Shown here piece by piece: positions 1-64,000 of a stretch of 64,000 nucleotides of DNA. Below the pieces are notes generated by a model, which made no database searches, was not told the origin of the DNA, and saw only the letters and a list, made by a program, of their open reading frames with translations. Numbering within the stretch: the stretch's first letter is position 1; each line of letters starts with the position of its first letter. Origin of the DNA: Desulfogranum japonicum DSM 18378 (lineage in GTDB: Bacteria > Desulfobacterota > Desulfobulbia > Desulfobulbales > Desulfobulbaceae); assembly GCF_000429945.1 (NCBI RefSeq), contig NZ_KE386993.1:1-64000 (forward strand). The letters run 5' to 3'. The translations under genes were made by a program, and so were the position numbers.

Positions 1-200
1 GCAAAACTTATGAAAAGCAAGCATATCCGGTATTAGTCAGCCTTTCGGCTGGTTATCCCAAACATGGAGGTAGGTTATCTACGCGTTACTCACCCGTGCG
101 CCACTCTACTCAAGTTCCGAAGAACTCTTTCGCGTTCGACTTGCATGTGTTAAGCACGCCGCCAGCGTTCGTTCTGAGCCAGGATCAAACTCTCCAGTTT
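1..200 (-). rRNA. 16S ribosomal RNA, 5' part (runs off left edge)
   Basis: Read on the minus strand, the universal 5' sequence AGAGTTTGATCCTGGCTCAG is at about 174-193, followed by the usual GGCGGCGTGCTTAACACATG and the first variable region. The mature 5' end should lie near position 200. Only about the first 200 nt are in the window. The sequence looks deltaproteobacterial (Desulfobulbales-like), judged by eye without alignment. Confidence 0.97.
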
Positions 201-450
201 ATATCCTGACCAATCTTTCAAGATCGGACTTAACTTCTAAAAAATCTTTTTGAGTGCTGTGCACTCTTTGGCCCGCTTGTTTACTATTCAGTTTTCAAAG
301 ATCAAAGCCTCAACGAGGCCGTCCACGCTATGCGTTTTTGCTTCAGCGCGGAAGCTCAACTTAATCTATTTTTGTTTTTCCGTCAACAGAAAAGTTTTGC
401 TTTTTGTTGTCTCGTTTGCGACGCTTTGTTGTCACGAGCAACGGGGCGGC

Positions 451-479
451 AAAATACAGTACTTGGAGGTTCTTGTCAA
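451..479 (-). promoter_or_regulatory. Sigma70-type promoter of the rRNA operon
   Basis: On the minus strand TTGACA (474-479) is separated by exactly 17 bp from TATTTT (451-456). It lies about 250 bp upstream of the mature 16S 5' end, where an rRNA leader promoter is expected. The 200-450 stretch is therefore probably the transcribed leader; it includes a TGATCTTTGAAAACTGAATA block typical of rRNA leaders. No protein gene is seen in 200-629. Confidence 0.65.
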
Positions 480-629
480 AGATTTTTTTTTGAATTGAGT
501 GAAAAAAAATAAAATGTGGTAAAAGCCGTCGTATTTCTCCAAACTGACATAGTGTTTGCCAGTGCGTCAGGTTTTATCGTAACATAAATCGTGTGTAAGC
601 AAACACTGCTTTGAGTTATTGTAAACCGA

Positions 630-2102
630 TTGACTTCAGTAGAACAACAGATGCAAGATATTAATACGAAATTACGCGCTATCCCAAAGGTTGATGAGTG
701 TCTTCGCAGGCTGGAATCGCATTCGCAACTCGACCATATTCCATTGATGCAGAAAACCTATGCAATACGAAATTATCTTCAGTCACTCAGGCAGCGTTTG
801 CTGGCCGATGACCCCTGTCCTGAGTTAGGTAAAGGTGAGGCACATTTTACCCAAGGTTTGGTTGGATATGTGCTATCCTCTGATAAGCCCAGGTTTCAAC
901 GTGTTGTTAACGGTAGTGGCGTGATTATTCATACAAACATGGGACGTTCGCTTTTGCCTCAGATCACTGTGGATATGCTTGCAAACGCTGCCAAATGGTA
1001 CAGTAATCTTGAATTTGACCTGAAAACCGGTAAACGCGGCAGTCGTTATAGCCATGTTGAAGACCTCATTTGCCTGATAACAGGTGCTGAGGCTGCCCTG
1101 GTGGTCAACAATAATGCTGCTGCGGTGCTTATTGTTCTTGAGACTCTTGCAAAGCAACGTGAAGTAATTGTTTCCAGAGGACAACTGGTTGAAATAGGCG
1201 GTTCCTTTCGTATTCCTGAGGTTATGGAGAGAAGTGGAGCAAAGCTCGTGGAGGTCGGTGCAACCAATAGAACACATCTACGGGATTATGAAATTGCCAT
1301 TAATGAACGTACAGGAGCGCTTTTACGTGTTCATTGCAGCAATTACCGTATTGTTGGATTTACCAAGGAGGTGAGTAATGAGGAATTGGTTGCCCTCGGT
1401 CATCAGCATTCACTTCCAGTAATAGAGGATTTGGGTTCAGGTTGCTTTGTTGACCTTAAGCAGTTTGGCCTGGAGCATGAACCTACTGTTCAGGAAGTTG
1501 TCAAGTCCGGCGTTGATGTAATAACTTTCAGTGGTGATAAACTTCTGGGTGGGCCACAAGCGGGAATTATTCTTGGAAAGAAAACATATATAGAAAAAAT
1601 AAAACGTAACCCCCTCAATCGTGCTCTTCGAATTGATAAATTTACTTTGGCTGCGCTGGAGTCTGTACTGCGATTATATCGAGATGAGGAACGAGCCTTT
1701 CAGTTAATTCCAACTCTTGCCATGATTGCAGATCCCCTTGAGAGTTTGGCGAGTAAAGCTGAAGTTTGTATTGCTGCTTTAAAACAATCGGGTTTGTCCG
1801 GGTGTCGTTTTCAGGTAGTAGACAGCTATGCCAGGGTAGGGGGTGGGGCAATGCCTGAGCAGAGTTTAGCGAGTAAAGCTGTTGCTTTCACACCGGACTG
1901 CATGGGGCTTGTGGAATTTGAAAAACAACTGCGGGGTAGAGCAATTCCCATTATTGGTAGAATTGAAAATAGACAGTTGCTCATAGATATGCGCACCATT
2001 CAAGAAGATGAGATCTCTCTTGTGGTCCAGGCAATTTTTGAGATTTGTTCCGGGGTTGTAAATGAAAGAGAGGGATTGTGGGGCAATATAAAGAGAGTGT
2101 AG
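630..2102 (+). CDS. selA: L-seryl-tRNA(Sec) selenium transferase
   Basis: SelA converts seryl-tRNA(Sec) to selenocysteinyl-tRNA(Sec) using selenophosphate, with pyridoxal phosphate as cofactor. The 490-residue product has the SelA N-terminal domain (IPKVDECL start, RFQRVVNGSGVIIHTNMGRS) and the PLP fold. The PLP-binding lysine is in SGDKLLGGPQAG, about residue 304. Length is close to the family norm. The frame opens at a TTG; an ATG at 651 is an equally plausible start, and neither has a clear ribosome site. The next gene begins on a GTG 25 bp inside its 3' end, implying co-transcription. selB, selC and selD are not in the window, and I saw no selenoprotein gene here. Identity is very secure. 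Confidence 0.96.
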   Translation: MTSVEQQMQDINTKLRAIPKVDECLRRLESHSQLDHIPLMQKTYAIRNYLQSLRQRLLADDPCPELGKGEAHFTQGLVGYVLSSDKPRFQRVVNGSGVIIHTNMGRSLLPQITVDMLANAAKWYSNLEFDLKTGKRGSRYSHVEDLICLITGAEAALVVNNNAAAVLIVLETLAKQREVIVSRGQLVEIGGSFRIPEVMERSGAKLVEVGATNRTHLRDYEIAINERTGALLRVHCSNYRIVGFTKEVSNEELVALGHQHSLPVIEDLGSGCFVDLKQFGLEHEPTVQEVVKSGVDVITFSGDKLLGGPQAGIILGKKTYIEKIKRNPLNRALRIDKFTLAALESVLRLYRDEERAFQLIPTLAMIADPLESLASKAEVCIAALKQSGLSGCRFQVVDSYARVGGGAMPEQSLASKAVAFTPDCMGLVEFEKQLRGRAIPIIGRIENRQLLIDMRTIQEDEISLVVQAIFEICSGVVNEREGLWGNIKRV

Positions 2103-4102
2103 ACCATTTTGAATTATTGGATTTTGTTTTGCTTCAGCCGGCTTTTGTGAGGCAGGTGCAAAGGGTATTTCCAGTATCAACCAGTGTGGAGTTTGTGTTT
2201 CATCATGATACTGTAGATTCTGGCTATGCCTCGCCAGTCCTTGAGGATAACCAGGTGGTATTTTTATTGCCCACTAAAGAGCAGGAAAGTGTTCTGGTAC
2301 GTTGTTTCGATTATGATGTTATGCCATCTCAACTCGATGCAAATCAGCTCCAGAAATTGCAGGAAAGAATTCTATATGAATTGAACCTTGTACGGATGGC
2401 CTATATTGATCCTGTAAGTGGTATGTACAATCGACGTGCTTTACAGCTTTTTGAAACTGAAGGCGCAGAATACTCAGGAGCTTTTTTCCTTCTCCACATT
2501 GTTCCCGGTAGCCTGGCTTTACAGGCTACCACTTCACAGTATCTCAAGGTCCTTGAGGTTTTACACGGTCAAGGGCGTGGCTGCCGGTTTACTTTTGGCA
2601 GCAATCTGTTTGGAATGTTACTTTTTGAGACTGAACATGATGAAAATCTCCAGCTTGCCAGGCTATTGCTGAAAAGTTTAAAGCAGGAGCGTATCCGTCG
2701 GGTGCATATTGCACTATGTTGTACCAATTCTGGAAAGCATGTATTCACGAAGGCCTGGCAAGGAATATCGGAGGCAGAGCGTCGAGGTCCCTATGTTATA
2801 TATGATTCCGCAGAACAATCGATCTGTCCATTTCGACAGCCTGAAAAAGAGATGCTGGCGAAATTACAGCATGCATGGAGGGGGTTGCAGGAGTTTTGGA
2901 TCGTTGTCGCTGAATTGCAGGAAGAAGCTGACGTTGAGGCTGCTCTTGATGTAGTTGAAGGAGCTTTGAAGCCGCACCATTGTGCTCGGCTCCTTTGGGA
3001 GGGCAAAGGCTATTTTGTTGTACAGGGAGACTCTATCAGCTTGCCGGTAACCAAGCTTTCCGCTGCAAAAGAGGCACTTGCACGTACCGGAGTTGAAGGC
3101 GTTGGTGTGAGCCAGTGGCCGGGATTGGATACAAGAAAGAATCAGACAGTGGTAAATGCCCTTAAAGCATTACTGCATCGTACCTTTCTTGAACCTGGGA
3201 CAACTGTGTGTTGCGACGCGCTCACTTTCAATATCAGTGGAGATTATTATTTTGAGCAAGGCGACTACAGGCTTGCTGCGAAAGAGTATAGGCTTGGCTT
3301 GCAGATGGATCCTGAGAATACCAATTTGCTTAATAGTCTCGGTGTGACCTTGACCGAGCTAAATCAGGCCAAGGGTGCTGCTAAGTGCTTTAAGGAGGTT
3401 CTCGCAAGGGATTCCCATAATTTTATGGCCCTTGTGAATTTAGGTTTTTTGCAAATGGCACAGGGAGATAAGGAACAGGCCCTTAGCCTGTTATCCAGAG
3501 GGTATTCTTGTGTGGAGAAGGAAAGTCATGTGGATGAAGAGCTGCTTCATTCGTTGAGTAGCTTGCTCATGGAAAAAGAGAACTATCCGCAAGCTGTAAA
3601 AGTGCTGAAGCGATGGGCTAAGCAATCTGGTAGTAATTTTCTGGTGTATCGTCTCCTTGGTATTAATTATTACAAAATGGCTGATTTCAGGCAAGCTTCT
3701 GTTGCCTGTCAACAGGCACTTAATATTTATCCCAATGATAATGTCAGTCTTAGTATCCTTGGTATGTGCTATGTTGAACTTGGAGAAGGGGTAGATATCG
3801 GAATACGTTTGTGTCGGCAAGCCATGGATTTGGATTCGGGTAATGCAGAGAATTGTATTCGTCTGGCTAAATGTTTGCTGGCTGCTTTACGCTGGGATGA
3901 TGCGGTTCAGGCTTTACCACATCAGATTGGCGATCCTGTTCTCAAGTTTGAATCGTATATATTAAGGGCAAGAGTGCATCTGGAGAAAAAAGAAAACAGC
4001 GAAGCCATAATGCTTTTGAAAGGATTGAAAAAAAATAACAAGATTTCTTTAGAGCACAGGCAACAAGTGATAGAATTACTCAAGAGTATTGATGGAGAGT
4101 AA
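2078..4102 (+). CDS. Degenerate GGDEF-like domain fused to TPR repeats
   Basis: A 674-residue cytoplasmic protein with no signal peptide. Residues about 110-220 resemble a diguanylate cyclase fold: DPVSGMYNRRAL matches the DxLTGLYNRR entry motif. The catalytic GGDEF loop is replaced by FGSNLFG at about residue 172, so cyclase activity is not expected. From about residue 385 onward there are repeated 34-residue TPR-like units (DYYFEQGDYRLAAKEYRLGL, ALVNLGFLQMAQGDKEQAL, RLLGINYYKMADFRQA). The GTG start has GAGGG just upstream and overlaps selA by 25 bp. Role unknown; a scaffold or c-di-GMP/nucleotide-sensing adaptor is inference. Confidence 0.8.
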   Translation: MGQYKESVDHFELLDFVLLQPAFVRQVQRVFPVSTSVEFVFHHDTVDSGYASPVLEDNQVVFLLPTKEQESVLVRCFDYDVMPSQLDANQLQKLQERILYELNLVRMAYIDPVSGMYNRRALQLFETEGAEYSGAFFLLHIVPGSLALQATTSQYLKVLEVLHGQGRGCRFTFGSNLFGMLLFETEHDENLQLARLLLKSLKQERIRRVHIALCCTNSGKHVFTKAWQGISEAERRGPYVIYDSAEQSICPFRQPEKEMLAKLQHAWRGLQEFWIVVAELQEEADVEAALDVVEGALKPHHCARLLWEGKGYFVVQGDSISLPVTKLSAAKEALARTGVEGVGVSQWPGLDTRKNQTVVNALKALLHRTFLEPGTTVCCDALTFNISGDYYFEQGDYRLAAKEYRLGLQMDPENTNLLNSLGVTLTELNQAKGAAKCFKEVLARDSHNFMALVNLGFLQMAQGDKEQALSLLSRGYSCVEKESHVDEELLHSLSSLLMEKENYPQAVKVLKRWAKQSGSNFLVYRLLGINYYKMADFRQASVACQQALNIYPNDNVSLSILGMCYVELGEGVDIGIRLCRQAMDLDSGNAENCIRLAKCLLAALRWDDAVQALPHQIGDPVLKFESYILRARVHLEKKENSEAIMLLKGLKKNNKISLEHRQQVIELLKSIDGE

Positions 4103-4117
4103 AAAAGGAGATCAGTT

Positions 4118-4792
4118 TTGAGCAAACAATTTGTTCACCGAGAAAAGCAGTATTGTCTTGATAATATGGAACGGGGTGATTCCTGGAGAATGTTTCGTAT
4201 TTTGTCTGAGTTTGTCGAAGGGTTTGATACCATGTCTGGACTTAGTATGCCCGCTGTGACTATCTATGGCTCAGCAAGAACCCCAGAGACAAGCCCTGAA
4301 TATATCACAGCCAGGGAGCTTGCTAAAAAACTGGCAACATTGGGGTATCCGATTATTACAGGCGGAGGCCCAGGGATAATGGAAGCCGCCAACAGAGGTG
4401 CTGCTGATGTCGGAGGACTGTCCATAGGGTTAAATATCGATCTGCCCCATGAACAGGAATCGAATCCATATGTTAATTTGCCTCTGGATTTCAGGTATTT
4501 TTTTGTCCGTAAAGTGATGTTTATGAAATATTCCATGGCTTTTATCTGTATGCCTGGCGGTTTCGGGTCTCTGGATGAGTTGTTTGAATCACTTACCCTT
4601 ATACAAACACATAAGATTAAACCATTCCCTATAATACTTTTTGGATCATCTTTTTGGGGGGGATTAATTGATTGGATTCGAGAACAATTACTGAGCGGTG
4701 GTAGAATTTCGGAAGACGATCTCCTGCTTTTTGATGTTATGGACGATGTGGATGAAGTTGTACGATATATTCGCAAAACTCTTGTAATATGA
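4118..4792 (+). CDS. LOG-family (TIGR00730-type) Rossmann protein
   Basis: A 224-residue protein of the LOG / 'lysine decarboxylase-like' family, whose characterised members are cytokinin-riboside-monophosphate phosphoribohydrolases or nucleotide-binding proteins. The nucleotide-binding glycine stretch GGGPGIMEAANRG is at about 81-93. The signature PGGFGSLDE (family PGGxGTxxE, here with S for T) is at about 146-154. Start is TTG at 4118 with a strong AAGGAG at 4105-4110. It follows the TPR gene by 15 bp and precedes pilT by 32 bp, so it is likely in the same transcription unit. The real substrate cannot be read from sequence. Confidence 0.88.
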   Translation: MSKQFVHREKQYCLDNMERGDSWRMFRILSEFVEGFDTMSGLSMPAVTIYGSARTPETSPEYITARELAKKLATLGYPIITGGGPGIMEAANRGAADVGGLSIGLNIDLPHEQESNPYVNLPLDFRYFFVRKVMFMKYSMAFICMPGGFGSLDELFESLTLIQTHKIKPFPIILFGSSFWGGLIDWIREQLLSGGRISEDDLLLFDVMDDVDEVVRYIRKTLVI

Positions 4793-4824
4793 GAGTGCTT
4801 TTGGATGGAATCAAGGAGTAGAGC

Positions 4825-5907
4825 ATGGCTCAGATAGATGCATTTTTTAAATTGATGAATGATGAAGGTGCCTCGGATTTGCACATGATGGCAGGGCAGC
4901 AACCGGTCCTGCGTATTCGAGGTGATATGGAGCGGATCAAGTTCAAGACCATGGACGATGAAACGCTGAAACAGATGCTGTATGAGATTTGTCCTGAAGA
5001 TAAAATAAAAATTTTTGAAGAAACCGGGGATATGGACTTTGGGTATGAAATTCCAGGTCTGGCCCGTTATCGTTGTAATTATTTCCAGCAAAAGTACGGG
5101 ATAGGGGCCGTGTTCAGGGAAATCCCAAGCGATATTCTTACTGTGGATCAGCTCGGGCTGCCTAAAGTCGTTGCAAAACTGGCAAGCCTTCCCAAAGGCC
5201 TGGTTCTGGTGACAGGACCTACTGGTTCAGGTAAGTCTACAACGTTGGCCGCTATTCTTGATGAGTGTAATAAAACCAGGAAAGATCATATCCTGACCAT
5301 TGAAGATCCCATAGAGTTTGTTCACAAGTCCCAGCAGTGCGTCATCAACCATCGTGAAGTGGGAACGCATACCAAAACATTTACAGCAGCCCTCAGGGGG
5401 GCATTGCGTGAAGATCCGGATATTATTCTGGTTGGCGAGCTTCGTGATCTTGAGACTATCTCTCTGGCTATGGAAGCGTCCATGACAGGTCATTTGGTTT
5501 TTGGAACTCTGCATACGATGAATGCCATGAAAACAGTTGATCGTGTGGTTGAGGTATTCCCGGCCAATCAGCAAGGTCAGGTTCGTTCAACGTTGGCAGA
5601 CGCACTCAAAGCAGTGGTGTCTCAGACACTTTTTAAAAGGGTAGATGTAAAGGGCAGGGTGGCAGCACTTGAAATACTCATTTGTACTCCAGCCGTACGT
5701 AACCTCATTCGTGAGTCAAAAACATATCAAATACCGTCGGTTATGCAGACCGGAAAAAAATACGGTATGCAAACGTTGGATGACGCTATCATGGCTCATC
5801 TTGAGAAAAAAAGAATTAGTGCAGAGGATGCCTATTCCAACTGTATTGAAAAAGCGAAATTTGCTAAATTTCTCAAAAAGAATCCTGTGGACTTTACAGA
5901 AATTTAA
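4825..5907 (+). CDS. pilT: Type IV pilus twitching motility ATPase PilT
   Basis: PilT is the hexameric retraction ATPase at the inner-membrane base of type IV pili. The 360-residue product has the N-terminal PAS-like domain (GASDLHMMAGQQPVLRI), Walker A GPTGSGKST near residue 130, Asp box IEDPIEFVH, Walker B DIILVGELRDLETI and the His box GHLVFGTLHT. The C-terminal AIRNLI-type motif appears as AVRNLIRESK. The ATG has GGAG upstream. No pilin or assembly genes are adjacent; the nearest gene downstream is a convergent PilZ-domain gene. Confidence 0.95.
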   Translation: MAQIDAFFKLMNDEGASDLHMMAGQQPVLRIRGDMERIKFKTMDDETLKQMLYEICPEDKIKIFEETGDMDFGYEIPGLARYRCNYFQQKYGIGAVFREIPSDILTVDQLGLPKVVAKLASLPKGLVLVTGPTGSGKSTTLAAILDECNKTRKDHILTIEDPIEFVHKSQQCVINHREVGTHTKTFTAALRGALREDPDIILVGELRDLETISLAMEASMTGHLVFGTLHTMNAMKTVDRVVEVFPANQQGQVRSTLADALKAVVSQTLFKRVDVKGRVAALEILICTPAVRNLIRESKTYQIPSVMQTGKKYGMQTLDDAIMAHLEKKRISAEDAYSNCIEKAKFAKFLKKNPVDFTEI

Positions 5908-5939
5908 TATTTTCCGTGTTTCTGAGGTGTAATCGCCAG

Positions 5940-6001
5940 GTAACTGATCGCAATTCGTAACTAACTGAAAGAATAGTATTGTTAATCCCGTGATCAGTTA
6001 C
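5940..6001. repeat. Short derivative of the GTAAC-ended palindromic repeat (R1)
   Basis: A 62-bp stretch bounded by GTAACTGATCGC and its near-inverse GTGATCAGTTAC. The ends match the ends of the longer repeats near 34.0 kb, 17.4 kb and elsewhere, with the interior missing or diverged. Its right end carries the stop codon of the neighbouring PilZ gene. Confidence 0.5.
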
Positions 6002-6510
6002 ATCGCCTGGTATTTGATATAACGATACAAAACTCTTTTCTGCTTTTCATTCAGGTCCAGAAAACGTGCCCCTGTGACAAGTTTGGGAACAGGCATTTGC
6101 ATGTTTTCTGGAGCGTGTTCGTATGTCGATAAGACTTCTATGGGGAGTTTTTCTAAAAGCGAGCCATCATCACAGCAATAGAGATCGATGTGTAGAGTTT
6201 GATTTTTCTGTAGACACAGATCGAAATTGCAGTCAAAACAGATCCCACCTTCACTTATGTTTTCTATGCGGGAATACTGAGTTTTTTTTCCGGGGATTTT
6301 CATGACAAATGTTCTTGGGAGCGTGACCCGCTGATGTCTGCGCAGGTCATATACCATTGTACAGATGCTGAAGGAAAGGAGTTTTTCCCCGCAATTGTTA
6401 CACCTCAGTCTCGACGAAAAAGGGATTCTGCGAATCCAATTGTCACTTGGTATACGTTTGAGATCAGATCGTTCGCCGCATTGGGGACATTTTTTTCCTA
6501 AGATGACCAT
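5998..6510 (-). CDS. Zinc-ribbon plus PilZ domain protein
   Basis: A 170-residue cytoplasmic protein. The N-terminus has paired cysteines CPQC (8-11) and CNNC (37-40), a likely zinc ribbon. The PilZ domain follows with the c-di-GMP-binding RRHQR (57-61) and NISEGG (84-89), matching RxxxR and (D/N)xSxxG. It should therefore bind c-di-GMP. It is convergent with pilT, which suggests but does not prove a link to pilus control. Its TAA stop is formed by the GTAAC end of a repeat. Confidence 0.85.
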   Translation of the reverse strand: MVILGKKCPQCGERSDLKRIPSDNWIRRIPFSSRLRCNNCGEKLLSFSICTMVYDLRRHQRVTLPRTFVMKIPGKKTQYSRIENISEGGICFDCNFDLCLQKNQTLHIDLYCCDDGSLLEKLPIEVLSTYEHAPENMQMPVPKLVTGARFLDLNEKQKRVLYRYIKYQAM

Positions 6511-6649
6511 AAGTTAATGTATAACCAGGGGTATCTGTTGAGCACGTTGTCGTATAGCGATGATTGATAATTATATCCATTAAATATGTACACAGATTTT
6601 GAATGTTTTTCAAGGTGCTGGTGAACTGCTGGACTTATATTTTTAGTGA

Positions 6650-9157
6650 TTACTTATTACTGTAGAGAATATTCTCTTTATAATCATATAATTGCATGTG
6701 GTTGTCACTGATATTGCAGCGCATGGTCCCGGAAATTGCTGTTGTTGTGAATGGAATGGAGAGTTTTTTCCAAAGGGCGACATTTCGTGGTGCCGGTAAT
6801 CGATCCCGTTTAGCAAATCCGGAAGAAACGATGATGAATTTTGGTGATATTGTCTGCAGTAAATGACGACTTGTTGATGTCGTGCTACCGTGATGTGGCG
6901 CAACAAGTATGGTTGCGGCAGGAAGTGTCTGTTGGTTGAACAGCGCTTCTACGGACTTCGTAATATCTCCAGGCAATAGTATTGATGCGGAGGAGCCTGT
7001 TTGTAATAGTAATACCAGGCTGTTATCGTTTGTAGAGGTCTGTTTTGTTTCCGTCAATCCAGGGGTTCCCAGGCATAGCAAGGTATCTGTGCTGCCTTGA
7101 TGCGCTCGTTCTCCTTTGCTTAACGACCTAATTTGCACTCCTTTCTCCTTTGCTTTGGTAAGCAGTCGAAGATAGCGCCATTCGTTGGTTTTTTGACCAT
7201 TAATGTACAGTGTCTCCGGTGGATACTGATCGAGAAGATACGGTATGCCGTTGTAGTGATCACTGTGTGGGTGGGATATGACGAAAGTCTTGATTTTCCA
7301 TATCCTCCTTTTTCGTAAAAACGGTGCTATGACTGCTTCCCCAACATTATACTTGGCTGATTGTTTCCCTCCGGCATCAATGAGTATGTTGGTTCCATCC
7401 TGTAATTCCAGAAGGGTTGAACTACCCTGCCCAACATCGATGAAATGAACTATGCTGCCAGAGCGTGAGGCTGGGTTCCATAAGGTATAGGTGAAAGAGT
7501 ATAAAAGTAATGATGCTCCAATGGTTTGACTGATTATTTTCCAAGGCAGGGATAGAGAACGGATAAAAGTAAGGCTCAACAGGGTATAATAGCCTGCAAT
7601 TTCCCACCAGGCCGGGCTGATCGTCCAGATTGAAGCAATCGGCAGTTGTGAGCCAAAGGAGAGAATATAATCACTTATGTAAAATCCAAACTCGCCGAGA
7701 TGCAGCAGCGAAAGTGCTGCTTGGGGGAACATGTAGGAAAGCGGAAGGGCTGTTAAACCGAGAGGCAGTGCCCAAAAACAGAGTAATGGTTCTACCAGCA
7801 GGTTGACCATCGGGCCGATTAGAGAGATGCGCCCAAAGTGAGTTAACATAATAGGCAGGGTGGCCAGAGTAGCGCAAACTGAGATGAAAATTGCCATGGG
7901 CGGTAGAAGTAACAATGCCTTCCAGGGATAATTTTTTTTAAAAGCAAGCCACTTGGGGCCGATTTTTCTGGTAACAAGCACTATACCGAGCACTGCCATA
8001 AATGATAGTTGGAACGATGCTGTTGCCAGGGCAAGGGGAGATATGATCAAAACCAGCAGAGCTGCAGCTGCAATAAGGTGAATCGGAGACGTAAAGCGTT
8101 TGAGTAGTATGGCATATGTAGCAAGTATCGCCATGATAAGTGCTCGAAAAACAGGGAGGTTCATGCCTGCGATAAAACTGTAGGCCAAAAGAGCGGGTAC
8201 GGTTAAGGTCAAGGCCAGGGATGGCACATGTGTGTGAAGTAACAGCCAGTGGGAACGCTTGAGCCAGAACATGAGAAAAAAAGTCATTCCCGCAGCAAGC
8301 AGACCAAGATGCAACCCACTGATAGCGAGAATGTGAAGCACGCCCCCTATTTTGAATTTTTCCAGTGTTTCCTTAGATACGTTTGCTCTATATCCAAGGA
8401 GGAGAGCCTGGTAGAGGCTTGCGCTTTCTCGGTCAAGATTGCTGGCAAAAAAAAACGTGAAGTGTTGGCGAAGTTGCTCGGGAAAATACCTGATTCTATC
8501 AAAGAGCGAAGTATCTGTACGTTGTATCGGTTCTATGAGCGTTGGTTTGGAAATCCATCCTGTAATAAAGATATCCTTTTCAGCAAGGTATCTGGCATAG
8601 TTGAATGTCCCAGGAGTTTTTCGCGGGCGTACCTGTGAGATTGTGGCCACTGTTATAAGTGAGGTCCCTGCCTGTATCTGCTGGTCAAGTTGTGCGCGGA
8701 TGGCAAGTCGTACTTTACCTTCAATGGGGATGAATTTTTTTGAACCCTGATTCACATGTTTCATCATCTGACTCACCGCAAGTACCAGGCTGCTTTTTTC
8801 ACCATCATACACAACCATGGATGTCACAGTGCCAATCAGAGTGACCTTTGTCTTTTGGTGTATATGGTTTGCCAGATGACCTGTGGACTTTGTGTGGAGA
8901 GTCCTCTTTTCCACCATGGCGTACCCTAATGCAGCAAAGGCAAGTAGAAGGACAACAAGAGATACTTTTATATCTGCAAACAGATGAGTAAACAGGCCCG
9001 CAACCAGGAGAAGCAAGGTTATGAGAAAAAGATGTGGGACCGCAAATGTCGTCTCAGTTTGCAGGGCTATTGCAATTCCCGTTGCGTAAGCGCATGTTAC
9101 GAAAATAAGAAGATTGTTTCTGCAGAGGTCTACCCCTCTTGGTATAAGATGTTTCAC
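6650..9157 (-). CDS. comEC: DNA internalization competence protein ComEC/Rec2
   Basis: An 835-residue inner-membrane protein of the ComEC/Rec2 family, which forms the channel that carries single-stranded DNA into the cytoplasm during transformation. In order: two N-terminal TM segments, an OB-like soluble region (about 60-200), the Competence domain (ILAISGLHLGLLAAGM, FRALIMAILATYAIL) with multiple TM helices, and a C-terminal metallo-beta-lactamase-like domain. The last has IDVGQGSSTLLEL, SHPHSDHYNG and VAPHHGS, so the metal ligands are kept. Full length for the family. It lies 9 bp downstream of waaA on the same strand. With PilT it hints at natural competence, but other com genes are outside the window. 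Confidence 0.95.
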   Translation of the reverse strand: MKHLIPRGVDLCRNNLLIFVTCAYATGIAIALQTETTFAVPHLFLITLLLLVAGLFTHLFADIKVSLVVLLLAFAALGYAMVEKRTLHTKSTGHLANHIHQKTKVTLIGTVTSMVVYDGEKSSLVLAVSQMMKHVNQGSKKFIPIEGKVRLAIRAQLDQQIQAGTSLITVATISQVRPRKTPGTFNYARYLAEKDIFITGWISKPTLIEPIQRTDTSLFDRIRYFPEQLRQHFTFFFASNLDRESASLYQALLLGYRANVSKETLEKFKIGGVLHILAISGLHLGLLAAGMTFFLMFWLKRSHWLLLHTHVPSLALTLTVPALLAYSFIAGMNLPVFRALIMAILATYAILLKRFTSPIHLIAAAALLVLIISPLALATASFQLSFMAVLGIVLVTRKIGPKWLAFKKNYPWKALLLLPPMAIFISVCATLATLPIMLTHFGRISLIGPMVNLLVEPLLCFWALPLGLTALPLSYMFPQAALSLLHLGEFGFYISDYILSFGSQLPIASIWTISPAWWEIAGYYTLLSLTFIRSLSLPWKIISQTIGASLLLYSFTYTLWNPASRSGSIVHFIDVGQGSSTLLELQDGTNILIDAGGKQSAKYNVGEAVIAPFLRKRRIWKIKTFVISHPHSDHYNGIPYLLDQYPPETLYINGQKTNEWRYLRLLTKAKEKGVQIRSLSKGERAHQGSTDTLLCLGTPGLTETKQTSTNDNSLVLLLQTGSSASILLPGDITKSVEALFNQQTLPAATILVAPHHGSTTSTSRHLLQTISPKFIIVSSGFAKRDRLPAPRNVALWKKLSIPFTTTAISGTMRCNISDNHMQLYDYKENILYSNK

Positions 9158-9166
9158 TCTGCAACT

Positions 9167-10471
9167 TCAGTTTTGCGACGGGAGGAGCGCTGTTATCTCA
9201 ACCATGAGCCGTTCAACAGCACCCCGGTGTGAAATCACCCATTTCTGAGCATGCTCTCCCATTAATGTACGTGTATCCTTGTCATCGAGCAGCCTGTGTA
9301 CACATGTCATGAGGTCTGAAGAAGAGGTTAGCTGTAAAGCAGCATTACTTTTGGTAAGGCTGTGGGCAATTTCAGAAAAATCATCCATGTGCTGCCCAAA
9401 AAGAATCGCTTTACCATGGACAGCGGCTTCCAGAGGATTATGGCCCCCACAGGGGACGAGGCTGCCTCCAATGAAAACCAGATCAGCCGCCCTGTAGAGA
9501 TCAGCCAGTTCCCCAATGGTGTCCAGAAGTAAAACATCAAACAATTTTTTTCTAGAGAGTTCTGTGCGTTTCAGACTTGTCAGGCCTCTTTTCTGGCAGA
9601 GTCCTTTCACTGCATCGGCCCGTTCTGTATCTCTCGGTGCAATGATTAACGTGGTGGGTAATTGCTCATGTATATGTTCGTAAGCTGCAAGTATTGGTTC
9701 TTCTTCTCCAGGATGAGTGGAACCGCATATCCAGATAAGTTTATTCTCAGGAAGAAAAAACTTCTGAAGGAGGGATTGAGGTAGCGATTGATGAGCTTGA
9801 ACCTTCGGTATGGCGATGTCGACTTTTAAGTTGCCTAAAGTCCGTATTCTTTCAGGGGGGATACCAAGGCTTATCATAGATTTGGCATCCTGTTCCGTTT
9901 GCATGCAGAGTAACGAGAAGCATGAAAATAAAGGGGTGAAAAAACAGCGAAACCTGTGATAGTTTTTTGCTGATTTGGCAGAAATTCTTCCGTTAACCAA
10001 GACAACTGGAATGTGTTTGTGTTTCAGGGTAAGCAGCCAGTTTGGCCAAAAATCCGTTTCAATGAGAATGAACAGATCCGGCTGCAGTGTGTTGATGAAA
10101 TGTCTTATTGTAAAAAAAATATCAAGAGGAGATGCAAGGATGACATCAGCGTATGGACGCATGATGCGTTGTGCCAGTTGCCCTCCAGAGCGGGTAGTGG
10201 AGGTAAAGATTATTACCGCCTCTGGAAATTGTTTTCTTGTCTGTTTAATTAAAGGCAGAGCTGAAGTCGTCTCACCTACAGAGAGCGCGTGTACCCAGAA
10301 TACAGGGTGAATACATTGCTTCTCTTTAGAAATGTGTAATTGGGATAAATCTAATCCCAGTCGTTGCTTGATACGCGAACGATATTTTTTTTTGGACAGT
10401 GAAACAAGAAGTATCCCTGGTAAAAGAATCGGGGAAAGAAGTAATTGCAGGAAATTATACAATAGGTACAA
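9167..10471 (-). CDS. waaA: 3-deoxy-D-manno-octulosonic acid (Kdo) transferase
   Basis: WaaA/KdtA transfers Kdo from CMP-Kdo to lipid A precursors at the inner membrane during LPS assembly. The 434-residue product has the N-terminal membrane anchor (about 2-24), then HALSVGETTSALPLIK containing the conserved acceptor-site glutamate, and a GT-B C-terminal half with GSTHPGEEE and GGSLVPCGGHNPLEAA. Length is normal. It shows that the organism makes LPS. ComEC follows 9 bp downstream. Repeats R2 and MITE A lie upstream between it and modC. Confidence 0.95.
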   Translation of the reverse strand: MYLLYNFLQLLLSPILLPGILLVSLSKKKYRSRIKQRLGLDLSQLHISKEKQCIHPVFWVHALSVGETTSALPLIKQTRKQFPEAVIIFTSTTRSGGQLAQRIMRPYADVILASPLDIFFTIRHFINTLQPDLFILIETDFWPNWLLTLKHKHIPVVLVNGRISAKSAKNYHRFRCFFTPLFSCFSLLCMQTEQDAKSMISLGIPPERIRTLGNLKVDIAIPKVQAHQSLPQSLLQKFFLPENKLIWICGSTHPGEEEPILAAYEHIHEQLPTTLIIAPRDTERADAVKGLCQKRGLTSLKRTELSRKKLFDVLLLDTIGELADLYRAADLVFIGGSLVPCGGHNPLEAAVHGKAILFGQHMDDFSEIAHSLTKSNAALQLTSSSDLMTCVHRLLDDKDTRTLMGEHAQKWVISHRGAVERLMVEITALLPSQN

Positions 10472-10498
10472 GTGCTTTCTCTCGTAATTGTTATGTGC

Positions 10499-10825
10499 TT
10501 AACCACTCAGAGTGAACGTGATCATTCAGCGATCCACCTGGCTTGGGTTTGACCCTATATTCTACGCCAGCCTGCTTGCGAAAAAAGCAGGCAACCTGTA
10601 AGCAGCTACAAAATAAAGGGGAGTGTTCAAACGTAGGGTCACGGAAAAAATAAATTATTCAATCTTGCTTGTCTCTCAACTCGGTAATGTCATAGTGTCA
10701 ATGGCTCAATACGGCCGGTATGGAACCATTGACGCTACAATGTTACCAAACCGATATCCTTCGCAATTTTGGGATATTTATTATTTTCCGCGATCCTTAG
10801 GATACTCCCCCCTATGGGATGTTAT
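10499..10825. repeat. Palindromic repeat R2 interrupted by MITE A
   Basis: The left part (TTAACCACTCA, then TGATCATTC, CCTGCTTGCGAAAA and GTAAGCAGCTAC) and the right part (CCCCCTATGGGATGTTAT) are the two halves of a diverged copy of the 159-bp repeat seen intact at 33976-34134. They are separated by the MITE at 10636-10797. The whole waaA-modC gap (10472-10900) is essentially these two elements; no gene is seen. Confidence 0.55.
10636..10797. mobile_element. Foldback MITE, copy A
   Basis: About 162 bp with inverted ends GGGTCACGGAAAA and TTTTCCGCGATCC, flanked by TA on both sides. The centre holds an inner inverted repeat (GTCAATGG ... CCATTGAC). The same sequence recurs at 52909-53065 and, inverted, at 62946-63107. 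It encodes no transposase. An open frame crossing it is conserved only because the DNA repeat is conserved. Confidence 0.75.
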
Positions 10826-10900
10826 GTTTTCAGCAGCAATTAATGCGTGTGGCTGTGGCTATAGAGATAACGCATTATGCAACAGATTACTAATATCTGT

Positions 10901-11956
10901 TCAATATAAACGTTGAAGAGAGGAGGCCTTAAATACAGCTACAACGTTACATCCTTCAGTAAGATTCATTTCAAGAACCGAACGGGGGACTATTTGGGCT
11001 ACCAATGATTGTCCCTGGCAGTTCAATTCCACGCCCACTCTGTTGCGGACCTGAAACATCTTTTTCACTGTACAGGGGAGCATGTTGCGGGCGCTGGTTG
11101 CCTGCGGGTGCTTTTTGAATAACAGAATGTCACGGGCGTCAAGTTCGAATTGTCCGGGGCCGGGATTGTCCTCTTTTACGAGTGTGAGAGGAACTGTTCC
11201 CCACCTATATTCGAGGAGATCGTCAACCGTTTTCGGAGATGAAAGGTCCAGCATATTGACATACCCTTGACCTTCCAATCCCATAAAGTCCCGTGCCATT
11301 TCTTCGGTGCGAAGCGTATTCTTGACACAGCCCTGCTGTACTATAAGTACTTGGTCAGTCATTAATCGCATTTCTCGTATACTATGGCTGATAAACAGCA
11401 TGGGGATATTAAATTCTTCAAAAACTTTGTTCAGGTGAGGGATAATCTGATACTTTAACTGGCCGTCAAGCCCTGTGAGGGGCTCATCCAGTAAGATAAG
11501 GTGAGGACTGGCCAAAATGGTTCTGCCCAGGGCAACACGCTGGCGTTCACCGCCGGAAAGCCTTGTAACATTGCGACGAAGCAGGGGAGATAAATGTAAG
11601 GCCTGGATGAGGTGCGTCGGATCAATATGCCGTTCATCCCGAGGAGTGCGTTTTAATCCGTAGAAAAGGTTTTTTTCAACACTCATATGCGGGAAGAGAT
11701 GCGCGTGCTGAAAAACGACACCCACCCGTCGAGCTTCCGGAGGAAGGTTGATTCCGGCAGTACTGTCAAAAAGGGTCTTGCCATTAAGCCTGATATATCC
11801 TTTATCAGGATTGAGCAGGCCCGCGATCATGTTCATCAGGGTGGATTTCCCGCTGCCAGAAGGACCGAACACCCCACATCTGGCTTTCTGAAGCGAACAT
11901 TGCAAATGGCAACTGAATTCAGGGAATTTTTTTGAAACATCGATTTCCAGCTGCAT
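10901..11956 (-). CDS. modC: Molybdate ABC transporter ATPase ModC
   Basis: A 351-residue ATPase that powers molybdate (and probably tungstate) import with ModB. Walker A is [11 protein letters not shown], the signature is LSGGERQRVALGR, Walker B is LILLDEPLTGLD, and the switch histidine is in FISHSI. A C-terminal Mop/TOBE oxyanion-binding domain (ARNMLPCTVKKMF ... VVAVFKASSL) from about 285 distinguishes ModC from generic ABC ATPases. modB ends 2 bp upstream, so the two are co-translated. Confidence 0.94.
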   Translation of the reverse strand: MQLEIDVSKKFPEFSCHLQCSLQKARCGVFGPSGSGKSTLMNMIAGLLNPDKGYIRLNGKTLFDSTAGINLPPEARRVGVVFQHAHLFPHMSVEKNLFYGLKRTPRDERHIDPTHLIQALHLSPLLRRNVTRLSGGERQRVALGRTILASPHLILLDEPLTGLDGQLKYQIIPHLNKVFEEFNIPMLFISHSIREMRLMTDQVLIVQQGCVKNTLRTEEMARDFMGLEGQGYVNMLDLSSPKTVDDLLEYRWGTVPLTLVKEDNPGPGQFELDARDILLFKKHPQATSARNMLPCTVKKMFQVRNRVGVELNCQGQSLVAQIVPRSVLEMNLTEGCNVVAVFKASSLQRLY

Positions 11957-11958
11957 CT

Positions 11959-12639
11959 CTAGCTCCTGGCCATGGTTCTATTGATTGTTTCCCCGACAAG
12001 CAGGACAACAAAACTCAATGCGATGGAAACAACACAAAGGGAAAGTGCCATCCTGTCGCCTCCTGGTGAAGAGGTATACTGATAAATGGCCAGGGGAATG
12101 GTTTGGGTAACCCCCGGTATATTTCCAGCCAGAACGATGGTAGCTCCGAATTCACCCAGGCTGCGTGCAAACATGAGCGTCATTCCGGCAAGTATTGCTC
12201 TGCCTGAAAGTGGAAGGACAATGGTGAGTACGGTGTCCCACCAGCGAGCGCCGAGAGTTCTTGATGCCTGCAGGTAATGTCGATCAATGGATTCCATTCC
12301 AAGGCGTATGGAGCGTACAAGTAATGGAAAACCCACCACTGAAGAAGCTATGATGGCGCCTGTCAGCGTGAAAATTACTTGAATGTTCAAGTCTTTAAGA
12401 TGACTTCCTATCCAGCCGTTACGGCCAAAAAGAAGAAGAAGGAGGTAACCGATGACAACCGGCGGAAGGACCAGCGGCAGGTTGATAATTCCTTCGAGAA
12501 TCGCCTTACCCGGAACTCTGGTAAAAGCGAGAACATAAGCAATGGCAAATCCAACGGGCAATGATATCAGGGTTGCCGTAGTTGCCACCTGGAGAGAAAG
12601 CAGGATTGCCTGATAATCCTGTGGAGATAACGTAAGCAT
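11959..12639 (-). CDS. modB: Molybdate ABC transporter permease ModB
   Basis: A 226-residue inner-membrane permease with about five TM helices and the EAA-type loop that contacts the ATPase (QASRTLGARWWDTVLTIVLPLSGRAILAG). LARSLGEFGATIVLAGNIPG is typical of ModB/CysT permeases. It precedes modC by 2 bp. A 353-bp gap separates it from modA, unusually long inside a mod operon, so it may have its own promoter. Confidence 0.94.
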   Translation of the reverse strand: MLTLSPQDYQAILLSLQVATTATLISLPVGFAIAYVLAFTRVPGKAILEGIINLPLVLPPVVIGYLLLLLFGRNGWIGSHLKDLNIQVIFTLTGAIIASSVVGFPLLVRSIRLGMESIDRHYLQASRTLGARWWDTVLTIVLPLSGRAILAGMTLMFARSLGEFGATIVLAGNIPGVTQTIPLAIYQYTSSPGGDRMALSLCVVSIALSFVVLLVGETINRTMARS

Positions 12640-12992
12640 GGATACAGCACTAACTTTATACGTTGATTTTTATAGATTTACCTGAGTCAGAAAGTGTTCC
12701 CGCCAAGCTTTCATATGGTTTGCAGGGGTGAAGAACAATTGCCTTATCGAGATTCAACAATGCCATCGATCAGGTGTTACAATATTGCTATATACTTGTT
12801 GGTACATGGCATTGTTGCCAGTCTTTATGGATATATACCCGGTAGCTTTTTACTACAGCAAGTAACATTTGTAAGAAAAAAGAGAAATGTCACCATATAC
12901 CTGCAGTTTTTCAATTGCCAGGGAGCTTTATATGGTGCTTACGGCCACCCTGACAGGGGGCCGTAAGCGTTGTGGTAGTTACTTGAAAGGGG
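12640..12992 (-). other. modA-modB intergenic gap
   Basis: 353 bp without a convincing gene on either strand. Apart from the hairpin near the modA end, I see no recognisable ModE site, riboswitch or repeat. Confidence 0.5.
12937..12968 (-). terminator. Stable hairpin after modA
   Basis: A perfect 10-bp stem GCTTACGGCC / GGCCGTAAGC with an inner CCCTG/CAGGG pairing begins 24 bp past the modA stop. There is no following U-tract on the minus strand. It may be a partial terminator or an mRNA 3'-end stabiliser that raises ModA over ModB/ModC rather than a strong terminator. Confidence 0.45.
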
Positions 12993-13745
12993 TTATTCAG
13001 CTGGTTGGAAACCATACTTTTTCAAAATATTCGTAGCCTGGTCGGATTGCATGAACGTTAAAAACGCTTGTGCTGTAGCTTTGCCTGCTCCGGAAACCGT
13101 AAGGCCCATGGGGTATGCGACTTTATCGTAAAGTTGGTCTGGAACAGTAAATACAATTTTAGCATGTTGGGCAAGGAGGGCATCTGTTCGGTAAACAAAA
13201 GCACCATCAACTTCTCCGCGGTCAGCATATAAGAGGGCCTGGCGCACATCTTTTGCCAACATCAGTTTATTATTCTCCTGAAGAGGAGCAAATACATGCG
13301 CAGCTTCCATTGCCTGTTTTGCATATTGGCCAGCAGGAACACTTTCCGGGGTACCAATGGCAATACGCTTAAGCGTAGCCAGAGCTTCCATTGAATCAAT
13401 GGATATATTCGGCTCACCGACAAAAACAAGCTTGTTGAATGCAAAAATTCGATCTGTATTTGCTGCGATCATGTTTTTCTCTTTCAGGAACTTCATCCAT
13501 TTTGGATTTGCTGAAACATACAGGTCAGCAGGTGCTCCCTGATCAATCTGTTTGGCCAGAGAGCCAGAACTTGCGTAGTTGGGCAGCAGGGTGGCGTCCG
13601 GGTGCTCTGTCTTGAATGTGCTGATTAATTCGTTAAAGGCGTCGGTCATGCTTGCCGCTACTGAGAGGTAGACCGTATCTGCAGCAAGTGCAGATCCTGT
13701 AAAAGTAAAAAATGCCAGAACAATGCTAAGAAAAAAACGTTTCAT
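12993..13745 (-). CDS. modA: Periplasmic molybdate-binding protein ModA
   Basis: A 250-residue binding protein that delivers molybdate to ModBC. A signal peptide (KRFFLSIVLAFFTFTGSALA) precedes mature sequence with the family's oxyanion-site segments LSVAASMTDAFNELI, YASSGSLAKQI and GAPADLYVSANPKWM, then DGAFVYRTDA. Length is normal. It lies 34 bp after modE and upstream of the hairpin and modBC. Confidence 0.94.
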   Translation of the reverse strand: MKRFFLSIVLAFFTFTGSALAADTVYLSVAASMTDAFNELISTFKTEHPDATLLPNYASSGSLAKQIDQGAPADLYVSANPKWMKFLKEKNMIAANTDRIFAFNKLVFVGEPNISIDSMEALATLKRIAIGTPESVPAGQYAKQAMEAAHVFAPLQENNKLMLAKDVRQALLYADRGEVDGAFVYRTDALLAQHAKIVFTVPDQLYDKVAYPMGLTVSGAGKATAQAFLTFMQSDQATNILKKYGFQPAE

Positions 13746-13779
13746 GATTAAAAATTCCTTCTTATAAAAATAATATGTA

Positions 13780-14568
13780 TTACGTCGTTGCCAGGAGCAC
13801 GTCAGATGCCTTAATAACAGCTGAAACCTTTGTGCCCACTTCTAGACCGAGACGCTCAACACTTGCAGAGGTGACGATAGATGTCACAGAACTGCCTCCA
13901 GGAAGATCAATGGTGATTTCGTCATTTACAGCACCCTGAAGTATCTGGCTGATGGTCCCTTTGAGTATATTGCGAGCAGATATGCTTTCAGGGGCAATGT
14001 CATGGGCCAGCAGAACTGAAGGTGCTTTGACGATGACAAGCACTTCCGAAGAAGGGGCGAGCTCCAGACGTTGTACAGAATTCTGCGTAATAACAGAAGT
14101 CAGTATATCGCCGCCTTTAAGCATAATAGTCACAACACTGTTGACTGCTCCCTCTTCAATTTTCTCGACCTGACCCAACCAGACATTACGAGCGCTGATT
14201 TTCAATTCAATCCTCCTGAGGGTTTTCAGCGTGTCCAACGCTGCTTTTGGATCGTTGCCATAAAATTGCATGAACTGGGAAAATTCTTTTTGAAATTGTT
14301 TCGTATTTTCTAAAAGTTGTTTTCCTTCCTCCGTTAATCTGGTGCCGCCCCCACCACTTCCACCGGTCTGCTTATTAATCAAAGGGTGAGGAAACAGGTT
14401 GTTGAGTTGATCAATTTTCTGCCAGGCAGACTTGTAACTTATGCCAACAGCTTTGGCTGCGCAGTTTATTGACCCCATACGGTCCAAAACCTGTAACAGC
14501 TCAATAGTAGGATTCTGTGGCTTCCAGCCGAGAACTTCGTGAATTTGTATGGATTGTTCTTTTGTCAT
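13780..14568 (-). CDS. modE: Molybdate-responsive regulator ModE
   Basis: ModE binds molybdate and then represses mod genes. An N-terminal winged HTH (RMGSINCAAKAVGISYKSAW) is followed by TGGSGGGGTRLTEEG, conserved in ModE. Two C-terminal Mop domains follow, each opening with ISARN, that form the oxyanion sites. I chose the ATG at 14568 (MTKEQ), which has CAGG upstream. A longer frame opens at ATG 14610 but has no ribosome site, and its first codons overlap a dyad that may be the operator. First gene of modE-modA-modB-modC. Confidence 0.92.
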   Translation of the reverse strand: MTKEQSIQIHEVLGWKPQNPTIELLQVLDRMGSINCAAKAVGISYKSAWQKIDQLNNLFPHPLINKQTGGSGGGGTRLTEEGKQLLENTKQFQKEFSQFMQFYGNDPKAALDTLKTLRRIELKISARNVWLGQVEKIEEGAVNSVVTIMLKGGDILTSVITQNSVQRLELAPSSEVLVIVKAPSVLLAHDIAPESISARNILKGTISQILQGAVNDEITIDLPGGSSVTSIVTSASVERLGLEVGTKVSAVIKASDVLLATT

Positions 14569-14584
14569 CGATGACCTGTGTTTT

Positions 14585-14607
14585 CGTTGTTCTATAGAAG
14601 CATAACG
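14585..14607. promoter_or_regulatory. Candidate ModE operator
   Basis: A 23-bp imperfect dyad, CGTTGTTCT on the left and AGAAGCATAACG on the right. It keeps CGTT / AACG outer half-sites spaced like known ModE operators, though it lacks their full TATATA core. It sits 17 bp upstream of the preferred modE start, where an autoregulatory site is expected. Sequence resemblance only. Confidence 0.35.
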
Positions 14608-14859
14608 CATTGTGAATGCTTACACTCAAAACAAATTTCATGCCAGTCTTTTTTTCAAATACTACGGAGTAAGCTGGTTATGCGACGTAAAAACAGCTGG
14701 TTGGGTAAGCGGAATGCTTTTGTTATCAAGGGGTGCCGCGAAAATGTTGGTGGGATTGGGTATTGTGGATGTGTAAATTTGGGCAGGGTTGTCTTTGGGG
14801 CGTACTGGAGTGTCCCATAGACTTTGTTAACTTGCGTGCCTGATATAAAAAGTATTTTT

Positions 14860-14939
14860 CGGAGTCTCGTTCCCTGCTTAACGATCAAATTTTTACATTA
14901 TCCTCAAAAAATTATCCTCGGTGGGAAGCGTAGACTCCG
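14860..14939. repeat. Hairpin repeat S1 (GGAGTCTCG ... GCGTAGACTCC)
   Basis: Outer arms CGGAGTCT and AGACTCCG pair perfectly, with inner TTCCC/GGGAA pairing. A related sequence occurs at 25366-25446. It lies in the 450-bp gap between modE and the SYLF gene. I see no protein gene in the rest of that gap. Confidence 0.4.
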
Positions 14940-15018
14940 ATATTTCATATATGTCTGCAGTATTTATTCAGGTTTGTATCAATCTGAAAAAAATTCCTCT
15001 TCTCCGATAGTCTCCGGG

Positions 15019-15696
15019 TTATTGCCTGGTAACATTGGAAACCATCTCCCGAAGGGTGTCAGCTTGTGGGTTTGTCACTTTTTTTCTGATAATGATATCG
15101 GTTGGGCTGACAGTTTGATCATAATATGCCTGATTGCGTTTATCGTTTGGCTTAATCAATGCACCATCAAAAGACATTCCCATAAAGGCTCCCTTGGCTC
15201 GGGAATAGGTTATGACGTCGGCTGTCTGGGCTCTTGCACCTTTACCTACAGGCCCTGCTGCAACCGTACCGTCAACACCGAGTTTAAATGAACTGGTTAA
15301 CAGTTTCTCCATTCCCCTTTCGCTCATAATCATCAGGATGGCTTCAGATGCTTCTGCGCCTATTTGTAGGCCAACGGAAAGTGACCCCACGCTATAAAAG
15401 GCAGGGTCTCCCCATTCCCCTGATTCTGTATCTCTTGCGACCAGCACGCCTGAGCCTCCAGAACCCCCTATTAAAAATGCTCCTTTTATACTCTGCGGGA
15501 CAATTATAAGAGCTTTGGCATCTTTAACCTTTTCCCTGAACCAGTTCATATCTGGATCTGCACTGAAACTTCTGACCACGATTGAAGCTTTATTAACAAG
15601 GTTCTCGGCTTCCATCTTATCATTGGCGCATACATTCTGGCTGGCTGTAAAAATGCTTAACAGAAACAACATGGTTGTAATTTTCCATAGCCGCAT
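15019..15696 (-). CDS. Secreted SYLF-domain (Ysc84-like) protein
   Basis: A 225-residue protein with an N-terminal signal peptide (MRLWKITTMLFLLSIFTAS) and the SYLF/Ysc84 lipid-binding domain. Visible signatures are AKALIIVPQSIKGAFLIGGSGGSGVL, GDPAFYSVGSLSVGLQIGAEAS and SRAKGAFMGMSFDGALIKP. Bacterial members are periplasmic or outer-membrane associated and of unclear function. It stands alone with 81 bp to the next gene upstream. Confidence 0.88.
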   Translation of the reverse strand: MRLWKITTMLFLLSIFTASQNVCANDKMEAENLVNKASIVVRSFSADPDMNWFREKVKDAKALIIVPQSIKGAFLIGGSGGSGVLVARDTESGEWGDPAFYSVGSLSVGLQIGAEASEAILMIMSERGMEKLLTSSFKLGVDGTVAAGPVGKGARAQTADVITYSRAKGAFMGMSFDGALIKPNDKRNQAYYDQTVSPTDIIIRKKVTNPQADTLREMVSNVTRQ

Positions 15697-15777
15697 AATA
15701 ACCTCCTCTTAGGGTGTATTAGAATTTTCCTGTAAACCTTTTTGACATCAGAAGTTTTGCTGCAATGTATATACTCT

Positions 15778-17217
15778 TCAGGGTTCTCTTGGTGGGAGAA
15801 TAGTTATGTTTGGATAGACTCCCTGTAATTCTCCAAAAAGAAAGGGCTGAATGTTATTGAGGGAGAGCTTGCGATTGTTTTGTGCATGCCCTTTAACGTT
15901 GTTGTTATGTTGGTGGAAGAAGGCACCGTTGACTTCAAGTATATGACATATTCTATGGTTAAAGGCGTCTACAAAGGCAGCGCCTCGACCCTCAAAATGC
16001 ATGTTCTTTTTCTGTATGGAGGTGTTGACAAGGCTTAAATTTTCCAGAGATATACTGTTGTCCTCCAGCTCATCAAGGGTGGTTATAAGCCCCCAGACCA
16101 ACGTTTCAGCAGGGATCTCAATGGGTTCTTTGCAGTCGATGATTGTGTGTGGCATGATGATGGAGCCTTTTCCTACAGATAACCTTGAGTCCGGAGTTCC
16201 GTGAAGGAAGCTGTTGAAACCCACAAAAACATTTTGTTGCAGATCCGCTTCGATAATTTTTGCGCCGTGGGCTGTGACATTGCATCCCTGCAAATGAGAG
16301 TTGATAATAAAACAATTTTCCTGAGCATTTGATCCTGGCCCCATGTAGGAATTTTCAAGATATGCTCTTTGGGCTACCAGTACATTTTCACAAATTTCAG
16401 TCTCTGGCTGGACAACTGCATAACGGTCCAGTGAAGCAGTTTCCGGCACCTGGAGAGTATCTTCAACGTTGGCCGTATCGAAAACTTTATTGAAAGATTC
16501 CTTATGGCTGTCAATAAAATCGACAAGTAAGCCCTGAGGTTTGTTTCCCGCTATATGATGAATGTAAGGTTCCAGTTTATCCGCAGGAAACTGATAGAAA
16601 AAGTTGAAGTGGCCTGGACTGTTGACCCAGATAGTTCCAGGCTGGACGTCAAGATGATTGATTTCGCCAGCTTGTACGTACGAGTAGGTACCAATTGCGC
16701 AATCGCGCATGCTGGTGAGGTCAATGGTTGCAAACGGGCCAAGAAAGCATCCGTCACAGGGAGAACCATGAATGTTCGCGTAGTCAAGAGAGAGGGTGTT
16801 TTTTATAAAAAATCTTTCCGGGGATTCTGGATCATGTGAAAAATTGTGGACCAGAGTTTTGATCAACGCACTTGTGGAAATATCAAACAGTTCGTCTTCT
16901 GTAAGTTCGATGCTGTAATTTTTATATTGAAAAGTGCAGCCTTTGCGCTTGAGTTCGTCACCACGAATGTCTGATTTGTACAATAGAGAGTTGGTCACCT
17001 GACACTTGCCCAGGAAATAACTGCCAGCCAGGCTGCTGTGAGTAAATTTCAGGTTAAGGGGAATATCAGAGGTTATACCGTAGAATGCGTAGAACTTATT
17101 CATCTGCTCCAACTCCACATGCCCGATAACAAATGGGCTGACGTCGAACCCTAGGTCCCTCAGGTTGATGTTTACTCTCTGGATAATTTTTTTGAATATC
17201 TTTTCAATTTCAAGCAT
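15778..17217 (-). CDS. Left-handed beta-helix (hexapeptide) protein of unknown substrate
   Basis: A 479-residue soluble protein. Its middle (about 120-400) has runs of short hexapeptide-like repeats with V/I/L every sixth residue (FLGPFATIDL, RDCAIGTYSYVQ, LVAQRAYLENSYMGPGSNA, FVGFNSFLHG), typical of left-handed beta-helix acyl- or nucleotidyl-transferase scaffolds. An unusual N-terminal domain of about 110 residues precedes it. I do not recognise a specific enzyme. The CBS gene lies upstream with a 159-bp repeat between them. Confidence 0.7.
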   Translation of the reverse strand: MLEIEKIFKKIIQRVNINLRDLGFDVSPFVIGHVELEQMNKFYAFYGITSDIPLNLKFTHSSLAGSYFLGKCQVTNSLLYKSDIRGDELKRKGCTFQYKNYSIELTEDELFDISTSALIKTLVHNFSHDPESPERFFIKNTLSLDYANIHGSPCDGCFLGPFATIDLTSMRDCAIGTYSYVQAGEINHLDVQPGTIWVNSPGHFNFFYQFPADKLEPYIHHIAGNKPQGLLVDFIDSHKESFNKVFDTANVEDTLQVPETASLDRYAVVQPETEICENVLVAQRAYLENSYMGPGSNAQENCFIINSHLQGCNVTAHGAKIIEADLQQNVFVGFNSFLHGTPDSRLSVGKGSIIMPHTIIDCKEPIEIPAETLVWGLITTLDELEDNSISLENLSLVNTSIQKKNMHFEGRGAAFVDAFNHRICHILEVNGAFFHQHNNNVKGHAQNNRKLSLNNIQPFLFGELQGVYPNITILPPREP

Positions 17218-17284
17218 ATATCACCATGGTTGATTGGCTGATGTTCATGGGGACAGAGTCGTTTTGTGTTGAGCAAGAAATATC

Positions 17285-17443
17285 GTAGCTGCTCATGGGG
17301 AAATGATTGAGTTTAACGACTCTCCTGTATTTGTAACTGGTTACAAACAGTCTGAGATATTTCGCAAACAGGCCGGTGTAGCGTGTTTGGCAATATGTAG
17401 TCAGGCTGATCATGGAAAAATCAAATGCACTGTGAGTAGTTAC
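17285..17443. repeat. 159-bp palindromic repeat R3
   Basis: Begins GTAGCTGCTCATGGGG and ends GTGAGTAGTTAC, the inverse of GTAACTACTCAC. Internal landmarks TGTATTTGTAAC, TCGCAAACAGG and CAGGCTGATCATGGAAA align with R4 (33976-34134, opposite orientation) and with the halves around MITE B. Same length as R4. Its right end supplies the stop codon of the CBS gene. Confidence 0.7.
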
Positions 17444-18006
17444 GAAATATCCAGTTCTTTCATGGCATGGAAACTTGCGGTAAAGACATCTACCAGGCGG
17501 AGCACCCCGACTATGTCATCCTCTTGGGTGACCAGAAGAGATTGATGGGCACCGGCAACCATTTTGTGCATGGCCAGATCAAGTTCACTTAATTCAGAAA
17601 CGTATTCATCCGGGGTCGGTTTCTGCATAAAATCATCAACGAGTTTTTTGGCAGCCTCTTTCAGTAGAGTGTTGGTGAACACCTTGCAATTCAAACGTGC
17701 TTTTTCCCGTTGTTGGCTGATATAGGCATCACTGAATTTATACATTTTTAACTGTTCGATGTGGCTATAGTCAGTTTCTGCTGATTCCATGGCCTTGAGG
17801 ACGCGAAGTTGGCTTATCCTGCCGACAACTTTGTTGTGCTTATCAAGCACAAGTATAGCCCGATGGTGATATTTGCCATGTTCGAAGTTTTCCTGCGCGT
17901 TTTCCAGAGCAAGTATGGCATCGAAAAGGGTGGTACCTAAAGGCACCGTAGCATATTCACTTATTGGAACCATCAGGTCCTTAACTGTATGTTTTTTCAC
18001 ACGCAT
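17440..18006 (-). CDS. CBS-domain protein
   Basis: Two CBS motifs (VKDLMVPISEYATVPLGTTL with RAILVLDKHNKVVGRIS, and a second ending SLLVTQEDDIVGVLRLVDVF) are separated by a helical insert of about 70 residues. CBS pairs usually bind adenine nucleotides and regulate partners; none is obvious here. I chose the ATG at 18006 (188 residues). A longer TTG-start version begins at 18030, and neither has a well-spaced ribosome site. The TAA stop is created by the GTAAC end of repeat R3. Confidence 0.8.
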   Translation of the reverse strand: MRVKKHTVKDLMVPISEYATVPLGTTLFDAILALENAQENFEHGKYHHRAILVLDKHNKVVGRISQLRVLKAMESAETDYSHIEQLKMYKFSDAYISQQREKARLNCKVFTNTLLKEAAKKLVDDFMQKPTPDEYVSELSELDLAMHKMVAGAHQSLLVTQEDDIVGVLRLVDVFTASFHAMKELDIS

Positions 18007-18030
18007 CCCTCTTGGGCGAAATGGAGTCAA

Positions 18031-18474
18031 GGTATGTAGGAAATACGTACCTGCTGAATTGATAGGTGCAGCTAATGTTTATTACTTTATCTCTTTTTCA
18101 ATCTTTTTAAAGTGTTTTTGTGTGTCAAAATAGGAAGAAACCCTTGAGTGCAGATTTCTTTGGTACAAGGGATCAACAGCTAATGAACAAGTTTATGGCG
18201 TTGAAAGAATGGTTTTTAACGGAATTGGAAGTGAATGTACATCTGTGTGCAAAAATGTTGCTTGCTGGATAGATAACTACTTTTTTGTAGGCTGGTGAGG
18301 GTGGCGCTTTTTTTCGCATTCTCTGAAAATCGTTTTTTTGAGAATAATATTCTTGTTAAATTCATTTATAATGAATAACATTCACATGTTCTGTTGAAAA
18401 ATGAACTTTATTTGTGGTGGTGGCAGTGTTTTTTGCATTACCAAGAACACAGACAGTTTAACGTACGGTGAGCC
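18031..18474. other. Intergenic region ahead of lrp
   Basis: About 440 bp between divergent genes with no supported ORF. It holds the AT-rich palindromes GAATAATATTC and TTCATTTATAATGAA near 18341-18375, including a TATAAT at 18367-18372. These could be the promoter and a binding site of the adjacent Lrp-type regulator; I found no good matching -35 box. Confidence 0.35.
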
Positions 18475-18951
18475 ATGATTGACGATGTGAGTTTGAAAAT
18501 TCTAGAAATTCTACAGGAAAAGGCACGTATTCCTAATGTGGAAGTTGCCAGGCAGATGGACATGGCCCCTTCCGCTGTTCTGGAGCGTATTCGTAAACTC
18601 GAACGCCAGGGAATCATTGACGGGTACGAGGTTCGTTTGAACCCGGATCAGTTTAATCGTCGGCTCATCGCTTTTGTCACAGTCAATGTTTGTGAGCAGA
18701 AGGCAAAGCAACCTCTGGGCCCGTATTTCGCTGCGTTACGGGAAATCCAGGAGGTTCATTATGTATCTGGAAAAGATTGCTATCTGCTGAAAGTGAGAGT
18801 GGCGGACAACGGGGATCTCTATCGTTTTCTACAGGAAAAAATCATACTCATGGCAGGAGTTATACATACGCAAACTACTCAGGTATTACATACTTTCAAA
18901 GAAACAGCAAAATTACCATTAACCAATAGTACCGTGGAACAGAGGAATTAA
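18475..18951 (+). CDS. Lrp/AsnC-family transcriptional regulator
   Basis: A 158-residue Lrp-type protein: N-terminal HTH (PNVEVARQMDMAPSAVLERI, then RKLERQGII) and a C-terminal RAM ligand domain (AFVTVNV, REIQEVHYVSGKDCYLLKVR). Such regulators sense amino acids and often control the adjacent gene. Here it ends 1 bp before lysA on the same strand, so lysine or diaminopimelate sensing is a reasonable inference. Confidence 0.9.
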   Translation: MIDDVSLKILEILQEKARIPNVEVARQMDMAPSAVLERIRKLERQGIIDGYEVRLNPDQFNRRLIAFVTVNVCEQKAKQPLGPYFAALREIQEVHYVSGKDCYLLKVRVADNGDLYRFLQEKIILMAGVIHTQTTQVLHTFKETAKLPLTNSTVEQRN

Positions 18952-18952
18952 T

Positions 18953-20212
18953 ATGCCCATCTCAACTGATTATCGATCACGTTTATATCCAAAATTACCA
19001 GCAATATGTAATCATTATGGAACACCATTTCATATTTATGACGAACAGGGCATACGTGAGACCGGTCAACGCCTTAAAAAAGTTTTTAGCGGTATCAAGG
19101 AATTTCGAGAATATTATGCGGTCAAAGCTCTCCCGAACCCAAGTATTCTTCAGATTATGCAGGACATGGGGTTTGGGTTTGACTGCAGCTCAATAACCGA
19201 ATTGATGCTCAGCCGCAGTATTGGAGCCAGGGGCGATGATATCATGTATACATCCAACAATACAAGTGAGAAAGAATTTGCCCTGGCCTCTGAAAACGGC
19301 GGATGTATACTGAACCTTGACGATATCAGCCTGATAGAAAAGGTTAAAACAATGCCTGAGTTGATTTGTTTTCGGTACAATCCAGGGGCTCGTCGCTCAG
19401 GCAATGATATTATTGGTAATCCTGTGGAAGCAAAATATGGTGTCAGCCATGAACAGATAATTGAGGCCTATCGCCAGGCTAAAGAGAAAGGAGCAAAACG
19501 TTTTGGTTTGCACACCATGCTTGCCTCCAATGAATTGTACCATGGATATATGGTACAAACCGCTCAGATGCTCCTGGACCTTGTTGAGGAAATCAGCGCT
19601 GAACTTGGGATTAAATTTGACTTTATCAACATCGGTGGTGGGTTAGGTATACCTTACACTCCAGAAGCTACAGCACTGGATCTGGAAGCAATGGCAAAAG
19701 GAATAACGCAGTTGTTTCAAGATTTTGAAACAAAAAATGGCTATATGCCAGCGTTGTACATGGAAAGTGGGCGTTTCATGACTGGTCCCCATGGAGTACT
19801 GGTGGTGAAGGCTATTAACCGCAAAGAGATATATCGTACCTATATTGGGGTGGATACTTGCATGAGCGCCTTAATGCGACCGGCATTGTATGGTGCATAT
19901 CATCATATTGAAGTATTAGGTAAAGACAATGCAACTGGAGATGAGGTGGTTGATGTCGTTGGTTCTTTGTGTGAAAATAATGATAAATTCGCAATTCAAC
20001 GCAGTTTACCAAAGATTGTTGACGGTGATACGCTCATTATCCATGATACAGGTGCTCACGGACATGCCATGGGGTTTAATTATAATGGCAAGTTGCGCCC
20101 CCAGGAACTTCTGTTCACCTCAACAGGGCAAGTCGAATTGATCCGTAGGGAAGAAGTGCCTGAAGATTATTTTGCTACTCTGAATTTTGAAGCTGATACA
20201 CTGAATTTTTAA
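18953..20212 (+). CDS. lysA: Diaminopimelate decarboxylase
   Basis: PLP-dependent, last step of lysine synthesis (meso-diaminopimelate to L-lysine). The 419-residue product has the alanine-racemase-like barrel with the PLP lysine in YYAVKALPNPS, the phosphate loop INIGGGLGIPY, ESGRFMTGPHG, and C-terminal catalytic segments CENNDKFA (usual CESGD) and HDTGAHGHAMGFNYNGKLRP. The CENND variant suggests a divergent subgroup, so another related decarboxylase is possible. ATG preceded by GAGG; coupled to the Lrp-type gene. Confidence 0.88.
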   Translation: MPISTDYRSRLYPKLPAICNHYGTPFHIYDEQGIRETGQRLKKVFSGIKEFREYYAVKALPNPSILQIMQDMGFGFDCSSITELMLSRSIGARGDDIMYTSNNTSEKEFALASENGGCILNLDDISLIEKVKTMPELICFRYNPGARRSGNDIIGNPVEAKYGVSHEQIIEAYRQAKEKGAKRFGLHTMLASNELYHGYMVQTAQMLLDLVEEISAELGIKFDFINIGGGLGIPYTPEATALDLEAMAKGITQLFQDFETKNGYMPALYMESGRFMTGPHGVLVVKAINRKEIYRTYIGVDTCMSALMRPALYGAYHHIEVLGKDNATGDEVVDVVGSLCENNDKFAIQRSLPKIVDGDTLIIHDTGAHGHAMGFNYNGKLRPQELLFTSTGQVELIRREEVPEDYFATLNFEADTLNF

Positions 20213-20227
20213 AATTGTTTGGGCACT

Positions 20228-20965
20228 ATGAATTTGCTCCTTTTTACTCAAGAAGAATGTGATGGTGACAGGGTAACCCTGACAGATCGGAGGGCAGAAC
20301 ACCTGATACATGTTTTGGGCGTTAAACCCGGTGACCAGGTCAGGGTTGGCCAGGTTAACGGTCTTGCTGGCTGTGCTACGGTACACTCCGTTCATACCGA
20401 CACTGTTGTTTTGCAGGTGAAACTTACACAGGCTCCCGGACCAGGTTTGGAAGTGGATCTTGTTTTGGCGTTACCAAGGCCCATTATGCTGCAGCGTATA
20501 CTGAAACAGGCCACGGTGTTGGGTGTGCGTCGGTTTTTCCTTATTCGCTCCAATAAAGTAGAAAAATCTTTTTTTCACAGCCCTGTGTTGGCTGAAGACA
20601 AAATCAACAGCTTACTTCTGGAAGGCTTGGAGCAGGCCGGGGCTACTCACATGCCGGAAGTGGAAATCTATACTCGTTTCAAACCTTTTGCTCAGGATGT
20701 TTTACCGACACTCAACGGTATACGGCTGCTGGCTCATCCAAGAACTGAATGCACCTTTGCTACCATGGATAATCCATGGCTTGCCGGAAAGCGAATGATC
20801 TTAGCCATTGGTCCAGAAGGTGGATGGAATGATTTTGAAATAGATACCTTGGTCAAACAGGGATTCCTGCCATTTTCCATGGGGGAGCGTATCCTTCATG
20901 TAGACACCGCAGTTGTTGCCCTTTTGGCTCAGGTACAACTCCTTTTTGACCTGGCGAAGCGTTGA
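20228..20965 (+). CDS. rsmE: 16S rRNA (uracil-1498-N3)-methyltransferase
   Basis: RsmE methylates U1498 of 16S rRNA in the 30S subunit using S-adenosylmethionine. The SPOUT-fold C-terminus is clear: LAIGPEGGWNDFEID and SMGERILHVDTAVVALLAQ. N-terminal PUA-like domain has RRAEHLIHVLGVKPGDQV. I take the ATG at 20228; an in-frame TTG lies three codons earlier. It follows lysA by 15 bp and overlaps the convergent murJ 3' end by 37 bp. Confidence 0.95.
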   Translation: MNLLLFTQEECDGDRVTLTDRRAEHLIHVLGVKPGDQVRVGQVNGLAGCATVHSVHTDTVVLQVKLTQAPGPGLEVDLVLALPRPIMLQRILKQATVLGVRRFFLIRSNKVEKSFFHSPVLAEDKINSLLLEGLEQAGATHMPEVEIYTRFKPFAQDVLPTLNGIRLLAHPRTECTFATMDNPWLAGKRMILAIGPEGGWNDFEIDTLVKQGFLPFSMGERILHVDTAVVALLAQVQLLFDLAKR

Positions 20966-22551
20966 ACCATTTTTTCCGTTAACATGGTAAACTCAGGGAG
21001 TTTCAATAGTTGGAGCAGCAGAGCATAGAGTACAGCTGCACTCCCTATTAAAATAAAAACCCCCGCTGCCTGCATGGGTAGCGGGCCCTGCAGCCATCCA
21101 CGGAGAAGGCTTCGTCCCCACCATGTCGTAACTCCCATGATTATAGCAGCAATTCCGATTTTCAGTATGCCCCGTAGAAGATAACCTAGTGGCAGGCCTT
21201 CCAATTTTTGTGTCAAAGTAAGTGCCAGAAAAAGGAAGTTACAGGTCATTGCGCAGGATGTAGCCAACGCGATACCACGAAACTGCAGGTGATCGATAAT
21301 CATAACAATGATGAGCAGGTTGGCGGCAACACCAATAAAACTTCCAATTACAGGGAATTTTGTTGTGTTAATGGCATAGAAAACCGGAACCATCACTTTG
21401 ACTGAGGAATAGGCAAAAAGACCCAGGGCATAAAACTGTAAAGCTTGAGCAGTTTTCAACGTATCAACCCCGGTAAAAACCCCGTGTTCAAAAACCAGTC
21501 GTATAATGGGTTCAGCCAGAACCAGCAAACCCACAGTGGCTGGTATGGTAAGGCTGAACACCATGACAAGGGATGAGACAAATGTGGTTTTAAGCTTATC
21601 AATCTGTTTTTCGGCGGCTTGCCTGGCCAGTACCGGCATTGCTGCTATGGAAAAGGCTACGCCGAACAGACCAATGGGAAGTTGGACAAAACGGAACGCG
21701 TAATTGAGCCATGATACAGCCCCCTGCTCACATCCGGCAGCAAAATTTGTATTGATAAAGATATTGATCTGTGTCGCTGAAAGACCAATGGTTGCCGGCA
21801 GCATGAGCCAGAGAATCTTTTTTAAGCCAGGATGATTGGGCTGGATTCGGGGAATAAATCGGAATCCGGTTTTATAGAGCGTCGGCAACTGTATGCTTAG
21901 CTGCAAAAGTCCTCCAATCAGGGTTCCCACAGCCATGCCGGTAATGGCAGGCTGTCCAAATTTTGGAAAAAGTAATGAAAGAGTCACCCCGCCTAGGATG
22001 GAACCCAGATTAAAAAAGCTTGATGCTAGGGCAGGTATAAAAAAGCGGCCTTTGGTATTGAGTATCCCCATGACCACTGCGGAAAGCGAAATCAATATGA
22101 GGAAGGGGAACATAATTCTGGTGAGCTTGGCAGTGAGGGCAATTTTCCCATCAACATTTTGAAAGTCATGGGCCAGCAGATGAACAATGGGTTCGCTCCA
22201 GTAAATTCCTATAAGTACGAGGGCGCTCAATGCTATGGCAAAAAAGATAAGTACTGTGGATGCGAGTTCCCAAGTCGCCTTTTGTCCTTTGTTCGTATCG
22301 TATTCCGTGAAAACAGTAACAAAAGCAGCGGAGAGAGCACCTTCTCCAAAAAGATCACGCAAGAGATTGGGGATTCGAAAAGCGACCACAAATGCATCAT
22401 AGCTCATACCTGCGCCAAAAAGTGCTGCGAAGAGTTGCTCTCTGACTAAACCTAACACTCTGCTGCACATGACAGCGCTGCCGACTGATCCTGCGGAACG
22501 GGCTATCTTTCCAGTTGAACTGCTTGGCTTGGTTGGTTGTGGTTGTTGCAT
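20929..22551 (-). CDS. murJ: Lipid II flippase MurJ
   Basis: A 540-residue polytopic membrane protein of the MurJ/MviN family that flips lipid II to the periplasm for peptidoglycan synthesis. N-terminal motif SAVMCSRVLGLVREQLFAALFGAG and AFRIPNLLRDLFGEGALSAAFV are family hallmarks; about 14 TM helices are spread along the chain. Converges on rsmE with a 37-bp overlap. Confidence 0.95.
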   Translation of the reverse strand: MQQPQPTKPSSSTGKIARSAGSVGSAVMCSRVLGLVREQLFAALFGAGMSYDAFVVAFRIPNLLRDLFGEGALSAAFVTVFTEYDTNKGQKATWELASTVLIFFAIALSALVLIGIYWSEPIVHLLAHDFQNVDGKIALTAKLTRIMFPFLILISLSAVVMGILNTKGRFFIPALASSFFNLGSILGGVTLSLLFPKFGQPAITGMAVGTLIGGLLQLSIQLPTLYKTGFRFIPRIQPNHPGLKKILWLMLPATIGLSATQINIFINTNFAAGCEQGAVSWLNYAFRFVQLPIGLFGVAFSIAAMPVLARQAAEKQIDKLKTTFVSSLVMVFSLTIPATVGLLVLAEPIIRLVFEHGVFTGVDTLKTAQALQFYALGLFAYSSVKVMVPVFYAINTTKFPVIGSFIGVAANLLIIVMIIDHLQFRGIALATSCAMTCNFLFLALTLTQKLEGLPLGYLLRGILKIGIAAIIMGVTTWWGRSLLRGWLQGPLPMQAAGVFILIGSAAVLYALLLQLLKLPEFTMLTEKMVQRFARSKRSCT

Positions 22552-22732
22552 TGGCGCTTCCCGGGGCGATTAGGTTATCCCTTGACTTTGCTTGGTCAAT
22601 CTGAATATATAGAAAATTCACTTGCAGCGTAGATGGTTACCAGACCTGTTTTAAAAGAGAAAGTAATTTATATGAATCAATAAATCGTACTATACACTAT
22701 CAATTCAAACACCCCTTTCACCGGAGGTACCC

Positions 22733-24799
22733 ATGCAGGACGTACAGCAAATTAGAAATACGGTAATTCTTGGACATGGCAACAGCGGTAAGTCAACATT
22801 AGCGGAGGCGTTGTTGTTTACCGCCGGCTCGGTGAATCGTCTGGGTAAGGTTGATGATGGGACAGCTTCCATGGATTGCGAGCCGGAAGAACAGAAACGG
22901 CATGTATCCATAAGCACTGCATTTAATCATCTGACTTGGCAAAAAAATGAGATTTTTCTCCTGGATACCCCTGGAGATGATAACTTTGTCAATGAGACCC
23001 TCTTTGCCACCAATGTGGCAGATACCGCAATTCTGACTGTAGGTGCCGTTCTTGGAGTCCGACCGCAAACGGGAAAATTTGTGGGGATGGTACAGAATAA
23101 AAAATTGCCCTGCCTGATCTGCATAACAAAAATGGATCGGGAAAGAGCAAATTTCAGCAACACTGTGGAGCAGATCCGTGCAAATTTTGATCTGAACCCT
23201 GTTATCACTCATCTACCCATTGGAGCGGAAGAGAACTTCAAGGGGGTGATTGATGTGCTGGCGCAAAAGGCATTGTTGTTTGACGATACCGGCAAGACAA
23301 CTGCAGCGGAAATTCCAGATGACATGGCCGATGAAGCTGAAACTCTGTATGAAACCCTCGCAGAGTATATTGCTGAAAGTGATGATGATCTGCTTGAAAA
23401 ATTCCTGGAAGAAGGGGAGCTTACAGCTGAAGAAATGCAGGCAGGCCTGAACCAGGCTGTTGAAAAGGGGCTGATTTCCCCGGTGATTCCCTGTGCATCT
23501 TTTAAGAATTTTGGGTCAAGTGTTATTCTTGACGCCATTGTCGGGCTGTTGCCTTCCCCTGACAGGCGCCCGGCGATTGTTGGTACCAATCCTAAGGATG
23601 GAGAGCTTGTAGAGTTTGAGGCTGCTGTTGATGCTCCTTTTTCTGCATTAGTTTTTAAAACCATGGCAGATCCCTTTGCTGGTCGTTTGACTCTTTTTCG
23701 CGTTTTTTCAGGTACCCTCAGCGGCGATAATTTTTATAATGCCAATAAGGAACTTTCCGAGCGTTACGGTCAACTCTACCTTGTGGAAGGTAAGGAACAA
23801 AAGCCCGTTGATAAAGCCATACCAGGCATGATAGTGGCTGTGGCAAAACTCAAAGAGACCACGACTGGTGATACTCTGTGTACGGAGGCAAAACCGGTTA
23901 TATTTGATTCGCCTGAGCCCTTGCCTTCCGTGCTCTCCTATGCTGTATCAGCGAAAAAGGGCGATGAAGAGAAACTCTTTGCCTCCATCACCAAACTCCT
24001 TGATGAAGACTTGACTCTTAAACTTACCAGAGAGCAACAGACAAGGGAAGTACTCCTGTCAGGTGTGGGACAAGTTCATCTTGAAGTGATTAACGAAAAA
24101 CTCAAACGTAAGTTTGGGGTGGAAATGGAACTGAAAACACCCAAGGTTCCATATCGCGAAACCATTAAGGGCAACACTACTGTACAGGGTAAGCATAAGA
24201 AACAATCCGGTGGTCGTGGACAGTTCGGGGACTGTACGGTTGAACTCAGCCCTTTGCCACGTGGAGAGCAGTTTGAGTTCGTCGATTCCATTGTAGGTGG
24301 TGTTATTCCACAGCAGTATCGGCCGGCTGTTGAGAAAGGTATTATTGAAGCCATGGAAAAAGGTGTTCTGGCCGGATACCCATTTGTGGATCTGAAAGTC
24401 AACTTGATTGACGGCTCCTACCATAGTGTGGACTCATCTGAAATGGCATTTAAGGTGGCTGGATCGCTGGCCTTTAAAAAAGGAGTCATGGATGCTCAGC
24501 CAATATTGCTTGAACCGATTATGGAATTGGAAGTAAGAGTTCCTAAGGATTTTGTAGGCGACGTTATGGGCGATCTTAACAGTCGCAGGGGAAAAGTGCT
24601 GGGCATGGATTCCACAGATAAATCCGAGATCGTCAATGCCCATGTGCCACAGGCTGAGATATTACTTTATTCCCTTGATCTGACATCCATGACAGGAGGC
24701 CAGGGAACTTTTACGGTGAATTTTTCACACTATGAAGAGGTTCCAAGTCATATTGCTGAAAAAATTATTGAAGGGCACAAAAATCAAGCAGATGAATAA
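22733..24799 (+). CDS. Elongation factor G-like GTPase (EF-G paralogue)
   Basis: A 688-residue five-domain EF-G homologue. The P-loop is GHGNSGKST, the G3 box is DTPGDDNF and the G4 box is TKMDRE. Canonical EF-G has RGITI in switch I and DTPGH with a catalytic histidine; here these read HVSIS and DTPGD. That places it among EF-G-like paralogues rather than the housekeeping fusA, which normally sits in the str operon. Domain IV is complete (GGRGQFGDCTVELSPL, YRPAVEKGIIEAMEKGVLAGYP). Strong GGAGG upstream of the ATG. mogA starts 2 bp downstream. Confidence 0.9.
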   Translation: MQDVQQIRNTVILGHGNSGKSTLAEALLFTAGSVNRLGKVDDGTASMDCEPEEQKRHVSISTAFNHLTWQKNEIFLLDTPGDDNFVNETLFATNVADTAILTVGAVLGVRPQTGKFVGMVQNKKLPCLICITKMDRERANFSNTVEQIRANFDLNPVITHLPIGAEENFKGVIDVLAQKALLFDDTGKTTAAEIPDDMADEAETLYETLAEYIAESDDDLLEKFLEEGELTAEEMQAGLNQAVEKGLISPVIPCASFKNFGSSVILDAIVGLLPSPDRRPAIVGTNPKDGELVEFEAAVDAPFSALVFKTMADPFAGRLTLFRVFSGTLSGDNFYNANKELSERYGQLYLVEGKEQKPVDKAIPGMIVAVAKLKETTTGDTLCTEAKPVIFDSPEPLPSVLSYAVSAKKGDEEKLFASITKLLDEDLTLKLTREQQTREVLLSGVGQVHLEVINEKLKRKFGVEMELKTPKVPYRETIKGNTTVQGKHKKQSGGRGQFGDCTVELSPLPRGEQFEFVDSIVGGVIPQQYRPAVEKGIIEAMEKGVLAGYPFVDLKVNLIDGSYHSVDSSEMAFKVAGSLAFKKGVMDAQPILLEPIMELEVRVPKDFVGDVMGDLNSRRGKVLGMDSTDKSEIVNAHVPQAEILLYSLDLTSMTGGQGTFTVNFSHYEEVPSHIAEKIIEGHKNQADE

Positions 24800-24801
24800 A
24801 C

Positions 24802-25320
24802 ATGGCTGATGTACATTCAACAGAGCCACGCTACAGTTGTGGGGTCCTTACCTTAAGTGATAAGGGCTCCCAGGGAAAGCGTGAAGATACAAGTGGACCT
24901 ATGCTGCGGGAGATGCTTTCTGAATCCGGATATTCGGTTCAGGAATACTGTATTCTTCCCGATGACCCTGAGATAATAGAGCAAACCCTTCTCAAATGGG
25001 TCGATGATCTGGGGTTGGATCTTATCGTGACAACCGGAGGGACCGGTGTAGCTCCTTCTGATCGTACACCTGAAGCTACCAGGAGAGTTGTTGAGCTCGA
25101 AATACCGGGAATCAGTGAGGCTATGCGTATGGCCAGTCTGAAAAAAACAATTCAGGCTGTCTGGTCACGTGGTATTGCCGGAATCCGAAAGCAGTCTCTG
25201 ATTATTAATTTGCCTGGAAGTGAAAAGGCTGCAAGGGAAAATCTGGAAGCCGTGTTGCCCGCTCTGCAACATGGCATATATAAGCTTAAGGGAGGATCTG
25301 CAGATTGCGGACAACCGTAA
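24802..25320 (+). CDS. mog: Molybdopterin adenylyltransferase MogA/MoaB family
   Basis: A 172-residue MogA-type protein that activates molybdopterin with ATP before molybdate insertion. Signatures: LTLSDKGSQGKREDTSGP, TTGGTGVAPSDRTPEAT (nucleotide/molybdopterin loop), GIRKQSLIINLPGS. It follows the EF-G-like gene by 2 bp. It complements the modEABC locus 10 kb away. MoaB-type assignment cannot be excluded. Confidence 0.9.
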   Translation: MADVHSTEPRYSCGVLTLSDKGSQGKREDTSGPMLREMLSESGYSVQEYCILPDDPEIIEQTLLKWVDDLGLDLIVTTGGTGVAPSDRTPEATRRVVELEIPGISEAMRMASLKKTIQAVWSRGIAGIRKQSLIINLPGSEKAARENLEAVLPALQHGIYKLKGGSADCGQP

Positions 25321-25365
25321 TGGTAGACATCTTTTCAGCTTTTATTTGTCCATGAATGGTCTTTT

Positions 25366-25446
25366 GGGAGTCTCGTCCCTGGCCTATTTCCCCAATTTTT
25401 GGGTTATGCTTAAAGTTTCATTTTCGAAAGGAAGCGTAGAAATCCT
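25366..25446. repeat. Hairpin repeat S2
   Basis: GGGAGTCTCGTCCC ... GGAAGCGTAGA resembles S1 (14860-14939): the ends match while the loop differs. The outer stem is partly broken. It lies between mog and the terminator. Confidence 0.35.
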
Positions 25447-25472
25447 CAATTTTGGACAGACGCAAATATAGC

Positions 25473-25510
25473 AAAAAAGCATGATATCAACGATATCATG
25501 CTTTTTTTTT
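25473..25510 (+). terminator. Rho-independent terminator
   Basis: An 11-bp perfect stem AGCATGATATC / GATATCATGCT with a three-base loop, followed by nine T and preceded by six A. It ends the EF-G-like/mog unit and, being A-flanked on the left, can also stop transcription from the purM side. Confidence 0.9.
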
Positions 25511-25654
25511 ATTCCATAATGTTGTGAACATTAGACCGGGGGGGGCACCCCAGGGGCGAACTTGCCCGCACTTCTCATGACTGTTTTGGTTACATTGCAT
25601 GCGGGCTTTTGAGGGACATGGTAAAAGTGCGGGAGTATAATTTCTCGCTCCAGA

Positions 25655-26704
25655 TTACATAAAAATGACCTGTTTACCTTCACTTCCCTTGGTGGCAGTC
25701 ACTTCACCGATGAGATATGCTTTTTCTCCAATTGCAGTAAATTGGTGAATAATATCCTCTACGTTTTCTTCATCTACAATGGCAAGCATGCCAATGCCCA
25801 TATTGAAGGTTCTGTACATTTCCTCTTCAGAAATCTTGCCATGTTCCTGCAGGAAAGAAAAAACAGGGAGTACCGGCCAACTACCCTTTTGCAGGTGAGC
25901 ATCACAACCTCCAGGAAGAATACGGGGGATGTTGTCTATGAATCCGCCTCCTGTGTTATGAACCAGTCCGTTAATGGGGAATCTGCGCAGTATGTTGGTA
26001 ATGGCATCAACATAGATACGTGTCGGACGTAGTAATTCTTCACCCAGGGTGCAGCCAAATTCTTCAATTTCCTGGTCTATCTTCAAGCCAAGCTCTTGAA
26101 ACATAACGTGTCGGACAAGGGAATATCCGTTGGAATGTAGACCCGACGAGGCAAGACCAATAATTTTATTGCCGACCTTGATGTCACTTCCATCGATTAT
26201 TGCATTACGGTCACCAATCCCAACGACAAATCCGGCGAGGTCGTAATCTCCTGGCTGGTACAGGCCTGGCATCTCCGCTGTCTCACCGCCAATCAATGAA
26301 CATTGTGCTATTTTACACCCCTTGGCGATTCCTTTTACTACTTCCGTGGCAACCTCAAGATCAAGTTTGCTCACAGAGAAGTAGTCAAGAAAAAATAGCG
26401 GCTTGGCACCACTGACCACAACATCGTTCACGCACATGGCGACAAGGTCAATACCAATGGTATCATGTTTATTGCAGAGCTTAGCTATGGCAAGCTTGGT
26501 TCCAACGCCGTCTGTTGAAGCGATGAGCACCGGATCGTTATAATCCGAGTTACCAATGGCGAAAAGTCCGGAAAAACCACCAATATCACTCAGCACTCCG
26601 CGCCGGTGGGTTTCGGAGACTATGTTTTTGATTTTAGATATAAAAAGATTGCCCTTGTTAATATCCACACCAGCTTCGGCGTATTTATTAGTTGAATTTG
26701 TCAT
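25655..26704 (-). CDS. purM: Phosphoribosylformylglycinamidine cyclo-ligase
   Basis: PurM (AIR synthetase), fifth step of purine synthesis, ATP-dependent ring closure. The 349-residue product has DGVGTKLAIAKLCN, GIDLVAMCVNDVVVSGAKPLFFLDYF, GGETAEMPG and HNTGGGFIDNIPRILP. Normal length; single gene, convergent with mog across the terminator. Confidence 0.96.
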   Translation of the reverse strand: MTNSTNKYAEAGVDINKGNLFISKIKNIVSETHRRGVLSDIGGFSGLFAIGNSDYNDPVLIASTDGVGTKLAIAKLCNKHDTIGIDLVAMCVNDVVVSGAKPLFFLDYFSVSKLDLEVATEVVKGIAKGCKIAQCSLIGGETAEMPGLYQPGDYDLAGFVVGIGDRNAIIDGSDIKVGNKIIGLASSGLHSNGYSLVRHVMFQELGLKIDQEIEEFGCTLGEELLRPTRIYVDAITNILRRFPINGLVHNTGGGFIDNIPRILPGGCDAHLQKGSWPVLPVFSFLQEHGKISEEEMYRTFNMGIGMLAIVDEENVEDIIHQFTAIGEKAYLIGEVTATKGSEGKQVIFM

Positions 26705-26881
26705 ATATATTCAGTATGCAGGCAGATTTTGTGACATCGCCTGACAGTTAAAATAGCAATGGATCCGTCTATTTTATAGACCGTAGATACTCGTATCTTC
26801 AGATTACTTTTTTTAGTTGAGTATTGTCAATATGTTTGTCGTTGATTGCTTCTATCCGTTCTTTCTGGTAAGAAATACTTT

Positions 26882-27082
26882 ATGAAATTGCTTATTACTC
26901 TCATAGGCTTGGTTTTTATTCTAGAAGGATTACCCTATATGGTAGCTCCCGAGGCAATGAAACGCTGGTTGAGGCAGATCCTGGAATTGCCCATGGATCA
27001 GTTGCGCATTGTCGGGGCGGTATCCATGGCCATTGGGTTTCTTCTCTGCTGGATTGGCCAGAAAAGCGGCTTGTTCGGCTGA
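26882..27082 (+). CDS. DUF2065 (YjeT-like) small membrane protein
   Basis: A 66-residue protein of two TM helices (LLITLIGLVFILEGLPYMV and IVGAVSMAIGFLLCWIG), matching DUF2065, linked by a short loop with RWLRQILELP. I chose the ATG at 26882; an ATG 12 codons earlier is in frame. Function unknown in the family. Two small palindromes lie upstream at 26768-26782 and about 26785-26800, in the divergent purM promoter region. Confidence 0.8.
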   Translation: MKLLITLIGLVFILEGLPYMVAPEAMKRWLRQILELPMDQLRIVGAVSMAIGFLLCWIGQKSGLFG

Positions 27083-27488
27083 AGGGCTAAACCAAGTTCC
27101 TACCTCATTGTTTATTGTTGTCAGGGCATTTATGATATTGTCCTTCTTTTTTAATCATTTGACTTTATATAGAGTCGTTCAGTAAGATATTCTGTTCAAA
27201 TTCAGTGGTCAATGGTACCACGGAGCAGGCAAACTGCTGCGCAACCATATTTTGGTATCAGCCTTGGAAAAATGCTCCTTTCAGATCATGTGTCAGGTGA
27301 TTTCAAAGACTTTTTCTTGCCTTTGATGATGCTTTTACGGGGCTGGAGATGTTGTGTTGTAAATATTCTTTTTCCACAGACCTGCACAAAGGTGGCGTTT
27401 TCAAGCTGGAACAGGTCGTGGCAAAGAATGCTTGCGTTTTGAAAGAGTTACCCACAGTTTTTACCCTCCTCAGGAGTGGGAGCCTGTT
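27083..27488 (+). other. Gap upstream of mgtE
   Basis: About 400 bp with no supported gene or repeat. A GGTACCACGG string near 27211-27220 resembles a T-box core by chance, without the rest of that structure. No M-box (Mg2+) riboswitch consensus was recognised. Confidence 0.4.
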
Positions 27489-28871
27489 ATGGAAAAAACA
27501 CCGAGAAGAGAAATGATAGGGCTTGAAGGCAAGGTGTTGCGTGATACCTTGCGGCGTTTGCACAGGCGTAATGCCGTCGAAAATATCCGCAAGCTTATCA
27601 TGAAAACGCATCCGGCTGATCTGGCTTATGTGTTCCGCTCGTTGAGTTTTGTTGAGCAAAAAGATATTTTTGAGATTCTTGCTCAAACAGATAAAGTTGC
27701 TGATTTTTTTAGTGAGCTTGACGAACAGATCATGCTCGACCTGGTTGAAGGTTTAACACCACAGTTTATGGCGAATGTGGTAACCGAAATGGCCTATGAT
27801 GACGCAGCTGACCTGTTAGAAGCCCTTCCCATGGATGTTGCCATGGAAATCCGTACGCACATGGAAGTTAAGGATCGGTACGAAGTTGAAGAACTTCTGA
27901 AATATGATCCGGACACTGCCGGTGGTATCATGTCACCGGATTTCATGTACCTTGATGAAGACCTTACCGTTGAGGACGCTATTGCCAAGGTTCAGAAACG
28001 CAGTGAAGAAAAGGAGATGGTTTTCTATCTGTATATCACCCACGGGGAAGGACAGCTGGCTGGGGTGCTTTCGCTACGGGAATTACTTCTTCATCCAATG
28101 CACAGGAAATTGAAGAATATTATGAATACCAATGTGATCACTGTGGCCACAGATACTCCCCAGGACGAGGTGGCGCATATTGTTTCACAATATAACATGC
28201 TCGCAGTTCCAGTTGTGGACGCCGCCTTCAATATGGTCGGTATAGTTACCGTTGATGACGTTATTGATGTATTACGTGAAGAAGCCAACGAAGATTTTAT
28301 GCAGATGGCAGGTGCCGGACGTGACCAGGAAATTCTGCTGAAGCCACTGTATAAGAAAATTTTAATCCGTGCTCCCTGGCTTTTAGCTTCCTGGTTAGGT
28401 GGTATCGGTTCAATGTATATTATCAACTCCTTTCAGGATGCACTCTCAAAAGTCTTGGCGTTAGCGTCTTTCATTCCCATAATCACAGGTATGGGGGGGA
28501 ACATTGCTACTCAGTCAAGCACCATTATTGTACGTGGATTGGCCACAGGTCGTGTTAATCTTCAACAGGTTTTTCAGGTGGTTGTTAAAGAAACCTGTGT
28601 AGGCGTAGCCCTCGGAACGTTTTTTGGACTTCTTCTTGGAACCATAGCCTTTTTTAGCTATGCAGATCCCGTTCACCTCGGTTTTGTCGTTGGTTTTTCT
28701 GTTTTTGTCGTTATGACAATGGCCGCCACTGTGGGAACCTTAGTTCCTCTGTTGCTGAAGAGGCTGAACATTGATGCTGCGGTGGCCACAGGTCCTTTTA
28801 TAACAACCTCTGTTGATGTACTTGGAGTCGGGTTGTTTTTCTTTGTCGCGAAGACCATGTTGAATTTATAG
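27489..28871 (+). CDS. mgtE: MgtE-type magnesium transporter
   Basis: A Mg2+ channel with a cytoplasmic gate. Order: MgtE N-domain of superhelical repeats (ADLAYVFRSL, DAADLLEALP), a CBS pair (IMSPDFMYLDEDLTVEDAI, MNTNVITVATDTPQDEV), and a C-terminal five-TM pore (ITGMGGNIATQSSTIIVRGLATG holds the conserved pore motif). I start at ATG 27489, which has GGGAG six bases upstream; the open frame extends 19 codons further 5'. The protease gene begins 2 bp after its stop. Confidence 0.94.
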   Translation: MEKTPRREMIGLEGKVLRDTLRRLHRRNAVENIRKLIMKTHPADLAYVFRSLSFVEQKDIFEILAQTDKVADFFSELDEQIMLDLVEGLTPQFMANVVTEMAYDDAADLLEALPMDVAMEIRTHMEVKDRYEVEELLKYDPDTAGGIMSPDFMYLDEDLTVEDAIAKVQKRSEEKEMVFYLYITHGEGQLAGVLSLRELLLHPMHRKLKNIMNTNVITVATDTPQDEVAHIVSQYNMLAVPVVDAAFNMVGIVTVDDVIDVLREEANEDFMQMAGAGRDQEILLKPLYKKILIRAPWLLASWLGGIGSMYIINSFQDALSKVLALASFIPIITGMGGNIATQSSTIIVRGLATGRVNLQQVFQVVVKETCVGVALGTFFGLLLGTIAFFSYADPVHLGFVVGFSVFVVMTMAATVGTLVPLLLKRLNIDAAVATGPFITTSVDVLGVGLFFFVAKTMLNL

Positions 28872-28873
28872 TT

Positions 28874-29995
28874 ATGAATAGAAAAGGTTTTCCACAGGGA
28901 GGGCAGGTAAAGCGCCCTTACCTCATTGTTGCTCTTGTTTGTGTTATTCTATGGCTGCTGTATCAAACCTTTCAGCCTGCTCTTCTAGACCCCAAAGCTG
29001 TTTCACGGCCGGTGGCGGCTCGTGGAGATCTCGCTGCAGATGAGCAGAACACCATTGACATTTTTCGTAATTCTGCTCCTTCAGTGGTGTACATCACCAG
29101 TATCGCAGTCAGAAGAAATTTATTTAATTTAAACGTCTATGAAATGCCGCAGGGAACAGGCTCGGGATTTATTTGGGATAGTTCAGGCCGGATTGTGACG
29201 AACTATCATGTAATTTCTGATGCAAACCGTATTGACGTGACGCTGGCGGACCACAGTACCTGGAAAGCTGTTCTGGTTGGAATGGCGCCTGACCGGGATT
29301 TGGCTGTTTTGCAGATTTCTGCACCTGCCAGTAAGCTCAAACCGATACCCATTGGTGAATCATCCAATCTTCTTGTCGGACAGAAGGTTTTTGCCATTGG
29401 AAATCCGTTTGGCCTGGATCAGACTTTGACAACCGGAATCGTGAGTGCACTGGGACGTGAAATTACATCTGTAACAGGGCGAACAATTCATGATGTCATT
29501 CAGACAGATGCGGCAATTAACCCTGGCAATTCCGGCGGGCCACTTTTGGATAGTGCCGGAAGGCTTATAGGAGTTAATACAGCCATTTACAGCCCCTCTG
29601 GTGCGAGCTCAGGTATTGGGTTTGCCGTTCCCGTTGGCGAGGTTAACCGGGTGGTGCCGCAGATCATCCGCCACGGCAAAATTATCAGACCTGGCCTAGG
29701 TATTACTCTGGCCAATCAACGTTTGACCGAGGAGCTTGAGCTGGAAGGAGTATTGGTTCTCAAGGTCGTTACTGGATCAACAGCGGAAAAAGCGGGATTG
29801 CGAGCTACCAGGCAGGTCCCTGGAGGCTTGATCCTGGGAGATGTTATTCTGGCGGTCAATGGAGAGTCTGTAAAAAATTATGATTCTCTTCGCGATGAAG
29901 TTGAGAAGTATCGTGTAGGAGAGAAGGTTATACTGCTTATTTCAAGGGATGGTCACAAAATAGATGTAGAGGTTACTCTCGAAGCTATGAATTGA
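28874..29995 (+). CDS. DegS/DegQ-type periplasmic serine protease
   Basis: A 373-residue trypsin-like HtrA protease with an N-terminal membrane anchor (about 14-30) and one C-terminal PDZ domain. The catalytic triad is visible: His in VTNYHVISD, Asp in PDRDLAVLQ, Ser in NPGNSGGPL. A single PDZ and an anchor favour a DegS-like layout over DegP. Coupled to mgtE (2-bp gap); the terminator follows 13 bp after its stop. Confidence 0.92.
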   Translation: MNRKGFPQGGQVKRPYLIVALVCVILWLLYQTFQPALLDPKAVSRPVAARGDLAADEQNTIDIFRNSAPSVVYITSIAVRRNLFNLNVYEMPQGTGSGFIWDSSGRIVTNYHVISDANRIDVTLADHSTWKAVLVGMAPDRDLAVLQISAPASKLKPIPIGESSNLLVGQKVFAIGNPFGLDQTLTTGIVSALGREITSVTGRTIHDVIQTDAAINPGNSGGPLLDSAGRLIGVNTAIYSPSGASSGIGFAVPVGEVNRVVPQIIRHGKIIRPGLGITLANQRLTEELELEGVLVLKVVTGSTAEKAGLRATRQVPGGLILGDVILAVNGESVKNYDSLRDEVEKYRVGEKVILLISRDGHKIDVEVTLEAMN

Positions 29996-30008
29996 GTCCG
30001 GTATATTC

Positions 30009-30047
30009 GCCATCCTCACTCACCCAGTGAGGATGGCTTTATTTTTT
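30009..30047 (+). terminator. Rho-independent terminator after mgtE-htrA
   Basis: A 12-bp perfect stem GCCATCCTCACT / AGTGAGGATGGC with a five-base loop, followed by a T-rich tract. Confidence 0.9.
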
Positions 30048-30091
30048 CGTTCTGTTCAGATTTCATCAGTGGTCTGCTGAACTGGCATGGC

Positions 30092-30847
30092 TTATGAGAG
30101 CAAGCTGGACCGTCTCTTTTTTGTGCTTTTTGTGAATCGACCCAGTAACCAGCCTATCAGGAGAACGCCTGCCCCGGCCATAAACCATATTATAGTTTCA
30201 TTTTTCTTTAGCACGGAATTTTCGATCTGCAGTCTTGAGAGTTCTTCTTGTAATTCTGAGATTTCTGATCTGGCCTCAGCCAGAGAGTGCTTCGTGAGCT
30301 GCACATCTGCAGTATCGCTTTTCAATTCTTCGAACTGATCCCTGATATCTGTTCGCTCTGCTATACATTCAGACAGATTATGTTCTGTCTGGCCATGCAC
30401 TTCTGTCAATTCCGTAAACTGTTTTTCAAGGACTGCTGTTTTTTCTGTTAGTGTCTCTTTCTCTATGGTTAAGTTTTGCACTTGTTTGTCAAGAGGAGGC
30501 TGATTGCTTAAATATCTTTTCAGAAGCCAGCCTTCCTTATTATTGCCAAGATGAACCTTGGCCCAGTCTCCAGAGTACTCGATAAGCTCAACAGCCTTGC
30601 CATCTTCAACCACTGCGATGATTTTATAGTCTGTACCTTGACCTCGTCGTACCGGAATTTCTGTTGCTGGCTTGATATACAGCGTTTGCGCATGGAGTTG
30701 TTGCGGGGGGGTAAGGATAAGACAAAATGCAAACCCGAGCAGGAAATTGCATAGCCTGAATTGGCGAGAGAAAGGCTGTAAAGATAGGGGCGGAACGGTT
30801 AACGGATTCATTCTGGATACTCTTTGATATATATTGTTTACGTGCAT
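30092..30847 (-). CDS. SH3/coiled-coil membrane protein (TIGR04211-like)
   Basis: A 251-residue protein with a signal peptide (LLGFAFCLILTPPQQLHA), a bacterial SH3 domain (PVRRGQGTDYKIIAVVEDG ... GDWAKVHL, GWLLKRYL), a coiled coil of about 100 residues, and a single C-terminal TM helix (IIWFMAGAGVLLIGWLLG) with a basic tail. This order is that of the TIGR04211 family (YgiM-like). An alternative ATG is 12 codons downstream. Likely periplasmic, anchored in the inner membrane; function unknown. Confidence 0.85.
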   Translation of the reverse strand: MHVNNIYQRVSRMNPLTVPPLSLQPFSRQFRLCNFLLGFAFCLILTPPQQLHAQTLYIKPATEIPVRRGQGTDYKIIAVVEDGKAVELIEYSGDWAKVHLGNNKEGWLLKRYLSNQPPLDKQVQNLTIEKETLTEKTAVLEKQFTELTEVHGQTEHNLSECIAERTDIRDQFEELKSDTADVQLTKHSLAEARSEISELQEELSRLQIENSVLKKNETIIWFMAGAGVLLIGWLLGRFTKSTKKRRSSLLS

Positions 30848-31036
30848 TCGCAGGAAACAGTGGTGCTAACCACTGGACGCTTTTTATAGCAGTTGTCTTG
30901 TTTCGTAAAAAAAAGGTATGTTTACCATTCTTTGCCGGCAGTTGCCAGTTTCTTTACAAGGTTTCCTGGGAGCATGTTTAACAACATGGGAACTGAACAC
31001 TGGTAGCATTCGGTGCACCTGACAAATAAGAGGGTG

Positions 31037-32173
31037 TCAATCATCAGCTTTCTGCTCAGGAATTACTGATGATGGACGAACCTCCTCCTTGCCAGCAGGG
31101 ATAGGTTCGGACACCAGTGTATTGATGTCTATATCTGAGGGGTAATCTTTTCTCTGCATCCTGAGTCTTGCCAGGTCTCGCATATTTTTATTTTTATCCG
31201 ATTCATCGACGATTTCCCGGCCTATTATCTCTTCAATTATATCTTCAAGGCTTATTACGCCTGTTACGCTGCCGTATTCATCAACTGCCACCATCAGGTG
31301 CTGATGTGTTTCAAAAAAATCAATAAAAACGCGGTCAAGGGGAGCTGTTTCAGGGACAAAATGGACAGGCCTGGTAAAGCGTTCCAGGGTGATATCTTCT
31401 TGATCCAGAGCGGCAGCGACGAGTATATCCTGGCTTAAAACAAGTCCAATGACATTATCAGGATCTCCGTCATAAACAGGAATTCTGCTGTGCATTTTCC
31501 AGGCTTCATCGTTCTGGTCGGTTGCCTCACGGATGGAAAGTGATTTATCTATGGAAAAAGTAACCGTCCGGGGCGTCATAACTTTTCGAACGGTTTTTTG
31601 CCCAAGTTGCAGGATATTACCTATGACCAGTTCCTGGTCAGCCTCTATCTGGCCTGATTTACGACTCAGGCTCACAATTGTTTTAATTTCTTCGGCTGAG
31701 ACTTGTTCCATTTGATTGCTTGCCGGGACCAGGCGCGTGATAACTCGGCACAGCCAGATAATCGGACGTAAGGTGAAAATCATACCCCGAAGCGGCTTGA
31801 CAATCACGGGAGCCAGTTTTCTGCTATATACTACCCCGATGGTCTTGGGGAGAATTTCTGAGAATAAAAGGATGGCAAGTGTAAAGAGGATGGAAAACCA
31901 GATCAGGCTTCCAGATCCAAAAACCGCTACTGCTGCAGCACCGGCAACTGAGGCGCCAATGGTGTTTGCAATAGTGTTGAGGGTGAGGATGGCCGTAATG
32001 GGTTGTTCAATGTTATTTTTTAGTTCCATCAGGCCTTGGGCCTGTTTGGGATGTTCCTGGCTGAGTAATTCTATATGGGGCAGGGAAATGGAATAGAGCA
32101 CAGCTTCAAAAACACTGCATGCTGCAGAAATAAGGATCGCAAAGCAGACAGATATCACGAGTACGGCAACCAA
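31037..32173 (-). CDS. CNNM/CorC-type membrane protein (DUF21 + CBS pair)
   Basis: A 378-residue 'hemolysin family' protein. The N-terminal DUF21 domain has three or four TM helices (with AILTLNTIANTIGASVAGAA). A CBS pair follows (KVMTPRTVTFSIDK, RIPVYDGDPDNVIGLV, HQHLMVAVDEYGSVTGVISLEDI, EEIIGREIVDE). Homologues export or sense Mg2+, notable since mgtE is 3 kb away. The C-terminal CorC/HlyC transporter-associated domain is absent. Confidence 0.9.
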   Translation of the reverse strand: MVAVLVISVCFAILISAACSVFEAVLYSISLPHIELLSQEHPKQAQGLMELKNNIEQPITAILTLNTIANTIGASVAGAAAVAVFGSGSLIWFSILFTLAILLFSEILPKTIGVVYSRKLAPVIVKPLRGMIFTLRPIIWLCRVITRLVPASNQMEQVSAEEIKTIVSLSRKSGQIEADQELVIGNILQLGQKTVRKVMTPRTVTFSIDKSLSIREATDQNDEAWKMHSRIPVYDGDPDNVIGLVLSQDILVAAALDQEDITLERFTRPVHFVPETAPLDRVFIDFFETHQHLMVAVDEYGSVTGVISLEDIIEEIIGREIVDESDKNKNMRDLARLRMQRKDYPSDIDINTLVSEPIPAGKEEVRPSSVIPEQKADD

Positions 32174-32381
32174 TTGTTCCTCCTTGGTAAAGGCTTTTTT
32201 TTGCTATCTTAGCGGAAAATAAAAGTTTTGCCAATTGAGCTTAAACATACTTTAGTGTATGAAAAAAGATTGTAACCTTTGCATTTCGTTTACCCTGTCT
32301 TATAACGCGCAAACAGGAATGCATGAATAGAGCAAGCCATCTCTTTATGGGATGAATAATACAGAATAACAAGAGGAAAAT

Positions 32382-33920
32382 ATGATTAAACTCACAAGTA
32401 AGGCACCTGATGAATTCAGTGGAGATCTCCTGGTGTATTTTTTGGAGAAGGAAGATGCAAAAATTTCCGCAGAAACAGATGGATTGATCAATCGAGCCTT
32501 GCATAGAGCCCGGGAGCATGGAGATTTCACTGGAGCAAAAGATGATACATTCCTTTTTTACCCTGGACTGACCAGTGAGGATGATATTGGTGGTGCAAAG
32601 GCAGTTCTCTTTATCGGCTTGGGAGAACAAGATGACGATCCTGCTGTTCGTAAAGAACAGTTACGGCTTGCAGCAGGGCTTGCAGCGAAAACAGGAGGCA
32701 ATATGAAGGCCAGGGAATTGCTGGCTGTGTTGCCTAAAGAGTATATGCTCGCACCTAATGAGATCGCAGAGTGTGTTACTGAAGGCCTGTTACTGGGCAA
32801 TTATAGATTTACCCTATACAAGACCAAAGAAGATATTCCTGAAAAAGAAAAGGTTGTGGGTAATTTTATATTGAGTGATGGCGGTTTATCAGCAACCGCG
32901 GTACGCAGAGGGATGAACAGAGGAAAGATTCTGGCAGAGGCTGTGTATGCCTGCCGGGATATGTCCAATCAGCCTGCAAATAAGTGGACTCCCTCTGAAT
33001 TTGCCGAGTTTGCCAAGAAGATTTCAAAACAGTATGGTCTGAAATGCAAGGTTATTGAAAAGCCAGCCATGGTCAAACTTGGCATGGGAGGAATACTTGG
33101 TGTCAATCAGGGGTCTGCGCAGCCGCCAAAGCTTGTAATACTTGAATATCGTACCAAAAAAGATAACCCTACAGTGATGCTGGTAGGCAAAGGGTTGACC
33201 TTTGATTCCGGAGGTATCAGCCTCAAGCCTGCAGCTGGCATGGAAGATATGAAGTATGATATGTGCGGAGGCGCAGCAGTTATTACCGCGATGCAGGCTA
33301 TAGCCATGGATAAGCCCGAAAATGTGAACGTTATTGGTTTGGTGCCTGCCACTGAAAATCTTTCCGGCAGTGCGGCCATTAAACCCGGCGATATAATTGT
33401 ACATTATGGTGGCAAGACATCTGAGGTGGTCAATACCGATGCCGAGGGGCGCCTGATTCTGGCAGATGCACTGGCCTATGGTGTTGAAACATACAGCCCT
33501 GAGGCTATTGTCGATCTGGCTACATTGACTGGTGCTGTAATAGTCGGTTTAGGTCATCATCGAACCGGCCTGATGGCAAACAACGATGAGCTTGCAGAAC
33601 GACTGCTTACTGCGGGAAACCAGGTCGGGGAACCCGAATGGCGTCTCCCACTTGGACCTGAGTATCGCAAACAGATGGATTCCAAAGTTGCCGATATAAA
33701 GAACACAGGCACAAAAGGTGGTGGCGCTATTACTGCGGCCTGTTATCTGCAGGAATTTGTTGGTGATACGCCTTGGGCTCATCTGGATATCGCAGGAACC
33801 GCCTGGGATTTTACCGAAAAGTCATATGTGCCCAAAGGACCTTCCGGTACTGGAACACGCACATTGGTGGAACTTGTCCGCGAATGGAAGCCGCTGAACA
33901 GGACAGAAAAGGATTCCTGA
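32382..33920 (+). CDS. pepA: Cytosolic leucyl aminopeptidase (M17)
   Basis: A 512-residue M17 aminopeptidase. Metal-binding and active-site segments are present: VGKGLTFDSGGISLKP, MKYDMCGGAAVI and the signature NTDAEGRLILADAL. Full length, cytoplasmic, with GGAA upstream of the ATG. Single gene; repeat R4 lies downstream. Confidence 0.95.
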   Translation: MIKLTSKAPDEFSGDLLVYFLEKEDAKISAETDGLINRALHRAREHGDFTGAKDDTFLFYPGLTSEDDIGGAKAVLFIGLGEQDDDPAVRKEQLRLAAGLAAKTGGNMKARELLAVLPKEYMLAPNEIAECVTEGLLLGNYRFTLYKTKEDIPEKEKVVGNFILSDGGLSATAVRRGMNRGKILAEAVYACRDMSNQPANKWTPSEFAEFAKKISKQYGLKCKVIEKPAMVKLGMGGILGVNQGSAQPPKLVILEYRTKKDNPTVMLVGKGLTFDSGGISLKPAAGMEDMKYDMCGGAAVITAMQAIAMDKPENVNVIGLVPATENLSGSAAIKPGDIIVHYGGKTSEVVNTDAEGRLILADALAYGVETYSPEAIVDLATLTGAVIVGLGHHRTGLMANNDELAERLLTAGNQVGEPEWRLPLGPEYRKQMDSKVADIKNTGTKGGGAITAACYLQEFVGDTPWAHLDIAGTAWDFTEKSYVPKGPSGTGTRTLVELVREWKPLNRTEKDS

Positions 33921-33975
33921 TAGATAGTCACCATGCGGCAAGTAACACTATTTACGACGTATCTCTTGTGACAGG

Positions 33976-34134
33976 GTAACTGTTCGCTGTGAACCTGATC
34001 TTTCCACGATCAGCCTGGCTTACGTATGATCCAATACGCTGCGCCGGTCAGATTGCGAAAATCTCAGGCAGCCTGTGATCAGTTACAAATACAGGTGAGT
34101 TTCAAATTTATCCGTTTCCCCTATGAGTAGTTAC
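33976..34134. repeat. 159-bp palindromic repeat R4 (unoccupied MITE site)
   Basis: Begins GTAACTGTTCGCTGTG and ends CCCCTATGAGTAGTTAC. Aligned in reverse to R3 and R7 it shares CTGATCTTTCCACGATCAGCC, TTGCGAAAATCTCAGGCAG and TTACAAATACAGG. It fills most of the pepA-fbp gap. The TA at 34109-34110 is the counterpart of the TA occupied by the MITE in R7. Confidence 0.7.
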
Positions 34135-34176
34135 GTTACAGGTAAATAATTAACGAGTATAACCAGTGGAGGAGCA

Positions 34177-35187
34177 ATGCTCGAGAAACGTAAAGGAATT
34201 ACCGTATCCCGCCAGATAATGGATGACCAGTTACTGCATAAAGATGCCACAGGTGCTTTGACTGGTGTGTTGAATGATTTGGTTGTAGCGGGGAAAATAA
34301 TCAGTGCAGAGGTAAATATGGCAGGCCTTGCTGATGTTCTGGGCCAGTCTGGAAAGATTAATATTCAGGGAGAAACTGTTCAGAAATTGGATGTCTTCGC
34401 CAATCAGACCATAAAAAGACGCATGGAACAATGTGGCCATATCTGTATCATGGCATCTGAAGAAGACGATGAGACGATACCTGTTCTGGATGGATATGAG
34501 GGTACTTATACAATAGCATTTGATCCTCTGGACGGATCTTCCAATATAGATGTGAATGTGAGTATCGGCACCATTTTTTCCATTCACCGACGCATAAGCG
34601 ATTCGGGGCAGGGCACAGAAGCTGATCTGTTGCAAAAGGGAACCAAGCAGGTCGCTGCAGGTTACATCATTTATGGTTCCTCCACAGTTATGGTGTACAC
34701 TAGCGGCTCCGGAGTTCACGGGTTTACTCTGGATCCAAGTGTCGGAGAGTTTTTTCTCTCACATCCATATATCAAAATACCTGAAAAGGGGCCTTATTAC
34801 AGTGTTAATGAAGCATACAGCCCTTTCTGGCATGACAGCACCAGGCAGTTTATTGATTACCTGAAGAGTGATGCTGAAGGGATGGGTGGTTACAGTGCAC
34901 GCTATATAGGTTCTCTGGTTGCCGATTTTCATCGAAACCTGGTCAAAGGCGGTATCTTTCTTTATCCGCGAGACAAAAAAAGTCCTGAAAAATCCGATGG
35001 CAAGCTACGCTTATTATATGAAGCCGCACCTCTTGCCATGGTGGTGGAACAGGCAGGTGGTCGTGCCATAACTGATGATGGAAGACGTATTCTTGATATT
35101 GAACCAACCAGCCTGCACCAACGGGTTCCGTTGATTATCGGTTCCAAGGAGGAGGTGGATCTCGCGGAAAGTTTTTTTAAGGCTTAA
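34177..35187 (+). CDS. fbp: Class 1 fructose-1,6-bisphosphatase
   Basis: Gluconeogenic phosphatase converting fructose-1,6-bisphosphate to fructose-6-phosphate. The 336-residue product has the FBPase metal-site signature FDPLDGSSNIDVNVSIGTIF and the C-terminal GKLRLLYEAAPLAMVVEQAGG. GGAGGAGC precedes the ATG. It indicates gluconeogenesis or autotrophic-type carbon assimilation. Confidence 0.96.
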   Translation: MLEKRKGITVSRQIMDDQLLHKDATGALTGVLNDLVVAGKIISAEVNMAGLADVLGQSGKINIQGETVQKLDVFANQTIKRRMEQCGHICIMASEEDDETIPVLDGYEGTYTIAFDPLDGSSNIDVNVSIGTIFSIHRRISDSGQGTEADLLQKGTKQVAAGYIIYGSSTVMVYTSGSGVHGFTLDPSVGEFFLSHPYIKIPEKGPYYSVNEAYSPFWHDSTRQFIDYLKSDAEGMGGYSARYIGSLVADFHRNLVKGGIFLYPRDKKSPEKSDGKLRLLYEAAPLAMVVEQAGGRAITDDGRRILDIEPTSLHQRVPLIIGSKEEVDLAESFFKA

Positions 35188-35256
35188 ACCGTATCATTAT
35201 AGTTTTGAGACAGGAATCAGGATCCCTTTACACAGTTGGGTGCAACTGTAGTGCCT

Positions 35257-35398
35257 AGGAGTCTGTCGGAGAATTGCTATTTTTTCTCAGATTAAGGCAT
35301 TTTTAGGAAATCAGGCACAGCCAGATAGTTGATATTACGAGCATTGATTTTTTGAAAATAACACAAATATGGGGAAGAGGTTTCTCCGACAGACTCCT
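35257..35398. mobile_element. 142-bp MITE-like element with 17-bp inverted repeats
   Basis: Perfect terminal inverted repeats AGGAGTCTGTCGGAGAA / TTCTCCGACAGACTCCT enclose about 108 bp with no ORF. Size and structure fit a non-autonomous IS derivative. No target duplication is evident. No second copy in the window. Confidence 0.65.
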
Positions 35399-35784
35399 GG
35401 CGGGCGGTTACACTCATCTTCGCAATATGGACGTATTCGGGGCAAATTGAGAGAAAAATGCTGCATCACATCTTGTTTTTAATAAGATGATGCCGGAAGC
35501 AGGAAGCTTTTTTTGATACATGAGGAGGATATGATGAAGCCTTATGTTCGCGGTATGGTGGTGTAGCCGGTCTACAATAAAACTATTTCAAGTTATCTTT
35601 CCGGATTTCCGTCAATATGTTTTCGGGTTTGGTTTGTCTGGGGAACACGATAGCCTGTTCTTTTCCTTTGAGCAAAAATTGCAGGATAAAATTTTCTTGC
35701 TCGGAGCGCTCTCTTGTCAGTTGTACCTTGTTTCAAATCATTAACGTTTTTGCTATTCACACTGGCTGAAAGGAGACTGTTATT

Positions 35785-35871
35785 ATGCACAAAGGTGTTG
35801 TCCCTTTCATTATTCTTCAGATGCTTGTGTTGGCATCTCTTGTTATTCTTCAAGGAGCTTATGGTTTTTAG
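35785..35871 (+). CDS. Possible 28-residue membrane peptide (TRAP permease-like tail)
   Basis: ATG with AAAGGAG nine bases upstream opens a 28-codon frame of one hydrophobic helix (KGVVPFIILQMLVLASLVIL). This resembles the last helix of DctM-type TRAP transporter large permeases. It may be a relic of a lost transporter, a genuine small protein, or chance. Nothing else of a TRAP system is nearby. Confidence 0.3.
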   Translation: MHKGVVPFIILQMLVLASLVILQGAYGF

Positions 35872-35970
35872 GGGAACTTTTCATTGGCAATCATAGAACG
35901 TTGATTCTTGGTATCCAAAGATACCTGTAAAACGCTATCAACCTATGTTAACTGCAAAAGAGGTGGGATC

Positions 35971-37416
35971 ATGAAGCCGTCGATGTTGTTTGTTGTCCTG
36001 GTTGGATTGTTGAGTGTTACCGGATTATTCTGTACTGCTGTTGCTGCTGATGTGGATGCGAACCACAAAACGCAGAGATCGATCACCAAGCAAGTGAAAA
36101 GGGTGGGGGATCTGGACATGATGCAGAAAAAACACGTCATTCGGTTTTTGGTGCCGTATAGTAAGACGTTTTATTTCCTTGATAAAGGGAGACAACGAGG
36201 ACTTACCTTTGATTTTGTGACACTTTTTGAAAAGGAATTGAACAAGAACAGGAAAAAAGGGCAGCTTCCCCTCAAGGTGGTGATTATACCCACAGGAAGA
36301 GATAAATTATTTAAGTATCTTGCCGAGGGCTATGGCGATGTGGCGGCTGGTAACCTGACCATCACTGAGGAGCGTTTGAAAACAGTAGATTTTGCTTCGC
36401 CATTTGCCATGCATGCCGAAGAAGTGGTGGTAAGCGGTGCCGATGTTGCACCTGTGGCAAACCTGGACGATCTTGCGGGAAAATCTGTTTATGTCAGAAA
36501 GTCAAGCAGCTATTATGGACACTTGCAGGATCTGAATAAAAAGCTGTCAGCGCAGGGTAAAAAGGCGGTTGAGATTCAGGCCGCTGATGAACTCCTGGAA
36601 GATGAAGATATTCTTGAAATGGTCAGTGCCGGGGTCATCCCCTTGACAGTTGTGGATAAGCATAAAGTGGATTTCTGGAAACAGATCCTTCCTGACCTAA
36701 ATATAGGGATGAGTACGCATCAAGGGGGAATGATAGCCTGGGCAATTCGTAAAAACAGTCCGAAATTAAAGAAAAAAATAAATGAGTTTGTTGATCAGAA
36801 CAGAAAAGGTTCCTTACATTTTAACATGTTGTTTAAGCGCTACTTGCAAAATACGAAGTATGTAAAGAATAACACGACAGAAAGCGAGTTAAAACGGTTT
36901 CGTCAGTTGGTTGATCTTTTTAAAAGATACGGGAATGAGTACAGATTTGACTGGTTGATGGTTGCCGCTCAGGCCTATCAGGAATCGGGGCTGGATCAAA
37001 CGAAGAAAAGTGCGGCTGGAGCCATTGGAATTATGCAGGTGCTTCCAACGACAGCTGCTGATCCGAACGTAAATGTCAAACAAATAGAAGTACTTGAAAA
37101 TAATATCCATGCTGGTACCAAATATCTCCGTTTTATGGTGGATCGTTATTTCGATAATGAAACTGTTAACACTGTAAACAGGCATCTTTTTGCTTTTGCT
37201 GCCTATAATGCAGGGCCGGCTCGAGTTGCACAACTTCGCAAGGAAGCCGAAGAATCTGGACTGGACCCCAATGTATGGTTTAATAATGTGGAGAGAATTG
37301 CTGCTAAAAGAATCGGCCGGGAAACTGTTCAGTATGTTTCTAATATTTATAAATATTATATTTCCTATAAATTGATAGCAGACAAGATAGAAAAAAAGGC
37401 AAAACTATCCAAGTGA
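35971..37416 (+). CDS. MltF-like lytic transglycosylase with solute-binding domain
   Basis: Starting at the ATG at 35971 (GAGGTGGG upstream), the product is 481 residues. A signal peptide (KPSMLFVVLVGLLSVTG) precedes a family-3 solute-binding domain (HVIRFLVPYSKTFYF, GDVAAGNLTITEERLKTVDFA). The C-terminal SLT domain has AQAYQESGLDQTKKSAAGAIG with the catalytic Glu, then IMQVLPTTA and AFAAYNAGPARV. This two-domain order is that of MltF, which cleaves peptidoglycan glycan strands in the periplasm. Confidence 0.9.
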   Translation: MKPSMLFVVLVGLLSVTGLFCTAVAADVDANHKTQRSITKQVKRVGDLDMMQKKHVIRFLVPYSKTFYFLDKGRQRGLTFDFVTLFEKELNKNRKKGQLPLKVVIIPTGRDKLFKYLAEGYGDVAAGNLTITEERLKTVDFASPFAMHAEEVVVSGADVAPVANLDDLAGKSVYVRKSSSYYGHLQDLNKKLSAQGKKAVEIQAADELLEDEDILEMVSAGVIPLTVVDKHKVDFWKQILPDLNIGMSTHQGGMIAWAIRKNSPKLKKKINEFVDQNRKGSLHFNMLFKRYLQNTKYVKNNTTESELKRFRQLVDLFKRYGNEYRFDWLMVAAQAYQESGLDQTKKSAAGAIGIMQVLPTTAADPNVNVKQIEVLENNIHAGTKYLRFMVDRYFDNETVNTVNRHLFAFAAYNAGPARVAQLRKEAEESGLDPNVWFNNVERIAAKRIGRETVQYVSNIYKYYISYKLIADKIEKKAKLSK

Positions 37417-37456
37417 GTACAGGCTGTTTTTCTTTAGAGGTGCTGCATTTCTTTCT

Positions 37457-37484
37457 TGACTTTCGTCCCGTAAAATATACTATA
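37457..37484 (+). promoter_or_regulatory. Probable leuA promoter
   Basis: TTGACT followed after 16 bp by TACTAT, about 30 bp ahead of the leader peptide start, giving a short 5' end typical of attenuated operons. Confidence 0.5.
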
Positions 37485-37510
37485 GGAGAAACTTTATCCA
37501 AGGAAACACA

Positions 37511-37588
37511 ATGATATTACATCTCGCTCTACCTCTTCAAAATCTACTAGGAACCACAAACGTGGTGCAAGAGGGAGTTCTGCCTTAG
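37511..37588 (+). CDS. Leucine-rich leader peptide of leuA
   Basis: A 25-codon ORF with AAGGA seven bases before the ATG. Seven of 25 residues are leucine, using TTA, CTC, CTT and CTA, with adjacent CTA-CTA at codons 12-13 just before an ACCAC strand. This is the layout of a transcription-attenuation leader in which scarcity of charged leucyl-tRNA stalls the ribosome on those codons. No protein function is expected of the peptide itself. Confidence 0.8.
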   Translation: MILHLALPLQNLLGTTNVVQEGVLP

Positions 37589-37649
37589 CGAGTCAGTATC
37601 TACATAGACCTTTTGAGCCACGGTTTGTAAAAACCGTGGCTTTTTTTTT
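37553..37649 (+). terminator. leuA attenuator: mutually exclusive hairpins and terminator
   Basis: Strand 1 ACCAC (37553-37557) pairs with strand 2 GTGGT (37562-37566). Strand 2 CGTGG (37561-37565) can instead pair with CCACG in strand 3. Strand 3 GCCACGGTTT (37617-37626) forms a perfect 10-bp terminator stem with strand 4 AAACCGTGGC (37631-37640), followed by nine T (37641-37649). Stalling at the CTA pair would cover strand 1 and favour 2:3, allowing readthrough to leuA. The pairing is seen in sequence; regulation is inference. Confidence 0.8.
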
Positions 37650-37955
37650 GGGGGGTGTAGATAGTTCACAGATTAAACGTTCTTCGGTTGTTTCCTGCAG
37701 TAACCCCAGGCTATCTCCGTTCACCAGGAGTTGACACAGGACAAAGGAAATCCGGGAAGAGTGAATATCTGTAAATGGTGACTTTTTTACAGAGTTAGAA
37801 GCGGGGGCGAGACAATTGTTATCTTCTGGATGCTGCCAGAACCAGAACACGCGCCTGGAGTTGCTATATCTTTTCAGCCTTGGACTTTTGTTTGCACAAC
37901 ATATTATTATTGGCCCCATAAAGGGGTATCTTTTGACTGCACAGTGGAGAATCTC

Positions 37956-39647
37956 ATGGATGCGGAAGTATTAAAAAAATACCGACCTTATCAACCAGTG
38001 GATCTGCCTGATCGCACTTGGCCTTCGAACGTAATTAAAAAGTCGCCTGTATGGTGTAGCGTTGATCTTCGCGACGGTAACCAGGCGCTCATTCAGCCAA
38101 TGAGTCTGGAAGAAAAGCTGGAGATGTTCCAGTTGCTCATTAATATAGGGTTTAAAGAGATTGAGGTCGGATTCCCTTCTGCATCCCAAATAGAATATGA
38201 TTTTATGCGTTTGCTCATTGATGGCAACCGTATTCCTGGTGATGTTGTAATCCAGACCCTGACGCAATCACGGGAAAGCCTCATCAAGAAGACTTTTGCA
38301 TCTCTTAAGGGGTGTAAAGAGGCTATTGTGCATTTGTACAATTCCACTTCCACTTTACAGCGCAATGTGGTCTTTAAAAAAGGAAGAAAAGAAATAATTG
38401 AACTGGGTGTGGCTGGAGCTAAACTGATTCGGCAAGAGGCTGCGAAAACTGACACCCGTATCCGGTATGAGTACTCACCGGAAAGCTTTACCGGCACCGA
38501 ACTGCCCTATGCCCTTGAAATTTGTGAGGCAATCATGGACGTGTGGGAACCTACCCCCGATAATCCCATGATAATCAATTTGCCTGCAACTGTGGAGATG
38601 TCAACACCCAATATTTATGCCGATCAGATTGAATGGTTCTGCCGGAACCTGAAAAATCGTGATGCGGCTCTTATCAGTCTCCATGCACATAACGATCGAG
38701 GTACTGCGGTCGCAGCTACTGAACTTGCCTTAATGGCCGGAGCTGATCGTGTAGAGGGGACCTTGTTCGCCAATGGAGAGCGAACAGGAAATGTGGACCT
38801 GGTAACACTGGCTTTGAATATGTTTACCCAGGGGATTGATCCCGGACTTGATTTTTCCAATATCAATAAGGTGATCAATGTGACGGAACGATGCACTAAA
38901 ATTAAATTGCATCCTCGCCACCCGTATGCAGGAGAGCTGGTTTATACTGCATTTTCAGGATCACATCAGGATGCCATTAACAAGGGAATGGCTGCCATTG
39001 AGGACAACGAGGAAACCGGCTGGGCTGTCCCTTACTTGCCCATTGATCCAAGAGATGTGGGGAGAACGTATGAATCCATCATTCGTATCAACAGCCAATC
39101 CGGTAAAGGTGGTGTAGCTTACATAATGGACAGGGAATTTGGCTATAAATTGCCTAAGGAAATGCATCCTGGTTTTGGCCGCGTTGTTCAAGAGGTTGCT
39201 GATGCATGCGGCGATGAATTAAGCCCGGAAATGATAATGCATACTTTTGAAAAGGAATACCTGTTCAATAGCAACGGGTTTGCTTTGAAGGCATTTAATG
39301 TACTCAAAAGACATATTGATTCCGCTGAAGAACTTTCTTCTGCAGAAGTTGAAGCTGTGCTGAAAATTCATGGGCAGGAAAAAAATCTCCATGCTGTGGG
39401 AAATGGTCCGCTGGATGCATTCTGCAAAGCCCTGCGTGAAATGGGAGGCCTTTCCTTTACTCTGCACGCCTACCACGAGCACGCCTTGACAAAGGGAAGT
39501 TCCTCCAAAGCAGTGACCTATATTGAGATCATTGATGAAGATGAAGAAGGTTGGTGGGGTGCAGGTGTGGATACAGATATCATTATCTCGTCCATTAAAG
39601 CGTTATTGAGTGCTTTGAATCGAGCTGATAACAAGCCTGGGAAATAG
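37956..39647 (+). CDS. leuA: 2-isopropylmalate synthase (long LeuA type)
   Basis: Condenses acetyl-CoA and 2-oxoisovalerate, first committed step of leucine synthesis. From the ATG at 37956 the product is 563 residues: HMGL-like barrel (VDLRDGNQALIQPMS, SLHAHNDRGTAVAATELALMAGADRVEGTLFANGERTGN) and a C-terminal LeuA dimer/allosteric domain. The length and N-terminus match the LeuA2-like group found in actinobacteria and some proteobacteria. The open frame reaches 37830 upstream without support. About 300 bp of leader separates it from the attenuator. Confidence 0.94.
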   Translation: MDAEVLKKYRPYQPVDLPDRTWPSNVIKKSPVWCSVDLRDGNQALIQPMSLEEKLEMFQLLINIGFKEIEVGFPSASQIEYDFMRLLIDGNRIPGDVVIQTLTQSRESLIKKTFASLKGCKEAIVHLYNSTSTLQRNVVFKKGRKEIIELGVAGAKLIRQEAAKTDTRIRYEYSPESFTGTELPYALEICEAIMDVWEPTPDNPMIINLPATVEMSTPNIYADQIEWFCRNLKNRDAALISLHAHNDRGTAVAATELALMAGADRVEGTLFANGERTGNVDLVTLALNMFTQGIDPGLDFSNINKVINVTERCTKIKLHPRHPYAGELVYTAFSGSHQDAINKGMAAIEDNEETGWAVPYLPIDPRDVGRTYESIIRINSQSGKGGVAYIMDREFGYKLPKEMHPGFGRVVQEVADACGDELSPEMIMHTFEKEYLFNSNGFALKAFNVLKRHIDSAEELSSAEVEAVLKIHGQEKNLHAVGNGPLDAFCKALREMGGLSFTLHAYHEHALTKGSSSKAVTYIEIIDEDEEGWWGAGVDTDIIISSIKALLSALNRADNKPGK

Positions 39648-39669
39648 AACGAAGCTGCAAACTGGTCGA

Positions 39670-39761
39670 GTAACTACTCACTGGGAAGGCTGGTACTGGA
39701 AGACTGAGGTGTTCGCAAGCGGGCTGATCATGGAAAGGTCAGGTGTGTTGTGTGCAGTTAC
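39670..39761. repeat. Internally deleted palindromic repeat R5
   Basis: Begins GTAACTACTCACTGGG and ends GTGCAGTTAC. Keeps TTCGCAAGCGGGCTGATCAT and GGAAAGGTCAGG of the 159-bp family but is only 92 bp long. Starts 22 bp after leuA. Confidence 0.55.
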
Positions 39762-39836
39762 CTGATCGAACTCAATGAAATCGAGGCATCTCCTTTGGAG
39801 GGAGTGCATTATAAAAATTACCATGGGAAATGCAGA

Positions 39837-40064
39837 ATGAGTAGAGGGATTGTACGCCAACTGAATATGCTTCTTCACGCCATTGTGGAGTGGTTGCTGG
39901 TGGCAGTGGGCATCATGCTGGCAGTCATTGCTCTGCGAGGAATTGATGTGGCAGGCGCCAGATACGGAGTAACCGCCATTGGTCTCCTCCTTTCCATAGC
40001 CGGATTGTTTTTCCGTTTTCGAAGAATTCGTCTGTATTCAACCAGAAAGCGGAAACAAGAATAG
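39837..40064 (+). CDS. Small two-helix membrane protein, unknown
   Basis: 75 residues with two hydrophobic helices (VEWLLVAVGIMLAVIALRG and VTAIGLLLSIAGLFF) and an arginine/lysine-rich cytoplasmic tail (RFRRIRLYSTRKRKQE). I do not recognise a family. The ribosome site is weak, so the start is uncertain; the gene is supported mainly by its consistent membrane-protein composition. Confidence 0.45.
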   Translation: MSRGIVRQLNMLLHAIVEWLLVAVGIMLAVIALRGIDVAGARYGVTAIGLLLSIAGLFFRFRRIRLYSTRKRKQE

Positions 40065-40083
40065 AACGAACCTTTACACAAAA

Positions 40084-40125
40084 AGAACCCTTCTTTGAAA
40101 GACCGAAATTTTACAGAAGGGTTCT
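40084..40125 (-). terminator. Terminator of the LysW-like gene
   Basis: An 11-bp stem AGAACCCTTCT / AGAAGGGTTCT with a 20-base loop. On the minus strand it is followed by a T-rich run (TTTTTGTG), so it terminates transcripts coming from 40.5 kb. Confidence 0.65.
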
Positions 40126-40278
40126 CTCGCCAAGGCCGTCGTGCCGTAACTCATCACGGATGCTGTGTCTTCTTGGTTTCACCCACCTCCGAAATGTACC
40201 TTATGGGAGCCCGTGGATAGGTGAAGATGGTGAAAAGCTACTTTTTTATATCTGCAAAACGTTGCAGGTAAAGACGTC

Positions 40279-40494
40279 CTAATCAAAATCTTCCTCGTCG
40301 TCCACTTCATCATAATCGTCTTCGAGCAACTCTAATTTGAGTGGAGACAGCGAATCGACGAGATATTCGGCTTCGCAATCGTTGCAGTATACAATGTCGT
40401 CTTCTTCGATGTAGTCATCAATGATGACATCACCTCCACAAATCTCACATTCAACACTCAGTTCATCTTCTTCAAGATAATCTTCAGCAAACAT
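40279..40494 (-). CDS. LysW-like acidic zinc-ribbon protein
   Basis: A 71-residue, strongly acidic protein. Cysteines C16, C19, C37 and C40 (VECEICGGDV ... IVYCNDCEAEYLV) followed by DSLSPLKLELLEDD track the LysW family (VxCPxCG ... VECxxCGAELEVVSLDPL). LysW is the amino-group carrier in lysine/arginine synthesis, attached through a C-terminal glutamate of EDWGE; here the end is EEDFD. No LysX/LysZ partner is adjacent and lysA is present, so carrier function is unproven. AGGAGA precedes the ATG. Confidence 0.65.
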   Translation of the reverse strand: MFAEDYLEEDELSVECEICGGDVIIDDYIEEDDIVYCNDCEAEYLVDSLSPLKLELLEDDYDEVDDEEDFD

Positions 40495-40775
40495 CTTTCT
40501 CTCCTTTGATAAACTGCTAATCCGTATTTATCACAATTATATTTTCAGTAGATCCGAGGCACCGGGCATATAGCGGTGCAAAAATCCTGCAAATGGCCGC
40601 TAACAATGTAGATGCTGTACATTTTGCAAAGCAGGTAATATGCCAAAAAAAGCAGATTGAAAAATAACTGAAAAACAGTTGCTTGAAGCTTGACAAGAAG
40701 GTTGGATGCAAGAGTGTTGCATAAAAGGTTCCTATACAATCTCACCTGTCTGGAAGAGAATTCTCTACTGTACTG
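40495..40775. other. Gap with no recognised feature
   Basis: About 280 bp between two minus-strand genes. No gene, repeat or clear promoter recognised beyond AT-rich stretches. Confidence 0.4.
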
Positions 40776-42227
40776 TTATTGCATAAGAACGTCTTGATTG
40801 TCGCGTTCCGGAACTCTTGCTTCCGATTGTCGGAAATATTCTTTTCTCAGTCCATGGGCCTGCATTTTGGAATACATGGCCCTGGGGCTGAGGCCGGCAT
40901 GTCTTGCTGATTCACCGATGCGTCCTTTGGTATACTCGAGGAGTTCAATCAGATATTTTCGTTCAGCATCCCGATTCTGTTTGGATTTATACTCTTTTAG
41001 GGTGAGTCCGGGGCTGAAGGCAGACTGGTCGGAGATCTCCTGAGTCAGGGGTTGTCCATGGGAAGCTGTTGCGAATTCTATTATTCCCGGAGTAATGATT
41101 GGTCCATTTGCTTTTAACAGAGCTCGTTCAATTACATTTTGTAGCTCTCGAATGTTACCTGGCCATCGATGGGCTGTGAAACGTTGTAGAACTTCCGGTG
41201 ATATCGCTTCCACATAGCTGCGGGCAGGCGTCCTTTTCTTGTTGAAAAAATGTGTAGTCAACAGAGAAATATCATCCAGCCTGTGGCGTAACGGCGGCAG
41301 GGTAAGTGGGTATACGGCAAGACGATAATAGAGATCAGAACGAAGCTTGCGGCTGTCAAGTAGTTGTTGTGGCTGGATGTTGGTGGCGGCAATAATGCGC
41401 AGGTTCAACGCCGTATCTTTATTGTTGCCCAGGCGCTGCAGTTTTTGTTCCTGTATTACCCGTAAAAGACGGACCTGCATGGCTGACGACATGGATTCCA
41501 GTTCATCGAGAAAAAGTGTTCCTCCATTGGCATATTCCAGCTTTCCTATGCGTTGATTAAAAGCACCGGAAAAAGATCCCCGTTCATGACCAAATAACTC
41601 ACTTTCCAAAAGGGTGTCTGGAAGCGCACCACAATTGATAGCCATAAAAGGGCCGCTTTTTCTCTGGGAGCAATTGTGAATAATTGAGGCGATGAGTTCT
41701 TTTCCTGTTCCTGTTTCACCGCTGATAAGAACGGTAGAATCTGTTCTAGCTACGGATTTGATACCATCGACAACTTCTGCCATATATGGATTATTGGTAA
41801 TTAACGCCTCGATGCCGGGGGTTGGGTCCATTTCACCGTTCAGGTAATTTTGCCGGAAGCGTGACTGACGTTCGTGGTAAAGTTTTTCTGCAAAAGGCAG
41901 AATCTGTTCCGGTTGGACAGATACTGATGAAATACTTTTTTCCTGTAATGATTGAGGAATGATCTGTCTTGTCTTGTCATCTGTTTCATTTCCAAGAATG
42001 ACAACCGTTGCAAATTCGGCCAGGATTCCAAGACGATCAGTGTTGCAAGGGTGTTTTTGCAGTTGGTTCCTGGATATACATATAATATCAAAAATGATTG
42101 AGGAGCTTAGGGCCGTAAAGGTCTCCTCGGTAAGTGCATGCATTACCTGACATTGCATTGCACTGGCCATGGAACCAGCGGATATGTTTTTCAGGTCCGG
42201 AAACCCGTAGAGTAACATTCTGAACAT
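40776..42227 (-). CDS. Sigma54-dependent transcriptional activator
   Basis: 483 residues. An N-terminal domain of about 130 residues resembles a receiver fold but shows no clear phospho-acceptor Asp. The AAA+ domain has Walker A GETGTGKE, the sigma54-contact loop as GSFSGA (usual GAFTGA), Walker B GGTLFLDELE and the RWPGNIRELQN sensor region. A Fis-type HTH closes the protein (RIGESARHAGLSPRAMYSKM). Located 145 bp downstream of the GGDEF-EAL gene on the same strand, possibly its effector or regulator. Confidence 0.9.
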   Translation of the reverse strand: MFRMLLYGFPDLKNISAGSMASAMQCQVMHALTEETFTALSSSIIFDIICISRNQLQKHPCNTDRLGILAEFATVVILGNETDDKTRQIIPQSLQEKSISSVSVQPEQILPFAEKLYHERQSRFRQNYLNGEMDPTPGIEALITNNPYMAEVVDGIKSVARTDSTVLISGETGTGKELIASIIHNCSQRKSGPFMAINCGALPDTLLESELFGHERGSFSGAFNQRIGKLEYANGGTLFLDELESMSSAMQVRLLRVIQEQKLQRLGNNKDTALNLRIIAATNIQPQQLLDSRKLRSDLYYRLAVYPLTLPPLRHRLDDISLLTTHFFNKKRTPARSYVEAISPEVLQRFTAHRWPGNIRELQNVIERALLKANGPIITPGIIEFATASHGQPLTQEISDQSAFSPGLTLKEYKSKQNRDAERKYLIELLEYTKGRIGESARHAGLSPRAMYSKMQAHGLRKEYFRQSEARVPERDNQDVLMQ

Positions 42228-42372
42228 AAGGCAAATATATCACACTCCCTATCTGGGCGGGCTTGATTATTGTAGTACTTTACCAAGGTGTACACGTGTC
42301 GGTATTACCACGTAGCTGTTAGCAGCATTTTTTCTATGCACTGAAATACCGCATGTTCCCTATCCTTTGTGT

Positions 42373-44715
42373 TTACTCAGGGTTACTTGTACTTCCCGTC
42401 GCAAAAAGTTTTTTCGGAACTTTTTGTATGAGTTCTGGAAGGGGAAAAGGTTTGCAATAATAGTACCCCTGCAGGCAGTCACAGCCAGCCTCTCTGAGTT
42501 GAATGGCGTCCTCCCCGGTCTCGACTCCTTCTGCAGTCACAAGTATTTTCTGGGCATGACAGAGATCAATGAGCGAGCGTAACAGGGTATGTTTGCCGCT
42601 GGCCAGGGTTTTTTCTACAAATGTTTTATCCAGCTTCACCATATGAATGGGGAGTTCAACCAATTGCAGCAGGGATGTGTACCCGGAACCAAGATCATCT
42701 ATGGCAAGCTCAAAACCAAGATTCCCCAGATCAGTTAGATTTGTCAGCCCGGTGTCTGAATGCTTTTGGTAGAAGGTTTCAGTAAGTTCCAGGGTAAACA
42801 TTGACGGGTCTATATCATGCTGTTTAATGATGGGCAATATTTCCTGTTGAAAATTTGCTTTGGAAAGTTCCGCTGCCGAAATGTTTATGGAAACTTTGAC
42901 CTGATTACCGAAATGCTCGCGGAGCTGTCTTGAATGCATAAACGCCTGATCAATGACCCACAGATCAACGTCTCTGTAGATACCGAGACTTTCTACAATC
43001 GGGATAAATTCAGCAGGTGGCACAAAGCCCAGTGTGGGTGAGAACCAGCGTATGAGAGCTTCGAAAGAATAAATAGTTTCCGAATCAGACCGCACAATAG
43101 GCATATAGTGCAGTTCCAATTCTTCATAGTTGAGTTTTTTCAGCTCTATCTCAAGAAGCTGCTGTCGTCTGGATATCTCCGTCAACTCTTGGGAATAATA
43201 TGAGACAGTATTTTTGCCACTTTTTTTGGATTCATACATCGCAGAATCTGCATTGACGATCAGATCCTCCGCCGTTGCCCCGTCATGGGGGTAACTGGCG
43301 ATACCCATACTGAGGGTTACCGGAAACGTGCCTTCTTCACACGTGAACCCATCTTTGCAGAGATGAAGTATACGTTCAGCAATACGGGAAATGGCCTTGG
43401 TGTTGGAAAAACCATGGACGATTACAGCAAATTCATCCCCTGCCAGCCTTGCCACCGTTGTATCCTGCTCTTTAATGGTTATGACATAATCACTCCCCCT
43501 CACGACTTCATGCAGGCGGAAGGCAAACGCCTTGAGAAGAGCATCTCCGGTGGTGTGACCATAGTAGTCGTTAACATACTTGAAGTTATCAAGATCAATA
43601 TAGATCAGGCAGACATTGGTTTTATTGTGTTCTGCCCGCTTAATCAGCTTGGTGAGAATCAGGTTGAAAACTCGTCTGTTATACAGTGTGGTCAGGGTAT
43701 CGCGTTCTGCGAGTTCTTTGGTTCCTTCGTAGGTTTCCTTCAGTTTGTCGTAGAGCTGCGCAAAAGAGCGGTTCAGGCTTCCTATCTCATCGTTGCTTTC
43801 ATGAATTATGATTTCTTTTGTGGCATCAAGGTCTGTTCTTTTCAGTTGCTGTTCAAGTCGATGAATGGGATGTAGTACGTATCGCTGTAAGAGAAACTGC
43901 AGGGCAAAGTGCGTGAGGCAGAGAAGGATCAGGAATAATATCCCAAATCGGATAAGGGTTTGATTCAGTTCTTTCTGGATTATTTCGGCAGGGACTTGAA
44001 TACTTATTGCACCAAAACCTGGCAGTAATTTTTTCTCCTCAAAGTTCTTCGGAGAATGATCTGTGTTTTGGGTTGTTAATAGGGAGACAATCCTGTCTTC
44101 TTTTTTTAGCGTGTCAACTCTGTGATAAAATTCAGTAGGACTCAGGGTGACAACCACAGCTATGGTATTTTTTGAGCCAAAATCAAAGCTTTCTTTTAAT
44201 GTGATGCGGTCAACCGCTTTGTAAATGGCTATTCGCTTCAAATCATTGAAATAATGCATTGCTGAAGGTGTCCTGTTTTTCAGCAGGGTTGTAACCCAAT
44301 CGTTGATGGCAGGAGCAGGGTCGGCAAATGGGTTGTCACTGGATTCATAATAGTATTCCTGCTTTCCTGTTCCCGTGACAAAAAGGAGAGAGAAATGGTC
44401 GCTGGAAAGGGCTGTAAGGTCTTTTAAGATGGTATCCAGACCGCTGCCAAGTGCGATGGATTTCATCTGGTCATCGTCACTGTCCAGAAAACGGCGCAAC
44501 GCATCACTTTGCATAATGGATGCAAGAATACCTCTGGCCATGAGACTGTATTGCGAAAAGCTTCCTGCCAGCTCTGTGGCCTGCATCAGCAGTGAGCTGC
44601 GGGTTTGGGCGCGGATAAAATTTCTTTCCACCAGATAAAGTCCCGATGACATAATGCAAAAGGTCAATAGCAGGACAGTGATGATAAGAAAAGGAACCTT
44701 TTTACTGAGTTTCAT
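42373..44715 (-). CDS. GGDEF-EAL membrane sensor (MbaA-like)
   Basis: From the ATG at 44715 the product is about 780 residues. TM1 (about 5-25), a periplasmic sensor region (about 26-255), TM2 (about 255-277), a HAMP domain, a GGDEF domain with ARLAGDEFAVIV, and an EAL domain with SFEALIRW and DDLGSGYTSL. Both active-site motifs look usable (AGDEF is a common active variant). The start overlaps the 3' end of the PotD-like gene by 14 bp. The same gene pair and topology occur in the Vibrio cholerae NspS-MbaA polyamine system. Confidence 0.88.
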   Translation of the reverse strand: MKLSKKVPFLIITVLLLTFCIMSSGLYLVERNFIRAQTRSSLLMQATELAGSFSQYSLMARGILASIMQSDALRRFLDSDDDQMKSIALGSGLDTILKDLTALSSDHFSLLFVTGTGKQEYYYESSDNPFADPAPAINDWVTTLLKNRTPSAMHYFNDLKRIAIYKAVDRITLKESFDFGSKNTIAVVVTLSPTEFYHRVDTLKKEDRIVSLLTTQNTDHSPKNFEEKKLLPGFGAISIQVPAEIIQKELNQTLIRFGILFLILLCLTHFALQFLLQRYVLHPIHRLEQQLKRTDLDATKEIIIHESNDEIGSLNRSFAQLYDKLKETYEGTKELAERDTLTTLYNRRVFNLILTKLIKRAEHNKTNVCLIYIDLDNFKYVNDYYGHTTGDALLKAFAFRLHEVVRGSDYVITIKEQDTTVARLAGDEFAVIVHGFSNTKAISRIAERILHLCKDGFTCEEGTFPVTLSMGIASYPHDGATAEDLIVNADSAMYESKKSGKNTVSYYSQELTEISRRQQLLEIELKKLNYEELELHYMPIVRSDSETIYSFEALIRWFSPTLGFVPPAEFIPIVESLGIYRDVDLWVIDQAFMHSRQLREHFGNQVKVSINISAAELSKANFQQEILPIIKQHDIDPSMFTLELTETFYQKHSDTGLTNLTDLGNLGFELAIDDLGSGYTSLLQLVELPIHMVKLDKTFVEKTLASGKHTLLRSLIDLCHAQKILVTAEGVETGEDAIQLREAGCDCLQGYYYCKPFPLPELIQKVPKKLFATGSTSNPE

Positions 44716-45790
44716 GTTGTCTTTGAATGGCGTCGAAAATTCTTCTTCTTTGCCTGATGTTTTTGTCAGAAAGAATTCTGTACATTTGGGCTTTTTGAAA
44801 AAAATCTTCAGGTGGAAAAAGTGTTTCGTCTTTTGCTGCTTCCGACGACATGAATTGTCTGGCAGCACTCACAGGTGGCGCGGCGTATATCTCTTCGGTA
44901 TTAACAGCCACAACCTCAGGGTCTGCGAGATAGTTGAGGAATTGCAGCGCCTCCTTTTTGTGTGTCGAGTTAGCAGGAATGGATAGACAATCGACCCAGA
45001 TCACTGTTCCTTCCTCAGGTATTATGTATTGCCAGTTTTCTGAACCAGATGCGTCATTTAACGAATACTGGTCGCCACTGTAGCCAAGCGCCATGTGCAT
45101 CCGTTTGCCATTTCCTGGATGCTGCAGGTTTGTAAGCGCATACTTATAATTTAACACCCAGGGCACCTGTTTCTGAAGAAGTGTATAAGCCTCCTTGAGT
45201 TCACTTTCTTTTTCCGTGTTGACATTGTAGCCAAGAGAGAGCAGAGGAGGAATCAGGCTGTCTGTCATATCTTCTACCATGACCACATGTCCCTGGTGTT
45301 CCGTTTCCGGACTGAGGAGCTGTTTCCAGGATGTTGGCGTTTTTTTGAATTTTGTCGCGTCATAAACAATGCCAACTGTGCCGTAAAAATAGGGGAGACC
45401 AAAGTTGCCACAACTTTCCTGCCAGCGTTTATCTATGTTTTTCATGTTTGGAATTTCAGATTTGGATATGCCAAGAATTTTATTGTTTTTTCCAAATATT
45501 TGAGCTGAGATCGAATCGAAAATGACCAGGTCAAAACGATTAGTACTTATTGAAGCTATGGTTTCATCCCGCACTTGGTCGCTATCAAAATATTCCAGCT
45601 TAACAGCAATTCCGGAGTGCTTTTGAAAATCCTTTACAACCTGCTCAGCAATATAGTTTTCCCAGGTATACAGGGTCAGTTCCTGCGCATTACTGAGGCT
45701 GTAAGGGTATACAACTGTGAAGAACAAGAGCAGTAGAGAGGTAAAGATATGACAATGGTTTTCGGCATTACCAAATTTGTACGTTTGCAT
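44702..45790 (-). CDS. PotD/NspS-like periplasmic polyamine-binding protein
   Basis: From the ATG at 45790 (AGGG upstream) the product is 362 residues with a signal peptide (SLLLLFFTVVYPYSLSNA). Mature sequence follows PotD: ELTLYTWENYIAEQVVKDF, YFYGTVGIVYD, and IWVDCLSIPANSTHKKEAL. No potABC transport genes are near. Translational overlap with the GGDEF-EAL gene suggests a ligand-binding sensor partner as for NspS rather than an importer subunit. The ligand is inferred, not shown. A longer frame runs 5' into the MITE D remnant and is not used. Confidence 0.85.
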   Translation of the reverse strand: MQTYKFGNAENHCHIFTSLLLLFFTVVYPYSLSNAQELTLYTWENYIAEQVVKDFQKHSGIAVKLEYFDSDQVRDETIASISTNRFDLVIFDSISAQIFGKNNKILGISKSEIPNMKNIDKRWQESCGNFGLPYFYGTVGIVYDATKFKKTPTSWKQLLSPETEHQGHVVMVEDMTDSLIPPLLSLGYNVNTEKESELKEAYTLLQKQVPWVLNYKYALTNLQHPGNGKRMHMALGYSGDQYSLNDASGSENWQYIIPEEGTVIWVDCLSIPANSTHKKEALQFLNYLADPEVVAVNTEEIYAAPPVSAARQFMSSEAAKDETLFPPEDFFQKAQMYRILSDKNIRQRRRIFDAIQRQHETQ

Positions 45791-46070
45791 AGAAAAGCCC
45801 TGAGAAAATAGCATAAAAGGTGGTGGTTGGAAATCCGATTGCAGCACAGCTGAAAACATCACTTTTTTTTTCGAGTGCCACCGAAAAAAGGTATCGTTAT
45901 CTTTTTTGTATGAATATTTGGAAGGGAATGTCAAATTTCTTTTGCTCTGTTCCATCATATCTTGATTGAATTCAGGAGGCAGAGCCAACTGACGTATCAA
46001 CTGACAGGTTGGAATACGTCGGTACGACAAACATTGCTTATAAGGTGTATCGGATACGTATGGAATTTTA

Positions 46071-46162
46071 GGGTCGCGGAAAATAATAACTATCCAAAAT
46101 TGCGAAGACGTTACCGGGTTGAGAGACAAGCAAGATTGGATGATGTATTTTTTCCGTGACCC
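46071..46162. mobile_element. MITE copy D, internally deleted
   Basis: 92 bp with GGGTCGCGGAAAATAAT and TTTTTTCCGTGACCC ends. It retains TATCCAAAATTGCG and GAGTTGAGAGACAAGCAAG from the full element but lacks the central hairpin. Lies upstream of the PotD-like gene. Confidence 0.7.
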
Positions 46163-46260
46163 TTCAGGCTCTTCTCCATAAACAGTCTTTTCACCGGGAG
46201 CGGTGTTGTCTTCAAATTTTTATCTACGGAATATCAGTTGTATGCCTATGGTAAAAGTCT

Positions 46261-46412
46261 GTAGCTCCCTCTCTTTCCGGCGAAATTCTTCATTTATGGC
46301 AACTGCTTACAGACTGCCTGAGGTCTTCGCAAGCAGGCTGATACAGCGTATAGAAGCATACGTAAGCAGGCCTGCTTGCGGGAAGGTTCGATGCACTGCT
46401 TGGAGCAGTTAC
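46261..46412. repeat. Palindromic repeat R6
   Basis: Begins GTAGCTCCCTCTCTTTCC and ends GGAGCAGTTAC; contains ACTGCTTACAGACTGCCTGAGG, TTCGCAAGCAGGCTGA and CTTGCGGGAAGGTTCGATGC. A diverged member of the 159-bp family, 12 bp from the 3' end of the permease gene. Confidence 0.55.
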
Positions 46413-46424
46413 GTAAAAACATAG

Positions 46425-47639
46425 TTACTCATAGCGCAATGCTTCAATGGGATCCATCTGTGCGGCTTTTTTTGCAGGAACATAGCCAAATACAATACCA
46501 ACTGCGCCGGAAAAGAAAAATGCCGCAGCTACAATACCTGGTTTGAAAACAAATGGGACACCTATCAATTTTGAACAGAGGGCCGCTCCTCCAAGTCCAA
46601 GCAGAATCCCTATCAATCCGCCAAGGGATGACAGGGAAACGGATTCCACCAGAAACTGTAGTAAAACATCCCGTTCCAGGGCCCCAATGGCGAGCCTGGT
46701 GCCAATTTCTCTTGTACGTTCCGTCACCGAGACCAGCATGATATTCATGATCCCAATTCCCCCCACCAGCAAACTCACCCCGGCCACAGCGCTGAGAAGG
46801 GCTGTAAGTACGGTTGTGGTTCCCGTAAGGGTATCGATTATTTCCTTCATGTCGCGCACATGGAAATCCGCCTCCTGGCCCGGAGCAATACCCCTTCGTT
46901 CCCGCATGAGCAACTCAATCTCCTTTTGGACACCCGTTGTGGAAACTCCTTCTTGTACAGCTACCAGGATCGTACGTACGTCACTGTTTCCTGCCATTCG
47001 CCTCTGCAGGGTTTTCAATGGGATAACCACCAGGTCATCCTGGTCAGTACCGAAATTGGATTGACCTTTTTCCTTGAGCGTTCCGATGATTTTGAATGAG
47101 ATTTTCCCCAGTCGCATGGTTTTTCCTGTAGGCGATTCATTGGCAAAAAGCTCTTTCTGTATGGTTTTGCCGATAAGACAGACTGATTTGCCGGCCTGGA
47201 GTTCACTGTCACTGAACGTTCTTCCTTCATCCAAGTCCCATCCCTGGACGATGAAAAAATCATTGGTTCCACCGGTTACGGACGTGGACCAGTTGTTGCT
47301 TCCATAGATAGCCTGGCCTGATGTTTCGGCGACAGGGGCAACTGCCTGCAAACCGGCTATACTGTTCTTGATGGCTGTGGCATCTTCAATTTTGAATGGG
47401 TCTGAGCTGCTGCGAGCTCCGCCAGGTCCGCGCATTCCCTGGCCCGGGCGCACATGAAGAACATTAGAGCCAAGTTTGGAAATATCAGAAGTTACCTTTT
47501 GGGTTGCACCACTGCCCAGTGTAACCATGCTGATAACCGCTGATACCCCTATAACGATACCCAGAATGGTCAGGGCCGAACGTAGTTTATTACGCCTGAT
47601 GGTCTTCTGGGCAAGAAGAAACGTTTCCCAGAGCATCAT
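46425..47639 (-). CDS. MacB-type ABC efflux permease
   Basis: A 404-residue FtsX/MacB-family permease: four TM helices, one N-terminal (LTILGIVIGVSAVISMVTLGSG), a large periplasmic domain (about 50-270), and three C-terminal TMs with SVTERTREIGTRLAIGA. MacB normally fuses ATPase and permease; here they are separate genes overlapping by 4 bp. Last gene of the efflux operon. Confidence 0.92.
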   Translation of the reverse strand: MMLWETFLLAQKTIRRNKLRSALTILGIVIGVSAVISMVTLGSGATQKVTSDISKLGSNVLHVRPGQGMRGPGGARSSSDPFKIEDATAIKNSIAGLQAVAPVAETSGQAIYGSNNWSTSVTGGTNDFFIVQGWDLDEGRTFSDSELQAGKSVCLIGKTIQKELFANESPTGKTMRLGKISFKIIGTLKEKGQSNFGTDQDDLVVIPLKTLQRRMAGNSDVRTILVAVQEGVSTTGVQKEIELLMRERRGIAPGQEADFHVRDMKEIIDTLTGTTTVLTALLSAVAGVSLLVGGIGIMNIMLVSVTERTREIGTRLAIGALERDVLLQFLVESVSLSSLGGLIGILLGLGGAALCSKLIGVPFVFKPGIVAAAFFFSGAVGIVFGYVPAKKAAQMDPIEALRYE

Positions 47640-48346
47640 AGTGTATCCTCCACTGCAGTATCTGAGATAATATGTCCATCCTGAAATTGCATCTGGCGCT
47701 TACAGAATTCCGCCATGTCCGGTTCATGGGTTACCATGATAATGGTGATACCATCACGTTGATTGAAGGTACGCAGCATCTCCATTATTTCAATACTGCG
47801 AACCGAGTCCAGATTACCCGTAGGTTCGTCGGCGAGGAGCACTCTTGGCTTACCGACAATTGCACGGGCAATGGCGACGCGCTGCTGCTGGCCTCCTGAA
47901 AGTTCTCCCGGAGTGTGGTTCTGCCATTTTTCCAAGCCCACGGCACAGAGAGCTTCCTGGGCCATCTCTCTGCGATGGCGGGCAGGTATTTTTCTGTATA
48001 TCAGGGGAAGCTCGACATTTTCTATGGCTGAGGTTCTGTTGAGCAGGTTAAATCCCTGAAAAATAAACCCGAGAAACTGTCGACGCAGTACGGCCCGTTG
48101 ATCCCTGGAGAGACTTCCCACGGCAACTCCATCAAAATAGTATTGACCGCTGCCGGGCGTATCCAGACAACCAAGTATGTTAAGACTGGTAGATTTTCCG
48201 GAACCGCTCGGCCCCATCATGGCCACAAATTCACCCTGATGGATTTGTAGGTCAACGGCGTCTAGAGCTTTAACAGCTGCCTGGCCTTTCCCATAGATTT
48301 TACTTACCCCTTGCAGTTGAATGAGGGGGGTGGTGTCTGTTTGCAT
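47636..48346 (-). CDS. MacB/LolD-type ABC ATPase
   Basis: 236 residues with Walker [10 protein letters not shown], signature [14 protein letters not shown] and Walker [13 protein letters not shown], all typical of the MacB/LolD subfamily. Overlaps the permease by 4 bp and follows the adaptor by 8 bp. Confidence 0.93.
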
Positions 48347-48354
48347 GTATCTGC

Positions 48355-49707
48355 CTAACGAGTTTGACTTATAGCGGTTGTTATAACCTGATTGTCTGCA
48401 GAAAGCTGATCTGACTGAACAGCAGTCATTACCCCATCCGTGGCTATTTTACTGACCCTTACAGGTTGAGGTTGGCCTTGGTGCAGAATCCAGAGCGTCG
48501 CTTCTCCCTGTTCATTCCCTGGTCGTATTTCTACTTGTTTACCTGATCTCTTAAAGCGAGGTGGTCCTGGCATGATAGAGTTGAGTATTCCCTGTTTTTC
48601 GCGTGACGGTTGAGATGGTTTGGGGGGAGAGAAACGTAGGGCCGCATTGGGAATAAGCAAGGTATTTGTATGTTTCTGCACGGTAATATCTGCCGTCGCA
48701 GTCATTCCTGGTCGTAGCGTAAGGTCTGGATTATCAACTTTGAGTACAGTTTGATAGGTAATAACTCCGTCGTTTTCATCAGCAGCATACCGTACCTGAG
48801 TTATCTCCGCCTGAAAACTACGTTCCGGATACGCATCAACTGTAAAGGTGGCTGACTGACCTTCCTTTACCTGTCCAACATCAGCCTCATCCACATCCAC
48901 GAGCAGTTCCATGTTGCGCAGATCCTCCGCCAGTGTGTAGAGAACCGGGGCTTCCAGGGAGGCCGCAACTGTCTGGCCAACTTCCACACTTTTAGAGAGA
49001 ACCACTCCATTGATAGGAGAATAGATGACGGTCTTTTTCAAATCACTCTCATCTGAATCCAGGGACGCCTGTGCACTGTCAATGGCTGCCTGAGCAGCAT
49101 CCAGAGCAGCAGCAGCCCGTTGGCAGTCGGCTTCAGTCTCTTCCATATCTTCAAGGGATGGGAGTTTACCCTGGGTCAGTTCTCTGGTTTTTTGGTATCG
49201 CTTCAATTTTTTTTCACAGGCTGATTGTGTGGCCAGAGCTTCCTGGTAATTGGCTTTTGCTGTTGCCACTCCTGATTTTGATTTAGCAACCGTTGCCCTG
49301 TATTTGGAATCATCCAGATATGCCAATGGTTGATCTTTTTCAACAGCATCGTTATAATCAGCCGTCATTTTGAGAATCCGGCCAGAGAGCTCGCTTCCCA
49401 CATCCACTTCATTGGTCGCTGCCAGATTTCCTGTTGCTGTCACGGTTACCACCAGGTCTCCCCGTTGAACCGGAGCTGTCTGAAAACTAACCTGCGCTTT
49501 GCTAGAACCTTTCTTTTGTATAAAAAAGACAGCTGCACAGACAATCGTCACCACAATCAGGAGGATGGCAATACGATGGAATGTACTTTTCTTACGTTTC
49601 CCTGCCTTTTTAATGACGTCTTGTACGGATAATTCTGTATCGTTTTGCATAGTTTCTGGTTTGTTATCGTATTTAAATGATTGCATTTCCCCAGGTTTGA
49701 CTGTCAC
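48355..49707 (-). CDS. MacA-type periplasmic efflux adaptor
   Basis: 450 residues: cytoplasmic N-terminus, one TM anchor (HRIAILLIVVTIVCAAVFF), then lipoyl/barrel-sandwich halves (VTATGNLAATNEVDVGSELSG, SPINGVVLSKSVEVGQTV) split by a coiled-coil hairpin, and a beta-barrel domain (ATFTVDAYPERSF). Starts at GTG overlapping the preceding TGA by 4 bp (GTGA). Links the inner-membrane ABC pump to the outer-membrane factor. Confidence 0.92.
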   Translation of the reverse strand: MTVKPGEMQSFKYDNKPETMQNDTELSVQDVIKKAGKRKKSTFHRIAILLIVVTIVCAAVFFIQKKGSSKAQVSFQTAPVQRGDLVVTVTATGNLAATNEVDVGSELSGRILKMTADYNDAVEKDQPLAYLDDSKYRATVAKSKSGVATAKANYQEALATQSACEKKLKRYQKTRELTQGKLPSLEDMEETEADCQRAAAALDAAQAAIDSAQASLDSDESDLKKTVIYSPINGVVLSKSVEVGQTVAASLEAPVLYTLAEDLRNMELLVDVDEADVGQVKEGQSATFTVDAYPERSFQAEITQVRYAADENDGVITYQTVLKVDNPDLTLRPGMTATADITVQKHTNTLLIPNAALRFSPPKPSQPSREKQGILNSIMPGPPRFKRSGKQVEIRPGNEQGEATLWILHQGQPQPVRVSKIATDGVMTAVQSDQLSADNQVITTAISQTR

Positions 49708-51152
49708 CTTGTCGGGTTAGTCTTTGTGACAGTGGTATGAGGTGCATCCGTTTCGGACATAGATTGCCATCCTCCACCAAGGGCTTTATACAGTCGAATC
49801 AGATTGGAAAGTACTGTTCCTGAGCTTTGAGCGATCTGATCCTCAAAGGAAAGCAATGACCGTTGGGCATCCAGTACATCGCTGAATCCTGTCATGCCGG
49901 TGGCATACTGGTGTTCAGCAAGTTGTTCAGCCAGGCGGGCAGCTTTACTGCCTTCCTGTAGACGCTGGAGTTTCTGCTGTTCATTGGCGTAGGCAATAAT
50001 TGCATTTTCTACCTCTTCAGTGGCATTAAGAACCGCTGCCTTGTATTGGAGGATCTGTTGCTGCATCTGTTCATCCTCGATTTTCACCTGGTTGCGAAGG
50101 GCGCCTGCCCGAAATATCGGCCAACTGAAAGTGGGGCCAAGGGACCAGAGGCGGGTGGGAGCATTGATCAGTTTGTCTGCTGAGATAGCTTCCAGACCTA
50201 TGGAACCTGTTAAACTCAGTTTGGGATAGAGTTCAGCTTTTGCTTCACCTACTCTGGCAGTCTGGGCTGCAAGCTCTCTCTCTGCCTGTCGTATGTCAGG
50301 CCTGCGACGCAGTAAATCCGCAGGCACGCCAATGGCCAGTTCCATCGAGGCTGTTGGAATAGGTCTTTGTTCAAGGAACTGCTGTTGCAGGGTACCAGCT
50401 GGTTTACCTGTGAGAATGGCCAGGCTGTTGATGTATTCTTGAAACCCTGTCTGCATGTCAGGGATATTTGCTTTGGAACTCTCCAGGTTATAACGGGCCT
50501 GGGCAATGGCCAATTCATCACCTCTGCCAGCCTTGGAGAGAGCGGTGAGCAGGTCCAGGGTCTGTTGTTGAGAGAGTATGTTTTCCCTGGCTACCCGTAA
50601 TCGTTCCTGATAGGTTCGTACCTGTATATAGTCCAGGGCTACTTCTGCTATAAGGCTGACGCGTGTGTCCCGCAGGGATTCCACCGAAGCTTCATAGTCA
50701 GCCTGGCTTGCTTCTACGGACTTGCGCACTCCCCCAAAGAGGTCAATTTCCCAGGAAGCATCAAAACCGGCAGAGTAGGCATCTGTTTCCCTTCCTTCGC
50801 CGCCTGAATCTCTGGTGTAGCTTTTTCTTGCTGACCCGGAGCCATCCAGGGTAGGGAAGAGTGAGGCACGGGTGACAATGCGTTCCAGTCTGGCCTGACG
50901 TACCCTGGACTGAACCTCCTGAAGATCCAGGTTATGCAGCAGGGCTTGATCAATAAGGTCTATCAGTTGAGGGTCTTCAAGAGTGTTCCACCATGAGGCT
51001 AAGGTTGAGCTTTGTTCCTGCACAGTCTGCTGATACTGTGCGGTCCAATTCTTACCGACCTCGATTTCCGGAGGAGAATATGCCGGGCCGACAACACTGC
51101 AACCCGTGAGCATGAACAGCAGAACAAAAGAATGTATGTTTTTTATGGGCAT
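49704..51152 (-). CDS. NodT-family outer-membrane efflux lipoprotein
   Basis: From the ATG at 51152 (AGGAAG upstream) the product is 482 residues. The lipobox LLFMLTGCS marks a lipoprotein; two OEP/TolC repeats follow (LLHNLDLQEVQSRVRQARLE; AELYPKLSLTGSIGL; VADLLRRRPDIRQAERELAAQ in NodT style). First gene of OMF-adaptor-ATPase-permease, a complete tripartite pump. The exported compound cannot be told. Confidence 0.92.
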   Translation of the reverse strand: MPIKNIHSFVLLFMLTGCSVVGPAYSPPEIEVGKNWTAQYQQTVQEQSSTLASWWNTLEDPQLIDLIDQALLHNLDLQEVQSRVRQARLERIVTRASLFPTLDGSGSARKSYTRDSGGEGRETDAYSAGFDASWEIDLFGGVRKSVEASQADYEASVESLRDTRVSLIAEVALDYIQVRTYQERLRVARENILSQQQTLDLLTALSKAGRGDELAIAQARYNLESSKANIPDMQTGFQEYINSLAILTGKPAGTLQQQFLEQRPIPTASMELAIGVPADLLRRRPDIRQAERELAAQTARVGEAKAELYPKLSLTGSIGLEAISADKLINAPTRLWSLGPTFSWPIFRAGALRNQVKIEDEQMQQQILQYKAAVLNATEEVENAIIAYANEQQKLQRLQEGSKAARLAEQLAEHQYATGMTGFSDVLDAQRSLLSFEDQIAQSSGTVLSNLIRLYKALGGGWQSMSETDAPHTTVTKTNPTR

Positions 51153-51467
51153 ATTCGTCTTCCTGTTACTTGGAGGTGTTCCCCCAGGAGAGTGTGATAC
51201 TTTCTGCATTGTGAAAGGTTTGCTTTTGGTTCATTGAGAGTTTTTTTACAAAGCCGCAATGGCTTTGAGAAAGGCTGTCTCCTTGATATACAGAGAGAAA
51301 TAATAGCAGGCCTATCTTCAACCTGTAAGCGAATGATATGTGTTTGAAAGTCATTTCTTTATTTTATAGTATGCCCGTTTCATGTTCTGATAGCGTACCG
51401 CAGTTTGTTGGAATCAACGCAGAACAACCGGGTACCAGGTGTTCTGCAAAAAATACGCGTTACAGGA

Positions 51468-51968
51468 TCACATGGGAGGTCGACCACCAGGGCCGCCGTT
51501 TCTCTGAGCCTCTGCCTCTTCCTTGGTAATGTACCCGTCATTGTTGGTGTCGAGCTTACTGAAAAGGTCTGAAGGACCGCTGAATTCCTTTTTGGATACC
51601 TTGCCATCTTTGTTGACATCATCCCCTTCAAACCCTTTTCCGTGTGGTGCCCCTCCCTTTCCTGGTCCACCTTGCCTGTTCTGCTCTTCTTTCATAGTTT
51701 CAGGAACCTTTGGTGTAGGTAATTCATCGGAGGTAAGTGCACCGTCTCCATTAAGATCCAACTGGTCAAAACGTTCCGGCGTATCAGGAAATTCGGTAAG
51801 TGTGATCTGGCCATCTCCATCCAGGTCATAACGCTCAAGAACTGATTGATTGGATGATTCTTTCTGTTGGGGGGGAGGTTGCTTTCCCGCGAGAGACGGT
51901 TGTACCCGCATGGTCAACAGGATAGCCAATGCAAAAAAGAGACGTATAAAAGTTTGTCTTCCGCTCAT
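51468..51968 (-). CDS. Secreted EF-hand protein
   Basis: From the ATG at 51968 the product is 166 residues: a signal peptide (IRLFFALAILLTMRVQPSLA) and four calcium-binding loops of the DxDxDG type (DLDGDGQITLTEF, DLNGDGALTSDEL, DVNKDGKVSKKEF, DTNNDGYITKEEA). A Gly/Pro-rich linker and tail surround the third and fourth. Probably periplasmic Ca2+ binding. It lies upstream of the efflux operon on the same strand with a 315-bp gap to its start. Confidence 0.85.
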   Translation of the reverse strand: MSGRQTFIRLFFALAILLTMRVQPSLAGKQPPPQQKESSNQSVLERYDLDGDGQITLTEFPDTPERFDQLDLNGDGALTSDELPTPKVPETMKEEQNRQGGPGKGGAPHGKGFEGDDVNKDGKVSKKEFSGPSDLFSKLDTNNDGYITKEEAEAQRNGGPGGRPPM

Positions 51969-52057
51969 TGGTAATACCTTATCTATAGTTTGTATTTGTC
52001 TGGGGCATACCGGCCATTGTGTATAAGTCATGGAGAGAAAAACACAGTTTCTGCGTT

Positions 52058-52687
52058 TTACCCTTGTGCAGGCTGTCTCAAAGGCTGTGTATACCGTTCC
52101 ATAACCCAGCCCATAGCCCCATTGGGAAGGCGTACATAATACCATCCTGGAGCTGTGCCCTTGATTTCAAGCTGCATTCCCCGGGTCACCTGGCTGGTAA
52201 CCGGATGGTTTATTCCTGGGCCTGAGCGAACGTTAAGAGTATGAGCGTCCACAATGATGAACTGACCTGCCATCATAGCTGGCTGAGGTGGAGCAGCTGG
52301 TTTTTCAACTACGATATAACCTTGAGGGGCTTTTTGGTAATAGACGCCTGCAAAGAGAAAATAAGTCATTCCGGCAATAAGGAGTGTTTCAACCCCCGGT
52401 GGCAGATGTCTGATCATTACGCCATGGGGTGGAGTTATGGAGCGAAATCCTTTTGGACCCCGTTGGTAATAGTGTCCCTGATGATACATATATTCCTGGC
52501 CGTGGTATTTGATTACACTGTGGCCTTGGGGCAGTTGCTGCATGTAATTGTTAGGGCCTGGTGGATTTTGAGGCCAGCGGCCATTATTACCTGCAAAGGC
52601 AGTGCTGCATGAGAAAAGTGCAACGATGCAGGTTGTGGCTATAAGTTGGCTCGCTCTTCTTTTTTTTGGATATTGTTTTAATTTCAT
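52058..52687 (-). CDS. Secreted DUF6515-like plus SH3 protein
   Basis: 209 residues with a signal peptide (SQLIATTCIVALFSCSTAFA). The middle has Tyr/Gly-rich repeats of the form LPQGHSVIKYHGQEYMYHQG and LLIAGMTYFLFAGVYYQKAP, as in DUF6515. A C-terminal bacterial SH3 domain follows (TLNVRSGPGINHPVTSQVTRG ... GWVMERY). Likely cell-envelope associated. 89 bp upstream of the EF-hand gene on the same strand. Confidence 0.8.
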   Translation of the reverse strand: MKLKQYPKKRRASQLIATTCIVALFSCSTAFAGNNGRWPQNPPGPNNYMQQLPQGHSVIKYHGQEYMYHQGHYYQRGPKGFRSITPPHGVMIRHLPPGVETLLIAGMTYFLFAGVYYQKAPQGYIVVEKPAAPPQPAMMAGQFIIVDAHTLNVRSGPGINHPVTSQVTRGMQLEIKGTAPGWYYVRLPNGAMGWVMERYTQPLRQPAQG

Positions 52688-52882
52688 GAGGTTTTCCTCA
52701 GGCTATATGGTTGTCATTGGTTCCTGCTTTGCAACGATTGGATGTAGCAGGAATAACCGGAGTCCAGCGTCATTTTCACTATACATTACAATAAACTGTA
52801 AATGTGGAGAGAATATGTAGAAATTGTGTGTTTTTGTGAAAATGGACTCTGGGGCTTGAAAGATCGTATGAATTGGTATTTG

Positions 52883-53200
52883 GTAACTACTCATAGGGCA
52901 AATGACTAAGGGTCACGGAAAACAAATTATCCAATCTTGCTTGTCTCTCAACTCGGTAACGTCGTCGCGTCAATGGCTCAATACGGCCAGTATGGAACCA
53001 TTGACGCGACGACGTTAAGCCGATATCCTACGCAATTTTTGGACATTTATTATTTTCCGCGACCCTACGCTTGGCAACTTCCCTGTATTTGTAACCGATT
53101 ACTACGGGGTAGCCGAGGTTTTACCAAACACTCTTGCCCAGCGTATGGGGTAGTATGCCAGGCTGATTGTGGAAAGATCTGATTTACTGTAAGCAATCAC
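52883..53200. repeat. Palindromic repeat R7, split by MITE B
   Basis: Left fragment GTAACTACTCATAGGGCAAA and right fragment (CTGTATTTGTAACCGATTAC ... CAGGCTGATTGTGGAAAG ... GCAATCAC) belong to one 159-bp repeat. Removing the 157-bp MITE and one TA leaves exactly 159 bp, the length of R3 and R4. Confidence 0.75.
52909..53065. mobile_element. Foldback MITE, copy B
   Basis: 157 bp with AGGGTCACGGAAAA and TTTTCCGCGACCC ends, flanked by TA at 52907-52908 and 53066-53067. The central palindrome is the cleanest of the copies: AACGTCGTCGCGTCAATGG against CCATTGACGCGACGACGTT, a perfect 19-bp stem. No coding capacity. Confidence 0.8.
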
Positions 53201-53289
53201 ACTAGTTGTATCGCTATAAAGGCCTTGATGGAGATGGCAGGTGGGGCTCTGAGGTATACCATGGAAAAATTAATTAAGGGATTGTTCCA

Positions 53290-54690
53290 ATGAAGGTTCG
53301 TTTTACGCTCACCCATAAACTTTTTGCCGCCTTTCTTCTTATATTGGCCATCGTTGTTGGGGCCATGTTTTTGGCAAGGCATATATTCTTTTACAATTTT
53401 CGGACCTATATTCGGCAGGTGGAGGTTGAAAAGCTGCAGGCTCTTGTGCCTGCTCTGCAGCAAGAGTACCTGCAATACGGTAACTGGCAAGGGATTACAT
53501 CCGATGTGGGGCATTGGAGTAATGTTTTAAGTATTGCCTCTGAAATCCAGAAAGTGATTCCACCGCCGGGAAGACGGAATGGAAAAAAAACTGGGGGGGC
53601 TGAGGTCCTGCTTTGTGATGCACAATTGAATCCCGTAATTGGCAGTCCTGAGCCCGATGACTATGTTCAACTGGTCCCGGTGGAAGTTGATAACCGGATT
53701 GTTGGTTGGCTGGGGTTGGAGAAGAAAGAGCCTTTACGTTCAGGTCTTCCTGCAGCCCTGATTAAAAGACAGACACAGCATCTTGTTATTCTTTGTTTGG
53801 TTGTGGTCGCGCTGACAGGATTGATAGCCTATCTGTTTTCCAGGCAAATGGTGTATCCTATCCGTGAATTGATCCGTGGAACGCGTGAGTTAACAAATCG
53901 GAATTTTCATGTTCTGGTAAAGACAGGGACTGTGGATGAGTTTGGTCAACTGGCAGAACATTTTAACAGCATGGCCCAGACGTTGAGACATTACGAAAGC
54001 ATGCGTCGGCAATGGCTGACAGATATTTCCCATGAATTACGTACCCCTCTGGCTGTTCTTCGAGGTGAGATAGAGGCTATCCAGGACGGTATTCGCGAGC
54101 CATCAGATGAAAACCTTGCATCTTTGCATGTAGAAGTGGTTCGTATCAGTACGTTGGTAGAGGATTTGCATCAACTGAGTCTGGCAGATTCGTACAGCTT
54201 TTGTTTTGAAAAGACACTTGTTGATATCCACCGTCTGCTCAAGGAAAGTGTGGACGGCTACCAGGTTGCGTTGCAGAAAAAGGAAATACATGTTCACCTG
54301 GCCCTGGACGCTCCAGTTGAAATGTTTGCGTATGCTGATGCAGACAGGATGATGCAGGTATTTGGTAATATTTTGGCTAATTGCAGTAAATACTGTAAAA
54401 GAAATGCAGAGGTTTACATTTCCACATGGGAAGAGCAACAAACATCACATATATGCATTGAAGACAGCGGGCCAGGGGTAGAGCCAACAGAACTTGGCAG
54501 GATTTTCGACCGCCTTTATCGAGTTGATGATTCCCGGAACAGGGAGTTTGGAGGCAGTGGACTGGGACTTTCCATCTGCAAACAGATAATTGAAGGTCAT
54601 GGTGGTACAATTTGGGCAAAGCAGAGCGATAAAGGAGGCCTTGCCATATGCATATCATTACCAACTGAAAGGAAAAAGCATGTTGTTTGA
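53290..54690 (+). CDS. Sensor histidine kinase (BaeS-like)
   Basis: 466 residues. TM1 (about 9-31), a periplasmic loop of about 130 residues, TM2 (HLVILCLVVVALTGLIAYLF), HAMP, HisKA with the phospho-acceptor His248 in DISHELRTPL, and HATPase_c with N-box ANCSKYCKRN, DSGPGVEP and GGSGLGLSICKQIIEGHGG. BaeS-type kinases sense envelope stress and control efflux. The response-regulator frame follows directly. Confidence 0.92.
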   Translation: MKVRFTLTHKLFAAFLLILAIVVGAMFLARHIFFYNFRTYIRQVEVEKLQALVPALQQEYLQYGNWQGITSDVGHWSNVLSIASEIQKVIPPPGRRNGKKTGGAEVLLCDAQLNPVIGSPEPDDYVQLVPVEVDNRIVGWLGLEKKEPLRSGLPAALIKRQTQHLVILCLVVVALTGLIAYLFSRQMVYPIRELIRGTRELTNRNFHVLVKTGTVDEFGQLAEHFNSMAQTLRHYESMRRQWLTDISHELRTPLAVLRGEIEAIQDGIREPSDENLASLHVEVVRISTLVEDLHQLSLADSYSFCFEKTLVDIHRLLKESVDGYQVALQKKEIHVHLALDAPVEMFAYADADRMMQVFGNILANCSKYCKRNAEVYISTWEEQQTSHICIEDSGPGVEPTELGRIFDRLYRVDDSRNREFGGSGLGLSICKQIIEGHGGTIWAKQSDKGGLAICISLPTERKKHVV

Positions 54691-54714
54691 TTGCATGCAG
54701 ACGAGATTCATCAC

Positions 54715-55401
54715 ATGGATGGAAAACAGGAACATATATTGGTTGTTGAAGATGAAATTAAAATAGCCGATGTCCTGCGCGATTACCTGGCTAGGTCGGG
54801 GTATCAGGTAACTTGTGTCAACCGGGGAGACCATGTGTTGGAGAGATTTCAGGCTTTGTCACCTTCGCTCATCTTACTTGATCTTATGTTGCCGGGAATG
54901 GACGGCATAACCATTTGTCGTGAGTTACGTCGCTTTACGAATATTCCAATTATCATGGTTACAGCAAAGGTTGAAGAGGTGGACCGTCTTGTAGGGCTCG
55001 AAATTGGAGCTGACGATTATATTTGTAAGCCATTCAGCCCACGAGAAGTCGTGGCCCGTGTCAAGGCTGTTTTGCGCAGAACAACTATGAATGAAAAGAA
55101 GCGCAAAGGCGTTGCCGGACCTATTGTCATCGATGAAAAGGCGCATACTGTCAGTATACACCATGAATTACTTGCTCTTACTCCTTCGGAGTTCGGTCTG
55201 CTGCAGGTGCTGGTTGCAGCTCCTGGCCGGGTATTTTCACGGAGTGAATTGATTAACAAAGTGCAGGGATATCAGTTTGAGGGGTATGATCGTACTGTTG
55301 ACAGTCATATCAAGAATCTGCGGAAGAAGATTGCCGAAAAATTACCTGAACAGGACGTTATCCTCACCATTTACGGCCTGGGGTATAAATTAGTTATCTG
55401 A
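54715..55401 (+). CDS. OmpR-family response regulator (BaeR-like)
   Basis: From the ATG at 54715 the product is 228 residues: receiver with acidic pair VVEDE, phospho-acceptor Asp56 in LILLDLMLPG, TAK and Lys in YICKPFSP, and a winged-helix DNA-binding domain (LTPSEFGLLQVL ... YDRTVDSHIKNLRKKI). An in-frame TTG at 54691 abuts the kinase stop. Partner of the preceding kinase. Its 3' end overlaps the convergent hybrid kinase by 12 bp. Confidence 0.93.
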   Translation: MDGKQEHILVVEDEIKIADVLRDYLARSGYQVTCVNRGDHVLERFQALSPSLILLDLMLPGMDGITICRELRRFTNIPIIMVTAKVEEVDRLVGLEIGADDYICKPFSPREVVARVKAVLRRTTMNEKKRKGVAGPIVIDEKAHTVSIHHELLALTPSEFGLLQVLVAAPGRVFSRSELINKVQGYQFEGYDRTVDSHIKNLRKKIAEKLPEQDVILTIYGLGYKLVI

Positions 55402-57708
55402 TTGTTCCGCCAAGGCTTCTTCCATGATTTTACTCAATTCTGGCATCCGGTATGGCTTGTGAAGAAAGCCGGTAATATCAAAGTGTGCAATTTCTGAGAG
55501 CTGCTCTTTTTTGGCAAAGCCTGATGAGAGTATGATTTTGACATCAGTATTTATTTCACGAATGCGTTTGATTGCCTCCTTGCCATCCATAACCGGCATA
55601 ATGATATCTATGATGATAACATCAATCAATTCCCCTTTGTCACGGATGAATTGCACCGCTTCCTCTCCAGATTCAGCAAGTTGAACCGTATACCCCAATT
55701 CTTTCAGCATCTGCTGTCCAACTATTCGCATTATTTCTTCGTCATCAACCAGTAAAACATTACCAGATCCTTTTCTGTACCCGGTATTCGCCGGTTTGTT
55801 TGAGACTGAATCTTCCGAACAGGGTAATAACAGGGTAAAAGTGGTGCCTCTCTCCAGGATGCTGTCTACCGTGATGGACCCATTATGGGCTTTTACGGTA
55901 CCGTATACCGCAGCCAGGCCGAGCCCTGCGCCATCTCCCTGTTGTTTGGTTGTAAAAAACGGGGTAAATATTTTTTCTATGTGTTCAGGCTTGATGCCTG
56001 TGCCATTATCTTCAAATGCAATTTGAATGTATTCACCTTCAGATATTTCAAAGGAACTGTTTGTGCAAAAAGCTGCATCGAGAATCAGATTACTGGTTCG
56101 GATATGCAACGTTCCACCATTTGGCATCGCATGACTGGCATTTATACCCAGGTTGATAAAAGCATTGAGCAGGCCGGAAGAGTCACCGGTTATAACAGGG
56201 TTTTCTGCTTGGAGTACTTTGTTGATTCTTACTTTTTTATCAATGGTTCTGGAAAGGATGTCAACTGCATCAGTAAGCAGGACATGGATATCTATGGCTG
56301 TTGAGACTATTTTTCCCTTGCGCCCAAAAGCAAGGAGTTTTTTGGTCAGTTCAGCTGCTCTAGTTGCGGATTTAATGATGATATTGATATATTTTTCGTT
56401 TCTGGGGTTATCAGAATCAGTGGTGGTCTGCAGCAACTGGGCTGCCCCGAGCACTCCACCAAGCATGTTGTTAAAATCATGGGCAATCCCTCCAGCAAGT
56501 TGCCCAATAGCATCCATTTTATTACTGTGGTGAAGTTGCAGTTCCAGCTCATGTTCTTTGGTAACATCATCAATCCTGATGACCGCTCCTGGATTTTGTG
56601 CAGAGTGTGTTGTGAGCGGATAAATGGTCAGGTCTTCATACACAGGGGTGGTGCCGATCAATCGTTCCCGGTTGGTGATTTTCCTGGTTTCACCGTATTC
56701 CATACTTTTGGCAATCAGCGTGTAGACTTCCTTAAGTTCCGGATAGACTGTATGAAGAGGTTTTGCGAATGCTTCCTGCGCAGAAATACCTGTTAGTTTT
56801 TCCGCCTTCAAATTCCAAAGCGTAATAACAAGCTTTGCGTCTATTCCGATAATTGCGGAAGGCATGGAATTGATGATATCTGCGAGATACCCTTTGAGAT
56901 CCCTTAATTCGTTCTCGACCCTTTTTCTTTCCTCCACTTCCAGGCTGAGTTGGGTGATCTGTTCGCGTATGGCATTTCTCATGCGATCAAAACTGTCGGC
57001 AAGTACGCCTATCTCATCATTGGTGCTAATTGTGATAGGATGATCCAGATGTCCCTGTGAAATGTTTACAGTCGCAGTGGTCAGGGTTTTAATAGGGTAA
57101 ATTATTTTTGCTATGATCAAAGACAGAAGTGATGCAACCACCACACTGATAGTAAACATTATGCCAAAGAGAAGGGAGCTGAACTGCTGGACATCCTCGT
57201 ATTTTTTTCTCAAAGGTACTGCGTAGGCAATAACCCATTTCCATGGTCGAAACACCCTGTAAATATACCATGTTTTTTCGCCTGCAAAGGTTGTATAGAA
57301 TTGACCGCTTTCAGTCTCTGGATAAATAAACGGGGTACCATTGTCCTCTTTCAGTGTTTGCCCTGTCGGCACCGAAGGGTGAAGGAGAATGGTGGCCTGT
57401 TCGTTCATAAGGATCGGTTTGACCGGGCTATGTAATTGCCGGTAATAGATGTTTGTCAGTCTGTTGATTTCAGTTGTCTGGAAGTCGTCAATATAGGCCT
57501 CAACCATTCCGGTTTCTTCTAATTGAGTATTGACCTGCTGCAGGGACTCCCAGACCACGTCAATTTTTTCAGAAAAGATTTTTTGCTGGCTTTTATCAAT
57601 TATATTAGTAAGCTGCCTTTTTGAGAGGGCATGAACGCTTAAGGTGATCAAAAAGAGTGAGCCAATGATAAACGGCAGGAGTTTCAGGATAATTGACTTT
57701 TGTTTCAT
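55390..57708 (-). CDS. Hybrid sensor histidine kinase with receiver
   Basis: 772 residues. TM1 near the N-terminus, a periplasmic dCache-like sensor (about 35-170), TM2 (LLFGIMFTISVVVASLLSLIIA), HAMP, PAS (IINSMPSAIIGIDAKLVITLWN), HisKA with GGIAHDFNNMLGG, HATPase_c (NGTGIKPEHIEKIFTPFFTTK, GAGLGLAAVYG), and a C-terminal receiver with IIIDIIMPVMDG and the Lys in LHKPYRMPEL. It resembles Desulfobacterota hybrid kinases of the AHDFNN type. Partner genes are not identifiable nearby. Confidence 0.92.
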   Translation of the reverse strand: MKQKSIILKLLPFIIGSLFLITLSVHALSKRQLTNIIDKSQQKIFSEKIDVVWESLQQVNTQLEETGMVEAYIDDFQTTEINRLTNIYYRQLHSPVKPILMNEQATILLHPSVPTGQTLKEDNGTPFIYPETESGQFYTTFAGEKTWYIYRVFRPWKWVIAYAVPLRKKYEDVQQFSSLLFGIMFTISVVVASLLSLIIAKIIYPIKTLTTATVNISQGHLDHPITISTNDEIGVLADSFDRMRNAIREQITQLSLEVEERKRVENELRDLKGYLADIINSMPSAIIGIDAKLVITLWNLKAEKLTGISAQEAFAKPLHTVYPELKEVYTLIAKSMEYGETRKITNRERLIGTTPVYEDLTIYPLTTHSAQNPGAVIRIDDVTKEHELELQLHHSNKMDAIGQLAGGIAHDFNNMLGGVLGAAQLLQTTTDSDNPRNEKYINIIIKSATRAAELTKKLLAFGRKGKIVSTAIDIHVLLTDAVDILSRTIDKKVRINKVLQAENPVITGDSSGLLNAFINLGINASHAMPNGGTLHIRTSNLILDAAFCTNSSFEISEGEYIQIAFEDNGTGIKPEHIEKIFTPFFTTKQQGDGAGLGLAAVYGTVKAHNGSITVDSILERGTTFTLLLPCSEDSVSNKPANTGYRKGSGNVLLVDDEEIMRIVGQQMLKELGYTVQLAESGEEAVQFIRDKGELIDVIIIDIIMPVMDGKEAIKRIREINTDVKIILSSGFAKKEQLSEIAHFDITGFLHKPYRMPELSKIMEEALAEQSDN

Positions 57709-57746
57709 GTCCAGATATCAGCTAATAGTGCGGAATTACCCTTGTC

Positions 57747-58955
57747 TTACAAAATAAGGCCATTGGCATACCTGAGTGCAGTCATATAGCTCTGGTTAAC
57801 CATCTCATTGCTTACCTGAAGGCGTTCAAGAATTGGGAGAAATCGGCTCTCACGTTGTTGTTCATAGCTTTTGGCTAATTCAAGATAATCCGCATACGGA
57901 CCCAGACCCAAAATAATAGCGTCTTTAACGGTTTTGTTAAGTGGTAACGAGTTAAAGAGCTTGTCAATGGGTTGGTCCAGCATGACATCAAGTAAGGAGA
58001 AAAGTCCAACCAGAAAAAGTTCAGAGGAGTCTATGGATTCATCTTCTTCCGGTGCCAGCAGTTCACAAAATTTTGCCCGAACAAGTCCTAAGCGTATGAG
58101 TTCCCCAGGTTTTTCTGTAGCCATTTCCGATATAATGACCAACATAAGAAAGTTACGCAATTCTTTCTGGCCAAGATATGCGATGGCATGTTTAAGATTT
58201 TTTATCTCCTGTAGACGGTAAAAATAGGATGAATTTAAAAATTTAAGAAGCTTATAGGTAACAGAAACATCATTGCCAATGATTTGATGCAGGCGGTCAA
58301 TGGTTGTATTTTTTCTGGCAACTTCAGCTAACAAATTCATATGAGTGATTTTGTTGGCTGTAAGCTCTTTAATTTTAATTTGTTCGGGTTTACTAAAAAA
58401 AAATCCTTGAAACAGCGTGAAACCCAATTTGTTGGCTGATTCAAATTCATGTTGGGTTTCAACTTTTTCTGCAAGTAACTTGACCTTATATCGAGCGAGA
58501 TGGTGCAGTGTTCGATGAATGGCATCCAGTGGCGTCAGGCGAAAATCAATTTTTACCACATCTACCAATTCCAGGAGCGGAATAAGACGACGATCGTAGA
58601 CAAAGTCGTCCAGAGCAAGGGTATAGCCAGCTTCTTTGAGTAATTTGCAACAACTTATGACTTTTTCGGTGGGTTGCACCGACTCCAGGATTTCTACTAC
58701 CACCGTTGTACTGGGAAAGGAGAGGGGAAGGCGTTTTTCCAGAAGCTCCTGGGTGAAATTGATATAACAGGGTTTGAAACTTGAGATGTCTTTGATGTCT
58801 TTTGTCAGGAAGGTGCTGGAAAGAAGGCTTGTCGTTGCTCTATCTCCAGTTACATTGCCCAGGGAGTAGTTTCCCTTACCTCGATACAGCAGTTCATACG
58901 CATGAACTTTCAGGTAGGCTGTGAAAATAGGTTGGCGTGCAATAAACTGATCCAT
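57747..58955 (-). CDS. EAL-HDOD (YuxH-like) signalling protein
   Basis: 402 residues: a degenerate EAL domain (FIARQPIFTAYLKVHAYELLYR, VEILESVQPTEKV, ALDDFVYDRRLIPLLELVDVVKID) and an HDOD domain (VSVTYKLLKFLNSSYFY, LKHAIAYLGQKELRNFLMLV). The EAL signature reads YELLYR and several metal ligands are missing, so phosphodiesterase activity is unlikely; members usually act as c-di-GMP-linked regulators. The PilZ gene lies 17 bp upstream on the same strand. Confidence 0.9.
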   Translation of the reverse strand: MDQFIARQPIFTAYLKVHAYELLYRGKGNYSLGNVTGDRATTSLLSSTFLTKDIKDISSFKPCYINFTQELLEKRLPLSFPSTTVVVEILESVQPTEKVISCCKLLKEAGYTLALDDFVYDRRLIPLLELVDVVKIDFRLTPLDAIHRTLHHLARYKVKLLAEKVETQHEFESANKLGFTLFQGFFFSKPEQIKIKELTANKITHMNLLAEVARKNTTIDRLHQIIGNDVSVTYKLLKFLNSSYFYRLQEIKNLKHAIAYLGQKELRNFLMLVIISEMATEKPGELIRLGLVRAKFCELLAPEEDESIDSSELFLVGLFSLLDVMLDQPIDKLFNSLPLNKTVKDAIILGLGPYADYLELAKSYEQQRESRFLPILERLQVSNEMVNQSYMTALRYANGLIL

Positions 58956-58972
58956 GACAATATAGCGTTAGG

Positions 58973-59344
58973 TTACTTTGCAGTCTGAGTCAAAGACGTT
59001 CCACCTGTTCCCTGATTTTGGAAAATAAACAATCGGAGATTTTTGACAGCGTCCTGTTCTATGATTTTAAAATGTATTGCGGCATCATTGTCCCGGACAC
59101 GAACTACAGTCCCATTGGATTCAACAGGTGGCGTGCCATCCCAAAGAGGGAAAATCAGCAATATTTTTTCTCCAACCGCCAGTTCATGACCTTTTCCATC
59201 ACGCAACAGGCAACCCGTGGTTGATATGTTGATCAACTGGGCGTCCCGTTCATCATACGCTGTTCGATAGCGGATAGCAAATTCGTGACAGGAAAAGCGA
59301 AAAGCTTTACGTCGAGAATATTTGCGGGTCTTGTTGGTGTCCAT
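58973..59344 (-). CDS. PilZ-domain protein
   Basis: 123 residues made up essentially of one PilZ domain: RRKAFR matches RxxxR and NISTTG matches (D/N)xSxxG, so c-di-GMP binding is expected. Upstream partner of the EAL-HDOD gene, 17 bp apart. Confidence 0.87.
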   Translation of the reverse strand: MDTNKTRKYSRRKAFRFSCHEFAIRYRTAYDERDAQLINISTTGCLLRDGKGHELAVGEKILLIFPLWDGTPPVESNGTVVRVRDNDAAIHFKIIEQDAVKNLRLFIFQNQGTGGTSLTQTAK

Positions 59345-59819
59345 AAATACTGTGCATTTTGTCTGCGCAGTCAGGGCAGACGAATTTTGACCATATGCCC
59401 TGGCTATGAAGACATGCAGGGCATTGAAAGACTCTTTTATTTACAATGACTATCGTAGTTTAACAAAATCGCTTACAGAAGCGAAATGGTTAATGGTTTT
59501 TTCGTTCTCTTAACCCGTATTTTTTATGATCGGAGTCTGTTTGTCGGGAATATTGCGGACATGGTTCGGAGTCAGTGTTCACCTGATTTTGAGCAAAAAA
59601 TTTCAACGCTGAACAGCGCATTGGTTTGGAAATATTCAAAAAAAGATCGTTGGAACAGAAATATACTGTTTCAATGACATTTTTTTGGTAAATGATTATA
59701 GCTGCTTACCGGGAAGAGTTGTTTGAGGAACAAGTATCAGTTGCCGGCTGGTCACAGGCTAAACTCGTTGCAGGGCGACAACAGAAAACGATGTCATTTA
59801 ATATGAAAATTCAGGTTAT
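59345..59819. other. Gap with no recognised feature
   Basis: About 475 bp between divergent genes. A 63-codon frame at 59486-59677 has no family resemblance or ribosome site. I see no repeat or RNA gene. Confidence 0.4.
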
Positions 59820-60323
59820 ATGCTGACGAAAATAACAAATTTTCTCCATTATCTTATGGGGAAGACTTCAGAGCTTGGTGATCTGGAAAAAAAAGATGTT
59901 CTCCTGAGCAAGGTTGTTCTTGATATTCATCGAAAAAGAACCCATACGGATTTTGTATCAGTGCCCCTTTTTCAATTGCATCAGATACATGCCATTGATC
60001 GAGAAAATGCCATGGCAGCAACAGCGCGGAGGATAGCGGAGCTTGAAAAAATAAAAACGGAATTGCTTGAGGAAAAAAATATAACCAGGGAAATTCTGGC
60101 AGAATATCTTCCTTCGGTATCCTGGATCAAGGTCGTTCAGGAATCAGATGCTTCCTTTATTGCCTATGAAGGAAATGGCCGATTAGTTGCGTTACAAAAA
60201 GTTTTTACACCTGATGATAATATACAGGTAGAGGTTGAACAGTATTTTTTTCATGATTCCGAGAAAATTCTTAAGAGAATGAATCGGATACGGCATATGA
60301 ATGGTTTGGTGAAAAAATCATAA
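59820..60323 (+). CDS. Unknown protein with central helical segment
   Basis: 167 residues, soluble. A charged helical stretch (NAMAATARRIAELEKIKTEL, then EEKNITREILAEYL) links a short N-terminal region to a beta-rich C-terminus (SWIKVVQESDASFIAYEGNG). I do not recognise a family. The ribosome site is weak. Confidence 0.55.
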   Translation: MLTKITNFLHYLMGKTSELGDLEKKDVLLSKVVLDIHRKRTHTDFVSVPLFQLHQIHAIDRENAMAATARRIAELEKIKTELLEEKNITREILAEYLPSVSWIKVVQESDASFIAYEGNGRLVALQKVFTPDDNIQVEVEQYFFHDSEKILKRMNRIRHMNGLVKKS

Positions 60324-60397
60324 CCCCATTTGTCACGACTTGTTTATATAGTTGTTTATCCATCTGAAAAGTCGGCCTTAGACCTGCAAATACATAC

Positions 60398-60430
60398 ATT
60401 ATCCAATATTGCTTGTATTTCAAGAACGTC
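60398..60430. mobile_element. Possible MITE remnant E
   Basis: ATTATCCAATATTGCTTGTA matches the left arm of MITE copies A and B (TTATCCAATCTTGCTTGT) followed by TTTCAA; the rest of the element is not recognisable. Confidence 0.35.
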
Positions 60431-60477
60431 TTGAACAATGCGGGCTAAAGGCAACTCACCAGCCATAAGGAGCATTT

Positions 60478-61044
60478 ATGGACATGAACCGGGAAAAAGC
60501 AGTTGAATTATTTAAAGAGTTTAATACCTCTGCAAGCCTTTATAATCATGCACTAGCTGTGGAGGCTGTCATGCGGCATGCAGCTGAGGAGAGAGGGTAT
60601 GATCCTGATTTTTGGGGCGTTGTTGGACTGCTTCACGATATTGACTATGAAAAATATCCCGATGAACACTGCTTGAAAGCTGCGGAGATTTTGCGGGAGC
60701 GAAAATGGTCTGAGGATATCATTCATGCTGTGGTTTCGCACGGTTGGGGGATCTGCAGTGATGTGCAGCCAGTGCACGAGATGGAAAAAGTTCTGTATGC
60801 CATAGACGAATTGACCGGACTGATAACTGCTACGGTGCTTGTTCGTCCCTCCAAAAGCATCATGGATCTGAAGGTTAAATCTGTTAAAAAGAAGTGGAAA
60901 GATAAACGTTTTTCAGCCGGTGTTGATCGATCGATCATTGAGAAGGGAGCTGCGCTTCTTCACCTGGAAACAGGAGAGTTGATTGCCATGACTATTGCTG
61001 GTATGCAGAAAGCAGCACCGGAGCTTGGGCTGGCTGGAGAGTAA
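60478..61044 (+). CDS. HD-domain hydrolase
   Basis: 188 residues of the HDIG-type HD family: NHALAVEAVMRHAAEERG, LLHDIDYEKYPDEH (metal-binding HD), and VSHGWG. Usually a metal-dependent phosphohydrolase of nucleotides; substrate unknown. AAGGAG precedes the ATG by six bases. Confidence 0.88.
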   Translation: MDMNREKAVELFKEFNTSASLYNHALAVEAVMRHAAEERGYDPDFWGVVGLLHDIDYEKYPDEHCLKAAEILRERKWSEDIIHAVVSHGWGICSDVQPVHEMEKVLYAIDELTGLITATVLVRPSKSIMDLKVKSVKKKWKDKRFSAGVDRSIIEKGAALLHLETGELIAMTIAGMQKAAPELGLAGE

Positions 61045-61211
61045 CAGGCCCTGTTCCACGGCAGCCAAATCGCACGCAGAGATAGGTTTCGAAGGGAGAC
61101 TTTGCGGGTGCTGGCGAACATTGACGAATATTCTGTAATGAGAGGCGCCCCGCAGAACAGGAAGGGATAGTGGAGTGTCAGGGAAACAAGCGTACATACC
61201 AAGGGGAAAGG

Positions 61212-61262
61212 CTATCTGGATTTTTCAATGGAGGTGAAATCCCATTGAAACCAGTTAGATAG
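61212..61262 (+). ncRNA. Structured 5' leader hairpin upstream of the ABM gene
   Basis: Nested stem: CTATCTGG (61212-61219) pairs with CCAG...AGATAG (61251-61262), enclosing a perfect TTCAATGG / CCATTGAA helix with an AGGTGAAATC-type loop. Ends 28 bp before the monooxygenase start. A regulatory leader or a relic of a larger structured RNA; no known class recognised. Confidence 0.3.
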
Positions 61263-61290
61263 TAATAAAGCAGAACGAGGGAGATGTAAT

Positions 61291-61596
61291 ATGATTCATG
61301 TATTGGCTTCAATTACAGTTAAAGAGGGGAAAAAGGAAGAGTTTCTTGAGATTTTTAAAGCTCTTACTCCCAAAGTCTTGGTTGAAGATGGGTGTATGGA
61401 ATACGGTGCAACTGTTGATATTGAAACCGGATTACCCATGCAGATCCTGAATTCCAATATTATCACCATTGTAGAAAAATGGAAAAGTGTTGCAGCGTTG
61501 AATCTGCATCTTGCTTCTCCTCACATGGCGGATTTTTTAGAACAGGTTGATGATTTGGTGGAAGAACTTACCTTGAAAGTTTTACAGCCTGCATAA
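61291..61596 (+). CDS. ABM-family (YgiN-like) small monooxygenase
   Basis: 101 residues, ferredoxin-like antibiotic-biosynthesis-monooxygenase fold: IHVLASITVKEGKKEEFLEIF, ILVEKW-type strand (ITIVEKWKSVAALNLHLASPHM). Homologues act on quinones or are heme-degrading; which applies is unclear. GAGGGAG precedes the ATG. Confidence 0.85.
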   Translation: MIHVLASITVKEGKKEEFLEIFKALTPKVLVEDGCMEYGATVDIETGLPMQILNSNIITIVEKWKSVAALNLHLASPHMADFLEQVDDLVEELTLKVLQPA

Positions 61597-61635
61597 TCGT
61601 AGCCTGCACAGGAATGAAGACAGAGGATGCTAAGT

Positions 61636-62946
61636 ATGAGAAACTATTTTTTTCAACGAATTAGTAGACTGTGCGCACTTGGGATATACACTGTTCTTTT
61701 TCCAACCTTTGCTTCTGCGGCCGTATATTATATCGATCCTCTTACCGGACAGGATTCCAATGACGGCAGCTCTACTTCTCCGTGGCCCAGTCTGCAGTAC
61801 CTGCTGGATAATGACATGATTGAAAGCCAGGAATGGGATAGCCTCCCATATACAGAGTCATCTACCCTGGTAGCGAAAAACCAGGGAGCGGTCGTTCAGC
61901 CGGGAGATACCCTTGTACTTCGTAATGGTAACTATGGAGAGCTTGGGATCGTGGGATATTACAATGTCGCACCCATCACCATAACTGTAGAGTCCGGCAG
62001 TACCGCCGTCTTTCGGAATATACAGATACGTTCGGCCAGCAACTGGATTATTTCCGGGATCACCGTTAATGCTGCCGCATATGCCGATGATACCTTTGAG
62101 ACGTTGATTGATCTGGACAGCCATGGCTGGTCCGGCCCTATTCACAATGTCAAAGTGGCCGACTGCACTCTCTATTCCATAGAGGATTCTTCCGGTTGGA
62201 GCCAGGATGACTGGATCAACAAGGCAAAAAGTGGACTTTCTGTCGATGGTTCCAACATGACCATTTCAGAAAACAGACTAGTCAATGTACGACATGGGAT
62301 CAGCGTAGGGGCTTCGTATTCCCTGGTGGAAAAGAACAGCGTGACCAATTTTTCAGGAGATGGATTGCGGGGTTTGGGCGATTATACTGTTTTTCAGTAT
62401 AACACCATTACCAATTGCTACGATGTAGACGATAATCATGACGACGGGTTTCAATCCTGGTCTGTGGGAAGTGACGGTTCTGTTGGTACAGGTGTTGTTA
62501 AGGGTATTGTCCTGCGAGGTAACACCATCATCAATTACGAAGACGAAAATCAACCGTTCCGTGGCACCTTGCAGGGAATTGGCTGTTTTGACGTCATGTA
62601 CCAGGATTGGCTGGTGGAAGGAAATACGATTAAAACAGATAACTGGCACGGCATCTCGATGTATGGTGCTGTTGATTCCGTGCTGCGTGATAATGTGGTG
62701 CAGGATTTAAATACCGAGACGCCTGGTCCCCCGTGGATTAAGCTGGGCGATCACAAAGATGGCAGAGCATCCACCGGTAACACCGTGACCTGCAATATTG
62801 CTCCACGATTTGAGGTTAATGAGGCCGATGGAAATATCCTGTTGTACAATACGATATCAGAGGTCGGATCCGGTCGTCATTCCGCTTGCCCAGCCTTGGC
62901 AGATATGACTCCCATCTTGCCATTGCTTCTGCTTGAAGAAAACTAA
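61636..62946 (+). CDS. Secreted right-handed beta-helix protein
   Basis: About 436 residues with a signal peptide (LCALGIYTVLFPTFASA) and PbH1-type repeats (NWIISGITVNAAAY, SNMTISENRLVNVRHG, SLVEKNSVTNFSGDG, DYTVFQYNTITNCYD, WLVEGNTIKTDNWHG). Pectate-lyase-like fold, polysaccharide binding or cleavage likely; no lyase residues recognised. The C-terminus PALADMTPILPLLLLEEN is hydrophobic. MITE C lies at its stop codon. I prefer the ATG at 61636 (GAGG upstream) to the one at 61627. Confidence 0.82.
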   Translation: MRNYFFQRISRLCALGIYTVLFPTFASAAVYYIDPLTGQDSNDGSSTSPWPSLQYLLDNDMIESQEWDSLPYTESSTLVAKNQGAVVQPGDTLVLRNGNYGELGIVGYYNVAPITITVESGSTAVFRNIQIRSASNWIISGITVNAAAYADDTFETLIDLDSHGWSGPIHNVKVADCTLYSIEDSSGWSQDDWINKAKSGLSVDGSNMTISENRLVNVRHGISVGASYSLVEKNSVTNFSGDGLRGLGDYTVFQYNTITNCYDVDDNHDDGFQSWSVGSDGSVGTGVVKGIVLRGNTIINYEDENQPFRGTLQGIGCFDVMYQDWLVEGNTIKTDNWHGISMYGAVDSVLRDNVVQDLNTETPGPPWIKLGDHKDGRASTGNTVTCNIAPRFEVNEADGNILLYNTISEVGSGRHSACPALADMTPILPLLLLEEN

Positions 62947-63107
62947 GGGTCGCGGAAAATAATAAATATCCAAAATTTGCGTAGGATATCGGTTTGGTAA
63001 CGTTGTCGCGTTAATGGTTCCATGCTGGCCGTACTGAGCCATTGACGCGACGACATTACCGAGTTGAGAGACAAGCAAGACTGGATAATGTATTTTTTCC
63101 GTGACCC
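62946..63107. mobile_element. Foldback MITE, copy C (inverted)
   Basis: 162 bp, AGGGTCGCGG to CCGTGACCC, flanked by TA at 62944-62945 and 63108-63109. Same family as A and B, in opposite orientation. Inserted in the TAA stop codon of the beta-helix gene; the inserted copy restores TAA because its first base is A. Confidence 0.78.
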
Positions 63108-63121
63108 TAAGGCCATGGTGT

Positions 63122-63157
63122 CTGCTCAAAAGGGTAGCGGACGTCCCTTCTGAGCAG
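63122..63157 (-). terminator. Hairpin after the second beta-helix gene
   Basis: CTGCTCA...AGGG pairs with CCCT...TGAGCAG just past the stop at 63161. There is no U-run on the minus strand, so terminator function is tentative. Confidence 0.4.
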
Positions 63158-63160
63158 GTA

Positions 63161-64000
63161 TCATTCTATTACCGAATCAGTAACCTGCGGATTCCCGCTA
63201 CCAAGATAGAAGATTCCAGGATATCCCTTGGTTTCAAAACCTTCCGAAGTATTTTGTCGCAGTGTTGATTTGTTGATCACCAGGTGCCCGCTGCGGTCGT
63301 TACTTACAAAAAAGATGGCTCCTCCACCTTCTTTCGCAGTATTTTGTTCTATGGTCGTTCCGCACAGAGAGAGGGTAAATGTATTGCCGTCGTTGTAAAT
63401 GGCACCCCCACTGCCACCTCCAGGAGTGCCGCTTTGTGCAGGATTTGCTCCGTAGCCTATAGCCTTATTATAGCTGAACAGGGAGTTGATTACCGTATAA
63501 CTGGTACCAATACTGGAAAGCCCGCCACCGTTGGAGCAGATATTCGCTTCAGCAGCACTCCCGCCAAAAGTGGAATTGACCACATACACCGGTAGTCCTT
63601 CATATTGACTGAACACCCGAACAGCTGCTCCGCCTACATCAGGGCCGGTACTGGCACAGCGGTTTGAAGTAAATTTGCAATTTACGATTTTGAACCGCCC
63701 ACCGCGTACGAAAATGGCACCGCCACCATCGGTGTTGCTGGTCCCGGATTGATACCCTTGCGTGAAATGCAGATTTTGTACGGTCAGTCGTGGGTGATCC
63801 TGGTTTTGACAGTGGGATGTGGTCCAGACCTGGGCCTGATCGCAGGTGTTCATATACAGGATACGCCGTGCCCCGGCACCGCTCAATGTGACCTTGCCAC
63901 CACCATCAATGACGATTTCTGGCCCTGTGTTATTCACAATTTTAGCTGTAGTGTTCATTGTAATGGTTATGGGAGATGGACCACAGTTGAAGGTAATCAC
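63161..64000 (-). CDS. Parallel beta-helix (Pmp-like) protein, C-terminal part
   Basis: 279 residues read from the right edge; the true start is outside the window, and the first codon here is internal. Repeats of GGAIFV, GGAVRVF, GGGLSSIG, GGAIYNDG and GGAIFF type alternate with NSTF/NSLF/STLRQN steps, as in polymorphic outer-membrane (chlamydial Pmp-like) and other right-handed beta-helix proteins. No anchor is seen at the C-terminus (TDSVIE). It is convergent with the other beta-helix gene. Confidence 0.8.
   Translation of the reverse strand: MITFNCGPSPITITMNTTAKIVNNTGPEIVIDGGGKVTLSGAGARRILYMNTCDQAQVWTTSHCQNQDHPRLTVQNLHFTQGYQSGTSNTDGGGAIFVRGGRFKIVNCKFTSNRCASTGPDVGGAAVRVFSQYEGLPVYVVNSTFGGSAAEANICSNGGGLSSIGTSYTVINSLFSYNKAIGYGANPAQSGTPGGGSGGAIYNDGNTFTLSLCGTTIEQNTAKEGGGAIFFVSNDRSGHLVINKSTLRQNTSEGFETKGYPGIFYLGSGNPQVTDSVIE

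Follow-up and report, generated by a model that had tools for sequence, protein, structure and literature searches.

Transcription of leuA in Desulfogranum japonicum DSM 18378 is very probably controlled by a ribosome-mediated attenuator which senses charged leucine tRNA. The element lies in a stretch of 64,000 nucleotides, referred to here as the window, and it resembles an attenuator in its components and the order in which they stand, in how well they are conserved, in its codon bias and in its geometry. It is not one odd copy, being common to most members of two families that carry a TIGR00970-type leuA. The features in the window are as follows.

37456–37483, + strand: sigma-70-type promoter, TTGACT-16-TACTAT (-35 at 37456–37461, -10 at 37478–37483; 9/12 match)
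37500–37504, + strand: Shine-Dalgarno-like AAGGA of the leader ORF (anti-SD energy -5.4)
37511–37588, + strand: leader peptide ORF MILHLALPLQNLLGTTNVVQEGVLP, from ATG at 37511 to a TAG ending at 37588; 25 codons plus TAG, seven of them Leu
37544–37549, + strand: control codons CTA-CTA, a rare Leu codon; the last Leu codons before region 2
37553–37557, + strand: region 1, ACCAC, pairing with the region 2 arm GTGGT at 37562–37566 (1:2 hairpin)
37561–37566, + strand: region 2, CGTGGT, pairing with region 1 or region 3
37570–37582, + strand: purine-rich Shine-Dalgarno-like stretch AGAGGGAG with a codon (CTG here) near the leader end, identified by anti-SD pairing
37615–37642, + strand: terminator hairpin (12 pairs in the scan); region 3 is 37617–37622 and region 4 the 3' arm
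37641–37649, + strand: nine T of the terminator, from reading the sequence
37651–37935, + strand: single-copy stretch separating the terminator from leuA, which the closest relative (L004) lacks
37956–39647, + strand: leuA, a TIGR00970-type 2-isopropylmalate synthase by profile match; the controlled gene

The initial annotation had placed promoter, ribosome site, leader ORF, alternative pairings and terminator in this order, and all were recovered within a base or two. The terminator and its nine T were likewise found, although the hairpin has 12 pairs in the scan and not the 10 bp first given. Region 2 pairs with GCCACG at 37617–37622 through six pairs, or eight of nine if one mismatch is included. 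The 176-nt window stretch folds with a z-score of -3.3, a value matched by none of 200 shuffles and one which mostly reflects the terminator. Promoter matches in this stretch alone are within chance (four found, against a shuffle mean of 2.4 with a standard deviation of 1.8); a chance origin of the element is excluded because it is conserved in relatives.

Under the proposed mechanism, transcription would start near 37490 and the leader would be translated. When leucine is short, the ribosome would stall on the leucine codons, of which CTA-CTA are the last, and would cover region 1; with region 2 thereby left to pair with region 3, no terminator could form and leuA would be transcribed. When leucine is ample, the ribosome would run on over region 2, region 3 would pair with region 4 and transcription would stop at the T run. 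Were the leader to go untranslated, the 1:2 hairpin would form and region 3 would again pair with region 4, resulting in termination. Several features of a classical attenuator can be found: a Leu-rich leader, whose translation is predicted, a terminator, an antiterminator which shares the 5' arm of the terminator and, as far as modelling suggests, an appropriate placement of the stall codons. Judged from its sequence, the switch would be expected to work in the cell and to respond to leucine.

The enzyme encoded downstream scores 772.7 bits with the TIGR00970 model (cut-off 697.4), and only 190.5 bits, far below the cut-off of 598.7, with the leuA_bact model. Its start at 37956 agrees with that of its relatives (MDAEVLKKYR), and the two other matches in the same genome are weak, with 31% and 26% identity. 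The gene begins some 300 nt downstream of the terminator because of a piece of about 285 nt which the closest relative lacks. This piece occurs once in the genome and is not a repeat, and it holds a 9/12 promoter-like match at 37881–37910, so that leuA could be partly uncoupled from the attenuator. Long spacers between terminator and leuA also occur in two other loci, L019 (222 nt) and L067 (206 nt). At the edge of the window, positions 1–200 hold part of a 16S rRNA gene on the minus strand.

A search for leuA homologues returned 52 loci from named genomes and a further 30 loci from 57 other genomes, that of D. japonicum included. The loci examined were 51, comprising Desulfobulbia-like records and L045, a locus from a Rhodospirillaceae MAG; removal of five duplicates left 46 distinct loci, a count which leaves out L022, where the sequence is incomplete, and the remaining 30 of the 52 loci, which are more distant. 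The nearest named leuA loci belong to Desulfobulbus and Desulfobulbaceae MAGs, in keeping with the earlier guess, made from the letters alone, that the DNA came from a member of the Desulfobacterota. A Leu-rich leader followed by a terminator precedes leuA in 43 of the 46 loci, L021 included. At L059, which is from the same genus as the window, leuA immediately follows an fbp-like ORF and lacks the leader; the attenuator has apparently been lost naturally within this genus. At L064 the leader is present and a run of N takes the place of the terminator, whilst L045 has a different region upstream of leuA. There, about 300 nt before a leuA match of 67% identity and behind a TTGACA box, is a short ORF, MNATGTLALGLALV, with CTA codons, which is perhaps another leucine leader of different make.

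The first set of leaders, from 43 loci, was picked by enzyme and not by RNA. A covariance model built from these 43 leaders was used to search 257 genomes of the order, and 40 of its matches were fetched, 30 of which lie before a leuA homologue and 10 of which do not. Among the latter, four were viewed (L139, L145, L146 and L167), and in the last three the hairpin directly follows an ORF, as expected of an ordinary terminator. L139 (G014:C48) is a second leader-like copy, MIVAVFLLHSELLLGLLRATETEKDMLC, with a terminator-like hairpin; about 600 nt further on lies a TrmL-like tRNA methyltransferase ORF, and the same genome also has the leuA copy. The 30 matches before leuA, minus one repeat of L021, added a second set of 29 leaders to give 72 in total; in this second set, likeness in the terminator and region 2 is partly due to the way the matches were selected, and the leader ORFs were chosen by eye.

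Across the 72 leaders the terminator (3:4) pairs in 97.0% of cells; two-sided changes occur in 56 cells, compared with a shuffled mean of 19.6. The antiterminator (2:3) is paired in 93.2% of cells, with 17 two-sided cells against a shuffled mean of 8.1, and the 1:2 hairpin in 67.2%, with 29 against 19.9. Sliding one partner by one to three columns reduces pairing to 25–57% for 2:3 and 3:4 and to 23–48% for 1:2. Pairs with a two-sided change are no more numerous than in shuffles for either 2:3 or 1:2, and the slid controls reach 24 and 31 two-sided cells respectively; the evidence for these two structures is therefore the pairing itself and not the raw count of two-sided cells. Among the 43 loci selected by enzyme, pairing of 2:3 extends to 95.6% of cells, with two two-sided cells, a figure reached by 34 of 500 shuffles. 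For 1:2, the share of paired cells falls from 82.6% in the first set to 44.4% in the second, so that the protector hairpin is firm in the first set only, and even there RNAalifold preferred the terminator and a short, weak hairpin to 1:2. The arm shared between structures changes in concert, T-A-T in regions 2, 3 and 4 becoming C-G-C, with the peptide changing from Val to Ala (GTG to GCG). Furthermore, the complementarity of region 2 beats 95% of codon shuffles in 62 of the 72 leaders and all 100 shuffles in 32. A hairpin over the leader stop codon, seen by eye in relatives, has a mean z of -0.69, with 11 of 72 leaders at or below 5%, and in the window a z of +1.18; since this is no better than shuffles, the hairpin is not claimed.

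A promoter match of at least 9/12 is found within 110 nt upstream of 56 of the 72 leaders, where 6.4 are expected from shuffles, and one of at least 10/12 upstream of 44, where 1.2 are expected. The leaders are 22 to 34 codons long and contain 4 to 10 Leu codons (mean 6.8). When codons are counted upstream from the G which anchors region 2, Leu occupies codon 9 in 64 of the 72 leaders, codon 10 in 52 and codon 6 in 54, and then all but disappears, with 12, 1, 2, 0, 0 and 0 occurrences at codons 5 to 0. The CTA-CTA of the window corresponds to codons 7 and 6. CTA itself makes up 113 of the 370 Leu codons (30.5%) at codon 8 or beyond. At codon 9 it is used in 33 of 64 cases and at codon 10 in 27 of 52, and the enzyme-selected leaders taken by themselves give 54 of 228 at codon 8 or beyond. 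The background is far lower: when the longest ORF is taken from every one of the 72 loci, CTA is 1.8% of 3158 Leu codons, and it is 4.2% of 1597 Leu codons in the 29 open frames of at least 300 amino acids in the window. Binomial values for this bias were set aside, as they count related sequences as if they were independent. The initial annotation had proposed peptide-leader control of leuA by leucine and had looked to relatives for its refutation. In these relatives the leucine codons persist (in 43 of 46 loci, and at the positions just given), as do the alternative pairings and an upstream promoter, which supports the proposal.

The placement of the leucine codons was considered further in a folding model that assumes a ribosome footprint of 13 nt beginning with the A-site codon and a transcript that ends with region 3. 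For A-site positions at codons 10 to 6, the predicted probability of 2:3 exceeds 0.5 in all 72 leaders; at codon 5 it does so in 18%, and at codon 4 or later in none. That the probability drops when the ribosome covers region 2 follows from the way the model is constructed; the informative point is that, under the assumed footprint, the Leu codons end where the ribosome would begin to cover region 2. With no ribosome the mean probability of 2:3 is 0.57, and 0.00 in the window. Against the attenuator reading, a ribosome near the start codon also favours 2:3 in the model (means of 0.76–0.83). In addition, 38 of the 72 leaders have a further Leu codon, mostly TTG, beyond region 2, where stalling would not help attenuation.

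The rival which survives best retains the attenuator and alters what secures termination at ample leucine. The ribosome would additionally be held over region 2 by the conserved internal Shine-Dalgarno-like stretch, in place of the 1:2 hairpin, and the held ribosome would be either one terminating at the leader stop or one at a cryptic start, an NTG one or two codons before that stop. This is unlikely. Purines make up 74% of the 15 nt behind region 2, compared with 48% of the whole leader. The mean anti-SD energy, for an anti-SD sequence not read from this genome, peaks at -7.7 kcal/mol after region 2, and upstream, at a distance of 30 to 48 nt, lies near +1 to +2. In 68 of 72 leaders the stretch binds the anti-SD more strongly than the SD at the leader start does (-8.8 versus -2.9), and it resembles the SD of leuA itself, with 13.6 versus 12.6 on a home-made score (67 leuA starts found). 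Despite the leader stop falling at two positions, in 41 and 31 leaders, a TTG, GTG or ATG stands at a fixed codon, five after the anchor, in 54 of the 72, and in the 41-member group the spacing from the stretch to the last sense codon is 4–9. Against this, the spacing is irregular in the 31-member group, the codon in the window is CTG, and the anti-SD match is better than composition shuffles (at or below 5%) in 9 of 72 leaders only; purine richness alone may therefore be selected, for example to stay unpaired. The stretch may hold the ribosome on region 2, or may simply keep itself unpaired. A fuller version, in which a strong second SD-like site keeps a ribosome, terminating or re-initiating, parked over region 2, termination is the default without a protector hairpin and the leader's own start is the weaker, is a shade more doubtful again. 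As for other leaders, E. coli leuL, hisL and thrL have no such strong match, and ilvL has one in mid-leader.

Far less probable is an additional action in trans, either of the small protein itself or of the terminated leader RNA. The peptide tail after region 2 is alike in many leaders of the first set (TVAEGGVLS, TVAGEEGVS), as such a role might imply, but the amino acid follows the pairing change described above, GTG to GCG and Val to Ala, as if it were the RNA that is constrained.

The preferred reading, attenuation through a leader peptide, can be followed across the clade. A second covariance model, built from all 72 leaders and used at a cut-off of E 1e-5 on 257 genomes of the class, matched 128, of which 62 belong to the window's family, 64 to a second and 2 to a third. 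TIGR00970 matches at E 1e-100 were present in 149 of 249 class genomes, distributed as 65, 82 and 2 among the same families. The families are probably Desulfobulbaceae (the window's) and Desulfocapsaceae (the second), the former including Desulfobulbus-named MAGs and the latter a Desulfocapsa-named MAG. In the window's family, 61 of the 65 genomes with TIGR00970 also have the element; the four without a match are G004 (L059, no leader), G029 (L064, the run of N), and G069 and G081, in both of which the leuA match is incomplete. In the second family the model found the element in 62 of 82. Seventeen of the 20 which it missed were fetched and 15 were readable, 12 of them having a Leu-rich leader and terminator and 3 not clearly so. 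In the third family, element and TIGR00970 match fall in the same two genomes. The element thus goes with TIGR00970-type leuA in most members of two families and in two genomes of a third; its position directly before leuA was read in the fetched loci only, the remainder being co-occurrence at genome level. Within the D. japonicum genome, the best other place reaches only E 0.03 in the model search for a second copy.

A wider survey of 395 evenly drawn genomes of the phylum gave nine model matches, eight of which are in the same two families. The ninth, L188 (G566, 365–451), is in another family and lies about 400 nt before a gene that matches anthranilate synthase component I models; its leader, MLKTGSFMALTITPITWRAAGAAGEGSV, has one Trp codon and it has a GGCCGCGG terminator arm, making a trp attenuator of similar layout possible. 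Meanwhile, 20 regions upstream of weaker LeuA matches (18 genomes from 13 other families of the order) had no Rfam match, nor any Leu leader by a filter for an ATG, at least four Leu including LL, and a terminator behind.

T-boxes recognise tRNA directly and do not need a leader peptide. It is almost certain that leuA in the window is not under such an element. T-boxes on leuA have been reported for Geobacter sulfurreducens, G. metallireducens and Pelobacter carbinolicus (PMC2494555, PMC2700814). They are also present, with the RF00230 model, in 10 of 20 scanned loci of distant TIGR00970-like leuA, mostly from Firmicutes. The same model, however, finds no match in the window at the gathering score and none up to E 10 in 37400–38000, where the stretch from promoter to terminator is largely taken up by the leader. 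Taken together, the occurrence of the element with TIGR00970-type leuA, its absence from the regions scanned before other LeuA-like genes and the presence of T-boxes elsewhere point to one leuA type in one class.

That the element is simply the ordinary terminator of an upstream gene together with a chance ORF, as the shortness of the ORF and the frequency of terminators behind genes might suggest, can be dismissed with near certainty given the same leader and terminator before leuA in 43 of 46 loci, the promoter just upstream in 56 of 72, the codon bias, and a region 2 whose complementarity exceeds that of 95% of codon shuffles in 62 of 72 leaders.

A leader-peptide leucine attenuator therefore accompanies one type of leuA in two families of a class, whilst Geobacter and Pelobacter reportedly use the T-box. 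The initial annotation had called the copy notable for a Desulfobacterota genome. This was fair, but only moderately so, as the mechanism is classical; what is new is its clade-wide occurrence, and a literature search, for which subscription papers were mostly beyond reach, returned no report of a leader-peptide attenuator in these two families. From the attenuator one can predict how leucine synthesis is tuned in these bacteria; the 72 aligned leaders and their model provide the basis for a possible Rfam-type family. It is attractive to consider that the natural series, in which the protector hairpin is firm or unclear and one locus has no attenuator, would show, once tested, which parts of the switch are needed.

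A number of parallels and differences can be drawn with known systems. The leu attenuator of E. coli forms alternative hairpins. Like the window element, E. coli leuL is a Leu-codon leader just before leuA, with a terminator ending in a T run, and it too uses CTA (CTA-CTA-CTA-CTA). The resemblance does not extend to the sequence models: RF00512 (Leu_leader), which gives 145.8 bits with the E. coli positive control, has no match in the window, nor in 37400–38000, and none of E. coli leuL, ilvL, hisL and thrL is found by the model built from window-type leaders. Rfam matches to small RNAs (Spot 42, suhB and others), which overlap the terminator, were far below gathering scores and were rejected. 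The SD-like tail of leuL is also weaker, -4.7 at best compared with a mean of -8.8 in window-type leaders, and the enzyme controlled by the window element is of the TIGR00970 type, unlike leuA_bact, whose cut-off it falls far below. The actinobacterial leuA leader, or LEU element, has a run of leucine codons in an ORF upstream of leuA; it has a conserved pseudoknot in place of the terminator and arm-sharing antiterminator of the window element, and mutation data for Streptomyces coelicolor leuA are not consistent with classical attenuation (PMC1262725). The T-box of leuA resembles the window element in sensing leucine tRNA charging ahead of leuA (PMC2494555, PMC2700814).
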